A program made the position numbers and the translations under genes. Of a DNA stretch of 64,000 nucleotides, positions 1 to 64,000 are shown piece by piece; within the stretch, counting starts at the first letter, position 1; each line of letters begins with the position of its first letter. This stretch comes from Nemophila menziesii (taxonomy: Eukaryota > Streptophyta > Magnoliopsida > Boraginales > Hydrophyllaceae): assembly GCA_029959085.1 (NCBI GenBank), contig JARWIR010000042.1, positions 3,008,544 through 3,072,543 of the forward strand, written 5' to 3'. The notes beneath the pieces are model-generated. The model searched no databases. It was not told the origin of the DNA and saw nothing but the letters and a program-made list of their open reading frames with translations.

Positions 1-304
1 TAATATTCTCCCTTATTAACTAGATCTAATAGAAAGAATTAGAAGGATTAGTGCATACTAGCAAAACTTAAGCTATATATCTCATCTCATATTCTTAGTA
101 TTTTAATTTATTGTCTTTATTTTCCTAGTTTTAATTAGTAATTTCGAAAATCAATTCCTTTTATTTCTTGTCTTTAATTAATTATTGCTTACTCGTTATT
201 GCTACCCATCCGACTAACACACTTAAGTCCCTGAGAACGAACTCAACTTACTAACTAAAACTTGCATACGTCCTGTAATACTTGCAGTACTGTGCCTGCC
301 TAGG

Positions 305-812
305 GTGAGAGTGCGTAGTTTTCTAGACTTTATTTTATCATATTTTTATCACACCCTAAGCGACACCTATACGCATGTGAAGAAGATAAGTCATATGATG
401 ATCTTGTGCGACATGACACTTGGGTCATTCATGAACCTCGCTTCCCTAATTGTTGTGTTGAAGTGGAGAATAAAATGCAGCATGTTGTAGGAAGATGTGG
501 TTAATGTGTGAACATGATTGACTTCTCGGTTTTGTTCTAGTGACTCGTAGTGCATGTAAAGTTAGTGCACCACACTCTCCAATTGGCGGGCAAGTGGGAA
601 ATTTTGACCATAAATTTAATTAGGTCGACTAGGTGGTAATTGAGATTTGATATCTTTGACCAAGGGGGCTCGCGGTATTTTTATATTTTGAATCCAATTG
701 AGGTATGATTTATCAAATTCACAAGGGTCTTTTACCAGAACTTGACCAAGCGTTGACTACATTGACCTCGGGCATTTTTATATTCTGGATCCAAATTTCA
801 GGCTAGTCTTAT
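305..812. other. Intergenic, no gene recognised
   Basis: Short open frames of about 60 codons only, with no recognisable domain. It is conserved in every unit. I see no RNA gene here. Confidence 0.6.
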
Positions 813-876
813 CAAATTATTGTCAAATTATTGTCAAATTATTGTCAAATTATTGTCAAATTATTGTCAAATTATA
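813..876. repeat. 11-bp VNTR, five copies (U1)
   Basis: Perfect tandem copies of CAAATTATTGT followed by a partial copy. The length not being a multiple of three and the variation between units argue against coding. The small + strand open frame running through it is a by-product of the repeat. Confidence 0.95.
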
Positions 877-1067
877 TTCTGGATCCAATTTTATATAGAA
901 TGTTTATGTTTTTTCCTTCCATCACAAAACAAATCACATAAACACAAAAATTTAAAGGTGAATTACCTATGGGGTTTTGAAGACCATCTATGTGCCCCAA
1001 AAGTAATATTCTAATCCATTCTTCTCCAAATAAACCTTTGAAATCTTGTGGGTCAAAAATACCCTTA

Positions 1068-1172
1068 TGGTATATATAAGACAAAAATAGATTATTCTCT
1101 CTCTTCTATTACCATTTTCTCTCTCCTCTCTTATCATTTTTCTCTCTTCTCCATTACCATTTGTATTCTCCT
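1068..1172 (+). promoter_or_regulatory. TATA box followed by a polypyrimidine leader-like tract
   Basis: TATATATAAG at about 1072-1081 is followed by ~80 bases of CT-rich repeats built from CCATT and TCTCTC blocks. This looks like a plant core promoter with a CT-rich leader, but no convincing + strand gene follows: the hAT MITE sits directly downstream. It is conserved in all units. It may be a decayed or TE-interrupted promoter. Confidence 0.3.
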
Positions 1173-1180
1173 CCTTCAAT

Positions 1181-1513
1181 CAGGGCCGGTCCTGAGGGGA
1201 GGCCAAGGAGGCCATGGCCTTGGGGCCCCCCAAATTCTTACAATTTTTAGGGCCCCTTGATTTTTTTTCATACACAATATAGTTTTTTCTATTTAAAAGA
1301 GATCCAGTTTTGGCCCAATTTAAAACAAAAATTCATGCATAATATAGCTTTTTTTACTTAAAAAAGGCCCAATTTTGACCCAACTTAAAACAAAAATTCT
1401 AATTTGTCTTTTTTGAGTAAAAAAATTATCCTATATAATACTACATAAGATTTTTGGAGAGGCCCATTTATTAAAGTTTGTCTTTGGCCCCCAAAATGTC
1501 AGGACCGACCCTG
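1181..1513. mobile_element. hAT-type MITE, 333 bp (U1)
   Basis: Terminal inverted repeats CAGGG(C/T)CGGTCCTGA at both ends, flanked by an 8-bp direct repeat CCTTCAAT (1173-1180 and 1514-1521). The 8-bp duplication and the CAGGG terminus fit a non-autonomous hAT element. The interior has GC-rich palindromic ends around an AT-rich core and no ORF. Being present at the same site in all five units, it predates amplification of the array. Confidence 0.88.
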
Positions 1514-1589
1514 CCTTCAATGAATATCAATGATTTCTAGCTCCGACCACAACTCAGCTACCACCGCTGACCACCGCCATTACCGCCTA

Positions 1590-1805
1590 ATAAAGAATTG
1601 AGTACACAAAAAAAAGTATTGAGTCGCTTGAAAAAGTTATTGAGTATTCAAAAAAAGTAATGAGTCACTGTAAAAGTTATAGAGTATTCGTGAATTTTAC
1701 TGAGTATTTAGGAAAATTTACTAAGTATATTGCGTATCGGAAAAAAATTACTGAGTATATGAAAAATTTACTAATTATTAAGGGAAAACTGTTGAGTAGT
1801 CTTGG
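1590..1805. repeat. Degenerate ~21-bp tandem repeat
   Basis: About ten imperfect monomers of the form (A/G)TTGAGTATTC followed by a short A-rich tail, for example the successive 'attgagtcgc', 'attgagtattc', 'atgagtcact' and 'actgagtat' blocks. Equivalents: 14056-14271, 26523-26740, 46866-47075 and, split by a SINE, 59287-59625. In U3 the MULE inserted about 100 bp to the right of it. No coding potential. Confidence 0.7.
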
Positions 1806-1934
1806 AAAATAAATTTAAACAAGTAAATGAATGAAATAAAAATCTTAATTTATATTTCTATACTAAAAATTATCATAACAAAAAATTAAGTAAAATTAAA
1901 AGAATCTTTGAATAAATAAGTATTGAATTTCCTT

Positions 1935-2310
1935 TGTAGCCACTTTTCCAGCAACTTGGTCTTCTCAACGGCAGTACTCAACAACTCTGAAGCTCCATAG
2001 ATTTCAAGCGACAAAGCTTTCTCGGAGGTCTGCACAACGACTTGGTCTTTGAGGCTTCATCTTCTTCACATCGACTTGGTCTTTGCCGAGCATCTCGAAC
2101 AAATCTCGAGCTTTGCTCGAGAAGTTGCTGAGCATCACAAGAAAAACGCCAGCGCTCGCAGAATATCCCGCAACAGCCATGGCAACACATCTGCCGGCGC
2201 TCGCAACAGATCTGGCAGCCGTACCATCATCTTCTTTGCTAATCCAGCTCCCGACGTTCGGGACCTACGGCAAAGCAGATTAAATAACCGTGTTGAGAGG
2301 CGAGCTTAAG
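1935..2310. other. GC-rich island with short open frames
   Basis: A locally GC- and CpG-rich stretch in an AT-rich unit. It contains the perfect 17-bp hairpin CTCGAGC-TTT-GCTCGAG (2105-2121) and three appearances of a 'acttggtctt' block. Overlapping open frames of 66-86 codons exist on both strands, including one with a good ATG context at 2179 that ends at 2283, but none has a recognisable domain. U1 carries about five C-to-T/G-to-A differences from the other units here. Equivalents: 14402-14777, 34774-35149, 47206-47581 and 59766-60141. It could be a captured exon fragment or a decayed promoter. Confidence 0.4.
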
Positions 2311-2890
2311 GAGGAACACATAAAAGGAAAAAGTCTTGTTGGGTTTGATGTCATGATGTCGACAGTAGAGGGAATAAAGTTTAAGACCTCGGAATGTAGT
2401 TCATTTGGACCCTATATTCTTGTTAATCCCATATTAGGTTAAAAAATAAAATAAGTTGTGTATCTGTCCATGAACACACATTAAATATATGCGTAAATAC
2501 AGTTGGACTCATCAATGGATTACCAAATTGTGGATCGACTGACGCAAACACAAAAAGGCAAAAGCTACAAGTTGTATGAGCCAAAGATATCATCCACATT
2601 TGGTAGCATCAAATAAAGAAATCATACAAGTCAAATAAATAAGCCATAGATCATGGGTAGGTGAGAATCTCCAAGTTGTAGTTACAGAATACTCTAACAA
2701 GACACTAATATTAGATATTATGAGGATTATCTAGATCCGCATATCAATTTCCATACAAGTTCAATGGTCCAAGAAAAAAAAGCACAACAAATATCTGAAA
2801 TTAGTATATGCGAAAGGAAAAATGGATATGAATTACACACTAAAATGTATCTAGAAAGAAGAAAGAAAATAGCAGCTTTTACTAGAAGGG
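2311..2890. other. Intergenic, no gene recognised
   Basis: AT-rich sequence between the GC-rich island and the SET pseudogene, nearly invariant among units. No ORF, RNA gene or repeat was seen. Confidence 0.6.
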
Positions 2891-2903
2891 TGTGCGAGCA
2901 TCC

Positions 2904-3272
2904 CTAGAAGATACATATACTTAGTAGACGTTCCACATGCACATGTTTTCCTTGGTTTGTGCGCATGAAGCAATCCATAGTCATAGGTGAGTTCTTGCAT
3001 AGGAGTAATGTGCCTGATTGCAATAAACACAACGTGGAGGTATGCTTTGTCACCACCAGATCCACGTAAAACTGGCTGCCAATACATATTAGGTGAGCAG
3101 CTATGGTTAATGAAACGCGCAACATTCCCTCTATTCTTAGCCGAGATAACCAGTGGAAACGGGGTTTGTAATGATGATCATCACATTCAAGGCTCTCATA
3201 GATGCGTGTAGCATAAAAAATGTAGTCATTCTCATAATGATCACTTCCATCAATGACCTCCCCAGCATACTC
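2904..3272 (-). pseudogene. SUVH SET-domain fragment, frameshifted (U1)
   Basis: The translated pieces match the C-terminal ~127 residues of the neighbouring SUVH protein, from the EYAGE block of the SET domain through INHSCSPN, the ELTYDYG motif and the CACGTS post-SET start. There is no SRA, pre-SET or start codon. A one-base deletion after the block equivalent to DHNK separates two frames, and the third post-SET cysteine is gone. The piece lies ~1.8 kb downstream of the intact gene in the same orientation, so it probably arose as a truncated local duplicate and has travelled with the unit. It cannot encode an active methyltransferase, though it could be transcribed. Confidence 0.9.
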
Positions 3273-3299
3273 AGTGTTTGAGACCATTACCAACATTTA

Positions 3300-4039
3300 C
3301 ACATGAAGGGAAGCGTTCTAGCTTCAAAGCAAGATTAGATCGTGTATCGACGAAAACTGCAAAAAAGGCAAACAAAATTCTTTTGATCGTGCCCAAGTAA
3401 AAGATACCGATCACATAAATATTGATAAGTCAAAAATTAAATGACGCTACTAGATCAACCGCAAAGAGTCCAGAACAACCAAATGACCATCGAACCGAGG
3501 ATAATTTGTGTCTACTGATGTAAGAAGTACTAACTCTCCCGAAGATAGGCGTGTCAAAGAAGTAAGACTGTGTGCACAGCCGCGTCAAAAGTAGGGTCTT
3601 GCTACACTTTGAGATCTAATGTCTAGTTCGGGCCCCACATGACCTCGGGTTCTACCGTACTAATCGTCAACTCAATTACTTTTTCTCTCTAAGCGTTCTG
3701 TTTTGTTTTCAGGTTGATCAATTGGACAAATGGATCAATAAGAGGATTATGAAAGTTACAAGTGGGATATATGGTTGTCAATATTAACGTTTATGATGAA
3801 TATTGGTTGTGTATGAATCGACATTTACAATTGTGGTCAGTGATGGAGGGTAATATCTTTAAAAAGATGATGTCCCCAAGACATACTTATGTATCAACAT
3901 GACAAGTATATATACAATAAAATTTCACCATAGTAAAACATTAAATTATAACACGATCAAAGAGAATGAGAGAATTTGGAGGAAAAAAAAGTGAATGAGA
4001 GAATGATCCATCTAATGATTCTAATCTAGTGTAAAAAAG
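3300..4039. other. Intergenic, no gene recognised
   Basis: Upstream flank of the SET pseudogene. It shows no homology to the SRA or pre-SET parts of the SUVH gene, so the pseudogene is truncated rather than merely interrupted. Few substitutions separate the units; U4 has two CAA/CGA-type differences near 48825-48860. Confidence 0.6.
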
Positions 4040-4440
4040 AATTCACCACCAGTCCACCATCTTGAATATATTTCTGTAACGTAACCATCTGAAATGTAAG
4101 TGAAGTGGGGTTAAATGAGGGGAGTGTGAAAGATATCTCTAGTTGGGAAAAGACCCGATCAATGTTGAATATATTTTCTCAACTTGATTATCTAAAAAGA
4201 AGGTTGAATAGGAATGTGTGATCCATTTAGTGGGACAAAGATCCGACCACCACAAAACAATGGCCATCCTGAATGTGAATATGTTTTCCAGAAGATTACT
4301 ATCTAAAATGAAGTGAGGTTATAGTAAATCCCTCTAGTCCGGCAAGGACACAACCACTGTGACATAACTATATCCATGAGGTTGAAAGGAGGAATTTCGA
4401 CTCAGTCTAGTGGGACAAAGACACGACCAACACATATGAG
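4040..4440. repeat. Degenerate ~75-115-bp tandem repeat, four monomers
   Basis: Four imperfect monomers share a 'TTGAATATATTT' start, an 'ATCTAAAATGAAG' middle and a 'CTAGTGGGACAAAGA' end. End blocks lie at about 4139, 4218, 4334 and 4408. It is non-coding. Equivalents: 16508-16908, 36879-37279, 49311-49711 and 61872-62272. Confidence 0.6.
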
Positions 4441-5057
4441 AACATACATACTAATTACAATCAAGTGTAGCAAAGAGTAGGATTGGATGATCATATCCCC
4501 AAGAGCTAGGTAAGCTAACTAACATGCACCTTTTAAGCACTTGGGTTGGACTACAAGATTTGTAGACTTTGGGGTACCAAATATGAATTCATTCCTCAAG
4601 AAAGCAAAACTATTGATGAAAGTTGACATTAAGCTCATAGTCATGTGTGTGTGGATGGGCATACAAGAAAGTAGGAAACAAATAAGACTAGAAAAAGTAT
4701 GAATACAGGTTTATCATAAATAATAAGCATAATGAAAAGACAAGCCCCTGTTGCCAGAATAAGGTTACAAGAAGTTATAATACACAAACATTCCAAAGTT
4801 TTCCATAAATCCTCTGCATCTGAATCTGCACTTCTCCCAAGCTTCATCCTACAACTACTGTTCATCATCATCAACAAACAAAAACAAAAGTTATAACTCA
4901 TATATACCACAATGCCCACTACAAACAAACAAATCACACAACTATCTATATGCATAACGCTATATAATTACAAGCATACACATATGTATTCACACTAAAA
5001 ACTATATCTGAAATTAAAAAAACACAAGATAGTACCTTTTAACAGAATCCCTCATCC
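4441..5057 (-). other. Probable SUVH 3'UTR and downstream flank
   Basis: Directly downstream of the SUVH stop on the - strand. A donor-like AAAG|GTACTA occurs about 25 bases past the stop, and a possible acceptor (GATGAACAG) precedes a stretch ending near 4641, so a spliced 3'UTR is possible. A 104-codon open frame here (4641-4955, -) has no domain and I do not call it a gene. Conserved in all units. Confidence 0.35.
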
Positions 5058-6914
5058 CTAGTAGAAATACCCCCTGCATTTTGACGTTCCACAAGCACAT
5101 GATTTCCTCTTACTATAGTGAGCTTTTTCAGGTTGAAGCATTCCATAATCAAAAGTCAGCTCTTGCATAGGAGGAATGTGCCTGATTGCAAAAAACACAA
5201 CGTGGAGGTATGCTTTGTCACCACCAGATCCACGTAAAATTGGCTGCCAATACACATTAGGCGAGCAGCTATGATTCATAAAACGAGCAACATTCCCTCC
5301 ATTTTTAGCCGATATAACCAGTGAAAACGGGGATTTGTTATGATCACCCTCGCCTTCAAGGCTCTCATAGATACGTGTAGCATCAAAAATATATTCATTC
5401 TCATCATTATCACTTTCATCAATAATCTCCCCAGCATACTCACAGATAAATCCACCTCCACGGATCGGGTCCCACGACCTAAGCCCCCACCCTCGGTTAT
5501 TAGTCTTGAAAACCTCAAGACGCACTTTTAACCCCGATTGAGTTATTCTGTTTCTGCAAGAAGCTTGGCATAAACAGCCTGGGCCACACTCATGCACCAA
5601 TGTGTTGTACCTGTATAACACCCCAAGTCCACTATACGGAAAAAAACCCTCATTCTTCTGTATACAAACACAGTTTATGTCCTTAGCTTGGCATCCACCT
5701 ACACAGTGACAGCTCAGCGAAACTTTATTGAATGTAAAAGGCTTGCTATACCTTAAAGACGGAACATACGTGAAATAAGCGGGTCCCTTTTCTTCATCGA
5801 TTTCGTTTACAAGAGAAATCGGAAGTTTTTCTGCACCTGAAGTCAGGTCTGGTAAGATGACCCCACCCCTAGATGTAACCCCATCTTTCCATTGCTGAAT
5901 AGATTTCCATAGAGTAAAAGCTTCAGGTTGACCAGGAATTCTAACTAATTTATACTTAAAAATACTACACCCAAGCTTATTCTTCTCAGTCCAAGATGCT
6001 TGAATCTTGTACACACCATCGTAAACATATATTTTACCAGTGGGATTAGCAAGATATTTAACCCCACGTATAACTCTAACCTCATTCCCACGGTGTAAAC
6101 TCTTCTCCAGTGCAAGATTACCTCTTTCTAGTTTTTGATCAAACATCTGTCCATCGCTCCTCTGAACTCCACCCTGGCCAGTGTAAATTAGCACTTCTCC
6201 ATCTCCACCATCATCCTCGTACCCTCCTGACGAGACTATGCTCACAGCTAACGGCTCTTCATCCACAGTCATGTAATCTATCCCAGCCATAGTTGGAGCA
6301 TGCAGTCCCACAATGCATAATTCCATTCTTAAAAAGAAGATATCTCCTACTTCAATTCCCGGTACATGCCCGATCCTCTTTGTTTGGTTAGTACGAACAC
6401 CATTCACCATCAAAAGATTGCCCCCTTTCAAGTCGGGGCGTCTAGAAGCACCTGGAGTCGGCTCCCTGGTTTCTTCATGCTGAGCGATCTTTCTTCGAAC
6501 CAAATCATACGCTAATAGTATGCGCTCCACTAGATCCTTATCTCCAGTTCCTTTCCTTAACATGTCTAATTCTAGAAGCTTCAGGGATGAGCAGATGCTG
6601 TTAACAATCGTATCCTCGTCCAAATTTGAAGGCTGGACTATCTTTGTCTTGGTATTCGTCCGGGCTTTACGCTTCCCAGAAGTATTTTCATCTTCACTCT
6701 CATTCACCGAATCATTAACTACAACCTCTGAAGCTTTAGTTTTCTTTGACCGACTCGAACTTCCATTAGCAGCTGGTGGTCTGAAGGTATTCAATGGAAC
6801 CGGAGATGGTATACTGTTACCGAAACCAAATGAATCTGCTGGACGAAATCCAGGACGAGGTGATGGTACCAAGCATCTCAGTGGCTTCACATCCAAAGCT
6901 TTACCTTGCTCCAT
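5058..6914 (-). CDS. SUVH: SUVH1/SUVH3-class SRA-SET protein (U1)
   Basis: Predicted 618-aa nuclear protein. A basic, low-complexity N-terminus (1-100) opens with the LDVKPLRCLVP block typical of the SUVH1/3 class. A helical segment (~100-148) follows, then the SRA/YDG domain (~176-330, IGHVPGIEVGD), which in this family binds methylated cytosine. Next come a nine-cysteine pre-SET zinc cluster (402-453) and the SET domain (~463-591) with RGWGLRS, EYAGEI, FMNHSCSPN and catalytic-type ELTFDYG (Tyr590). A post-SET CxCx4C ends the protein (Cys606, 608, 613). All key residues are present. The family methylates H3K9; in Arabidopsis the SUVH1/SUVH3 pair instead acts as methyl-DNA readers that support expression. 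The frame opens 90 bases earlier, but those codons cross a 5'UTR intron acceptor, so I chose ATG 6914. The CDS is intronless, as in this class. Confidence 0.95.
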   Translation of the reverse strand: MEQGKALDVKPLRCLVPSPRPGFRPADSFGFGNSIPSPVPLNTFRPPAANGSSSRSKKTKASEVVVNDSVNESEDENTSGKRKARTNTKTKIVQPSNLDEDTIVNSICSSLKLLELDMLRKGTGDKDLVERILLAYDLVRRKIAQHEETREPTPGASRRPDLKGGNLLMVNGVRTNQTKRIGHVPGIEVGDIFFLRMELCIVGLHAPTMAGIDYMTVDEEPLAVSIVSSGGYEDDGGDGEVLIYTGQGGVQRSDGQMFDQKLERGNLALEKSLHRGNEVRVIRGVKYLANPTGKIYVYDGVYKIQASWTEKNKLGCSIFKYKLVRIPGQPEAFTLWKSIQQWKDGVTSRGGVILPDLTSGAEKLPISLVNEIDEEKGPAYFTYVPSLRYSKPFTFNKVSLSCHCVGGCQAKDINCVCIQKNEGFFPYSGLGVLYRYNTLVHECGPGCLCQASCRNRITQSGLKVRLEVFKTNNRGWGLRSWDPIRGGGFICEYAGEIIDESDNDENEYIFDATRIYESLEGEGDHNKSPFSLVISAKNGGNVARFMNHSCSPNVYWQPILRGSGGDKAYLHVVFFAIRHIPPMQELTFDYGMLQPEKAHYSKRKSCACGTSKCRGYFY

Positions 6915-6962
6915 TCTCGTTATAAACTCCAAGACAATTAATTTTTGCCTCAACAAATTAAC

Positions 6963-7111
6963 CTGCAACAATACAATAATATAAAATAAACCGATCTTTT
7001 CCAAATAATTATTATAAAGACCCTAACCCAATTACAAATACACAAAATAAACAAACAATACCCACAAAATTCCTTATAATTCCAAACTTTAACTTTATTA
7101 AAGGTACCTAC
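6963..7111 (-). other. 5'UTR intron of SUVH (U1)
   Basis: On the - strand a donor GCAAGAAG|GTAGGTACC (exon end 7112) and an acceptor TTGTTGCAG|GTTAATTT (exon start 6962) bound a 149-bp AT-rich intron. The second exon has 48 bases of leader before ATG 6914. Equivalents: 19431-19579, 39802-39950 and 52234-52382. Splicing is inferred from the signals only. Confidence 0.6.
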
Positions 7112-7640
7112 CTTCTTGCAACATTCAAACACAAAACGTGCATAAGTTAAAAAAAAAAAAAAAAAAAAATTAGACCAAAAATATTATGATATGAACCCAA
7201 AAACCCTTAAATCTAGCTAATCAAAATCCTAAACATTCTCACGTGGTCTTTCACACCAAAATCTAGTGATAGTAAACGGGTAAAAGAAAAATCCAATAAA
7301 GAAATAGGTGAATATAATTAATCAGATTATATACAATTAGTCAAATCAATTCATATACAACAAAATATTAAAACCCAATTCAATTAAATTAAAATATCCC
7401 AAATAACATTAAAACATAATTAATCTTTAATGAAAATTCATACAATATATAACTTCTTGCGAAATTCAAACAACAAAATTTGCACAAGTTAAAAAAAATT
7501 GGATAAAAAATATCATAAACCCAAAAACCCCTAAATCTAGCTAATCAAAACCCTAAATACACTCAAATTAGACTTCAATCTCACACCTAAATACTTTCAC
7601 ACCGAAATCTAGTTATAACAAAAGGGTACTTACAAATTTC
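7112..7640 (-). promoter_or_regulatory. Duplicated first-exon/promoter segment of SUVH (U1)
   Basis: Two ~175-bp imperfect direct repeats (about 7112-7286 and 7453-7630) share the blocks CTTCTTGC, ATTCAAACA, AAGTTAAAAA, AAATCTAGCTAATCAAAA and TTTCACACC. The gene-proximal copy ends in the first-exon donor and has an expanded A tract (21 bases; 16 in U4). The distal copy has lost the donor and carries a telo-box-like AAACCCTAAA near 7548-7557. Equivalents: 19580-20108, 39951-40479 and 52383-52905. The duplication may provide alternative first exons or transcription starts. Confidence 0.6.
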
Positions 7641-7909
7641 AATAAAGCTATACGAAAACTCGTTACACGAGGTGGACAGGAAATATAGATCTATGATTTC
7701 TTGTTTCGAAGATATTATTTTTTTGTTTGGTTTCGAAAAGGTTGTCACACTTGTTTTTGCACGCAAATTTAGAAATTAAAATTTAAATATTTAATTAGGG
7801 AAAAAAGTTATATATAAAAGGACAAAATATCTTATTTTTTTCAATGGATAACTTTTGTGGATAACTATATTTAATAAGAAACAATCAATTGAAAAACGTA
7901 TTTCCTAGC
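7641..7909. other. AT-rich upstream flank of SUVH
   Basis: Very AT-rich, with no ORF or recognisable element. It separates the SUVH promoter segment from the foldback MITE. Confidence 0.5.
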
Positions 7910-8101
7910 GAGTAATGATATATACCACCCGAATTTATACCACTCAAATGTCACCCAATGATGTGGCGTGAATTGGTTGGTTACAAATATTTAATCAAAT
8001 CAAGGAAATAAATGCATTAACAATTTATAACCAATCAATTCACGCCACGTGATTGGGTGACATTTGGGTGGTATGAATTTGGGTGGTATATATCATTACT
8101 C
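7910..8101. mobile_element. Foldback MITE, 192 bp (U1)
   Basis: Near-perfect long inverted repeat beginning GAGTAATGATATATACC and ending with its reverse complement. The arms extend ~70 bp, through a CACGCCACGTGATTGGGTGAC-like block, around an AT-rich loop. A possible 5-bp duplication CTAGC flanks it in U1; it reads CTAAA on the left in the other units. No ORF. The superfamily is not certain. Confidence 0.75.
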
Positions 8102-9142
8102 CTAGCTAAAAGCAACCCTTAATAAGATTATTTATTAAAAACATAATTTCACAAAAATACCCTTATATAATCTTTTTAATTATTCTATAATTTATCATTT
8201 AAATTTAACCACCCTATTATAATTCTTCGACCCCCACCCCCACCACAACCCGCCGCCACCACCACTAACTATGATAAGTTTTTCATTGAAAATAAAACTT
8301 GAAAAATACGGACACCACCATCGATCACTGCTGCAGCCACTACAATTTTGAAAGAAAGGGACATCGAGATCAATATAAGATTATGTGGACGTATGCTGAG
8401 TAAAAGTGATATTGGTTCAACTATGTCAAAGGAGTCAGTTGAAGACGAGGAAATGGGGATGAGGTGTTTTAGCATGTTGTATATTTTTCTTGTCGTGCGC
8501 AAGAGGGGGTTTTGGCAGGATGTAGGCAGGTGACAGAGTCGGATGAGTGCCACTTAAAGATACCAAACCCATGTATATAGTTGACATTCGTGGGTACTGA
8601 CCCAAATAATTGCACTTATTTGATTTTATATTGTGTTATTTAAAGTGAGAACAAGAGCACCTGAACATTCTTCTTGAGGTTGTTGAGTATTGATTTGGGA
8701 ATCGAAGCGCATCAAGAAAATTGGACCCTTATGAGAGACAAACATAAGTTGAATCACACTGACGTTTTTCATGCAAATATTGAAATATTGTAACTACTAG
8801 AAACCCTAAATTTAATTGGTATTTAAGCCTTTTTTTTAATTGTTTATTGTAGGGTTTAGTTCCAAAATAAGTAAACTACTTCTCGATATCGAAGATCGCC
8901 ATTGTTTTAGACATTTGTATACTAACTTCAAGAAACAACATCTAGGGATAGTGATTAAGGAAAAAATATGGTAGGTGGCAAAAGCCGATAGAGTGGATTA
9001 TTTAGACAAAACATGGAGAAACTAATGATTGAGGATGAGGCAGAATTTCATTGGTTCGAAAAGGAAAACCCCAAGTATTGGTCAAGTTGCCATTTCCGGA
9101 CAACCACAAGTGTGATATGATATTGAAGATTCTAATTCAACT

Positions 9143-9194
9143 CTGGGCTTTTTATGCACGAGAAAAATTGGTATTCATGCATCAAAAAGCCCAG
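9143..9194 (+). other. Imperfect hairpin, ~16-bp stem
   Basis: CTGGGCTTTTTATGCA pairs with TGCATCAAAAAGCCCAG across a ~19-base loop with one bulge. It is conserved in U1-U4 (21625-21676, 41981-42032 and 54392-54443). The stem is short for a plant miRNA precursor, so no RNA gene is called. Confidence 0.35.
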
Positions 9195-9404
9195 AAAAAC
9201 GTACAACCTCGAATGTCCCTATCACCAACCTGCTAAAACGTGCAGCTTTAAAGCTCATATCCCAAAAACTCCCGAGATAAACATTTAGTTGTTACAAATA
9301 TTACACAGATCATCTAGATTCGTTCTTCACCAGATACAGGATGGAAGTCCAGGTTCATGCCATTATTGTGATCGTCTTTATGACAGGTCATTATGTTTGA
9401 ACGG

Positions 9405-9510
9405 TTTCCGAAGGGCTCCACCTCTATATAAGAAGAAGCTCGAGTCATTTGAAAACCACCAAAAGTATTACAAACACCATAAATCTCTTAAACTCTCCCT
9501 TTCTCATTAA
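9405..9510 (+). promoter_or_regulatory. Possible TE/pararetrovirus-like core promoter
   Basis: The block CCACCTCTATATAAGAAG followed by a CATTTGAAAACCACC leader resembles the arrangement in plant pararetrovirus (caulimovirid) promoters, where a CTCTATATAAGGA box precedes a CATTTGGA-type leader. I see no reverse transcriptase, coat or movement frame attached, so this is a weak resemblance only. Equivalents begin near 21888, 42244 and 54655. Confidence 0.25.
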
Positions 9511-10400
9511 ATTGTCTATGATCATTAAGTAGTGATAGGATTAGGTTGAAGATACTGGTTGTACCAGAAATATACTTTTTAACACAAGCATTAAAGTTAT
9601 CACTCGATATTTTGGTAATCTTGTAGCTTCTGTTGTTACATTTCAATTTCGAGTAATCTCGTTGTATTTTTTTATTTGAAATATATTGTCATAGCCATTT
9701 TCTCTGATCAATGTTCATTATTTTACCAATATGTTTTAACCACGTGATAAAAGTATATGGTTAATATCAAATTGAAGTAAGATATTAAAGGGAAAGTGTA
9801 TTTAAAGGAATATAATTAAGTCTTGGGAAACTCTAGAAGGCGAAAGAGGTTCCTCGACACGAATGACGTAACGTATGGGAAAATCAAGAAAAAGTAATGA
9901 TGTAATTGCTTGCGAGATGAAAAGACAACACACCTCTGCCGATCATGAAGAGTTAGTGGGAAAGATAAAGGTTATCGGGTACTTAACGATGCATTTAAAA
10001 AAAATAAACCATCACAATCGATGAAGTCGAATTACCAACTAAAGTGAAATTTACTAAAGGAAATATGTTAGCTGAAACAATTCAACCGCACGTACGAAGA
10101 TCGTAAAAACGAAAAACCCACTATACATTGATAGAATCCAGGGTTCACGAGATAGACCTCGAATACAACACGCAAAAGAAAAGTAAAATCACGACACTCT
10201 CCATAAAAGGGAAGTCTCAAAATTTAAAGGGGTATTTGACAGGGATAAATGTTGCCTACCTTGTTAAGATATGGATAGAGAGAACAACCCTTGTTGGGGG
10301 TAACGTTTCAGAGGCGCGACCTTTCACATGCACTATCACACACTATCATAGTCAGATGGAAGAGAGAACTTGAGTAGACACTAGTTGAAATTACACTATT

Positions 10401-11639
10401 GGGGGCAACATTTCCTTGAAGTCCCCAATATTTTTTGTTACGAGTTTTATAAGGGAACCAAACTGTTTCCAGTGGCTGAAATGATATTTAAAATTAAGTT
10501 TGCTTCTTTTTTTTAGTCAAGAAAATTTCCATTAATGGAAACAAAGTTTCAAAAGCATCACCTTATGATTATTGCACTGTGATCATTACATAGTAGTTTT
10601 ACCAATTATGGTGATTGAAACCCATCTAAACCAAACAATTTGCCTCCAAGCCTATATTTAGTTGCTCAATCGGCATTCAAATTTTCACTCATAGGAACTT
10701 AGGAATTAAATAGTAGTTAACGTTATGAGTGATGCTACACTCTAATATCTCTAACAAGTTGTTTAATGCAGTGAGAGGTTTTAAACTTATTACATACGAG
10801 GGGATTTAAACTGGGGAACAATCATTCTCTATAGTAACTTCTCCATTGGGATATAGAGACGCAATTTTACAAGTTTAAAAAATCCTGAAGCTTATACCTC
10901 CATAGGTGATAAGGCTCTCACACATTTCACTTGTCTATCCAAAATCTTGCCATTATGATCCCTGGCAATAATAGAGATAGATGAATTAGAATTTGATACA
11001 TCAAAGGCTACATCTAAGTTAAATAAATTTTCCTAAAGAGAGTGGGACCCACCTAGTTGAGAATGGAGCTTGTTGGTGAAGGATGTGTTGATGGATGAGG
11101 TGCACTATGCCGCCGGAGAAGAGAATATTGCATCATATTTCTTGAGTGGTGATATGAATTTGATATTACAATCATATTACATGAAACTACTCTTTGTTCA
11201 AGGGACAATGTAGTGGTGGTGATTGATCTTATGATGGACTGTTGGAAGATTTGTTAGAATCTAGTCAAGCACTTGGATCGTGGGTTCGAGTAATCAAGAT
11301 ACGTGATTTCTCCTCATTTGTGATAGATTTATATTAGGAAGAGACATCATTTTTAGTTATTTAGAAGTCATAATAGTCGATTTTCTTGAGGAATAGTGCA
11401 CTTTCCTATTTTGAGTCTTGATTTAGTAAAACAATATTTTTAGAGCATATTGGGTTTGATTGTTTATTTAGTGTGAAGCTTTAAAGATAATTATGGAGAT
11501 TAATTAGAGTCCAAGTCAAAGACTACAAGATATGGAAAGAGATGAGCATGTTAATTGGAGATAAGGAAACAAAAGCTAAAAATATGGAAAAGAAAAAGTT
11601 GTCTTAATCTGAATTTCTGCAGCAACGCCTAAAGAAGTG
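10401..11639. other. Intergenic, no gene recognised
   Basis: AT-rich, with no frame above ~60 codons except chance ones. No TIR, LTR or RNA gene was seen. Equivalents: about 22883-24099, 43240-44456 and 55650-56867. U4 gains a slightly longer chance open frame at 55634-55831 because a single base change removes a stop. Confidence 0.5.
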
Positions 11640-12770
11640 GTGATAACTCCAAAACCAAGCCGATTTTGGAAGATTCCTTTCATAGGGACGTAGATAATTC
11701 TGTGAGGATTCTTTTAATATATTGTGGAGCAAAAACCGACCAATAACGAAGAAGATATGCTCAAAACAGTTCAGCAGTAATTATCTTTATTTCTATACGA
11801 ATTTGAGTTGGGCTTGGAATCCATTACTTAACCTCTTCCTCAAGAAAACGAATTAGGTCTTCTAAACACCTATAAATACACCCTTATATCACTTGTAAAT
11901 CATCCTTGCCTCATAGTAATTAGTTCTTAAGGTTTTATTCTTCCAGTTTATTGTAGAGAGCAAGATGATGTCTTTTGTAATTTCTTTTAGTTTATTTCCA
12001 TCAAGTATGAACTAAACTCCCATAGCTTGGGTTTTACATCATGTATAATCTATGAATTCTAATTCTTCTATCTAAGTTTCTTTGGGAATTACACGTTTTA
12101 ATCTGATATTAGCTTCTTACCTTTATATTTGTTTATGTGTTTTGATTTATTGCCTGTCCTAGAACTGATCACTTTAGGATTTTCTTAATAGTAATTAGAT
12201 GGTCACCTTAACTGGGTGTCTAATTATTGAAACACCACATAACGTCTAGTATCGGTATTAGTCCTGACAAAACTGATTCTAACTAGATAGTCATTAGGGT
12301 ATAATTTAATCACCATATCACCAATTGAATGAATTGTTTGCTTTAGGGCCTTAGTAGCGTTTGATAACCCTATTTGAAACAACTTCTTGGTTGTGCCGTA
12401 GCCCCCTTAGTCGCTCTCAAGGTCTAAGGAATGGGAATTTAGAATCCTGACTAAGTATACAAGAGCTAATATTCTCCCTTATTAACTAGATCTAATAGAA
12501 AGAATTAGAAGGATTAGTGCATACTAGCAAAATTTAAGCTATATATCTCATCTCATATTCTTAGTATTTTAATTTATTGTCTTTATTTTCCTAGTTTTAA
12601 TTAGTAATTTCGAAAATCAATTCCTTTTATTTCTTGTCTTTAATTAATTATTGCTTACTCGTTATTGCTACCCATCCGACTAACACACTTAAGTCCCTGA
12701 GAACGAACTCAACTTACTAACTAAAACTTGCATACGTCCTGTAATACTTGCATTACTGTGCCTGCCTAGG
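11640..12770. other. LTR-retrotransposon-like non-coding fragment (tentative)
   Basis: AT-rich stretch with a TATAAATA box at 11871-11878, then a long leader-like sequence including a 'GTCCCTGAGAACGAACTC' segment, and no ORF. It resembles the LTR and leader of plant Ty3-gypsy or LARD/TRIM-type elements, but I could not define both LTRs, a primer-binding site or a target duplication, so the assignment is inference. Equivalent stretches are at about 1-304 (partial), 24100-25253, 44457-45608 and 56868-58018. The fragment spans the arbitrary unit boundary, so it sits between every pair of units. Confidence 0.35.
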
Positions 12771-13278
12771 GTGAGAGTGCGTAGTTTTCTAGACTTTATT
12801 TTATCATATTTTTATCACACCCTAGGCGACACCTATACGCATGTGAAGAAGATAAGTCATATGATGATCTTTTGCGACATGACACTTGGGTCATTCATGA
12901 ACCTCGCTTCCCTAATTGTTGTGTTGAAGTGGAGAATAAAATGCAGCATGTTGTAGGAAGATGTGGTTAATGTGTGAACATGATTGACTTCTCGGTTTTG
13001 TTCTAGTGACTCGTAGTGCATGTAAAGTTAGTGCACCACACTCTCCAATTGGCGGGCAAGTGGGAAATTTTGACCATAAATTTAATTAGGTCGACTAGGT
13101 GGTAATTGAGATTTGATATCTTTGACCAAGGGGGCTCGCGGTATTTTTATATTTTGAATCCAATTGAGGTATGATTTATCAAATTCACAAGGGTCTTTTA
13201 CCAGAACTTGACCAAGCGTTGACTACATTGACCTCGGGCATTTTTATATTCTGGATCCAAATTTCAGGCTAGTCTTAT

Positions 13279-13342
13279 CAAATTATTGTCAAATTATTGT
13301 CAAATTATTGTCAAATTATTGTCAAATTATTGTCAAATTATA
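13279..13342. repeat. 11-bp VNTR, five copies (U2)
   Basis: Same CAAATTATTGT monomer and copy number as U1. Confidence 0.95.
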
Positions 13343-13646
13343 TTCTGGATCCAATTTTATATAGAATGTTTATGTTTTTTCCTTCCATCACAAAACAAAT
13401 CACATAAACACAAAAATTTAAAGGTGAATTACCTATGGGGTTTTGAAGACCATCTATGTGCCCCAAAAGTAATATTCTAATCCATTCTTCTCCAAATAAA
13501 CCTTTGAAATCTTGTGGGTAAAAAATACCCTTATGGTATATATAAGACAAAAATAGATTATTCTCTCTCTTCTATTACCATTTTCTCTCTCCTCTCTTAT
13601 CATTTTTCTCTCTTCTCCATTACCATTTGTATTCTCCTCCTTCAAT

Positions 13647-13979
13647 CAGGGCCGGTCCTGAGGGGAGGCCAAGGAGGCCATGGCCTTGGGGGCCCCCAAA
13701 TTCTTACAATTTTTAGGGCCCCTTGATTTTTTTTCATACACAATATAGTTTTTTCTATTTAAAAGAGATCCAGTTTTGGCCCAATTTAAAACAAAAATTC
13801 ATGCATAATATAGCTTTTTTTACTTAAAAAAGGCCCAATTTTGACCCAACTTAAAACAAAAATTCTAATTTGTCTTTTTTGAGTAAAAAAATTATCCTAT
13901 ATAATACTACATAAGATTTTTGGAGAGGCCCATTTATTAAAGTTTGTCTTGGGCCCCCAAAATGTCAGGACCGACCCTG
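13647..13979. mobile_element. hAT-type MITE, 333 bp (U2)
   Basis: Orthologous copy with the same TIRs and 8-bp duplication. It differs from the U1 copy by a few substitutions, including one in the run of Gs and Cs near the left end. Confidence 0.88.
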
Positions 13980-15371
13980 CCTTCAATGAATATCAATGAT
14001 TTCTAGCTCCGACCACAACTCAGCTACCACCGCTGACCACCGCCATTACCGCCTAATAAAGAATTGAGTACTCAAAAAAAAGTATTGAGTCGCTTGAAAA
14101 AGTTATTGAGTATTCAAAAAAAGTAATGAGTCACTGTAAAAGTTATAGAGTATTCGTGAATTTTACTGAGTATTTAGGAAAATTTACTAAGTATATTGCG
14201 TATCGGAAAAAAATTACTGAGTATATGAAAAAATTACTAATTATTAAGGGAAAACTGTTGAGTAGTCTTGGAAAATTAAATTTAAACAAGTAAATGAATG
14301 AAATAAAAATCTTAATTTATATTTCTATACTAAAAATTATCATAACAAAAAATTAAGTAAAATTAAAAGAATCTTTGAATAAATAAGTATTGAATTTCCT
14401 TTGTAGCCACTTTTCCAGCAACTTGGTCTTCTCAACGGCAGTACTCAACAACTCTGAAGCTCCATAGATTTCAAGCGACAAAGCTTTCTCGGAGGTCTGC
14501 ACAGCGACTTGGTCTTTGAGGCTTCATCTTCTTCACATCGACTTGGTCTTTGCCGAGCATCTCGAACAAATCTCGAGCTTTGCTCGAGAAGTTGCTGAGC
14601 ATCACAAGAAAAACGCCGGCGCTCGCAGAATATCCCGCAGCAGCCATGGCAACACATCCGCCGGCGCTCGCAACAGATCCGGCAGCCGTACCATCATCTT
14701 CTTTGCTAATCCAGCTCCCGACGTTCGGGACCTACGGCAAAGCAGATTAAATAACCGTGTTGAGAGGCGAGCTTAAGGAGGAACACATAAAAGGAAAAAG
14801 TCTTGTTGGGTTTGATGTCATGATGTCGACAGTAGAGGGAATAAAGTTTAAGACCTCGGAATGTAGTTCATTTGGACCCTATATTCTTGTTAATCCCATA
14901 TTAGGTTAAAAAAATAAAATAAGTTGTGTATCTGTCCATGAACACACATTAAATATATGCGTAAATACAGTTGGACTCATCAATGGATTACCAAATTGTG
15001 GATCGACTGACGCAAACACAAAAAGGCAAAAGCTACAAGTTGTATGAGCCAAAGATATCATCCACATTTGGTAGCATCAAATAAAGAAATCATACAAGTC
15101 AAATAATTAAGCCATAGATCATGGGTAGGTGAGAATCTCCAAGTTGTAGTTACAGAATACTCTAACAAGACACTAATATTAGATATTATGAGGATTATCT
15201 AGATCCGCATATCAATTTCCATACAAGTTCAATGGTCCAAGAAAAAAAAGCACAACAAATATCTGAAATTAGTATATGCGAAAGGAAAAATGGATATGAA
15301 TTACACACTAAAATGTATCTAGAAAGAAGAAAGAAAATAGCAGCTTTTACTAGAAGGGTGTGCGAGCATCC

Positions 15372-15740
15372 CTAGAAGATACATATACTTAGTAGACGTT
15401 CCACATGCACATGTTTTCCTTGGTTTGTGCGCATGAAGCAATCCATAGTCATAGGTGAGTTCTTGCATAGGAGTAATGTGCCTGATTGCAATAAACACAA
15501 CGTGGAGGTATGCTTTGTCACCACCAGATCCACGTAAAACTGGCTGCCAATACATATTAGGTGAGCAGCTATGGTTAATGAAACGCGCAACATTCCCTCT
15601 ATTCTTAGCCGAGATAACCAGTGGAAACGGGGTTTGTAATGATGATCATCACATTCAAGGCTCTCATAGATGCGTGTAGCATAAAAAATGTAGTCATTCT
15701 CATAATGATCACTTCCATCAATGACCTCCCCAGCATACTC
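15372..15740 (-). pseudogene. SUVH SET-domain fragment, frameshifted (U2)
   Basis: Same truncation, frameshift and residue losses as the U1 copy. The conceptual pieces are identical to those of U1, so the damage predates amplification. Confidence 0.9.
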
Positions 15741-17525
15741 AGTGTTTGAGACCATTACCAACATTTACACATGAAGGGAAGCGTTCTAGCTTCAAAGCAA
15801 GATTAGATCGTGTATCGACGAAAACTGCAAAAAAGGCAAACAAAATTCTTTTGATCGTGCCCAAGTAAAAGATACCGATCACATAAATATTGATAAGTCA
15901 AAAATTAAATGACGCTACTAGATCAACCGCAAAGAGTCCAGAACAACCAAATGACCATCGAACCGAGGATAATTTGTGTCTACTGATGTAAGAAGTACTA
16001 ACTCTCCCGAAGATAGGCGTGTCAAAGAAGTAAGACTGTGTGCACAGCCGCGTCAAAAGTAGGGTCTTGCTACACTTTGAGATCTAATGTCTAGTTCGGG
16101 CCCCACATGACCTCGGGTTCTACCGTACTAATCGTCAACTCAATTACTTTTTCTCTCTAAGCGTTCTGTTTTGTTTTCAGGTTGATCAATTGGACAAATG
16201 GATCAATAAGAGGATTATGAAAGTTACAAGTGGGATATATGGTTGTCAATATTAACGTTTATGATGAATATTGGTTGTGTATGAATCGACATTTACAATT
16301 GTGGTCAGTGATGGAGGGTAATATCTTTAAAAAGATGATGTCCCCAAGACATACTTATGTATCAACATGACAAGTATATATACAATAAAATTTCACCATA
16401 GTAAAACATTAAATTATAACACGATCAAAGAGAATGAGAGAATTTGGAGGAAAAAAAAGTGAATGAGAGAATGATCCATCTAATGATTCTAATCTAGTGG
16501 AAAAAAGAATTCACCACCAGTCCACCATCTTGAATATATTTCTGTAACGTAACCATCTGAAATGTAAGTGAAGTGGGGTTAAATGAGGGGAGTGTGAAAG
16601 ATATCTCTAGTTGGGAAAAGACCCGATCAATGTTGAATATATTTTCTCAACTTGATTATCTAAAAAGAAGGTTGAATAGGAATGTGTGATCCATTTAGTG
16701 GGACAAAGATCCGACCACCACAAAACAATGGCCATCCTGAATGTGAATATGTTTTCCAGAAGATTACTATCTAAAATGAAGTGAGGTTATAGTAAATCCC
16801 TCTAGTCCGGCAAGGACACAACCACTGTGACATAACTATATCCATGAGGTTGAAAGGAGGAATTTCGACTCAGTCTAGTGGGACAAAGACACGACCAACA
16901 CATATGAGAACATACATACTAATTACAATCAAGTGTAGCAAAGAGTAGGATTGGATGATCATATCCCCAAGAGCTAGGTAAGCTAACTAACATGCACCTT
17001 TTAAGCACTTGGGTTGGACTACAAGATTTGTAGACTTTGGGGTACCAAATATGAATTCATTCCTCAAGAAAGCAAAACTATTGATGAAAGTTGACATTAA
17101 GCTCATAGTCATGTGTGTGTGGATGGGCATACAAGAAAGTAGGAAACAAATAAGACTAGAAAAAGTATGAATACAGGTTTATCATAAATAATAAGCATAA
17201 TGAAAAGACAAGCCCCTGTTGCCAGAATAAGGTTACAAGAAGTTATAATACACAAACATTCCAAAGTTTTCCATAAATCCTCTGCATCTGAATCTGCACT
17301 TCTCCCAAGCTTCATCCTACAACTACTGTTCATCATCATCAACAAACAAAAACAAAAGTTATAACTCATATATACCACAATGCCCACTACAAACAAACAA
17401 ATCACACAACTATCTATATGCATAACGCTATATAATTACAAGCATACACATATGTATTCACACTAAAAACTATATCTGAAATTAAAAAAACACAAGATAG
17501 TACCTTTTAACAGAATCCCTCATCC

Positions 17526-19382
17526 CTAGTAGAAATACCCCCTGCATTTTGACGTTCCACAAGCACATGATTTCCTCTTACTATAGTGAGCTTTTTCAGG
17601 TTGAAGCATTCCATAATCAAAAGTCAGCTCTTGCATAGGAGGAATGTGCCTGATTGCAAAAAACACAACGTGGAGGTATGCTTTGTCACCACCAGATCCA
17701 CGTAAAATTGGCTGCCAATACACATTAGGCGAGCAGCTATGATTCATAAAACGAGCAACATTCCCTCCATTTTTAGCCGATATAACCAGTGAAAACGGGG
17801 ATTTGTTATGATCACCCTCGCCTTCAAGGCTCTCATAGATACGTGTAGCATCAAAAATATATTCATTCTCATCATTATCACTTTCATCAATAATCTCCCC
17901 AGCATACTCACAGATAAATCCACCTCCACGGATCGGGTCCCACGACCTAAGCCCCCACCCTCGGTTATTAGTCTTGAAAACCTCAAGACGCACTTTTAAC
18001 CCCGATTGAGTTATTCTGTTTCTGCAAGAAGCTTGGCATAAACAGCCTGGGCCACACTCATGCACCAATGTGTTGTACCTGTATAACACCCCAAGTCCAC
18101 TATACGGAAAAAAACCCTCATTCTTCTGTATACAAACACAGTTTATGTCCTTAGCTTGGCATCCACCTACACAGTGACAGCTCAGCGAAACTTTATTGAA
18201 TGTAAAAGGCTTGCTATACCTTAAAGACGGAACATACGTGAAATAAGCGGGTCCCTTTTCTTCATCGATTTCGTTTACAAGAGAAATCGGAAGTTTTTCT
18301 GCACCTGAAGTCAGGTCTGGTAAGATGACCCCACCCCTAGATGTAACCCCATCTTTCCATTGCTGAATAGATTTCCATAGAGTAAAAGCTTCAGGTTGAC
18401 CAGGAATTCTAACTAATTTATACTTAAAAATACTACACCCAAGCTTATTCTTCTCAGTCCAAGATGCTTGAATCTTGTACACACCATCGTAAACATATAT
18501 TTTACCAGTGGGATTAGCAAGATATTTAACCCCACGTATAACTCTAACCTCATTCCCACGGTGTAAACTCTTCTCCAGTGCAAGATTACCTCTTTCTAGT
18601 TTTTGATCAAACATCTGTCCATCGCTCCTCTGAACTCCACCCTGGCCAGTGTAAATTAGCACTTCTCCATCTCCACCATCATCCTCGTACCCTCCTGACG
18701 AGACTATGCTCACAGCTAACGGCTCTTCATCCACAGTCATGTAATCTATCCCAGCCATAGTTGGAGCATGCAGTCCCACAATGCATAATTCCATTCTTAA
18801 AAAGAAGATATCTCCTACTTCAATTCCCGGTACATGCCCGATCCTCTTTGTTTGGTTAGTACGAACACCATTCACCATCAAAAGATTGCCCCCTTTCAAG
18901 TCGGGGCGTCTAGAAGCACCTGGAGTCGGCTCCCTGGTTTCTTCATGCTGAGCGATCTTTCTTCGAACCAAATCATACGCTAATAGTATGCGCTCCACTA
19001 GATCCTTATCTCCAGTTCCTTTCCTTAACATGTCTAATTCTAGAAGCTTCAGGGATGAGCAGATGCTGTTAACAATCGTATCCTCGTCCAAATTTGAAGG
19101 CTGGACTATCTTTGTCTTGGTATTCGTCCGGGCTTTACGCTTCCCAGAAGTATTTTCATCTTCACTCTCATTCACCGAATCATTAACTACAACCTCTGAA
19201 GCTTTAGTTTTCTTTGACCGACTCGAACTTCCATTAGCAGCTGGTGGTCTGAAGGTATTCAATGGAACCGGAGATGGTATACTGTTACCGAAACCAAATG
19301 AATCTGCTGGACGAAATCCAGGACGAGGTGATGGTACCAAGCATCTCAGTGGCTTCACATCCAAAGCTTTACCTTGCTCCAT
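17526..19382 (-). CDS. SUVH: SUVH1/SUVH3-class SRA-SET protein (U2)
   Basis: Second complete copy, encoding the same 618 residues as U1 with SRA, nine-cysteine pre-SET, SET and post-SET all intact. The start (ATG at 19382) and the 5'UTR intron are conserved. No nucleotide difference from U1 was seen in the coding sequence, although flanking sequence 1-4 kb away differs at several sites per kb. Either the duplication is very recent or the coding part is being homogenised. The 5' region, including the A tract of 21, matches U1. Confidence 0.95.
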   Translation of the reverse strand: MEQGKALDVKPLRCLVPSPRPGFRPADSFGFGNSIPSPVPLNTFRPPAANGSSSRSKKTKASEVVVNDSVNESEDENTSGKRKARTNTKTKIVQPSNLDEDTIVNSICSSLKLLELDMLRKGTGDKDLVERILLAYDLVRRKIAQHEETREPTPGASRRPDLKGGNLLMVNGVRTNQTKRIGHVPGIEVGDIFFLRMELCIVGLHAPTMAGIDYMTVDEEPLAVSIVSSGGYEDDGGDGEVLIYTGQGGVQRSDGQMFDQKLERGNLALEKSLHRGNEVRVIRGVKYLANPTGKIYVYDGVYKIQASWTEKNKLGCSIFKYKLVRIPGQPEAFTLWKSIQQWKDGVTSRGGVILPDLTSGAEKLPISLVNEIDEEKGPAYFTYVPSLRYSKPFTFNKVSLSCHCVGGCQAKDINCVCIQKNEGFFPYSGLGVLYRYNTLVHECGPGCLCQASCRNRITQSGLKVRLEVFKTNNRGWGLRSWDPIRGGGFICEYAGEIIDESDNDENEYIFDATRIYESLEGEGDHNKSPFSLVISAKNGGNVARFMNHSCSPNVYWQPILRGSGGDKAYLHVVFFAIRHIPPMQELTFDYGMLQPEKAHYSKRKSCACGTSKCRGYFY

Positions 19383-20377
19383 TCTCGTTATAAACTCCAA
19401 GACAATTAATTTTTGCCTCAACAAATTAACCTGCAACAATACAATAATATAAAATAAACCGATCTTTTCCAAATAATTATTATAAAGACCCTAACCCAAT
19501 TACAAATACACAAAATAAACAAACAATACCCACAAAATTCCTTATAATTCCAAACTTTAACTTTATTAAAGGTACCTACCTTCTTGCAACATTCAAACAC
19601 AAAACGTGCATAAGTTAAAAAAAAAAAAAAAAAAAAATTAGACCAAAAATATTATGATATGAACCCAAAAACCCTTAAATCTAGCTAATCAAAATCCTAA
19701 ACATTCTCACGTGGTCTTTCACACCAAAATCTAGTGATAGTAAACGGGTAAAAGAAAAATCCAATAAAGAAATAGGTGAATATAATTAATCAGATTATAT
19801 ACAATTAGTCAAATCAATTCATATACAACAAAATATTAAAACCCAATTCAATTAAATTAAAATATCCCAAATAACATTAAAACATAATTAATCTTTAATG
19901 AAAATTCATACAATATATAACTTCTTGCGAAATTCAAACAACAAAATTTGCACAAGTTAAAAAAAATTGGATAAAAAATATCATAAACCCAAAAACCCCT
20001 AAATCTAGCTAATCAAAACCCTAAATACACTCAAATTAGACTTCAATCTCACACCTAAATACTTTCACACCGAAATCTAGTTATAACAAAAGGGTACTTA
20101 CAAATTTCAATAAAGCTATACGAAAACTCGTTACACGAGGTGGACAGGAAATATAGATCTATGATTTCTTGTTTCGAAGATATTATTTTTTTGTTTGGTT
20201 TCGAAAAGGTTGTCACACTTGTTTTTGCACACAAATTTAGAAATTAAAATTTAAATATTTAATTAGGGAAAAAAGTTATATATAAAAGGACAAAATATCT
20301 TATTTTTTTCAATGGATAACTTTTGTGGATAACTATATTTAATAAGAAACAATCAATTGAAAAACGTATTTCCTAAA

Positions 20378-20584
20378 GAGTAATGATATATACCACCCGA
20401 ATTCATACCACTCAAATGTCACCCAATGATGTGGCGTGAATTGGTTGGTTACAAATATTTAATCAAATCAAGGAAATAAATGCATTAACAATTTATAACC
20501 AATCAATTCACGCCACGTGATTGTGTGACATTTGGGTGGTATGAATTTGGGTGGTATGAATTTGGGTGGTATATATCATTACTC
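20378..20584. mobile_element. Foldback MITE, 207 bp (U2)
   Basis: Same element with one extra copy of the 15-bp GGGTGGTATGAATTT block near its right end. Confidence 0.75.
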
Positions 20585-23500
20585 CTAGCTAAAAGCAACC
20601 CTTAATAAGATTATTTATTAAAAACATAATTTCACAAAAATACCCTTATATAATCTTTTTAATTATTCTATAATTTATCATTTAAATTTAACCACCCTAT
20701 TATAATTCTTCGACCCCCACCCCCACCACAACCCGCCGCCACCACCACTAACTATGATAAGTTTTTCATTGAAAATAAAACTTGAAAAATACGGACACCA
20801 CCATCGATCACTGCTGCAGCCACTACAATTTTGAAAGAAAGGGACATCGAGATCAATATAAGATTATGTGGACGTATGCTGAGTAAAAGTGATATTGGTT
20901 CAACTATGTCAAAGGAGTCAGTTGAAGACGACGAAATGGGGATGAGGTGTTTTAGCATGTTGTATATTTTTCTTGTCGTGCGCAAGAGGGGGTTTTGGCA
21001 GGATGTAGGCAGGTGACAGAGTCGGATGAGTGCCACTTAAAGATACCAAACCCATGTATATAGTTGACATTCGTGGGTACTGACCCAAATAATTGCACTT
21101 ATTTGATTTTATATTGTGTTATTTAAAGTGAGAACAAGAGCACCTGAACATTCTTCTTGAGGTTGTTGAGTATTGATTTGGGAATCGAAGCGCATCAAGA
21201 AAATTGGACCCTTATGAGAGACAAACATAAGGTGAATCACACTGACGTTTTTCATGCAAATATTGAAATATTGTAACTACTAGAAACCCTAAATTTAATT
21301 GGTATTTAAGCCTTTTTTTAATTGTTTATTGTAGGGTTTAGTTCCAAAATAAGTAAACTACTTCTCGATATCGAAGATCGCCATTGTTTTAGACATTTGT
21401 ATACTAACTTCAAGAAACAACATCTAGGGATAGTGATTAAGGAAAAAATATGGTAGGTGGCAAAAGCCGATAGAGTGGATTATTTAGACAAAACATGGAG
21501 AAACTAATGATTGAGGATGAGGCAGAATTTCATTGGTTCGAAAAGGAAAACCCCAAGTATTGGTCAAGTTGCCATTTCCGGACAACCACAAGTGTGATAT
21601 GATATTGAAGATTCTAATTCAACTCTGGGCTTTTTATGCACGAGAAAAATTGGTATTCATGCATCAAAAAGCCCAGAAAAACGTACAACCTCGAATGTCC
21701 CTATCACCAACCTGCTAAAACGTGCAGCTTTAAAGCTCATATCCCAAAAACTCCCGAGATAAACATTTAGTTGTTACAAATATTACACAGATCATCTAGA
21801 TTCGTTCTTCACCAGATACAGGATGGAAGTCCAGGTTCATGCCATTATTGTGATCGTCTTTATGACAGGTCATTATGTTTGAACGGTTTCTGAAGGGCTC
21901 CACCTCTATATAAGAAGAAGCTCGAGTCATTTGAAAACCACCAAAAGTATTACAAACACCATAAATCTCTTAAACTCTCCCTTTCTCATTAAATTGTCTA
22001 TGATCATTAAGTAGTGATAGGATTAGGTTGAAGATACTGGTTGTACCAGAAATATACTTTTTAACACAAGCATTAAAGTTATCACTCGATATTTTGGTAA
22101 TCTTGTAGCTTCTGTTGTTACATTTCAATTACGAGTAATCTCGTTGTATTTTTTTATTTGAAATATATTGTCATAGCCATTTTCTCTGATCAATGTTCAT
22201 TATTTTACCAATATGTTTGAACCACGTGATAAAAGTATATGGTTAATATCAAATTGAAGTAAGATATTAAAGGGAAAGTGTATTTAAAGGAATATAAGTA
22301 AGTCTTGGGAAACTCTAGAAGGCGAAAGAGGTTCCTCGACACGAATGACGTAACGCATGGGAAAATCAAGAAAAAGTAATGATGTAATTGCTTGCGAGAT
22401 GAAAAGACAACACACCTATGCCGATCATGAAGAGTTAGTGGGAAAGATAAAGGTTATCGGGTACTTAACGATGCATTTAAAAAAAATAAACCATCACAAT
22501 CGATGAAGTCGAATTACCAACTAAAGTGAAATTTACTAAAGGAAATATGTTAGCTGAAACAATTCAACCGCACGTACGAAGATCGTAAAAACGAAAAACC
22601 CACAATACATTGATAGAATCCAGGGTTCACGAGATAGACCTCGAATACAACACGCAAAAGAAAAGTAAAATCACGACACTCACCATAAAAGGGAAGTCTC
22701 AAAATTTAAAGGGGTATTTGACAGGGATAAATGTTGCCTACCTTGTTAAGATATGGATAGACAGAACAACCCTTGTTGGGGGTAACGTTTCAGAGGCGCG
22801 ACCTTTCACATGCACTATCACACACTATCATAGTCAGATGGAAAAGAGAACTTGAGTAGACACTAGTTGAAATTACACTATTGGGGGCAACATTTCCTTG
22901 AAGTCCCCAATATTTTTTGTTACGAGTTTTATAAGGGAACCAAACTGTTTCCAGTGGCTGAAATGATATTTAAAATTAAGTTTGCTTCTTTTTTTTAGTC
23001 AAGAAAATTTTCTATTAATGGAAACAAAGTTTCAAAAGCATCACCTTATGATTATTGCACTGTGATCATTACATAGTAGTTTTACCAATTATGGTGATTG
23101 AAACCCATCTAAACCAAACAATTTGCCTCCAAGCCTATATTTAGTTGCTCAATCGGCATTCAAATTTTCACTCATAGGAACTTAGGAATTAAATAGTAGT
23201 TAACGTTATGAGTGATGCTACACTCTAATATCTCTAACAAGTTGTTTAATGCAGTGAGAGGTTTTAAACTTATTACATACGAGGGGATTTAAACTGGGGA
23301 ACAATCATTCTCTATAGTAATTTCTCCATTGGGATATAGAGCCGCAATTTTACAAGTTTAAAAAATCCTGAAGCCTATACCTCCATAGGTGATAAGGCTC
23401 TCACACATTTCACTTGTCTATCCAAAATCTTGCCATTATGATCCCTGGCAATAATAGAGATAGATGAATTAGAATTTGATACATCAAAGGCTACATCTAA

Positions 23501-25761
23501 GTTAAATAAATTTTCCTAAAGAGAGTGGGACCCACCTAGTTGAGAATGGAGCTTGTTGGTGAAGGATGTGTTGATGGATGAGGTGCACTATGCCGCCGGA
23601 GAAGAGAATATTGCATCATATTTCTTGAGTGGTGATATGAATTTGATATTACAATCATATTACATGAAACTACTCTTTGTTCAAGGGACAATGTAGTGGT
23701 GGTGATTGATCTTATGATGGACTGTTGGAAGATTTGTTAGAATCTAGTCAAGCACTTGGATCGTGGGTTCGAGTAATCAAGATACGTGATTTCTCCTCAT
23801 TTGTGATAGATTTATATTAGGAAGAGACATCATTTTTAGTTATTTAGAAGTCATAATAGTCGATTTTCTTGAGGAATAGTGCACTTTCCTATTTTGAGTC
23901 TTGATTTAGTAAAACAATATTTTTAGAGCATATTGGGTTTGATTGCTTATTTAGTGTGAAGCTTTAAAGATAATTATGGAGATTAATTAGAGTCCAAGTC
24001 AAAGACTACAAGATATGGAAAGAGATGAGCATGTTAATTGGAGATAAGGAAACAAAAGCTAAAAATATGGAAAAGAAAAAGTTGTCTTAATCTGAATTTC
24101 TGCAGCAACGCCTAAAGAAGTGGTGATAACTCCAAAACCAAGCCGATTTTGGAAGATTCCTTTCATAGGGACGTAGATAATTCTGTGAGGATTCTTTTAA
24201 TATATTGTGGAGCAAAAACCGACCAATAACGAAGAAGATATGCTCAAAACAGTTCAGCAGTAATTATCTTTATTTCTATACGAATTTGAGTTGGGCTAGG
24301 AATCCATTACTTAACCTCTTCCTCAAGAAAACGAATTAGGTCTTCTAAACACCTATAAATACACCCTTATATCACTTGTAAATCATCCTTGCCTCATAGT
24401 AATTAGTTTTTAAGGTTTTATTCTTCCAGTTTATTGTAGAGAGCAAGATGATGTCTTTTGTAATTTCTTTTAGTTTATTTCCATCAAGTATGAACTAAAC
24501 TCCCATAGCTTGGGTTTTACATCATGTATAATCTATGAATTCTAATTCTTCTATCTAAGTTTCTTTGGGAATTACACGTTTTAATCTGATATTAGCTTCT
24601 TACCTTTATATTTGTTTATGTGTTTTGATTTATTGCCTGTCCTAGAACTGATCACTTTAGGATTTTCTTAATAGTAATTAGATGGTCACCTTAACTGGGT
24701 GTCTAATTATTGAAACACCACATAACGTCTAGTATCGGTATTAGTCCTGACAAAACTGATTCTAACTAGATAGTCATTAGGGTATAATTTAATCACCATA
24801 TCACCAATTGAATGAATTGTTTGCTTTAGGGCCTTAGTAGCGTTTGATAACCCTATTTGAAACAACTTCTTGGTTGTGCCGTAGCCCCCTTAGTCGCTCT
24901 CAAGGTCTAAGGAATGGGAATTTAGAATCCTGACTAAGTATACAAGAGCTAATATTCTCCCTTATTAACTAGATCTAATAGAAAGAATTAGAAGGATTAG
25001 TGCATACTAGCAAAACTTAAGCTATATATCTCATCTCATATTCTTAGTATTTTAATTTATTGTCTTTATTTTCCTAGTTTTAATTAGTAATTTCGAAAAT
25101 CAATTCCTTTTATTTCTTGTCTTTAATTAATTATTGCTTACTCGTTATTGCTACCCATCCGACTAACACACTTAAGTCCCTGAGAACGAACTCAACTTAC
25201 TAACTAAAACTTGCATACGTCCTGTAATACTTGCAGTACTGTGCCTGCCTAGGGTGAGAGTGCGTAGTTTTCTAGACTTTATTTTATCATATTTTTATCA
25301 CACCCTAGGCGACACCTATACGCATGTGAAGAAGATAAGTCATATGATGATCTTGTGCGACATGACACTTGGGTCATTCATGAACCTCGCTTCCCTAATT
25401 GTTGTGTTGAAGTGGAGAATAAAATGCAGCATGTTGTAGGAAGATGTGGTTAATGTGTGAACATGATTGACTTCTCGGTTTTGTTCTAGTGACTCGTAGT
25501 GCATGTAAAGTTAGTGCACCACACTCTCCAATTGGCGGGCAAGTGGGAAATTTTGACCATAAATTTAATTAGGTCGACTAGGTGGTAATTGAGATTTGAT
25601 ATCTTTGACCAAGGGGGCTCGCGGTATTTTTATATTTTGAATCCAATTGAGGTATGATTTATCAAATTCACAAGGGTCTTTTACCAGAACTTGACCAAGC
25701 GTTGACTACATTGACCTCGGGCATTTTTATATTCTGGATCCAAATTTCAGGCTAGTCTTAT

Positions 25762-25803
25762 CAAATTATTGTCAAATTATTGTCAAATTATTGTCAAATT
25801 ATA
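25762..25803. repeat. 11-bp VNTR, three copies (U3)
   Basis: Three full monomers plus a partial one, two fewer than U1 and U2. Confidence 0.95.
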
Positions 25804-26107
25804 TTCTGGATCCAATTTTATATAGAATGTTTATGTTTTTTCCTTCCATCACAAAACAAATCACATAAACACAAAAATTTAAAGGTGAATTACCTATGGG
25901 GTTTTGAAGACCATCTATGTGCCCCAAAAGTAATATTCTAATCCATTCTTCTCCAAATAAACCTTTGAAATCTTGTGGGTAAAAAATACCCTTATGGTAT
26001 ATATAAGACAAAAATAGATTATTCTCTCTCTTCTATTACCATTTTCTCTCTCCTCTCTTATCATTTTTCTCTCTTCTCCATTACCATTTGTATTCTCCTC
26101 CTTCAAT

Positions 26108-26440
26108 CAGGGCCGGTCCTGAGGGGAGGCCAAGGAGGCCATGGCCTTGGGGGCTCCCAAATTCTTACAATTTTTAGGGCCCCTTGATTTTTTTTCATAC
26201 ACAATATAGTTTTTTCTATTTAAAAGAGATCCAGTTTTGGCCCAATTTAAAACAAAAATTCATGCATAATATAGCTTTTTTTACTTAAAAAAGGCCCAAT
26301 TTTGACCCAACTTAAAACAAAAATTCTAATTTGTCTTTTTTGAGTAAAAAAATTATCCTATATAATACTACATAAGATTTTTGGAGAGGCCCATTTATTA
26401 AAGTTTGTCTTGGGCCCCCAAAATGTCAGGACCGACCCTG
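26108..26440. mobile_element. hAT-type MITE, 333 bp (U3)
   Basis: Orthologous copy, lying about 400 bp left of the MULE insertion. Confidence 0.88.
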
Positions 26441-26835
26441 CCTTCAATGAATATCAATGATTTCTAGCTCCGACCACAACTCAGCTACCACCGCTGACCA
26501 CCGCCATTACCGCCTAATAAAGAATTGAGTACTCAAAAAAAAGTATTGAGTCGCTTGAAAAAGTTATTGAGTATTCAAAAAAAGTAATGAGTCACTGTAA
26601 AAGTTATAGAGTATTCGTGAATTTTACTGAGTATTTAGGAAAATTTACTAAGTATATTGCGTATCGGAAAAAAATTACTGAGTATATGAAAAAATTACTA
26701 ATTATTAAGGGAAAACTGTTGAGTAGTCTTGGAAAATTAAATTTAAACAAGTAAATGAATGAAATAAAAATCTTAATTTATATTTCTATACTAAAAATTA
26801 TCATAACAAAAAATTAAGTAAAATTAAAAGAATCT

Positions 26836-26844
26836 TTGAATAAA
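26836..26844. other. Left target-site duplication (9 bp)
   Basis: TTGAATAAA, repeated at 34747-34755. The ancestral site is single-copy in the sister units. Confidence 0.95.
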
Positions 26845-26860
26845 GAGTAAATAACACTTT

Positions 26861-26958
26861 TGCCCCCTGTGTTTATACCCGATTGACAAGTTGCCCCCTA
26901 ACTCTTAAAATGCGCCTAGATGCCCCCTAAGATTTGTTTTTGTGACCCGTTACCCCCT
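26861..26958 (+). repeat. Iteron cluster in left TIR
   Basis: Four TRCCCCCT cores spaced 31, 28 and 31 bp. The first, second and fourth are preceded by a TGAC- or AAC-type half-site, giving consensus TGACNNNTTRCCCCCT; the third lacks the TGAC half. Candidate transposase-binding sites by analogy with MURA binding in MuDR TIRs. Confidence 0.7.
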
Positions 26959-26991
26959 ACTGCGTGTTCCGTCCATTTATCACCGTTAAAA

Positions 26992-27014
26992 GTGACGTGG
27001 CAATTCCACGTCAC
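26992..27014. promoter_or_regulatory. ACGT palindrome in left TIR
   Basis: Arms GTGACGTGG and CCACGTCAC around a 5-bp centre. GACGTGG/CCACGTC is an ACGT-core (bZIP-type) element. It lies ~100 bp upstream of the TATA box, so it could act as a transcriptional element for the GRF gene. Confidence 0.55.
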
Positions 27015-27111
27015 ATTTTTTTTTTTTTAAATCCAGGTGTTAATTGCGTTTTTAATTAACTTAACCCTTATTTTAACAAGGGCAAGATGGGGAATTCACT
27101 AAAGGCTATCC

Positions 27112-27119
27112 TATATATA
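27112..27119 (+). promoter_or_regulatory. TATA box in left TIR
   Basis: TATATATA followed by an A-rich leader. The GRF-protein ATG lies ~150 bp downstream at 27268. Confidence 0.65.
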
Positions 27120-27267
27120 CCCCAAAAACACTTTAACATCTTAACTTAACCAAAAACGAAAATCAAAAGGAGAAAGAGGGTTCGGTTTGGGGAAGAACTC
27201 GAAGAACACCAAAACCCTAGCTTTCTACAGTAATTCGCGTCGGATCCTCCCAATACCTTCAACGTTG

Positions 27268-27867
27268 ATGCCGATGTCGCCCCTTAAAGCCGATAGCGCT
27301 GGTTCTTCTTCGCACTACACTTCTCAAGTCCCCTATTGCAGATGCAAGAAATTAGCAAGGCTTCACACCTCTTGGACAGATACGAATCCTTGCAGGAGGT
27401 TTTACAGGTGCATGTATTGGGGGTGTTCAATGGATTGCAAGTTCTTCATGTGGTTGGATGAGCCATTGCCGGAGGCTACTAGTTCGATAATTCGAGGGCT
27501 TCTATTTAAAGATTCCAATCACTGTCTTGAGAAAGATGCAATGGAGACGAAGATGAACTTGTTGGTCTCTGATTACGGAGATATGATGCTGTTAGAGAAA
27601 AAAGCTTTTGCAGATTGGAAGCTTGAACATGAGAAAGTGAATGAACTGAACACACAGTTGGTTGAATTGCAAGAAAAAGAACAAGTTGCCTCAAAAGATT
27701 TGAAATTTGAGCGTGTGAAAGTAACTGTCTTGGAGAATGAGGTGCAACGTCTTAACATATCGATGGACACTATATCTCGGGAAAACAAGTTTCTGAAATG
27801 GACCTGCTTCATGATTATATTCCTCTTCCTCTCCATTTTGTCTTGTATTAGTGTGTCAAAGAATTAG
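27268..27867 (+). CDS. GRF zinc-finger, coiled-coil, C-terminal membrane-segment protein of the MULE
   Basis: 199-aa protein in one exon. Residues ~22-66 form a GRF-type zinc finger: a CxC pair, a conserved S-W-T-x-x-N-P segment, RRFYRC, then CKFFMWLDE. The usual NPGRRF glycine is a cysteine here. Residues ~95-170 are charged and heptad-like (coiled coil). Residues ~177-195 (WTCFMIIFLFLSILSC) are a hydrophobic helix six or so residues from the C-terminus, so the protein could be tail-anchored. I chose ATG 27268 (27274 is a second in-frame ATG); the frame is open further upstream but has no ATG there. Its promoter would be the left TIR. It occupies the mudrB position of MuDR but is unrelated to MURB. 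GRF fingers bind nucleic acid in other proteins; a role in transposition is inference, and it may be a captured host gene, since such small GRF proteins are common in plants. Confidence 0.8.
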   Translation: MPMSPLKADSAGSSSHYTSQVPYCRCKKLARLHTSWTDTNPCRRFYRCMYWGCSMDCKFFMWLDEPLPEATSSIIRGLLFKDSNHCLEKDAMETKMNLLVSDYGDMMLLEKKAFADWKLEHEKVNELNTQLVELQEKEQVASKDLKFERVKVTVLENEVQRLNISMDTISRENKFLKWTCFMIIFLFLSILSCISVSKN

Positions 27868-28464
27868 AATGTTGTTGGAGTTGTATTTTGGTGTAGTCAG
27901 AGTGATGCAGCAGGTGGTTGCAACTGATGGTGTTTTGTGTTTGATTGATCATTTTGTTGAAGTTTGCAGCTGTTGGTGTTTTGTGTTTGTTTTATCAGTT
28001 TGTTGAAGTTCTAAATCTGGTGTAATGTGTTAGTTTTCAGCTTTGTTTGTAATTGACTGTTTAACTAAAGTTTTTGGTTTTAGTTGAATTGGATTATGAA
28101 GTTATTGCGGTTTGTTTAAGTTGTGTTTTACTGTGCAATGAATATAGTATGTTAAAGAAACACTTAATGGACAATAGAATCTAATGCAATCTATAAAAAA
28201 GTAGATAAAGATAACAATAAAGTGCTGGCATTACATAGACCATAGCAAAAAAAATATTCAAAGCATCCACTTGTGCACTAGCATACAAAACACCACAGAC
28301 CTGCAATAAAGGCCTTACCAACAAAAAAACAGTATTTAAATACCACCTACACCTCATACTAGAAACCCTTAAAAACCACATCCTTGCTGCGTGAAGATCT
28401 ACTTTTACACAAAATAAAAGTCACAAAACACAGAAATATAAAACACTCAAATCTGCAGAATTCT
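27868..28464. other. Spacer between the convergent MULE genes
   Basis: AT-rich, carrying the 3' ends of both genes, with repeated TTTTGTGTTTG-type blocks on the GRF side. No iteron and no coding frame of note. Confidence 0.5.
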
Positions 28465-31400
28465 TCAATCTTTAGCTTCTTTCCTAGTTTTTACTGAAGA
28501 ACTGGTGGTTGCCTTCCTCAAACGAAGTGCTTCAGCAACAGTTACATACTTTGGATCACCCTCTCGCATTACCACCCCCTGTTTATGCTGGATTACGCGC
28601 CGCTTTTTCTCTGGTAGTCTTGTGTCTCCTTCCTGGTAGAATGATAAAGAAGAAGTTAAGCATTCTGTAGTATGTAATGGTGTAAAAAAAATCAACACAT
28701 GGCTAACCTCAGGTAAACTCCTTTTTGATCCTGATTCTGCTGGTGGTTTATCATGTTTGAACCTCACCTACATGGTAAACAAATAAAAGCATTCAATAAA
28801 GGTATCTGCAGAAGGTCTTTTTTGCAAAATTTTGTAGATCCAGGGGGCATTTAGTCACTGAAATAAAAGTCTAAGGGGTAGTTAGTCAAATCATTATATA
28901 CTTACCCCTGGGATGTTCCTTAATGAAATCTTCTTTTTTTGCTTAGGGGGGGCTTTCTCCTTTGTTTTGTCTATGCTAATCTGCTCACTTGTTTTCTCAT
29001 TCTCATTTGTTTGTGCATCCCCAGCATTTTTATGCTTTGCTTTTTCCAATAGTTCTGTTAACTTCTCCATCTTTACCTTCTGCATAAACAAAGTAAGTTA
29101 TAGGGGGTAAGTAGTCAAGACATAAACAATTATAGGGGGTAAGTTGACAAAACATAATTAGGTATAGGGGGTAAGTAGTCATAAACCATAACTTTAAAGG
29201 GGGTATTAGTACAATCCTTTAAAATTGATTTAGGAGGATTATTTGTAGTCTTCTGTTTTTGTTTCCCAGATTCATCAACCTGTAATCATTATTCACATAA
29301 TACAATGTCTTATAAACAATACCTAATGCAAAAAATAGTTTCTATTTCAATAATAATGACCTCTAATGGTGATGTAGGAGCAACAGAAGTATTTCCCTTT
29401 TGTGTCCCTGGTTCATCTTCCTCTAAAGATATAGGCATTGTGCTTGAACCTCCTGAAACTGTCTTCAATCCTTGATCCTTAATTCTACTGCTTTGGCGTA
29501 TTGGTTTTTCCACTGCTTTGTCTGGTATGCGCATCTTTGGTCTGGACTTAGGTGGACTATCAACTACTGGCTCATCTGATCTGTGTACTGGAAAGCGCAT
29601 CTTTGGTCTGGATCTGTGTGTTGAATTATCACCTGCCTCCTGTGATGTTTGTCCTGGTAAGCGCATCCTTGGTCTGGATCTAGGGGGTGAGTTAACTCCT
29701 GAATCCTTTTCCTGAGGTAAGCGCATCTTTGGTTTTGATCCTCTGGTTGTCTTAGCAATTGTTTTTTTCTCTTTGTCTTTCTCACCAATTGTATCTTTTT
29801 TTGTCACATTAAAATTTTCAGGCTCAGATGGAGTAGATTGTGGGTTAGAAGGAGCAGAGGGTTGGACTTCTAACTCATCAAACATTTTGTTAATCATCTC
29901 ATCTGGGGTCTCATCCACATCTGCATTAACACCAACACCCCTACCATCAGCTACACCATCTTCCATAACTTCATTGTCACCAACACCCCTACCATCAGCT
30001 ACACCATCTCCCATAACTTCATTATCACCTTGAATATCCTCCAATCCTACTGTTTCCTGTTCTGTAGTACTTAAATTTGCCTTACATGACCTTTTGTTAT
30101 GGCCTTCTCCCTTGCAAATTGCACATTTATGTGAAGTACCTTTCAGTAACATCTTTTGAACACCTTCAGATGTTCATTCTTTCCTCCACTTTTTAACCTG
30201 GTCCTCATCTGCCTCCTTAGTTCTTGCCCTTTTGGGTCTGCCAACCAACTTAAAAGCTACTGGAGGTTCTACACTTACAGGCCTTGTACTAGGCCACATC
30301 TTTGGTCCATTTATAGGGTATATCATTGGTGTATAAGCCTTCATATACGTCACCTTTGAGTAGCATTCGTGGACATAGTTTTCTGGGTCTTTACCTATGT
30401 ATTGAATACTCGCTATCGCATGAAAGCAAGGTATCCCAGATAGCTCCCACCTCCTGCAGGGACAGCTATTTGTATCTAAATCTACAGCATACGAATCTGT
30501 TCCAAGGTTCCTTACTTCAAATTTCATTTCACCGCAAAACACTGCATGCCACTTTCCACTGTTTGTTTTACCTTTATTCACCAACTTCCTAACCTTAGGA
30601 CATAGATCACCTTCGTATTTTGTCATCCATGCTCTTTTAGACTGAAGCCTTTTCAAACTATACATCCTGAGACCCTCTAGTATGAGGATGATAGACTTGT
30701 CCCTGAGCAAAAAAAACCTTTACTGTCAGTTGTGTAGGGGGTAGGAAGTAGTAATTATCTAAAACTAAGTAGGGGGGGAAGTGGTCATTAAATAAAACTT
30801 TATAGGGGGTAAGTAGTCATTATGTAAAACTAAGTAGGGGGTAAGTAGTCATTAAATAAAACTTTATAGGGGGTAAGTAGTCATTAAATAAAACTTTATA
30901 GGGGGTACGTAGTCATAAATTAGCACTTTATAGGGGGTAAGTAGTCATAATACCTGACTTTTTTTATGGCATTGTTATAGCTTTCACAGATGTTGTTAAG
31001 TAGAAGATCACATTTTGTAACAGTACTAAAGTGAGACCTTGTCCATGTCTTGGGATCTAAACTAGATAGCCAATTGAATGCCTCCTCATTCATGTTTTTA
31101 ATCTCAGCCATGACCTCATTAAATATGTATTCTGTGGGGGCCCTAGCAGCTTCCCAAACTTTGTCTTTTAAGGCCATTCCAGGATGTTTGATTTTGAAAT
31201 TATTGTAGAGATGCCTTACACAATGTCTATGTTCAATATCTGGAAGCATGTCACTCATCACTTGAAGCAAACCCTATACACACATACATTTAGAAATAAA
31301 TTCAGTGTTCTAAAGAAAACAATTTAATTAAGCCAGTGAAGGATAACCAACCTTTTGTCTATCTGATATGAAAGTCCATTCTTCTTGATTAGTAATACCA

Positions 31401-34327
31401 AGATCTTGTATCAACAGATTAAAAAACCATCTCCAAGAATTGCTATCTTCTTTCTCAGCTACACAATACAAAATTGGGAATATACAATTGTTCCCATCAA
31501 TACCAACTGCTGTCAAAATTACACCAGGATGTGGACCTTTCAAGTGACATCCATCAACCCCAACAACCTTTCTACAACCCTCTAAAAATCCCCTTCTGCA
31601 ACCCTCTAAGCAAACATAAATTCTTTGAAATCTTTCTACTCCAGTTACCTCATCAGTAGTTGTTTCAATTGCTACAGTACTTCCAGGGTTACTTCTTCTT
31701 ATTTCTGCTGCATAATCAAAAAGCTTTTTGTATTGATCCTTGTATTCAGCCTCAATCATGCTTTTTGCAGACTTATATGCCCTGTAGCATGTTCTGGTAC
31801 TAACATTAACTGAATAATCCCGATGCACTAACTGTTGAAAGTCACTCACATTACTGTAGAGGTTCAATCTTATCATATCTTTAAAAGTATTTGCCAAGAA
31901 CTTTGCAGTAACATGCTTATGGTTAAGGTTTTTACCACAACTATGTTTATTACATAAACTCATTATCACCAGCCCACCAACCTTTTCTTTATGCGATGCA
32001 TATAAAAACCACCCACATCCTGCTCCTTTGCAAACAACTCTAATCCGATTCCAATCGTTCTTCACAAACTTAATGTTGACCACCTTTCTTATGGCATGTG
32101 TTCTTACTGCTTGTCTAAGATCAGAGGCATTCGCAAATGTCAATCCTAAAACAAATCTAGGCTTCTGCATATCTATACTCGCCTTAAATAGGGGGTATTT
32201 CATCTTTTTCTTGCGCAACTTTTTATTTTTTCCATCTTCATCTGTACCAGAAGAAGAACTAGCTGTACTCAGATCTTCGGAATCATGTATATATTCATCC
32301 GAATCTGTCCCACCACCAACATCATCACTATCGCCTTCAGAAGCATCTGCATCATCATTTTCCACATTCATTCTATCCACTTCCACATCCGAGTCAATGA
32401 ATGTATTATAATCCTGGTCGTCATCACCCTCACTCAAATCGATGTCGCTATCTATTATATAATCGTCATCAGTTGTGGATTCTTCATCCACATCTTCATC
32501 AGGTTCAGACAACTTCTTTTTCTTTTGAGAACTATCTTTCCTACAACCTTTATTGTAACTCTCTCGTTTGGTACCACTAGGGCCCACTCCTTCTACTCTT
32601 GTTCTTTTTATACTAGCCCTCGTACTTTTCTTGTTACCTACTGTTTCTGTTTTCTTTACTTGTGAACTGGTTTGTTTCTTCTGTTGTTGTATAACCAACT
32701 TCTTCTTCTTTATGACATTAGCAAGTAACTCATTATCACTGAACTCCTCATCCACATCTTCTTCACCATCAGCTTTGTTAATGACATTATCCGAGTCATC
32801 TGTTAGGTCTTCATCTATAAGCCGGAAAGGCCTTAATGGAGATTTATGTTTGGAACTCCTCGTAGTCACATTATCTTCAGTGTTCAAAGCTTTCAACACT
32901 TTATCCAACATATCATTAACAGACTTCTCCTTCTCTCCTATATCAGAGAGTTGTTCTTCCAAACTGTCATCCCCTTCCTTCTCATTAATTTGTGTGCTTT
33001 GTTCTTCAGAAACAACCTGAAACAAAGAATGAAATATTTAGGGGGTAATTTGTCAAGCATACGAAATAGTAAGGGGTAAACTGTCACACAACCTTTGTCC
33101 CGTCTTTGCAATTCTGGTGTTCTTCTTCAACATTACTATCATCCACTTTATTATGGACTTCATCAGCAGTCTGAGATACTTCTTCACCATTAACTCCTTC
33201 CTCCTTTTCACCTTCATTGTTATCACAAGTCTGAGCTCCTTCTTCAGAAACAACCTGAAACAAAGAATGAAATATTTAGGGGGTAATTTGTCAAGCATAC
33301 GAAATAGTAAGGGGTAAACTGTCACACAACCTTTGTCCCGTCTTTGCAATTCTGGTGTTCTTCTTCAACATTACTATCATCCACTTTATTATGGACTTCA
33401 TCAGCAGTCTGAGATACTTCTTCACCATTAACTCCTTCCTCCTTTTCACCTTCATTGTTATCACAGGTATGAGCTCCTTCTTCAGAAACAACCTGAAACA
33501 AAGAATGAAATATAAGTTAAAGAACTGAAAGGGGTAAACTGTCAAATGACTTTCTACCTTTAAACCTTCTTCTACAAGCTTGTTTTCCTCTAAGCTTTTC
33601 ACTTCATTACAGTTTTGAACTAATTCTTGTTCATCTACTTCTACTTCATTAACATTGACTTCTTCTCGCTGGTTAACTGTTTCTTCATCCTTTTTCCACT
33701 TTAGTAACAAAGGCATGAAGATGGGAGATTGAAGAACTTGGTCATCAGGGCCTATGGGATTATTCACAACGTAAAGGTCCACAGTTACGTTGTTGTCTGC
33801 GATTCTACACATCTCCATGCCTTTGTCCTCGCTATCTAAACATACTAACCCATCAGGTAGATTTGAACCCACTTTCAAATAATAAACATCAGAGTAACAA
33901 ATTACACCCAATTTCGAAAGAATTTTCCTAAGAACTGGTATACTAAACTTGTCATAATGACAACCGTCAACGTACTCTATGCTCACTTCATGATAGCAAC
34001 TCTTATCTTCATTAAAGAACCCACCGAAGTGAATCCTTAGTGCGAATTTATCTGTTAAACAAGCAAATTTTAATTGAATAGATTAGTTACCAAATACATT
34101 AAGAATCACAAAATGGAAAAACAATAATCAAACTACGGGTATGGTAACCGAATCCCGTAAAATCTGCTATTATTACTAAGAAAATCCCTCAATCCACGCG
34201 TGATATCTATGTATGTAATAAATTTAGTACAAAACCCTATATTTTGGGGTTAAAGGATCTTAGCCAATGAGCAAGGATTTAGGGTTAATAAATAAACCCA
34301 CTTACTCCATTGATTTGCCTGCGCCAT
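28465..34327 (-). CDS. mudrA-like MULE transposase (11 inferred exons, one in-frame stop)
   Basis: Inferred exons, 5' to 3' on the - strand: 34306-34327, 33558-34051, 33331-33492, 33093-33254, 31352-33016, 30954-31273, 29361-30702, ~29193-29279, 28906-29079, 28708-28767 and 28465-28632. All have GT/AG borders and joins that keep frame; exon 8 is tentative. Domains: N-terminal PB1-like segment (~1-110), acidic region (~115-560), MuDR DNA-binding domain (~568-650), and MULE DDE core with Asp768 (VVGVDGCHLKG) and Asp832 (FISDRQKGL). A SWIM finger follows (Cys1022, Cys1024, Cys1034, His1036). A TGA at 30174-30176 ends the frame after residue 1117. Beyond it, in the same frame, are a CCHC zinc knuckle and a ~430-residue basic, repeat-rich tail. 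The catalytic part is therefore complete and the stop removes only the tail. It probably excises and inserts the element by cut-and-paste. Confidence 0.85.
28842..28888 (-). repeat. Two iterons in transposase intron 9
   Basis: TGACTAAATGCCCCCT and TGACTAACTACCCCTT, 31 bp apart, inside the intron 28768-28905. Confidence 0.75.
29102..29213 (-). repeat. Four-copy iteron array in transposase intron 8
   Basis: Copies begin at 29102, 29134, 29166 and 29198, an exact 32-bp period. The last (TGTACTAATACCCCCT) is degenerate and overlaps the tentative end of exon 8. Confidence 0.8.
29520..29725 (-). repeat. Coding repeat: four RPKMRxP motifs
   Basis: In the transposase frame downstream of the TGA, four copies of (S/K)(K/R)P(K/R)MR(L/F/I)P occur every ~22-24 residues. 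They are basic and proline-flanked, like AT-hook-type minor-groove binders, and lie in the tail that the stop would remove. Confidence 0.7.
29935..30035 (-). repeat. Coding repeat: 16-residue acidic duplication
   Basis: Two adjacent copies of a 16-aa block, GDNEVM(G/E)DGVADGRGV, with a 48-bp period. It is in frame, just after the zinc knuckle in the tail. Confidence 0.75.
30174..30176 (-). other. In-frame TGA in transposase
   Basis: The codon falls between ...KKWRKE and TSEGVQK, seven codons before the next in-frame Met. The frame continues without a shift into the zinc knuckle CAICKGEGHNKRSC. TGA is one C-to-T step from CGA (Arg), consistent with CpG deamination. The only intron I could draw around it would be 34 bp, too short for a plant intron. 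Confidence 0.8.
30736..30947 (-). repeat. Seven-copy iteron array in transposase intron 6
   Basis: In - strand form the copies read TGACTACTTACCCCCT, at + coordinates 30736 (degenerate), 30771, 30804, 30836, 30868, 30900 and 30932. The last five have an exact 32-bp period with an ATAAAGTTTTATTTA-type spacer. The array occupies most of the 251-bp intron 30703-30953. Confidence 0.85.
33040..33086 (-). repeat. Two iterons in transposase intron 4
   Basis: Duplicate of the intron 3 pair, within the 76-bp intron 33017-33092. Confidence 0.7.
33278..33324 (-). repeat. Two iterons in transposase intron 3
   Basis: TGACAGTTTACCCCTT and TGACAAATTACCCCCT, 31 bp apart, fill most of the 76-bp intron 33255-33330. 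Confidence 0.7.
33529..33544 (-). repeat. Single TIR-like iteron in transposase intron 2
   Basis: TGACAGTTTACCCCTT within the 65-bp intron 33493-33557. It matches the TIR consensus except for one C fewer. Confidence 0.65.
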
Positions 34328-34471
34328 TGATCTTCTTCAAAGCACATGAACTTTGCTTTTCTGGGTTTGGATTTGGTGTTCGTCGAGTTCTTCAAAAATC
34401 CCGCGCTCCTTCAGTTTTCTCCTTTTGATTTTCGTTTTTGGTTAAGTTAAGATGTTAAAGTGTTTTTGGGG

Positions 34472-34479
34472 TATATATA
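34472..34479 (-). promoter_or_regulatory. TATA box in right TIR
   Basis: Mirror TATATATA, ~145 bp upstream of the inferred transposase ATG (34327). Confidence 0.65.
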
Positions 34480-34576
34480 GGATAGCCTTTAGTGAATTCC
34501 CCATCTTGCCCTTGTTAAAATAAGGGTTAAGTTAATTAAAAACGCAATTAACACCTGGATTTTAAAAAAAAAAAAT

Positions 34577-34599
34577 GTGACGTGGAATTGCCACGTCAC
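34577..34599. promoter_or_regulatory. ACGT palindrome in right TIR
   Basis: Mirror copy of the left palindrome, placed ~100 bp upstream of the right TATA box, facing the transposase gene. Confidence 0.55.
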
Positions 34600-34632
34600 T
34601 TTTAACGGTGATAAATGGACGGAACACGCAGT

Positions 34633-34739
34633 AGGGGGTAACGGGTCACAAAAACAAATCTTGGGGGGCATCTAGGCGCATTTTAAGAGTTAGGGGGCAA
34701 CCTGTCAATCGGGTATAAACACAGGGGGCAAAAGTGTCA
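34633..34739 (-). repeat. Iteron cluster in right TIR
   Basis: Inverted equivalent of the left cluster, at about 34633, 34663 (degenerate), 34692 and 34723 in + strand form AGGGGGYAANNNGTCA. Here the outermost copy has the full GTCA half. Confidence 0.7.
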
Positions 34740-34746
34740 TTTACTC

Positions 34747-34755
34747 TTGAATAAA
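34747..34755. other. Right target-site duplication (9 bp)
   Basis: TTGAATAAA, partner of 26836-26844. Confidence 0.95.
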
Positions 34756-35742
34756 TAAGTATTGAATTTCCTTTGTAGCCACTTTTCCAGCAACTTGGTC
34801 TTCTCAACGGCAGTACTCAACAACTCTGAAGCTCCATAGATTTCAAGCGACAAAGCTTTCTCGGAGGTCTGCACAGCGACTTGGTCTTTGAGGCTTCATC
34901 TTCTTCACATCGACTTGGTCTTTGCCGAGCATCTCGAACAAATCTCGAGCTTTGCTCGAGAAGTTGCTGAGCATCACAAGAAAAACGCCGGCGCTCGCAG
35001 AATATCCCGCAGCAGCCATGGCAACACATCCGCCGGCGCTCGCAACAGATCCGGCAGCCGTACCATCATCTTCTTTGCTAATCCAGCTCCCGACGTTCGG
35101 GACCTACGGCAAAGCAGATTAAATAACTGTGTTGAGAGGCGAGCTTAAGGAGGAACACATAAAAGGAAAAAGTCTTGTTGGGTTTGATGTCATGATGTCG
35201 ACAGTAGAGGGAATAAAGTTTAAGACCTCGGAATGTAGTTCATTTGGACCCTATATTCTTGTTAATCCCATATTAGGTTAAAAAATAAAATAAGTTGTGT
35301 ATCTGTCCATGAACACACATTAAATATATGCGTAAATACAGTTGGACTCATCAATGGATTACCAAATTGTGGATCGACTGACGCAAACACAAAAAGGCAA
35401 AAGCTACAAGTTGTATGAGCCAAAGATATCATCCACATTTGGTAGCATCAAATAAAGAAATCATACAAGTCAAATAAATAAGCCATAGATCATGGGTAGG
35501 TGAGAATCTCCAAGTTGTAGTTACAGAATACTCTAACAAGACACTAATATTAGATATTATGAGGATTATCTAGATCCGCATATCAATTTCCATACAAGTT
35601 CAATGGTCCAAGAAAAAAAAGCACAACAAATATCTGAAATTAGTATATGCGAAAGGAAAAATGGATATGAATTACACACTAAAATGTATCTAGAAAGAAG
35701 AAAGAAAATAGCAGCTTTTACTAGAAGGGTGTGCGAGCATCC

Positions 35743-36111
35743 CTAGAAGATACATATACTTAGTAGACGTTCCACATGCACATGTTTTCCTTGGTTTGTG
35801 CGCATGAAGCAATCCATAGTCATAGGTGAGTTCTTGCATAGGAGTAATGTGCCTGATTGCAATAAACACAACGTGGAGGTATGCTTTGTCACCACCAGAT
35901 CCACGTAAAACTGGCTGCCAATACATATTAGGTGAGCAGCTATGGTTAATGAAACGCGCAACATTCCCTCTATTCTTAGCCGAGATAACCAGTGGAAACG
36001 GGGTTTGTAATGATGATCATCACATTCAAGGCTCTCATAGATGCGTGTAGCATAAAAAATGTAGTCATTCTCATAATGATCACTTCCATCAATGACCTCC
36101 CCAGCATACTC
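35743..36111 (-). pseudogene. SUVH SET-domain fragment, frameshifted (U3)
   Basis: Identical conceptual pieces. It lies about 1.0 kb right of the MULE and is unaffected by it. Confidence 0.9.
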
Positions 36112-37896
36112 AGTGTTTGAGACCATTACCAACATTTACACATGAAGGGAAGCGTTATAGCTTCAAAGCAAGATTAGATCGTGTATCGACGAAAACTGCA
36201 AAAAAGGCAAACAAAATTCTTTTGATCGTGCCCAAGTAAAAGATACCGATCACATAAATATTGATAAGTCAAAAATTAAATGACGCTACTAGATCAACCG
36301 CAAAGAGTCCAGAACAACCAAATGACCATCGAACCGAGGATAATTTGTGTCTACTGATGTAAGAAGTACTAACTCTCCCGAAGATAGGCGTGTCAAAGAA
36401 GTAAGACTGTGTGCACAGCCGCGTCAAAAGTAGGGTCTTGCTACACTTTGAGATCTAATGTCTAGTTCGGGCCCCACATGACCTCGGGTTCTACCGTACT
36501 AATCGTCAACTCAATTACTTTTTCTCTCTAAGCGTTCTGTTTTGTTTTCAGGTTGATCAATTGGACAAATGGATCAATAAGAGGATTATGAAAGTTACAA
36601 GTGGGATATATGGTTGTCAATATTAACGTTTATGATGAATATTGGTTGTGTATGAATCGACATTTACAATTGTGGTCAGTGATGGAGGGTAATATCTTTA
36701 AAAAGATGATGTCCCCAAGACATACTTATGTATCAACATGACAAGTATATATACAATAAAATTTCACCATAGTAAAACATTAAATTATAACACGATCAAA
36801 GAGAATGAGAGAATTTGGAGGAAAAAAAAGTGAATGAGAGAATGATCCATCTAATGATTCTAATCTAGTGGAAAAAAGAATTCACCACCAGTCCACCATC
36901 TTGAATATATTTCTGTAACGTAACCATCTGAAATGTAAGTGAAGTGGGGTTAAATGAGGGGAGTGTGAAAGATATCTCTAGTTGGGAAAAGACCCGATCA
37001 ATGTTGAATATATTTTCTCAACTTGATTATCTAAAAAGAAGGTTGAATAGGAATGTGTGATCCATTTAGTGGGACAAAGATCCGACCACCACAAAACAAT
37101 GGCCATCCTGAATGTGAATATGTTTTCCAGAAGATTACTATCTAAAATGAAGTGAGGTTATAGTAAATCCCTCTAGTCCGGCAAGGACACAACCACTGTG
37201 ACATAACTATATCCATGAGGTTGAAAGGAGGAATTTCGACTCAGTCTAGTGGGACAAAGACACGACCAACACATATGAGAACATACATACTAATTACAAT
37301 CAAGTGTAGCAAAGAGTAGGATTGGATGATCATATCCCCAAGAGCTAGGTAAGCTAACTAACATGCACCTTTTAAGCACTTGGGTTGGACTACAAGATTT
37401 GTAGACTTTGGGGTACCAAATATGAATTCATTCCTCAAGAAAGCAAAACTATTGATGAAAGTTGACATTAAGCTCATAGTCATGTGTGTGTGGACGGGCA
37501 TACAAGAAAGTAGGAAACAAATAAGACTAGAAAAAGTATGAATACAGGTTTATCATAAATAATAAGCATAATGAAAAGACAAGCCCCTGTTGCCAGAATA
37601 AGGTTACAAGAAGTTATAATACACAAACATTCCAAAGTTTTCCATAAATCCTCTGCATCTGAATCTGCACTTCTCCCAAGCTTCATCCTACAACTACTGT
37701 TCATCATCATCAACAAACAAAAACAAAAGTTATAACTCATATATACCACAATGCCCACTACAAACAAACAAATCACACAACTATCTATATGCATAACGCT
37801 ATATAATTACAAGCATACACATATGTATTCACACTAAAAACTATATCTGAAATTAAAAAAACACAAGATAGTACCTTTTAACAGAATCCCTCATCC

Positions 37897-39753
37897 CTAG
37901 TAGAAATACCCCCTGCATTTTGACGTTCCACAAGCACATGATTTCCTCTTACTATAGTGAGCTTTTTCAGGTTGAAGCATTCCATAATCAAAAGTCAGCT
38001 CTTGCATAGGAGGAATGTGCCTGATTGCAAAAAACACAACGTGGAGGTATGCTTTGTCACCACCAGATCCACGTAAAATTGGCTGCCAATACACATTAGG
38101 CGAGCAGCTATGATTCATAAAACGAGCAACATTCCCTCCATTTTTAGCCGATATAACCAGTGAAAACGGGGATTTGTTATGATCACCCTCGCCTTCAAGG
38201 CTCTCATAGATACGTGTAGCATCAAAAATATATTCATTCTCATCATTATCACTTTCATCAATAATCTCCCCAGCATACTCACAGATAAATCCACCTCCAC
38301 GGATCGGGTCCCACGACCTAAGCCCCCACCCTCGGTTATTAGTCTTGAAAACCTCAAGACGCACTTTTAACCCCGATTGAGTTATTCTGTTTCTGCAAGA
38401 AGCTTGGCATAAACAGCCTGGGCCACACTCATGCACCAATGTGTTGTACCTGTATAACACCCCAAGTCCACTATACGGAAAAAAACCCTCATTCTTCTGT
38501 ATACAAACACAGTTTATGTCCTTAGCTTGGCATCCACCTACACAGTGACAGCTCAGCGAAACTTTATTGAATGTAAAAGGCTTGCTATACCTTAAAGACG
38601 GAACATACGTGAAATAAGCGGGTCCCTTTTCTTCATCGATTTCGTTTACAAGAGAAATCGGAAGTTTTTCTGCACCTGAAGTCAGGTCTGGTAAGATGAC
38701 CCCACCCCTAGATGTAACCCCATCTTTCCATTGCTGAATAGATTTCCATAGAGTAAAAGCTTCAGGTTGACCAGGAATTCTAACTAATTTATACTTAAAA
38801 ATACTACACCCAAGCTTATTCTTCTCAGTCCAAGATGCTTGAATCTTGTACACACCATCGTAAACATATATTTTACCAGTGGGATTAGCAAGATATTTAA
38901 CCCCACGTATAACTCTAACCTCATTCCCACGGTGTAAACTCTTCTCCAGTGCAAGATTACCTCTTTCTAGTTTTTGATCAAACATCTGTCCATCGCTCCT
39001 CTGAACTCCACCCTGGCCAGTGTAAATTAGCACTTCTCCATCTCCACCATCATCCTCGTACCCTCCTGACGAGACTATGCTCACAGCTAACGGCTCTTCA
39101 TCCACAGTCATGTAATCTATCCCAGCCATAGTTGGAGCATGCAGTCCCACAATGCATAATTCCATTCTTAAAAAGAAGATATCTCCTACTTCAATTCCCG
39201 GTACATGCCCGATCCTCTTTGTTTGGTTAGTACGAACACCATTCACCATCAAAAGATTGCCCCCTTTCAAGTCGGGGCGTCTAGAAGCACCTGGAGTCGG
39301 CTCCCTGGTTTCTTCATGCTGAGCGATCTTTCTTCGAACCAAATCATACGCTAATAGTATGCGCTCCACTAGATCCTTATCTCCAGTTCCTTTCCTTAAC
39401 ATGTCTAATTCTAGAAGCTTCAGGGATGAGCAGATGCTGTTAACAATCGTATCCTCGTCCAAATTTGAAGGCTGGACTATCTTTGTCTTGGTATTCGTCC
39501 GGGCTTTACGCTTCCCAGAAGTATTTTCATCTTCACTCTCATTCACCGAATCATTAACTACAACCTCTGAAGCTTTAGTTTTCTTTGACCGACTCGAACT
39601 TCCATTAGCAGCTGGTGGTCTGAAGGTATTCAATGGAACCGGAGATGGTATACTGTTACCGAAACCAAATGAATCTGCTGGACGAAATCCAGGACGAGGT
39701 GATGGTACCAAGCATCTCAGTGGCTTCACATCCAAAGCTTTACCTTGCTCCAT
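37897..39753 (-). CDS. SUVH: SUVH1/SUVH3-class SRA-SET protein (U3)
   Basis: Third complete copy with the same 618-aa product. This unit carries the MULE, whose right end (34746) lies about 3.2 kb beyond the stop codon, with the SET pseudogene in between. Promoter, 5'UTR intron and coding sequence are therefore undisturbed. Any effect of the MULE on this copy would have to be indirect, through spreading silencing or antisense/read-through transcription. Confidence 0.95.
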   Translation of the reverse strand: MEQGKALDVKPLRCLVPSPRPGFRPADSFGFGNSIPSPVPLNTFRPPAANGSSSRSKKTKASEVVVNDSVNESEDENTSGKRKARTNTKTKIVQPSNLDEDTIVNSICSSLKLLELDMLRKGTGDKDLVERILLAYDLVRRKIAQHEETREPTPGASRRPDLKGGNLLMVNGVRTNQTKRIGHVPGIEVGDIFFLRMELCIVGLHAPTMAGIDYMTVDEEPLAVSIVSSGGYEDDGGDGEVLIYTGQGGVQRSDGQMFDQKLERGNLALEKSLHRGNEVRVIRGVKYLANPTGKIYVYDGVYKIQASWTEKNKLGCSIFKYKLVRIPGQPEAFTLWKSIQQWKDGVTSRGGVILPDLTSGAEKLPISLVNEIDEEKGPAYFTYVPSLRYSKPFTFNKVSLSCHCVGGCQAKDINCVCIQKNEGFFPYSGLGVLYRYNTLVHECGPGCLCQASCRNRITQSGLKVRLEVFKTNNRGWGLRSWDPIRGGGFICEYAGEIIDESDNDENEYIFDATRIYESLEGEGDHNKSPFSLVISAKNGGNVARFMNHSCSPNVYWQPILRGSGGDKAYLHVVFFAIRHIPPMQELTFDYGMLQPEKAHYSKRKSCACGTSKCRGYFY

Positions 39754-40748
39754 TCTCGTTATAAACTCCAAGACAATTAATTTTTGCCTCAACAAATTAA
39801 CCTGCAACAATACAATAATATAAAATAAACCGATCTTTTCCAAATAATTATTATAAAGACCCTAACCCAATTACAAATACACAAAATAAACAAACAATAC
39901 CCACAAAATTCCTTATAATTCCAAACTTTAACTTTATTAAAGGTACCTACCTTCTTGCAACATTCAAACACAAAACGTGCATAAGTTAAAAAAAAAAAAA
40001 AAAAAAAATTAGACCAAAAATATTATGATATGAACCCAAAAACCCTTAAATCTAGCTAATCAAAATCCTAAACATTCTCACGTGGTCTTTCACACCAAAA
40101 TCTAGTGATAGTAAACGGGTAAAAGAAAAATCCAATAAAGAAATAGGTGAATATAATTAATCAGATTATATACAATTAGTCAAATCAATTCATATACAAC
40201 AAAATATTAAAACCCAATTCAATTAAATTAAAATATCCCAAATAACATTAAAACATAATTAATCTTTAATGAAAATTCATACAATATATAACTTCTTGCG
40301 AAATTCAAACAACAAAATTTGCACAAGTTAAAAAAAATTGGATAAAAAATATCATAAACCCAAAAACCCCTAAATCTAGCTAATCAAAACCCTAAATACA
40401 CTCAAATTAGACTTCAATCTCACACCTAAATACTTTCACACCGAAATCTAGTTATAACAAAAGGGTACTTACAAATTTCAATAAAGCTATACGAAAACTC
40501 GTTACACGAGGTGGACAGGAAATATAGATCTATGATTTCTTGTTTCGAAGATATTATTTTTTTGTTTGGTTTCGAAAAGGTTGTCACACTTGTTTTTGCA
40601 CACAAATTTAGAAATTAAAATTTAAATATTTAATTAGGGAAAAAAGTTATATATAAAAGGACAAAATATCTTATTTTTTTCAATGGATAACTTTTGTGGA
40701 TAACTATATTTAATAAGAAACAATCAATTGAAAAACGTATTTCCTAAA

Positions 40749-40940
40749 GAGTAATGATATATACCACCCGAATTCATACCACTCAAATGTCACCCAATGA
40801 TGTGGCGTGAATTGGTTGGTTACAAATATTTAATCAAATCAAGGAAATAAATGCATTAACAATTTATAACCAATCAATTCACGCCACGTGATTGTGTGAC
40901 ATTTGGGTGGTATGAATTTGGGTGGTATATATCATTACTC
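40749..40940. mobile_element. Foldback MITE, 192 bp (U3)
   Basis: Same element, with the same number of 15-bp blocks as U1. Confidence 0.75.
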
Positions 40941-43900
40941 CTAGCTAAAAGCAACCCTTAATAAGATTATTTATTAAAAACATAATTTCACAAAAATACC
41001 CTTATATAATCTTTTTAATTATTCTATAATTTATCATTTAAATTTAACCACCCTATTATAATTCTTCGACCCCCACCCCCACCACAACCCGCCGCCACCA
41101 CCACTAACTATGATAAGTTTTTCATTGAAAATAAAACTTGAAAAATACGGACACCACCATCGATCACTGCTGCAGCCACTACAATTTTGAAAGAAAGGGA
41201 CATCGAGATCAATATAAGATTATGTGGACGTATGCTGAGTAAAAGTGATATTGGTTCAACTATGTCAAAGGAGTCAGTTGAAGACGACGAAATGGGGATG
41301 AGGTGTTTTAGCATGTTGTATATTTTTCTTGTCGTGCGCAAGAGGGGGTTTTGGCAGGATGTAGGCAGGTGACAGAGTCGGATGAGTGCCACTTAAAGAT
41401 ACCAAACCCATGTATATAGTTGACATTCGTGGGTACTGACCCAAATAATTGCACTTATTTGATTTTATATTGTGTTATTTAAAGTGAGAACAAGAGCACC
41501 TGAACATTCTTCTTGAGGTTGTTGAGTATTGATTTGGGAATCGAAGCGCATCAAGAAAATTGGACCCTTATGAGAGACAAACATAAGGTGAATCACACTG
41601 ACGTTTTTCATGCAAATATTGAAATATTGTAACTACTAGAAACCCTAAATTTAATTGGTATTTAAGCCTTTTTTTAATTGTTTATTGTAGGGTTTAGTTC
41701 CAAAATAAGTAAACTACTTCTCGATATCGAAGATCGCCATTGTTTTAGACATTTGTATACTAACTTCAAGAAACAACATCTAGGGATAGTGATTAAGGAA
41801 AAAATATGGTAGGTGGCAAAAGCCGATAGAGTGGATTATTTAGACAAAACATGGAGAAACTAATGATTGAGGATGAGGCAGAATTTCATTGGTTCGAAAA
41901 GGAAAACCCCAAGTATTGGTCAAGTTGCCATTTCCGGACAACCACAAGTGTGATATGATATTGAAGATTCTAATTCAACTCTGGGCTTTTTATGCACGAG
42001 AAAAATTGGTATTCATGCATCAAAAAGCCCAGAAAAACGTACAACCTCGAATATCCCTATCACCAACCTGCTAAAACGTGCAGCTTTAAAGCTCATATCC
42101 CAAAAACTCCCGAGATAAACATTTAGTTGTTACAAATATTACACAGATCATCTAGATTCGTTCTTCACCAGATACAGGATGGAAGTCCAGGTTCATGCCA
42201 TTATTGTGATCGTCTTTATGACAGGTCATTATGTTTGAACGGTTTCTGAAGGGCTCCACCTCTATATAAGAAGAAGCTCGAGTCATTTGAAAACCACCAA
42301 AAGTATTACAAACACCATAAATCTCTTAAACTCTCACTTTCTCATTAAATTGTCTATGATCATTAAGTAGTGATAGGATTAGGTTGAAGATACTGATTGT
42401 ACCAGAAATATACTTTTTAACACAAGCATTAAAGTTATCACTCGATATTTTGGTAATCTTGTAGCTTCTGTTGTTACATTTCAATTACGAGTAATCTCGT
42501 TGTATTTTTTTATTTGAAATATATTGTCATAGCCATTTTCTCTGATCAATGTTCATTATTTTACCAATATGTTTGAACCACGTGATAAAAGTATATGGTT
42601 AATATCAAATTGAAGTAAGATATTAAAGGGAAAGTGTATTTAAAGGAATATAAGTAAGTCTTGGGAAACTCTAGAAGGCGAAAGAGGTTCCTCGACACGA
42701 ATGACGTAACGTATGGGAAAATCAAGAAAAAGTAATGATGTAATTGCTTGCGAGATGAAAAGACAACACACCTCTGCCGATCATGAAGAGTTAGTGGGAA
42801 AGATAAAGGTTATCGGGTACTTAACGATGCATATAAAAAAAATAAACCATCACAATCGATGAAGTCGAATTACCAACTAAAGTGAAATTTACTAAAGGAA
42901 ATATGTTAGCTGAAACAATTCAACCGCACGTACGAAGATCGTAAAAACGAAAAACCCACAATACATTGATAGAATCCAGGGTTCACGAGATAGACCTCGA
43001 ATACAACACGCAAAAGAAAAGTAAAATCACGACACTCTCCATAAAAGGGAAGTCTCAAAATTTAAAGGGGTATTTGACAGGGATAAATGTTGCCTACCTT
43101 GTTAAGATATGGATAGAGAGAACAACCCTTGTTGGGGGTAACGTTTCAGAGGCGCGACCTTTCACATGCACTATCACACACTATCATAGTCAGATGGAAG
43201 AGAGAACTTGAGTAGACACTAGTTGAAATTACACTATTGGGGGCAACATTTCCTTGAAGTCCCCAATATTTTTTGTTACGAGTTTTATAAGGGAACCAAA
43301 CTGTTTCCAGTGGCTGAAATGATATTTAAAATTAAGTTTGCTTCTTTTTTTTAGTCAAGAAAATTTCCATTAATGGAAACAAAGTTTCAAAAGCATCACC
43401 TTATGATTATTGCACTGTGATCATTACATAGTAGTTTTACCAATTATGGTGATTGAAACCCATCTAAACCAAACAATTTGCCTCCAAGCCTATATTTAGT
43501 TGCTCAATCGGCATTCAAATTTTCACTCATAGGAACTTAGGAATTAAATAGTAGTTAACGTTATGAGTGATGCTACACTCTAATATCTCTAACAAGTTGT
43601 TTAATGCAGTGAGAGGTTTTAAACTTATTACATACGAGGGGATTTAAACTGGGGAACAATCATTCTCTATAGTAATTTCTCCATTGGGATATAGAGCCGC
43701 AATTTTACAAGTTTAAAAAATCCTGAAGCTTATACCTCCATAGGTGATAAGGCTCTCACACATTTCACTTGTCTATCCAAAATCTTGCCATTATGATCCC
43801 TGGCAATAATAGAGATAGATGAATTAGAATTTGATACATCAAAGGCTACATCTAAGTTAAATAAATTTTCCTAAAGAGAGTGGGACCCACCTAGTTGAGA

Positions 43901-46116
43901 ATGGAGCTTGTTGGTGAAGGATGTGTTGATGGATGAGGTGCACTATGCCGCCGGAGAAGAGAATATTGCATCATATTTCTTGAGTGGTGATATGAATTTG
44001 ATATTACAATCATATTACATGAAACTACTCTTTGTTCAAGGGACAATGTAGTGGTGGTGATTGATCTTATGATGGACTGTTGGAAGATTTGTTAGAATCT
44101 AGTCAAGCACTTGGATCGTGGGTTCGAGTAATCAAGATACGTGATTTCTCCTCATTTGTGATAGATTTATATTAGGAAGAGACATCATTTTTAGTTATTT
44201 AGAAGTCATAATAGTCGATTTTCTTGAGGAATAGTGCACTTTCCTATTTTGAGTCTTGATTTAGTAAAACAATATTTTTAGAGCATATTGGGTTTGATTG
44301 TTTATTTAGTGTGAAGCTTTAAAGATAATTATGGAGATTAATTAGAGTCCAAGTCAAAGACTACAAGATATGGAAAGAGATGAGCATGTTAATTGGAGAT
44401 AAGGAAACAAAAGCTAAAAATATGGAAAAGAAAAAGTTGTCTTAATCTGAATTTCTGCAGCAACGCCTAAAGAAGTGGTGATAACTCCAAAACCAAGCCG
44501 ATTTTGGAAGATTCCTTTCATAGGGACGTAGATAATTCTGTGAGAATTCTTTTAATATATTGTGGAGCAAAATCCGACCAATAACGAAGAAGATATGCTC
44601 AAAACAGTTCAGCAGTAATTATCTTTATTTCTATACGAATTTGAGTTGGGCTTGGAATCCATTACTTAACCTCTTCCTCAAGAAAACGAATTAGGTCTTC
44701 TAAACACCTATAAATACACCCTTATATCACTTGTAAATCATCCTTGCCTCATAGTAATTAGTTCTTAAGGTTTTATTCTTCCAGTTTATTGTAGAGAGCA
44801 AGATGATGTCTTTTGTAATTTCTTTTAGTTTATTTCCATCAAGTATGAACTAAACTCCCATAGCTTGGGTTTTACATCATGTATAATCTATGAATTCTAA
44901 TTCTTCTATCTAAGTTTCTTTGGGAATTACACGTTTTAATCTGATATTAGCTTCTTACCTTTATATTTGTTTATGTGTTTTGATTTATTGCCTGTCCTAG
45001 AACTGATCACTTTAGGATTTTCTTAATAGTAATTAGATGGTCACCTTAACTGGGTGTCTAATTATTGAAACACCACATAACGTCTAGTATCGGTATTAGT
45101 CCTGACAAAACTGATTCTAACTAGATAGTCATTAGGGTATAATTTAATCACCATATCACCAATTGAATGAATTGTTTGCTTTAGGGCCTTAGTAGCGTTT
45201 GATAACCCTATTTGAAACAACTTCTTGGTTGTGCCGTAGCCCCCTTAGTCGCTCTCAAGGTCTAAGGAATGGGAATTTAGAATCCTGACTAAGTATACAA
45301 GAGCTAATATTCTCCCTTATTAACTAGATCTAATAGAAAGAATTAGAAGGATTAGTGCATACTAGCAAAACTTAAGCTATATATCTCATCTCATATTCTT
45401 AGTATTTTAATTTATTGTCTTTATTTTCCTAGTTTTAATTAGTAATTTCGAAAATCAATTCCTTTTATTTCTTGTCTTTAATTAATTATTGCTTACTCGT
45501 TATTGCTACCCATCCGACTAACACACTTAAGTCCCTGAGAACGAACTCAACTTACTAACTAAAACTTGCATACGTCCTGTAATACTTGCAGTACTGTGCC
45601 TGCCTAGGGTGAGAGTGCGTAGTTTTCTAGACTTTATTTTATCATATTTTTATCACACCCTAGGCGACACCTATACGCATGTGAAGAAGATAAGTCATAT
45701 GATGATCTTGTGCGACATGACACTTGGGTCATTCATGAACCTCGCTTCCCTAATTGTTGTGTTGAAGTGGAGAATAAAATGCAGCATGTTGTAGGAAGAT
45801 GTGGTTAATGTGTGAACATGATTGACTTCTCGGTTTTGTTCTAGTGACTCGTAGTGCATGTAAAGTTAGTGCACCACACTCTCCAATTGGCGGGCAAGTG
45901 GGAAATTTTGACCATAAATTTAATTAGGTCGACTAGGTGGTAATTGAGATTTGATATCTTTGACCAAGGGGGCTCGCGGTATTTTTATATTTTGAATCCA
46001 ATTGAGGTATGATTTATCAAATTCACAAGGGTCTTTTACCAGAACTTGACCAAGCGTTGACTACATTGACCTCGGGAATTTTTATATTCTGGATCCAAAT
46101 TTCAGGCTAGGCTTAT

Positions 46117-46147
46117 CAAATTATTGTCAAATTATTGTCAAATTATA
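46117..46147. repeat. 11-bp VNTR, two copies (U4)
   Basis: Two full monomers plus a partial one, the shortest allele in the array. Confidence 0.95.
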
Positions 46148-46451
46148 TTCTGGATCCAATTTTATATAGAATGTTTATGTTTTTTCCTTCCATCACAAAA
46201 CAAATCACATAAACACAAAAATTTAAAGGTGAATTACCTATGGGGTTTTGAAGACCATCTATGTGCCCCAAAAGTAATATTCTAATCCATTCTTCTTCAA
46301 ATAAACCTTTGAAATCTTGTGGGTAAAAAATACCCTTATGGTATATATAAGACAAAAATAGATTATTCTCTCTCTTCGATTACCATTTTCTCTCTCCTCT
46401 CTTATCATTTTTCTCTCTTCTCCATTACCATTTGTATTCTCCTCCTTCAAT

Positions 46452-46784
46452 CAGGGCCGGTCCTGAGGGGAGGCCAAGGAGGTCATGGCCTTGGGGGCCC
46501 CCAAATTCTTACAATTTTTAGGGCCCCTTGATTTTTTTTCATACACAATATAGTTTTTTCTATTTAAAAGAGATCCAGTTTTGGCCCAATTTAAAACAAA
46601 AATTCATGCATAATATAGCTTTTTTTACTTAAAAAAGGCCCAATTTTGACCCAACTTAAAACAAAAATTCTAATTTGTCTTTTTTGAGTAAAAAAATTAT
46701 CCTATATAATACTACATAAGATTTTTGGAGAGGCCCATTTATTAAAGTTTGTCTTGGGCCCCCAAAATGTCAGGACCGACCCTG
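46452..46784. mobile_element. hAT-type MITE, 333 bp (U4)
   Basis: Orthologous copy with intact TIRs and the CCTTCAAT duplication. Confidence 0.88.
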
Positions 46785-48174
46785 CCTTCAATGAATATCA
46801 ATGATTTCTAGCTCCGACCACAACTCAGCTACTACCGCTGACCACCGCCATTACCGCCTAATAAAGAATTGAGTACTCAAAAAAAAGTATTGAGTCGCTT
46901 GAAAAAGTTATTGAGTATTCAAAAAAAGTAATGAGTCACTGTAAAAGTTATAGAGTATTCGTGAATTTTACTGAGTATTTAGGAAAATTTACTAAGTATA
47001 TTGCGTATCGGAAAAAATTACTGAGTATATGAAAAAATTACTAATTATTAAGGGAAAACTGTTGAGTAGTCTTGGAAAATTAAATTTAAACAAGTAAATG
47101 AATGAAATAAAAATCTTAATTTATATTTCTATACTAAAAATTATCATAACAAAAAATTAAGTAAAATTAAAAGAATCTTTGAATAAATAAGTATTGAATT
47201 TCCTTTGTAGCCACTTTTCCAGCAACTTGGTCTTCTCAACGGCAGTACTCAACAACTCTGAAGCTCCATAGATTTCAAGCGACAAAGCTTTCTCGGAGGT
47301 CTGCACAGCGACTTGGTCTTTGAGGCTTCATCTTCTTCACATCGACTTGGTCTTTGCCGAGCATCTCGAACAAATCTCGAGCTTTGCTCGAGAAGTTGCT
47401 GAGCATCACAAGAAAAACGCCGGCGCTCGCAGAATATCCCGCAGCAGCCATGGCAACACATCCGCCGGCGCTCGCAACAGATCCGGCAGCCGTACCATCA
47501 TCTTCTTTGCTAATCCAGCTCCCGACGTTCGGGACCTACGGCAAAGCAGATTAAATAACCGTGTTGAGAGGCGAGCTTAAGGAGGAACACATAAAAGGAA
47601 AAAGTCTTGTTGGGTTTGATGTCATGATGTCGACAGTAGAGGGAATAAAGTTTAAGACCTCGGAATGTAGTTCATTTGGACCCTATATTCTTGTTAATCC
47701 CATATTAGGTTAAAAAATAAAATAAGTTGTGTATCTGTCCATGAACACACATTAAATATATGCGTAAATACAGTTGGACTCATCAATGGATTACCAAATT
47801 GTGGATCGACTGACGCAAACACAAAAAGGCAAAAGCTACAAGTTGTATGAGCCAAAGATATCATCCACATTTGGTAGCATCAAATAAAGAAATCATACAA
47901 GTCAAATAAATAAGCCATAGATCATGGGTAGGTGAGAATCTCTAAGTTGTAGTTACAGAATACTCTAACAAGACACTAATATTAGATATTATGAGGATTA
48001 TCTAGATCCGCATATCAATTTCCATACAAGTTCAATGGTCCAAGAAAAAAAAGCACAACAAATATCTGAAATTAGTATATGCGAAAGGAAAAATGGATAT
48101 GAATTACACACTAAAATGTATCTAGAAAGAAGAAAGAAAATAGCAGCTTTTACTAGAAGGGTGTGCGAGCATCC

Positions 48175-48543
48175 CTAGAAGATACATATACTTAGTAGAC
48201 GTTCCACATGCACATGTTTTCCTTGGTTTGTGCGCATGAAGCAATCCATAGTCATAGGTGAGTTCTTGCATAGGAGTAATGTGCCTGATTGCAATAAACA
48301 CAACGTGGAGGTATGCTTTGTCACCACCAGATCCACGTAAAACTGGCTGCCAATACATATTAGGTGAGCAGCTATGGTTAATGAAACGCGCAACATTCCC
48401 TCTATTCTTAGCCGAGATAACCAGTGGAAACGGGGTTTGTAATGATGATCATCACATTCAAGGCTCTCATAGATGCGTGTAGCATAAAAAATGTAGTCAT
48501 TCTCATAATGATCACTTCCATCAATGACCTCCCCAGCATACTC
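48175..48543 (-). pseudogene. SUVH SET-domain fragment, frameshifted (U4)
   Basis: Identical conceptual pieces and the same one-base deletion. Confidence 0.9.
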
Positions 48544-50328
48544 AGTGTTTGAGACCATTACCAACATTTACACATGAAGGGAAGCGTTCTAGCTTCAAAG
48601 CAAGATTAGATCGTGTATCGACGAAAACTGCAAAAAAGGCAAACAAAATTCTTTTGATCGTGCCCAAGTAAAAGATACCGATCACATAAATATTGATAAG
48701 TCAAAAATTAAATGACGCTACTAGATCAACCGCAAAGAGTCCAGAACAACCAAATGACCATCGAACCGAGGATAATTTGTGTCTACTGATGTAAGAAGTA
48801 CTAACTCTCCCGAAGATAGGCGTGTCGAAGAAGTAAGACTGTGTGCACAGCCGCGTCGAAAGTAGGGTCTTGCTACACTTTGAGATCTAATGTCTAGTTC
48901 GGGCCCCACATGACCTCGGGTTCTACCGTACTAATCGTCAACTCAATTACTTTTTCTCTCTAAGCGTTCTGTTTTGTTTTCAGGTTGATCAATTGGACAA
49001 ATGGATCAATAAGAGGATTATGAAAGTTACAAGTGGGATATATGGTTGTCAATATTAACGTTTATGATGAATATTGGTTGTGTATGAATCGACATTTACA
49101 ATTGTGGTCAGTGATGGAGGGTAATATCTTTAAAAAGATGATGTCCCCAAGACATACTTATGTATCAACATGACAAGTATATATACAATAAAATTTCACC
49201 ATAGTAAAACATTAAATTATAACACGATCAAAGAGAATGAGAGAATTTGGAGGAAAAAAAAGTGAATGAGAGAATGATCCATCTAATGATTCTAATCTAG
49301 TGGAAAAAAGAATTCACCACCAGTCCACCATCTTGAATATATTTCTGTAACGTAACCATCTGAAATGTAAGTGAAGTGGGGTTAAATGAGGGGAGTGTGA
49401 AAGATATCTCTAGTTGGGAAAAGACCCGATCAATGTTGAATATATTTTCTCAACTTGATTATCTAAAAAGAAGGTTGAATAGGAATGTGTGATCCATTTA
49501 GTGGGACAAAGATCCGACCACCACAAAACAATGGCCATCCTGAATGTGAATATGTTTTCCAGAAGATTACTATCTAAAATGAAGTGAGGTTATAGTAAAT
49601 CCCTCTAGTCCGGCAAGGACACAACCACTGTGACATAACTATATCCATGAGGTTGAAAGGAGGAATTTCGACTCAGTCTAGTGGGACAAAGACACGACCA
49701 ACACATATGAGAACATACATACTAATTACAATCAAGTGTAGCAAAGAGTAGGATTGGATGATCATATCCCCAAGAGCTAGGTAAGCTAACTAACATGCAC
49801 CTTTTAAGCACTTGGGTTGGACTACAAGATTTGTAGACTTTGGGGTACCAAATATGAATTCATTCCTCAAGAAAGCAAAACTATTGATGAAAGTTGACAT
49901 TAAGCTCATAGTCATGTGTGTGTGGATGGGCATACAAGAAAGTAGGAAACAAATAAGACTAGAAAAAGTATGAATACAGGTTTATCATAAATAATAAGCA
50001 TAATGAAAAGACAAGCCCCTGTTGCCAGAATAAGGTTACAAGAAGTTATAATACACAAACATTCCAAAGTTTTCCATAAATCCTCTGCATCTGAATCTGC
50101 ACTTCTCCCAAGCTTCATCCTACAACTACTGTTCATCATCATCAACAAACAAAAACAAAAGTTATAACTCATATATACCACAATGCCCACTACAAACAAA
50201 CAAATCACACAACTATCTATATGCATAACGCTATATAATTACAAGCATACACATATGTATTCACACTAAAAACTATATCTGAAATTAAAAAAACACAAGA
50301 TAGTACCTTTTAACAGAATCCCTCATCC

Positions 50329-52185
50329 CTAGTAGAAATACCCCCTGCATTTTGACGTTCCACAAGCACATGATTTCCTCTTACTATAGTGAGCTTTTTC
50401 AGGTTGAAGCATTCCATAATCAAAAGTCAGCTCTTGCATAGGAGGAATGTGCCTGATTGCAAAAAACACAACGTGGAGGTATGCTTTGTCACCACCAGAT
50501 CCACGTAAAATTGGCTGCCAATACACATTAGGCGAGCAGCTATGATTCATAAAACGAGCAACATTCCCTCCATTTTTAGCCGATATAACCAGTGAAAACG
50601 GGGATTTGTTATGATCACCCTCGCCTTCAAGGCTCTCATAGATACGTGTAGCATCAAAAATATATTCATTCTCATCATTATCACTTTCATCAATAATCTC
50701 CCCAGCATACTCACAGATAAATCCACCTCCACGGATCGGGTCCCACGACCTAAGCCCCCACCCTCGGTTATTAGTCTTGAAAACCTCAAGACGCACTTTT
50801 AACCCCGATTGAGTTATTCTGTTTCTGCAAGAAGCTTGGCATAAACAGCCTGGGCCACACTCATGCACCAATGTGTTGTACCTGTATAACACCCCAAGTC
50901 CACTATACGGAAAAAAACCCTCATTCTTCTGTATACAAACACAGTTTATGTCCTTAGCTTGGCATCCACCTACACAGTGACAGCTCAGCGAAACTTTATT
51001 GAATGTAAAAGGCTTGCTATACCTTAAAGACGGAACATACGTGAAATAAGCGGGTCCCTTTTCTTCATCGATTTCGTTTACAAGAGAAATCGGAAGTTTT
51101 TCTGCACCTGAAGTCAGGTCTGGTAAGATGACCCCACCCCTAGATGTAACCCCATCTTTCCATTGCTGAATAGATTTCCATAGAGTAAAAGCTTCAGGTT
51201 GACCAGGAATTCTAACTAATTTATACTTAAAAATACTACACCCAAGCTTATTCTTCTCAGTCCAAGATGCTTGAATCTTGTACACACCATCGTAAACATA
51301 TATTTTACCAGTGGGATTAGCAAGATATTTAACCCCACGTATAACTCTAACCTCATTCCCACGGTGTAAACTCTTCTCCAGTGCAAGATTACCTCTTTCT
51401 AGTTTTTGATCAAACATCTGTCCATCGCTCCTCTGAACTCCACCCTGGCCAGTGTAAATTAGCACTTCTCCATCTCCACCATCATCCTCGTACCCTCCTG
51501 ACGAGACTATGCTCACAGCTAACGGCTCTTCATCCACAGTCATGTAATCTATCCCAGCCATAGTTGGAGCATGCAGTCCCACAATGCATAATTCCATTCT
51601 TAAAAAGAAGATATCTCCTACTTCAATTCCCGGTACATGCCCGATCCTCTTTGTTTGGTTAGTACGAACACCATTCACCATCAAAAGATTGCCCCCTTTC
51701 AAGTCGGGGCGTCTAGAAGCACCTGGAGTCGGCTCCCTGGTTTCTTCATGCTGAGCGATCTTTCTTCGAACCAAATCATACGCTAATAGTATGCGCTCCA
51801 CTAGATCCTTATCTCCAGTTCCTTTCCTTAACATGTCTAATTCTAGAAGCTTCAGGGATGAGCAGATGCTGTTAACAATCGTATCCTCGTCCAAATTTGA
51901 AGGCTGGACTATCTTTGTCTTGGTATTCGTCCGGGCTTTACGCTTCCCAGAAGTATTTTCATCTTCACTCTCATTCACCGAATCATTAACTACAACCTCT
52001 GAAGCTTTAGTTTTCTTTGACCGACTCGAACTTCCATTAGCAGCTGGTGGTCTGAAGGTATTCAATGGAACCGGAGATGGTATACTGTTACCGAAACCAA
52101 ATGAATCTGCTGGACGAAATCCAGGACGAGGTGATGGTACCAAGCATCTCAGTGGCTTCACATCCAAAGCTTTACCTTGCTCCAT
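50329..52185 (-). CDS. SUVH: SUVH1/SUVH3-class SRA-SET protein (U4)
   Basis: Fourth complete copy with the same 618-aa product. The unit differs upstream: one T/A substitution lies inside the 5'UTR intron (near 52253), and the A tract in the first-exon segment is shortened to 16. These could serve as markers to assign transcripts to this copy, since the coding sequences themselves look indistinguishable. Confidence 0.95.
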   Translation of the reverse strand: MEQGKALDVKPLRCLVPSPRPGFRPADSFGFGNSIPSPVPLNTFRPPAANGSSSRSKKTKASEVVVNDSVNESEDENTSGKRKARTNTKTKIVQPSNLDEDTIVNSICSSLKLLELDMLRKGTGDKDLVERILLAYDLVRRKIAQHEETREPTPGASRRPDLKGGNLLMVNGVRTNQTKRIGHVPGIEVGDIFFLRMELCIVGLHAPTMAGIDYMTVDEEPLAVSIVSSGGYEDDGGDGEVLIYTGQGGVQRSDGQMFDQKLERGNLALEKSLHRGNEVRVIRGVKYLANPTGKIYVYDGVYKIQASWTEKNKLGCSIFKYKLVRIPGQPEAFTLWKSIQQWKDGVTSRGGVILPDLTSGAEKLPISLVNEIDEEKGPAYFTYVPSLRYSKPFTFNKVSLSCHCVGGCQAKDINCVCIQKNEGFFPYSGLGVLYRYNTLVHECGPGCLCQASCRNRITQSGLKVRLEVFKTNNRGWGLRSWDPIRGGGFICEYAGEIIDESDNDENEYIFDATRIYESLEGEGDHNKSPFSLVISAKNGGNVARFMNHSCSPNVYWQPILRGSGGDKAYLHVVFFAIRHIPPMQELTFDYGMLQPEKAHYSKRKSCACGTSKCRGYFY

Positions 52186-53174
52186 TCTCGTTATAAACTC
52201 CAAGACAATTAATTTTTGCCTCAACAAATTAACCTGCAACAATACAATAATAAAAAATAAACCGATCTTTTCCAAATAATTATTATAAAGACCCTAACCC
52301 AATTACAAATACACAAAATAAACAAACAATACCCACAAAATTCCTTATAATTCCAAACTTTAACTTTATTAAAGGTACCTACCTTCTTGCAACATTCAAA
52401 CACAAAACGTGCATAAGTTAAAAAAAAAAAAAAAATTAGACCAAAAATATTATAATATGAACCCAAAAACCCTTAAATCTAGCTAATCAAAATTCTAAAC
52501 ATTCTCACGTGGTCTTTCACACCAAAATCTAGTTATAGTAAACGGGTAAAAGAAAAATCCAATAAAGAAATAGGTGAATATAATTAATCAGATTATATAC
52601 AATTAGTCAAATCAATTCATATACAACAAAATATTAAAACCTAATTCAATTAAATTAAAATATCCCAAATAACATTAAAACATAATTAATCTTTAATGAA
52701 AATTCATACAATATATAACTTCTTGCGAAATTCAAACAACAAAATTTGCACAAGTTAAAAAAAATTGGATAAAAATATCATAAACCCAAAAACCCCTAAA
52801 TCTAGCTAATCAAAACCCTAAATACACTCAAATTAGACTTCAATCTCACACCTAAATACTTTCACACCGAAATCTAGTTATAACAAAAGGGTACTTACAA
52901 ATTTCAATAAAGTTATACGAAAACTCGTTACACGAGGTGGACAGGAAATATAGATCTATGATTTCTTGTTTCGAAGATATTATTTTTTTGTTCGGTTTCG
53001 AAAAGGTTGTCACACTTGTTTTTGCACACAAATTTAGAAATTAAAATTTAAATATTTAATTAGGGAAAAAAGTTATATATAAAAGGACAAAATATCTTAT
53101 TTTTTTCAATGGATAACTTTTGTGGATAACTATATTTAATAAGAAACAATCAATTGAAAAACGTATTTCCTAAA

Positions 53175-53350
53175 GAGTAATGATATATACCACCCGAATT
53201 CATATCACTCAAATGTCACCCAATGATGTGGCGTGAATTGGTTGGTTACAAATCTTTAATCAAATCAAGGAAATAAATGCATAAAAATTTATAACCAATC
53301 AATTCACGCCACGTGATTGGGTGACATTTGGGTGGTATATATCATTACTC
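53175..53350. mobile_element. Foldback MITE, 176 bp (U4)
   Basis: Same element, short by one 15-bp block at the right end. Confidence 0.75.
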
Positions 53351-56300
53351 CTAGCTAAAAGCAACCCTTAATAAGATTATTTATTAAAAACATAATTTCA
53401 CAAAAATACCCTTATATAATCTTTTTAATTATTCTATAATTTATCATTTAAATTTAACCACCCTATTATAATTCTTCGACCCCCACCCCCACCACAACCC
53501 GCCACCACCACCACTAACTATGATAAGTTTTTCATTGAAAATAAAACTTGAAAAATACGGACACCACCATCGATCACTGCTGCAGCCACTACAATTTTGA
53601 AAGAAAGGGACATCGAGATCAATATAAGATTATGTGGACGTATGCTGAGTAAAAGTGATATTGGTTCAACTATGTCAAAGGAGTCAGTTGAAGACGAGGA
53701 AATGGGGATGAGGTGTTTTAGCATGTTGTATATTTTTCTTGTCGTGCGCAAGAGGGGGTTTTGGCAGGATGTAGGCAGGTGACAGAGTCGGATGAGTGCC
53801 ACTTAAAGATACCAAACCCATGTATATAGTTGACATTCGTGGGTACTGACCCAAATAATTGCACTTATTTGATTTTATATTGTGTTATTTAAAGTGAGAA
53901 CAAGAGCACCTGGACATTCTTCTTGAGGTTGTTGAGTATTGATTTGGGAATCGAAGCGCATCAAGAAAATTGGACCCTTATGAGAGACAAACATAAGGTG
54001 AATCACACTGACGTTTTTCATGCAAATATTGAAATATTGTAACTACTAGAAACCCTAAATTTAATTGGTATTTAAGCCTTTTTTTTAATTGTTTATTGTA
54101 GGGTTTAGTTCCAAAATAAGTAAACTACTTCTCGATATCGAAGATCGCCATTGTTTTAGACATTTGTATACTAACTTCAAGAAACAACATCTAGGGATAG
54201 TGATTAAGGAAAAAACATGGTAGGTGGCAAAAGCCGATAGAGTGGATTATTTAGACAAAACATGGAGAAACTAATGATTGAGGATGAGGCAGAATTTCAT
54301 TGGTTCGAAAAGGAAAACCCCAAGTATTGGTCAAGTTGCCATTTCCGGACAACCACAAGTGTGATATGATATTGAAGATTCTAATTCAACTCTGGGCTTT
54401 TTATGCACGAGAAAAATTGGTATTCATGCATCAAAAAGCCCAGAAAAACGTACAACCTCGAATGTCCCTATCACCAACCTGCTAAAACGTGCAGCTTTAA
54501 AGCTCATATCCCAAAAACTCCCGAGATAAACATTTAGTTGTTACAAATATTACACAGATCATCTAGATTCGTTCTTCACCAGATACAGGATGGAAGTCCA
54601 GGTTCATGCCATTATTGTGATCGTCTTTATGACAGGTCATTATGTTTGAACGGTTTCTGAAGGGCTCCACCTCTATATAAGAAGAAGCTCGAGTCATTTG
54701 AAAACCACCAAAAGTATTACAAACACCATAAATCTCTTAAACTCTCCCTTTCTCATTAAATTGTCTATGATCATTAAGTAGTGATAGGATTAGGTTGAAG
54801 ATACTGGTTGTACCAGAAATATACTTTTTAACACAAGCATTAAAGTTATCACTCGATATTTTGGTAATCTTGTAGCTTCTGTTGTTACATTTCAATTACG
54901 AGTAATCTCGTTGTATTTTTTTATTTGAAATATATTGTCATAGCCATTTTCTCTGATCAATGTTCATTATTTTACCAATATGTTTGAACCACGTGATAAA
55001 AGTATATGGTTAATATCAAATTGAAGTAAGGTATTAAAGGGAAAGTGTATTTAAAGGAATATAAGTAAGTCTTGGGAAACTCTAGAAGGCGAAAGAGGTT
55101 CCTCGACACGAATGACGTAACGTATGGGAAAATCAAGAAAAAGTAATGATGTAATTGCTTGCGAGATGAAAAGACAACACACCTCTGCCGATCATGAAGA
55201 GTTAGTGGGAAAGATAAAGGTTATCGGGTACTTAACGATGCATTTAAAAAAAATAAACCATCACAATCGATGAAGTCGAATTACCAACTAAAGTGAAATT
55301 TACTAAAGGAAATATGTTAGCTGAAACAATTCAACCGCACGTACGAAGATCGTAAAAACGAAAAACCCACAATACATTGATAGAATCCAGGGTTCACGAG
55401 ATAGACCTCGAATACAACACGCAAAAGAAAAGTAAAATCACGACACTCTCCATAAAAGGGAAGTCTCAAAATTTAAAGGGGTATTTGACAGGGATAAATG
55501 TTGCCTACCTTGTTAAGATATGGATAGAGAGAACAACCCTTGTTGGGGGTAACGTTTCAGAGGCGCGACCTTTCACATGCACTATCACACACTATCATAG
55601 TCAGATGGAAGAGAGAACTTGAGTAGACACTAGTTGAAATTACACTATTGGGGGCAACATTTCCTTGAAGTCCCCAATATTTTTTGTTACGAGTTTTATA
55701 AGGGAACCAAACTGTTTCCAGTGGCTGAAATGATATTTAAAATTAAGTTTGCTTCTTTTTTTTATTCAAGAAAATTTCCATTAATGGAAACAAAGTTTCA
55801 AAAGCATCACCTTATGATTATTGCACTGTGATCATTACATAGTAGTTTTACCAATTATGGTGATTGAAACCCATCTAAACCAAACAATTTGCCTCCAAGC
55901 CTATATTTAGTTGCTCAATCGGCATTCAAATTTTCACTCATAGGAACTTAGGAATTAAATAGTAGTTAACGTTATGAGTGATGCTACACTCTAATATCTC
56001 TAACAAGTTGTTTAATGCAGTGAGAGGTTTTAAACTTATTACATACGAGGGGATTTAAACTGAGGAACAATCATTCTCTATAGTAATTTCTCCATTGGGA
56101 TATAGAGCCGCAATTTTACAAGTTTAAAAAATCCTGAAGCTTATACCTCCATAGGTGATAAGGCTCTCACACATTTCACTTGTCTATCCAAAATCTTGCC
56201 ATTATGATCCCTGGCAATAATAGAGATAGATGAATTAGAATTTGATACATCAAAGGCTACATCTAAGTTAAATAAATTTTCCTAAAGAGAGTGGGACCCA

Positions 56301-58526
56301 CCTAGTTGAGAATGGAGCTTGTTGGTGAAGGATGTGTTGATGGATGAGGTGCACTATGCCGCCGGAGAAGAGAATATTGCATCATATTTCTTGAGTGGTG
56401 ATATGAATTTGATATTACAATCATATTACATGAAACTACTCTTTGTTCAAGGGACAATGTAGTGGTGGTGATTGATCTTATGATGGACTGTTGGAAGATT
56501 TGTTAGAATCTAGTCAAGCACTTGGATCGTGGGTTCGAGTAATCAAGATACGTGATTTCTCCTCATTTGTGATAGATTTATATTAGGAAGAGACATCATT
56601 TTTAGTTATTTAGAAGTCATAATAGTCGATTTTCTTGAGGAATAGTGCACTTTCCTATTTTGAGTCTTGATTTAGTAAAACAATATTTTTAGAGCATATT
56701 GGGTTTGATTGTTTATTTAGTGTGAAGCTTTAAAGATAATTATGGAGATTAATTAGAGTCCAAGTCAAAGACTACAAGATATGGAAAGAGATGAGCATGT
56801 TAATTGGAGATAAGGAAACAAAAGCTAAAAATATGGAAAAGAAAAAGTTGTCTTAATCTGAATTTCTGCAGCAACGCCTAAAGAAGTGGTGATAACTCCA
56901 AAACCAAGCCGATTTTGGAAGATTCCTTTCATAGGGACGTAGATAATTCTGTGAGGATTCTTTTAATATATTGTGGAGCAAAAACCGACCAATAACGAAG
57001 AAGATATGCTCAAAACAGTTCAGCAGTAATTATCTTTATTTCTATACGAATTTGAGTTGGGCTTGGAGTCCATTACTTAACCTCTTCCTCAAGAAAACGA
57101 ATTAGGTCTTCTAAACACCTATAAATACACCCTTATATCACTTGTAAATCATCCTTGCCTCATAGTAATTAGTTCTTAAGGTTTTATTCTTCCAGTTTAT
57201 TGTAGAGAGCAAGATGATGTCTTTTGTAATTTCTTTTAGTTTATTTCCATCAAGTATGAACTAAACTCCCATAGCTTGGGTTTTACATCATGTATAATCT
57301 ATGAATTCTAATTCTTCTATCTAAGTTTCTTTGGGAATTACACGTTTTAATCTGATATTAGCTTCTTACCTTTATATTTGTTTATGTGTTTTGATTTATT
57401 GCCTGTCCTAGAACTGATCACTTTAGGATTTTCTTAATAGTAATTAGATGGTCACCTTAACTGGGTGTCTAATTATTGAAACACCACATAACGTCTAGTA
57501 TCGTATTAGTCCTAACAAAACTGATTCTAACTAGATAGTCATTAGGGTATAATTTAATCACCATATCACCAATTGAATGAATTGTTTGCTTTAGGGCCTT
57601 AGTAGCGTTTGATAACCCTATTTGAAACAACTTCTTGGTTGTGCCGTAGCCCCCTTAGTCGCTCTCAAGGTCTAAGGAATGGGAATTTAGAATCCTGACT
57701 AAGTATACAAGAGCTAATATTCTCCCTTATTAACTAGATCTAATAGAAAGAATTAGAAGGATTAGTGCATACTAGCAAAACTTAAGCTACATATCTCATC
57801 TCATATTCTTAGTATTTTAATTTATTGTCTTTATTTTCCTAGTTTTAATTAGTAATTTCGAAAATCAATTCCTTTTATTTCTTGTCTTTAATTAATTATT
57901 GCTTACTCGTTATTGCTACCCATCCGACTAACACACTTAAGTCCCTGAGAACGAACTCAACTTACTAACTAAAACTTGCATACGTCCTGTAATACTTGCA
58001 GTACTGTGCCTGCCTAGGGTGAGAGTGCGTAGTTTTCTAGACTTTATTTTATCATATTTTTATCACACCATAGGCGACACCTATACGCATGTGAAGAAGA
58101 TAAGTCATATGATGATCTTGTGCGACATGACACTTGGGTCATTCATGAACCTCGCTTCCCTAATTGTTGTGTTGAAGTGGAGAATAAAATGCAGCATGTT
58201 GTAGGAAGATGTGGTTAATGTGTGAACATGATTGACTTCTCGGTTTTGTTCTAGTGACTCGTAGTGCATGTAAAGTTAGTGCACCACACTCTCCAATTGG
58301 CGGGCAAGTGGGAAATTTTGACCATAAATTTAATTAGGTCGACTAGGTGGTAATTGAGATTTGATATCTTTGACCAAGGGGGCTCGCGGTATTTTTATAT
58401 TTTGAATCCAATTGAGGTATGATTTATCAAATTCACAAGGGTCTTTTACCAGAACTTGACCAAGCGTTGACTACATTGACCTCGGGCATTTTTATATTCT
58501 GGATCCAAATTTCAGGCTAGTCTTAT

Positions 58527-58568
58527 CAAATTATTGTCAAATTATTGTCAAATTATTGTCAAATTATA
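58527..58568. repeat. 11-bp VNTR, three copies (U5)
   Basis: Three full monomers plus a partial one, the same count as U3. Confidence 0.95.
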
Positions 58569-58872
58569 TTCTGGATCCAATTTTATATAGAATGTTTATG
58601 TTTTTTCCTTCCATCACAAAACAAATCACATAAACACAAAAATTTAAAGGTGAATTACCTATGGGGTTTTGAAGACCATCTATGTGCCCCAAAAGTAATA
58701 TTCTAATCCATTCTTCTCCAAATAAACCTTTGAAATCTTGTGGGTAAAAAATACCCTTATGGTATATATAAGACAAAAATAGATTATTCTCTCTCTTCTA
58801 TTACCATTTTCTCTCTCCTCTCTTATCATTTTTCTCTCTTCTCCATTACCATTTGTATTCTCCTCCTTCAAT

Positions 58873-59205
58873 CAGGGCCGGTCCTGAGGGGAGGCCAAGG
58901 AGGCCATGGCCTTGGGGGCCCCCAAATTCTTACAATTTTTAGGGCCCCTTGATTTTTTTTCATACACAATATAGTTTTTTCTATTTAAAAGAGATCCAGT
59001 TTTGGCCCAATTTAAAACAAAAATTCATGCATAATATAGCTTTTTTTACTTAAAAAATGCCCAATTTTGACCCAACTTAAAACAAAAATTCTAATTTGTC
59101 TTTTTTGAGTAAAAAAATTATCCTATATAATACTACATAAGATTTTTGGAGATGCCCATTTATTAAAGTTTGTCTTGGGCCCCCAAAATGTCAGGACCGA
59201 CCCTG
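58873..59205. mobile_element. hAT-type MITE, 333 bp (U5)
   Basis: Orthologous copy. Two G-to-T changes convert GGCCC blocks to TGCCC in its interior. Confidence 0.88.
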
Positions 59206-59468
59206 CCTTCAATGAATATCAATGATTTCTAGCTCCGACCACAACTCAGCTACCACCGCTGACCACCGCCATTACCGCCTAATAAAGAATTGAGTACTCA
59301 AAAAAAAGTATTGAGTCGCTTGAAAAAGTTATTGAGTATTCAAAAAAAGTAATGAGTCACTGTAAAAGTTATAGAGTATTCGTGAATTTTACTGAATATT
59401 TAGGAAAATTTACTAAGTATATTGCGTATCGGAAAAAAATTACTGAGTATATGAAAAAATTACTAATT

Positions 59469-59591
59469 GAGATAGATAGTTGGCCTAGTGGTTAGGCTAC
59501 TCCGCAGAGATCAAGAGGTCCTGGGATCGAATCTCATTGGAGTCGAAATGACTCCGAGCCCAAAGTGGCTCTCTCATGTACTCAAAAAAAA
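59469..59591 (+). mobile_element. tRNA-derived SINE (only in U5)
   Basis: ~123-bp insertion starting GAGATAGATAGT, with a pol III A box TGGCCTAGTGG (59481-59491) and B box GATCGAATC (59525-59533), ending in a poly(A) run. It is flanked by a 15-bp duplication AAAAAATTACTAATT (59454-59468 and 59592-59606). The same site is empty in U1-U4. The tRNA-like boxes without a cloverleaf, the A tail and the target duplication mark a SINE rather than a tRNA gene. Confidence 0.9.
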
Positions 59592-60735
59592 AAAAAATTA
59601 CTAATTATTAAGGGAAAACTGTTGAGTAGTCTTGGAAAATTAAATTTAAACAAGTAAATGAATGAAATAAAAATCTTAATTTATATTTCTATACTAAAAA
59701 TTATCATAACAAAAAATTAAGTAAAATTAAAAGAATCTTTGAATAAATAAGTATTGAATTTCCTTTGTAGCCACTTTTCCAGCAACTTGGTCTTCTCAAC
59801 GGCAGTACTCAACAACTCTGAAGCTCCATAGATTTCAAGCGACAAAGCTTTCTCGGAGGTCTGCACAGCGACTTGGTCTTTGAGGCTTCATCTTCTTCAC
59901 ATCGACTTGGTCTTTGCCGAGCATCTCGAACAGATCTCGAGCTTTTCTCGAGAAGTTGCTGAGCATCACAAGAAAAACGCCGGCGCTCGCAGAATATCCC
60001 GCAGCAGCCATGGCAACACATCCGCCGGCACTCGCAACAGATCCGGCAGCCGTACCATCATCTTCTTTGCTAATCCAGCTCCCGACGTTCGGGACCTACG
60101 GCAAAGCAGATTAAATAACCGTGTTGAGAGGCGAGCTTAAGGAGGAACACATAAAAGGAAAAAGTCTTGTTGGGTTTGATGTCATGATGTCGACAGTAGA
60201 GGGAATAAAGTTTAAGACCTCGGAATGTAGTTCATTTGGACCCTATATTCTTGTTAATCCCATATTAGGTTAAAAAATAAAATAAGTTGTGTATCTGTCC
60301 ATGAACACACATTAAATATATGCGTAAATACAGTTGGACTCATCAATGGATTACCAAATTGTGGATCGACCGACGCAAACACAAAAAGGCAAAAGCTACA
60401 AGTTGTATGAGCCAAAGATATCATCCACATTTGGTAGCATCAAATAAAGAAATCATACAAGTCAAATAAATAAGCCATAGATCATGGGTAGGTGAGAATC
60501 TCCAAGTTGTAGTTACAGAATACTCTTAACAAGACACTAATATTAGATATTATGAGGATTATCTAGATCCGCATATCAATTTCCATACAAGTTCAATGGT
60601 CCAAGAAAAAAAAACACAACAAATATCTGAAATTAGTATATGCGAAAGGAAAAATGGATATGAATTACACACTAAAATGTATCTAGAAAGAAGAAAGAAA
60701 ATAGCAGCTTTTACTAGAAGGGTGTGCGAGCATCC

Positions 60736-61104
60736 CTAGAAGATACATATACTTAGTAGACGTTCCACATGCACATGTTTTCCTTGGTTTGTGCGCATGA
60801 AGCAATCCATAGTCATAGGTGAGTTCTTGCATAGGAGTAATGTGCCTGATTGCAATAAACACAACGTGGAGGTATGCTTTGTCACCACCAGATCCACGTA
60901 AAACTGGCTGCCAATACATATTAGGTGAGCAGCTATGGTTAATGAAACGCGCAACATTCCCTCTATTCTTAGCCGAGATAACCAGTGGAAACGGGGTTTG
61001 TAATGATGATCATCACATTCAAGGCTCTCATAGATGCGTGTAGCATAAAAAATGTAGTCATTCTCATAATGATCACTTCCATCAATGACCTCCCCAGCAT
61101 ACTC
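60736..61104 (-). pseudogene. SUVH SET-domain fragment, frameshifted (U5)
   Basis: Identical conceptual pieces and the same one-base deletion. Confidence 0.9.
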
Positions 61105-62889
61105 AGTGTTTGAGACCATTACCAACATTTACACATGAAGGGAAGCGTTCTAGCTTCAAAGCAAGATTAGATCGTGTATCGACGAAAACTGCAAAAAAGG
61201 CAAACAAAATTCTTTTGATCGTGCCCAAGTAAAAGATACCGATCACATAAATATTGATAAGTCAAAAATTAAATGACGCTACTAGATCAACCGCAAAGGG
61301 TCCAGAACAACCAAATGACCATCGAACCGAGGATAATTTGTGTCTACTGATGTAAGAAGTACTAACTCTCCCGAAGATAGGCGTGTCAAAGAAGTAAGAC
61401 TGTGTGCACAGCCGCGTCAAATGTAGGGTCTTGCTACACTTTGAGATCTAATGTCTAGTTCGGGCCCCACATGACCTCGGGTTCTACCGTACTAATCGTC
61501 AACTCAATTACTTTTTCTCTCTAAGCGTTCTGTTTTGTTTTCAGGTTGATCAATTGGACAAATGGATCAATAAGAGGATTATGAAAGTTACAAGTGGGAT
61601 ATATGGTTGTCAATATTAACGTTTATGATGAATATTGGTTGTGTATGAATCGACATTTACAATTGTGGTCAGTGATGGAGGGTAATATCTTTAAAAAGAT
61701 GATGTCCCCAAGACATACTTATGTATCAACATGACAAGTATATATACAATAAAATTTCACCATAGTAAAACATTAAATTATAACACGATCAAAGAGAATG
61801 AGAGAATTTGGAGGAAAAAAAAGTGAATGAGAGAATGATCCATCTAATGATTCTAATCTAGTGGAAAAAAGAATTCACCACCAGTCCACCATCTTGAATA
61901 TATTTCTGTAACGTAACCATCTGAAATGTAAGTGAAGTGGGGTTAAATGAGGGGAGTGTGAAAGATATCTCTAGTTGGGAAAAGACCCGATCAATGTTGA
62001 ATATATTTTCTCAACTTGATTATCTAAAAAGAAGGTTGAATAGGAATGTGTGATCCATTTAGTGGGACAAAGATCCGACCACCACAAAACAATGGCCATC
62101 CTGAATGTGAATATGTTTTCCAGAAGATTACTATCTAAAATGAAGTGAGGTTATAGTAAATCCCTCTAGTCCGGCAAGGACACAACCACTGTGACATAAC
62201 TATATCCATGAGGTTGAAAGGAGGAATTTCGACTCAGTCTAGTGGGACAAAGACACGACCAACACATATGAGAACATACATACTAATTACAATCAAGTGT
62301 AGCAAAGAGTAGGATTGGATGATCATATCCCCAAGAGCTAGGTAAGCTAACTAACATGCACCTTTTAAGCACTTGGGTTGGACTACAAGATTTGTAGACT
62401 TTGGGGTACCAAATATGAATTCATTCCTCAAGAAAGCAAAACTATTGATGAAAGTTGACATTAAGCTCATAGTCATGTGTGTGTGGACGGGCATACAAGA
62501 AAGTAGGAAACAAATAAGACTAGAAAAAGTATGAATACAGGTTTATCATAAATAATAAGCATAATGAAAAGACAAGCCCCTGTTGCCAGAATAAGGTTAC
62601 AAGAAGTTATAATACACAAACATTCCAAAGTTTTCCATAAATCCTCTGCATCTGAATCTGCACTTCTCCCAAGCTTCATCCTACAACTACTGTTCATCAT
62701 CATCAACAAACAAAAACAAAAGTTATAACTCATATATACCACAATGCCCACTACAAACAAACAAATCACACAACTATCTATATGCATAACGCTATATAAT
62801 TACAAGCATACACATATGTATTCACACTAAAAACTATATCTGAAATTAAAAAAACACAAGATAGTACCTTTTAACAGAATCCCTCATCC

Positions 62890-64000
62890 CTAGTAGAAAT
62901 ACCCCCTGCATTTTGACGTTCCACAAGCACATGATTTCCTCTTACTATAGTGAGCTTTTTCAGGTTGAAGCATTCCATAATCAAAAGTCAGCTCTTGCAT
63001 AGGAGGAATGTGCCTGATTGCAAAAAACACAACGTGGAGGTATGCTTTGTCACCACCAGATCCACGTAAAATTGGCTGCCAATACACATTAGGCGAGCAG
63101 CTATGATTCATAAAACGAGCAACATTCCCTCCATTTTTAGCCGATATAACCAGTGAAAACGGGGATTTGTTATGATCACCCTCGCCTTCAAGGCTCTCAT
63201 AGATACGTGTAGCATCAAAAATATATTCATTCTCATCATTATCACTTTCATCAATAATCTCCCCAGCATACTCACAGATAAATCCACCTCCACGGATCGG
63301 GTCCCACGACCTAAGCCCCCACCCTCGGTTATTAGTCTTGAAAACCTCAAGACGCACTTTTAACCCCGATTGAGTTATTCTGTTTCTGCAAGAAGCTTGG
63401 CATAAACAGCCTGGGCCACACTCATGCACCAATGTGTTGTACCTGTATAACACCCCAAGTCCACTATACGGAAAAAAACCCTCATTCTTCTGTATACAAA
63501 CACAGTTTATGTCCTTAGCTTGGCATCCACCTACACAGTGACAGCTCAGCGAAACTTTATTGAATGTAAAAGGCTTGCTATACCTTAAAGACGGAACATA
63601 CGTGAAATAAGCGGGTCCCTTTTCTTCATCGATTTCGTTTACAAGAGAAATCGGAAGTTTTTCTGCACCTGAAGTCAGGTCTGGTAAGATGACCCCACCC
63701 CTAGATGTAACCCCATCTTTCCATTGCTGAATAGATTTCCATAGAGTAAAAGCTTCAGGTTGACCAGGAATTCTAACTAATTTATACTTAAAAATACTAC
63801 ACCCAAGCTTATTCTTCTCAGTCCAAGATGCTTGAATCTTGTACACACCATCGTAAACATATATTTTACCAGTGGGATTAGCAAGATATTTAACCCCACG
63901 TATAACTCTAACCTCATTCCCACGGTGTAAACTCTTCTCCAGTGCAAGATTACCTCTTTCTAGTTTTTGATCAAACATCTGTCCATCGCTCCTCTGAACT
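62890..64000 (-). CDS. SUVH: SUVH1/SUVH3-class SRA-SET protein (U5, 5' end outside window)
   Basis: C-terminal ~369 residues of a fifth copy (from about residue 250, inside the SRA domain, to the stop). Everything visible is identical to the complete copies: the end of SRA, pre-SET cysteines, FMNHSCSPN, ELTFDYG and the post-SET CxCx4C. The frame is open to the window edge, so nothing suggests that the copy is broken; its N-terminus simply lies beyond base 64000. Confidence 0.93.
   Translation of the reverse strand, partial: VQRSDGQMFDQKLERGNLALEKSLHRGNEVRVIRGVKYLANPTGKIYVYDGVYKIQASWTEKNKLGCSIFKYKLVRIPGQPEAFTLWKSIQQWKDGVTSRGGVILPDLTSGAEKLPISLVNEIDEEKGPAYFTYVPSLRYSKPFTFNKVSLSCHCVGGCQAKDINCVCIQKNEGFFPYSGLGVLYRYNTLVHECGPGCLCQASCRNRITQSGLKVRLEVFKTNNRGWGLRSWDPIRGGGFICEYAGEIIDESDNDENEYIFDATRIYESLEGEGDHNKSPFSLVISAKNGGNVARFMNHSCSPNVYWQPILRGSGGDKAYLHVVFFAIRHIPPMQELTFDYGMLQPEKAHYSKRKSCACGTSKCRGYFY

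Follow-up and report, generated by a model that had tools for sequence, protein, structure and literature searches.

The window, by which we mean the whole 64,000-bp stretch of Nemophila menziesii DNA that was analysed (assembly of 1.52 Gb in 361 contigs), holds a ~12.4-kb unit in five tandem copies (positions 1-64000), long stretches of which are 99.2-99.8% alike. Each unit encodes on the minus strand a 618-aa SRA/Pre-SET/SET (SUVH-type) protein that is 100% identical among units; the fifth copy is cut by the window end, and a truncated SET remnant also lies in the window. Just one of the units carries a MULE, which has the features expected of this class, namely a ~9-bp target duplication, long TIRs (~331 bp, 98% complementary in an inverted-repeat comparison with the target duplication included) and the transposase domains DBD_Tnp_Mut, MULE and SWIM. 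Its TIRs contain copies of a motif, TGACNNNTTRCCCCCT, which we call iterons. The main features are as follows.

26845..34746, no strand: complete MULE of 7,902 bp, with a 9-bp target-site duplication and an empty site in neighbouring units
26836..26844: left target-site duplication TTGAATAAA, 9 bp
34747..34755: right target-site duplication TTGAATAAA, 9 bp
26845..27175, plus strand: left TIR, perfect iterons at 26884 and 26943, weak iterons at 26852 and 26913
34416..34746, minus strand: right TIR, perfect iterons at 34707-34692 and 34648-34633, weak ones starting at 34739 and 34678
27268..27867, plus strand: second gene, a single ORF with a GRF zinc ribbon (Zn_ribbon_GRF), without the motif at ≤2 mismatches
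28465..34327, minus strand: transposase gene with 11 predicted exons, the DBD_Tnp_Mut, MULE and SWIM domains and one in-frame stop, in exon 7
31900..32161, minus strand: coding part of the zinc-finger DNA-binding region, C-x4-C-x23-H-x-C

The empty site of the insertion was found in four adjacent tandem units. When the flanks of the MULE were joined, they matched one other unit at 609 of 609 bases and two further units over the full length (99.8 and 98.9%), and the match to the fourth unit covered only 456 of the 609 bases, spanning the junction, at 99.3%. These empty sites in sister units make the insertion certain, and it looks recent, given that the tandem units are 99.2-99.8% alike, that a single unit has the element and that its two TIRs are 98% alike.

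The transposase gene model runs on the minus strand from an ATG at 34327 to a stop at 28465 and contains 10 GT-AG introns, which account for 20% of the predicted transcript. Pfam recognised DBD_Tnp_Mut (1.6e-11), MULE (1.5e-7) and SWIM (3.7e-7) in the product, with the MULE core domain ending behind intron 5, and the best protein match came from Buddleja (50% identity across half of the query). Exon 7, the length of which varies between copies of the element, contains 66-bp and 48-bp repeats at 29516-30029. The Zn_ribbon_GRF match of the second gene (E 1.4e-5) scored 25.5 bits, slightly under the curated cut-off of 25.9; judged by eye, the zinc ribbon is followed by a coiled-coil-like stretch and then a hydrophobic tail.

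The initial annotation of this DNA had reported that the TIR motif recurs in the transposase introns and had proposed a motif search. At ≤2 mismatches, this search returned 24 matches in the window against 2.17 expected (largest of 100 shuffles of the window, 7), and 20 of the 24 fell within the MULE. The sequence TGAAACGTTACCCCCA, two mismatches from the motif, occurs at 10295, 22777, 43133 and 55544, equivalent places in four tandem units, probably by chance. Sixteen matches lie in the introns that had been named (2, 3, 4, 6, 8 and 9), all of them on the minus strand, which is the transposase sense and, as claimed, the orientation of the right TIR; shuffled introns gave a mean of 0.25 matches and at most 3 in 300 rounds. 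The number of internal copies, previously put at about 18, is 16 to 19 according to the cut-off. At the same threshold no match was found in introns 1, 5, 7 and 10 or in the exons (0 in 4,662 bp scanned), so that the motif is not equally dense in exons, the outcome that had been named as speaking against the proposal. The statement that the other exons and the GRF gene lack the motif thus holds at ≤2 mismatches; at ≤3 mismatches, three exon matches appear, two sense (29213 in exon 8 and 32205 in exon 5) and one antisense, next to 17 sense copies in introns. Each TIR does have four copies, two of them being perfect and two weak (3-4 mismatches) where a single degenerate one had been described, and the outermost weak iteron of each TIR has one extra base. 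The introns concerned, together with intron 5, are listed below.

33493..33557, minus strand: intron 2, one iteron
33255..33330, minus strand: intron 3, two iterons, 31 bp apart
33017..33092, minus strand: intron 4, two iterons at a distance of 31 bp; belongs, like intron 3, to a 238-bp tandem repeat
31274..31351, minus strand: intron 5, without an iteron; position common to other MULE loci
30703..30953, minus strand: intron 6, six iterons and one degenerate, 32-bp period
29080..29186, minus strand: intron 8 as predicted in the window copy, three iterons
28768..28905, minus strand: intron 9, two iterons, 31 bp apart

An exact 32-bp period, as had been described for several arrays, was found in intron 8 (32, 32) and in intron 6 (32, 32, 32, 32, 32, 36, the last step leading to a copy with three mismatches), and the step in introns 3, 4 and 9 is 31 bp. 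The motif does not make up most of the 76-bp introns; it covers 42% of them. One copy had been seen to overlap the end of exon 8, which is correct for the window copy of the element. However, a GT lies 30 bases upstream (29216) in 15 of the 16 copies readable there, only the window copy being without it, and use of this GT would give intron 8 a fourth, degenerate iteron; the motif copy is therefore intronic in the family, and a generally exonic position in exon 8 was rejected. Among 19 copies, intron 6 has 13 different lengths in all three frames and the GT and AG are kept in 19 of 19, a pattern hardly to be expected of translated sequence. Introns 5, 7 and 10 each have two or three lengths among family copies. 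An exon and its iteron-bearing intron are doubled as a 238-bp unit at 33002-33513, and other family copies have one to four exons of this type.

We fetched 20 further loci around exact motif matches on contig C1, which range from near-identical to the window copy to ~83% alike in exon 5 (L011 and L012). The family count was made on the 18 sequences with both TIRs, that is, the window copy and 17 of the 20 fetched loci; L010, L012 and L020 were left out because the second TIR was not recognisable in the stretch. In these sequences, 287 motif matches fell in internal noncoding DNA (37.4 kb), 73 in TIRs and one in exon-mapped sequence (90.1 kb), with none antisense inside the elements, and the lone exon-mapped match lies in L011 behind that copy's own donor. 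This count supersedes an earlier one on 20 sequences with looser borders (316 sense and 1 antisense, the latter in L012, where the second TIR was not found). The fetched loci had been chosen by the motif; a motif-blind check used the protein-search list, and all 15 listed loci on C1 up to 107.2 Mb had the array, 14 of them within 0.6 kb and one across ~10 kb, where exon 5 is interrupted. The motif layout is thus real and family-wide. The protein search gave 144 matches at 92-100% identity, two of them pieces of one locus (143 of 3,434 candidates scored). The family therefore comprises at least ~143 loci, most of them without stops in the DBD-DDE stretch, and, judged by its sequences, it has been active. 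Some copies are rearranged: L010 has an interrupted exon 5, with the last 51 bases in the locus and a matching piece ~10 kb upstream, and L027 and L028 are internally deleted but keep both TIRs and some intron arrays.

Successive motif copies less than 100 bp apart (n=202 in 20 sequences) are separated by 32 bp in 124 cases and by 31 bp in 70. A distance of 31-32 bp is about three turns of B-DNA. The spacers of different introns share little sequence, introns 6 and 8 excepted. The arrays also change in size, intron 6 having 5 to 8 units among 19 family copies; L011 and L012 have mostly 31-bp units of their own type in this intron, and a unit has decayed in L011 intron 2. We measured constraint by aligning introns 2, 4, 8 and 9 of the window copy with those of L011 (~83% alike). 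The 12 fixed positions of the motif core differed at 5 of 96 sites, in contrast to 70 of 254 elsewhere in the same introns (Fisher p = 9e-7); the comparison covers a single pair of lineages, and because the motif slots were identified by their similarity to the consensus, it leans somewhat towards conservation. The free motif positions differed at 5 of 32 sites, motif-free introns at 58 of 227, fourfold sites at 25 of 79, and first and second codon positions at 31 of 538. By these rates, the core changes at the pace of protein-altering sites and the spacers at that of free DNA. The core differences were 5 of 87 when the motif was defined on L011, 2 of 24 in intron 9 (30 of 106 outside cores there) and 5 of 84 in L012, a close relative of L011 (57 of 201 outside). 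The motif is probably kept conserved because the element's own protein binds it.

The transposase has a candidate domain for such binding. Its zinc ligands are conserved in 31 sequences (C52 and C57 at ≥90%, H81 and C83 invariant), and their order fits the Cys/His ligand spacing of WRKY-GCM1 (for WRKY spacings, see PMC4387944). In a Foldseek search, the best fold match of the zinc-finger region was Aft2 bound to DNA (E 3.9e-4); AtWRKY18 was in the fold list but not above background, and a PDB sequence search gave 13 weak matches, none of them a known DNA-binding relative. It is plausible that the transposase binds its own introns, a suggestion backed by the conservation of the core, the spacing near three helical turns and the conserved zinc finger.

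The origin of intron 6 was approached by intron positions, with a Buddleja protein as query and 64 loci scored among 5,056 candidates. All 64 scored loci gave two matches meeting at about residue 392-415, the position of intron 5. In the window family, the second match stops at 512-521, the position of intron 6 (24 of 24 loci), whereas in other MULE loci it continues to 559 or beyond (40 of 40), many of these 40 being near-identical, so that independent lineages are much fewer. Intron 6 is thus absent at that position from relatives, as is expected of an introner. Three distinct loci among the 40, L033-L035, gave alignments that are gapless across the R|DK junction of intron 6. In these three loci (41-47% protein identity), no motif was found at ≤2 mismatches, except one antisense in L033, and no inverted repeat of more than 35 bases was seen, so that these loci are of limited use for comparing the TIR motif.

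A cousin family, designated X and represented by L037 (with flanks L040 and L041) and a 99.5% copy in L038, has a core protein 61-81% identical to that of the window family. Its intron 6 is 98 bp long and consists of three units at 32-bp intervals between a short donor and a short acceptor. The reading frame of X is open through the places of introns 2-4, with a frameshift further on in the copy read, and iterons occupy intron 5 and two apparent introns further along, with two more in the interval that precedes the GRF gene, all internal copies being sense. The simplest history suggested by these sequences places the gain of intron 6 between the divergence from other MULEs and the branching-off of X, with introns 2-4 either arising afterwards or disappearing from X. 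The idea that all iteron-bearing introns are new was rejected, because the old intron 5, which other MULEs have too and which lacks the motif in the window family, carries iterons in X; existing introns thus acquire iterons as well. An origin of intron 6 from an inserted MITE was unsupported, no inverted ends or 9-bp duplication being seen around the intron. Short MITE-like elements with iteron rows as ends occur at L036:1640-2750 and L039:1700-2070. The end rows of both include the commonest intronic motif form, which ties the intronic and terminal units together. In 18 comparisons of intron and TIR spacers, the third unit of the L039 TIR was more like intron 6 than any of 1,000 shuffles, and the other 17 were not striking (71 to 1,000 of 1,000 shuffles as good); the likeness of the spacers is suggestive only. 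By blastn, the L039 end matched introns 6 and 8 over about two units (E 4e-9 and 1.4e-8) and the window TIR (8e-18), the motif itself contributing much to the intron scores. The earlier suggestion that introns were built from TIR-type repeats is therefore supported for intron 6, which was likely made from TIR-type iteron DNA, and introns 2-4 fit it and were probably made in the same way.

Starting from the layout, orientation, spacing, core conservation and turnover of the arrays, together with the lineage-specific position of intron 6, all of which are seen in the sequences, we propose that TIR-type iteron DNA came into coding sequence and was then spliced out as intron 6 and probably as introns 2-4. 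A DNA-binding protein of the element, for which the transposase is the best candidate, would bind the intron rows, with the zinc finger reading TGAC within the motif and with neighbouring copies, spaced by about three helical turns, being occupied side by side. This binding would mark the element's own copies and guard them against silencing, an effect like that of VANC21 on VANDAL21 and of MURA on Mu TIRs. The absence of antisense copies would be explained by splicing, with which the donor-like GGTAAGT in the reverse complement of the commonest copy, AGGGGGTAAGTAGTCA, would interfere. We consider it likely that the intron arrays are bound by an element protein. That the iteron rows are putative binding sites for anti-silencing is our leading explanation, on which we are almost evenly divided.

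Bound arrays could instead serve autoregulation or titration, with transposase on the intronic arrays blocking its own transcription or the arrays soaking up surplus protein. Core conservation and layout fit this equally well, the internal arrays of the window copy are restricted to the transposase gene, the GRF gene having none, and Hsmar1 is documented to be held in check by competition for binding sites (PMC3687335). However, with at least ~143 loci at 92-100% identity that are mostly open in the DBD-DDE stretch, the family seems little held back, and the Hsmar1 model, in the available part of its account, rates secondary sites a weak brake (PMC3687335); we regard this explanation as unlikely. 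Placement within the introns bears on another possibility, that the iterons are kept for splicing, with TGAC acting as the branch site and the C-rich part providing the pyrimidine tract, and that binding to intronic DNA is irrelevant. The sense-only orientation would agree with such an RNA-level role, and so would the last iteron (≤3 mismatches), which ends 22-36 bases before the 3' splice site in introns 2, 3, 4, 6 and 8. It would not account for the first copies in introns 3, 4, 6 and 8, which begin at +6 or +7, very near the 5' site, for the intron 9 iterons, which end at least 74 bases from the 3' splice site with cores kept, for the absence of the motif from introns 1, 5, 7 and 10, or for its presence in both TIRs, and we hold it to be quite unlikely.

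The turnover of the arrays, with 5 to 8 units in intron 6 (19 family copies) and the decay of some units (L011 intron 2), would be expected of functionless minisatellites, that is, TIR pieces copied inward during transposition and expanded by slippage. Neutrality is difficult to reconcile with cores in which differences are about five times rarer than in the remainder of these introns and with a spacing held at 31-32 bp when the spacer sequence mostly is not, and we rate it lower still. The common motif and similar spacing of TIRs and introns would also suit a transpososome scaffold, in which internal sites aid end pairing or attract transposase to long copies; in the short MITE-like L036 and L039 the motif is confined to regions near the ends, so that internal arrays seem dispensable, and this role is very improbable. 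Protection from silencing by a bound element protein thus remains the reading that we prefer, and it is the one with the closest parallels in known systems.

Introners are new introns derived from repeated mobile DNA, and the available part of one account reports none in land plants (PMC9860276). Near-identical introns newly placed in many host genes are a mark of introners; our analysis covered the element's own gene. The window element differs from them in that direct arrays of its own end repeats lie inside its own gene and in that no inverted ends or target duplication were seen around its intron. It is possible, although we doubt it more than we believe it, that a land-plant transposon here makes new spliceosomal introns in its own gene from its end repeats and that these introns are additional docking arrays for the protein encoded by that gene. 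If so, one 32-bp unit would be a transposon end, an intron building block and a self-recognition tag together, and a multi-copy case of intron birth would be at hand for a land plant, with several states side by side in a single genome (three units in X and 5-8 in the main family). The ~20 predicted sites per element would then form a natural set for testing how a transposase or helper recognises its own copies.

Among MULEs, MURA binds a conserved ~32-bp motif in the MuDR TIRs (PMC3310237) and induces TIR hypomethylation (PMC10398659). The window element is like MuDR in its MULE transposase and conserved TIR motif (PMC3310237), but it has motif arrays in transposase introns, none of which are mentioned for MuDR in the available parts of these accounts (PMC3310237, PMC10398659). 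Muta1 of Aedes aegypti, also a MULE, likewise has tandem repeats within its TIRs; they are 12-bp subterminal repeats and are described in the TIRs (PMC5225508). In the available portions of the open-access literature, we found no MULE with transposase introns built from its own TIR iteron. The statement of the initial annotation that no MULE of such a layout has been described was nevertheless too strong, because in VANDAL21 of Arabidopsis the VANC21 protein binds tandem motif arrays that lie in introns, intergenic regions and terminal noncoding regions (PMC5735166), and exerts anti-silencing through them (PMC5735166, PMC10398659).

The window element resembles VANDAL21 as a MULE with tandem arrays of short motifs in introns, intergenic DNA and termini and with fast array turnover (PMC5735166, PMC10398659), and arrays in both introns and termini are a mark of VANDAL/VANC systems. 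By the features tested, it is not a VANDAL: its long TIRs are intact and 98% alike, in contrast to the degenerate TIRs of VANDALs, it has a GRF gene, and no match to VANC (DUF1985/DUF287) was found in the GRF ORF and the four transposase segments scanned. The motif of VANDAL21 is bound by a protein of the element, and in VANDAL/VANC systems such a protein removes methylation, whereas binding in the window element is predicted from sequence; if the prediction is right, VANC-type logic, that is, sequence-specific anti-silencing by intron arrays, would extend to a MULE whose TIRs are intact and in which no VANC gene was recognised. The motif itself is YAGTATTAY in VANDAL21. The window element differs in having the TIR iteron itself as its intronic motif and in that some introns appear to be made from this iteron.
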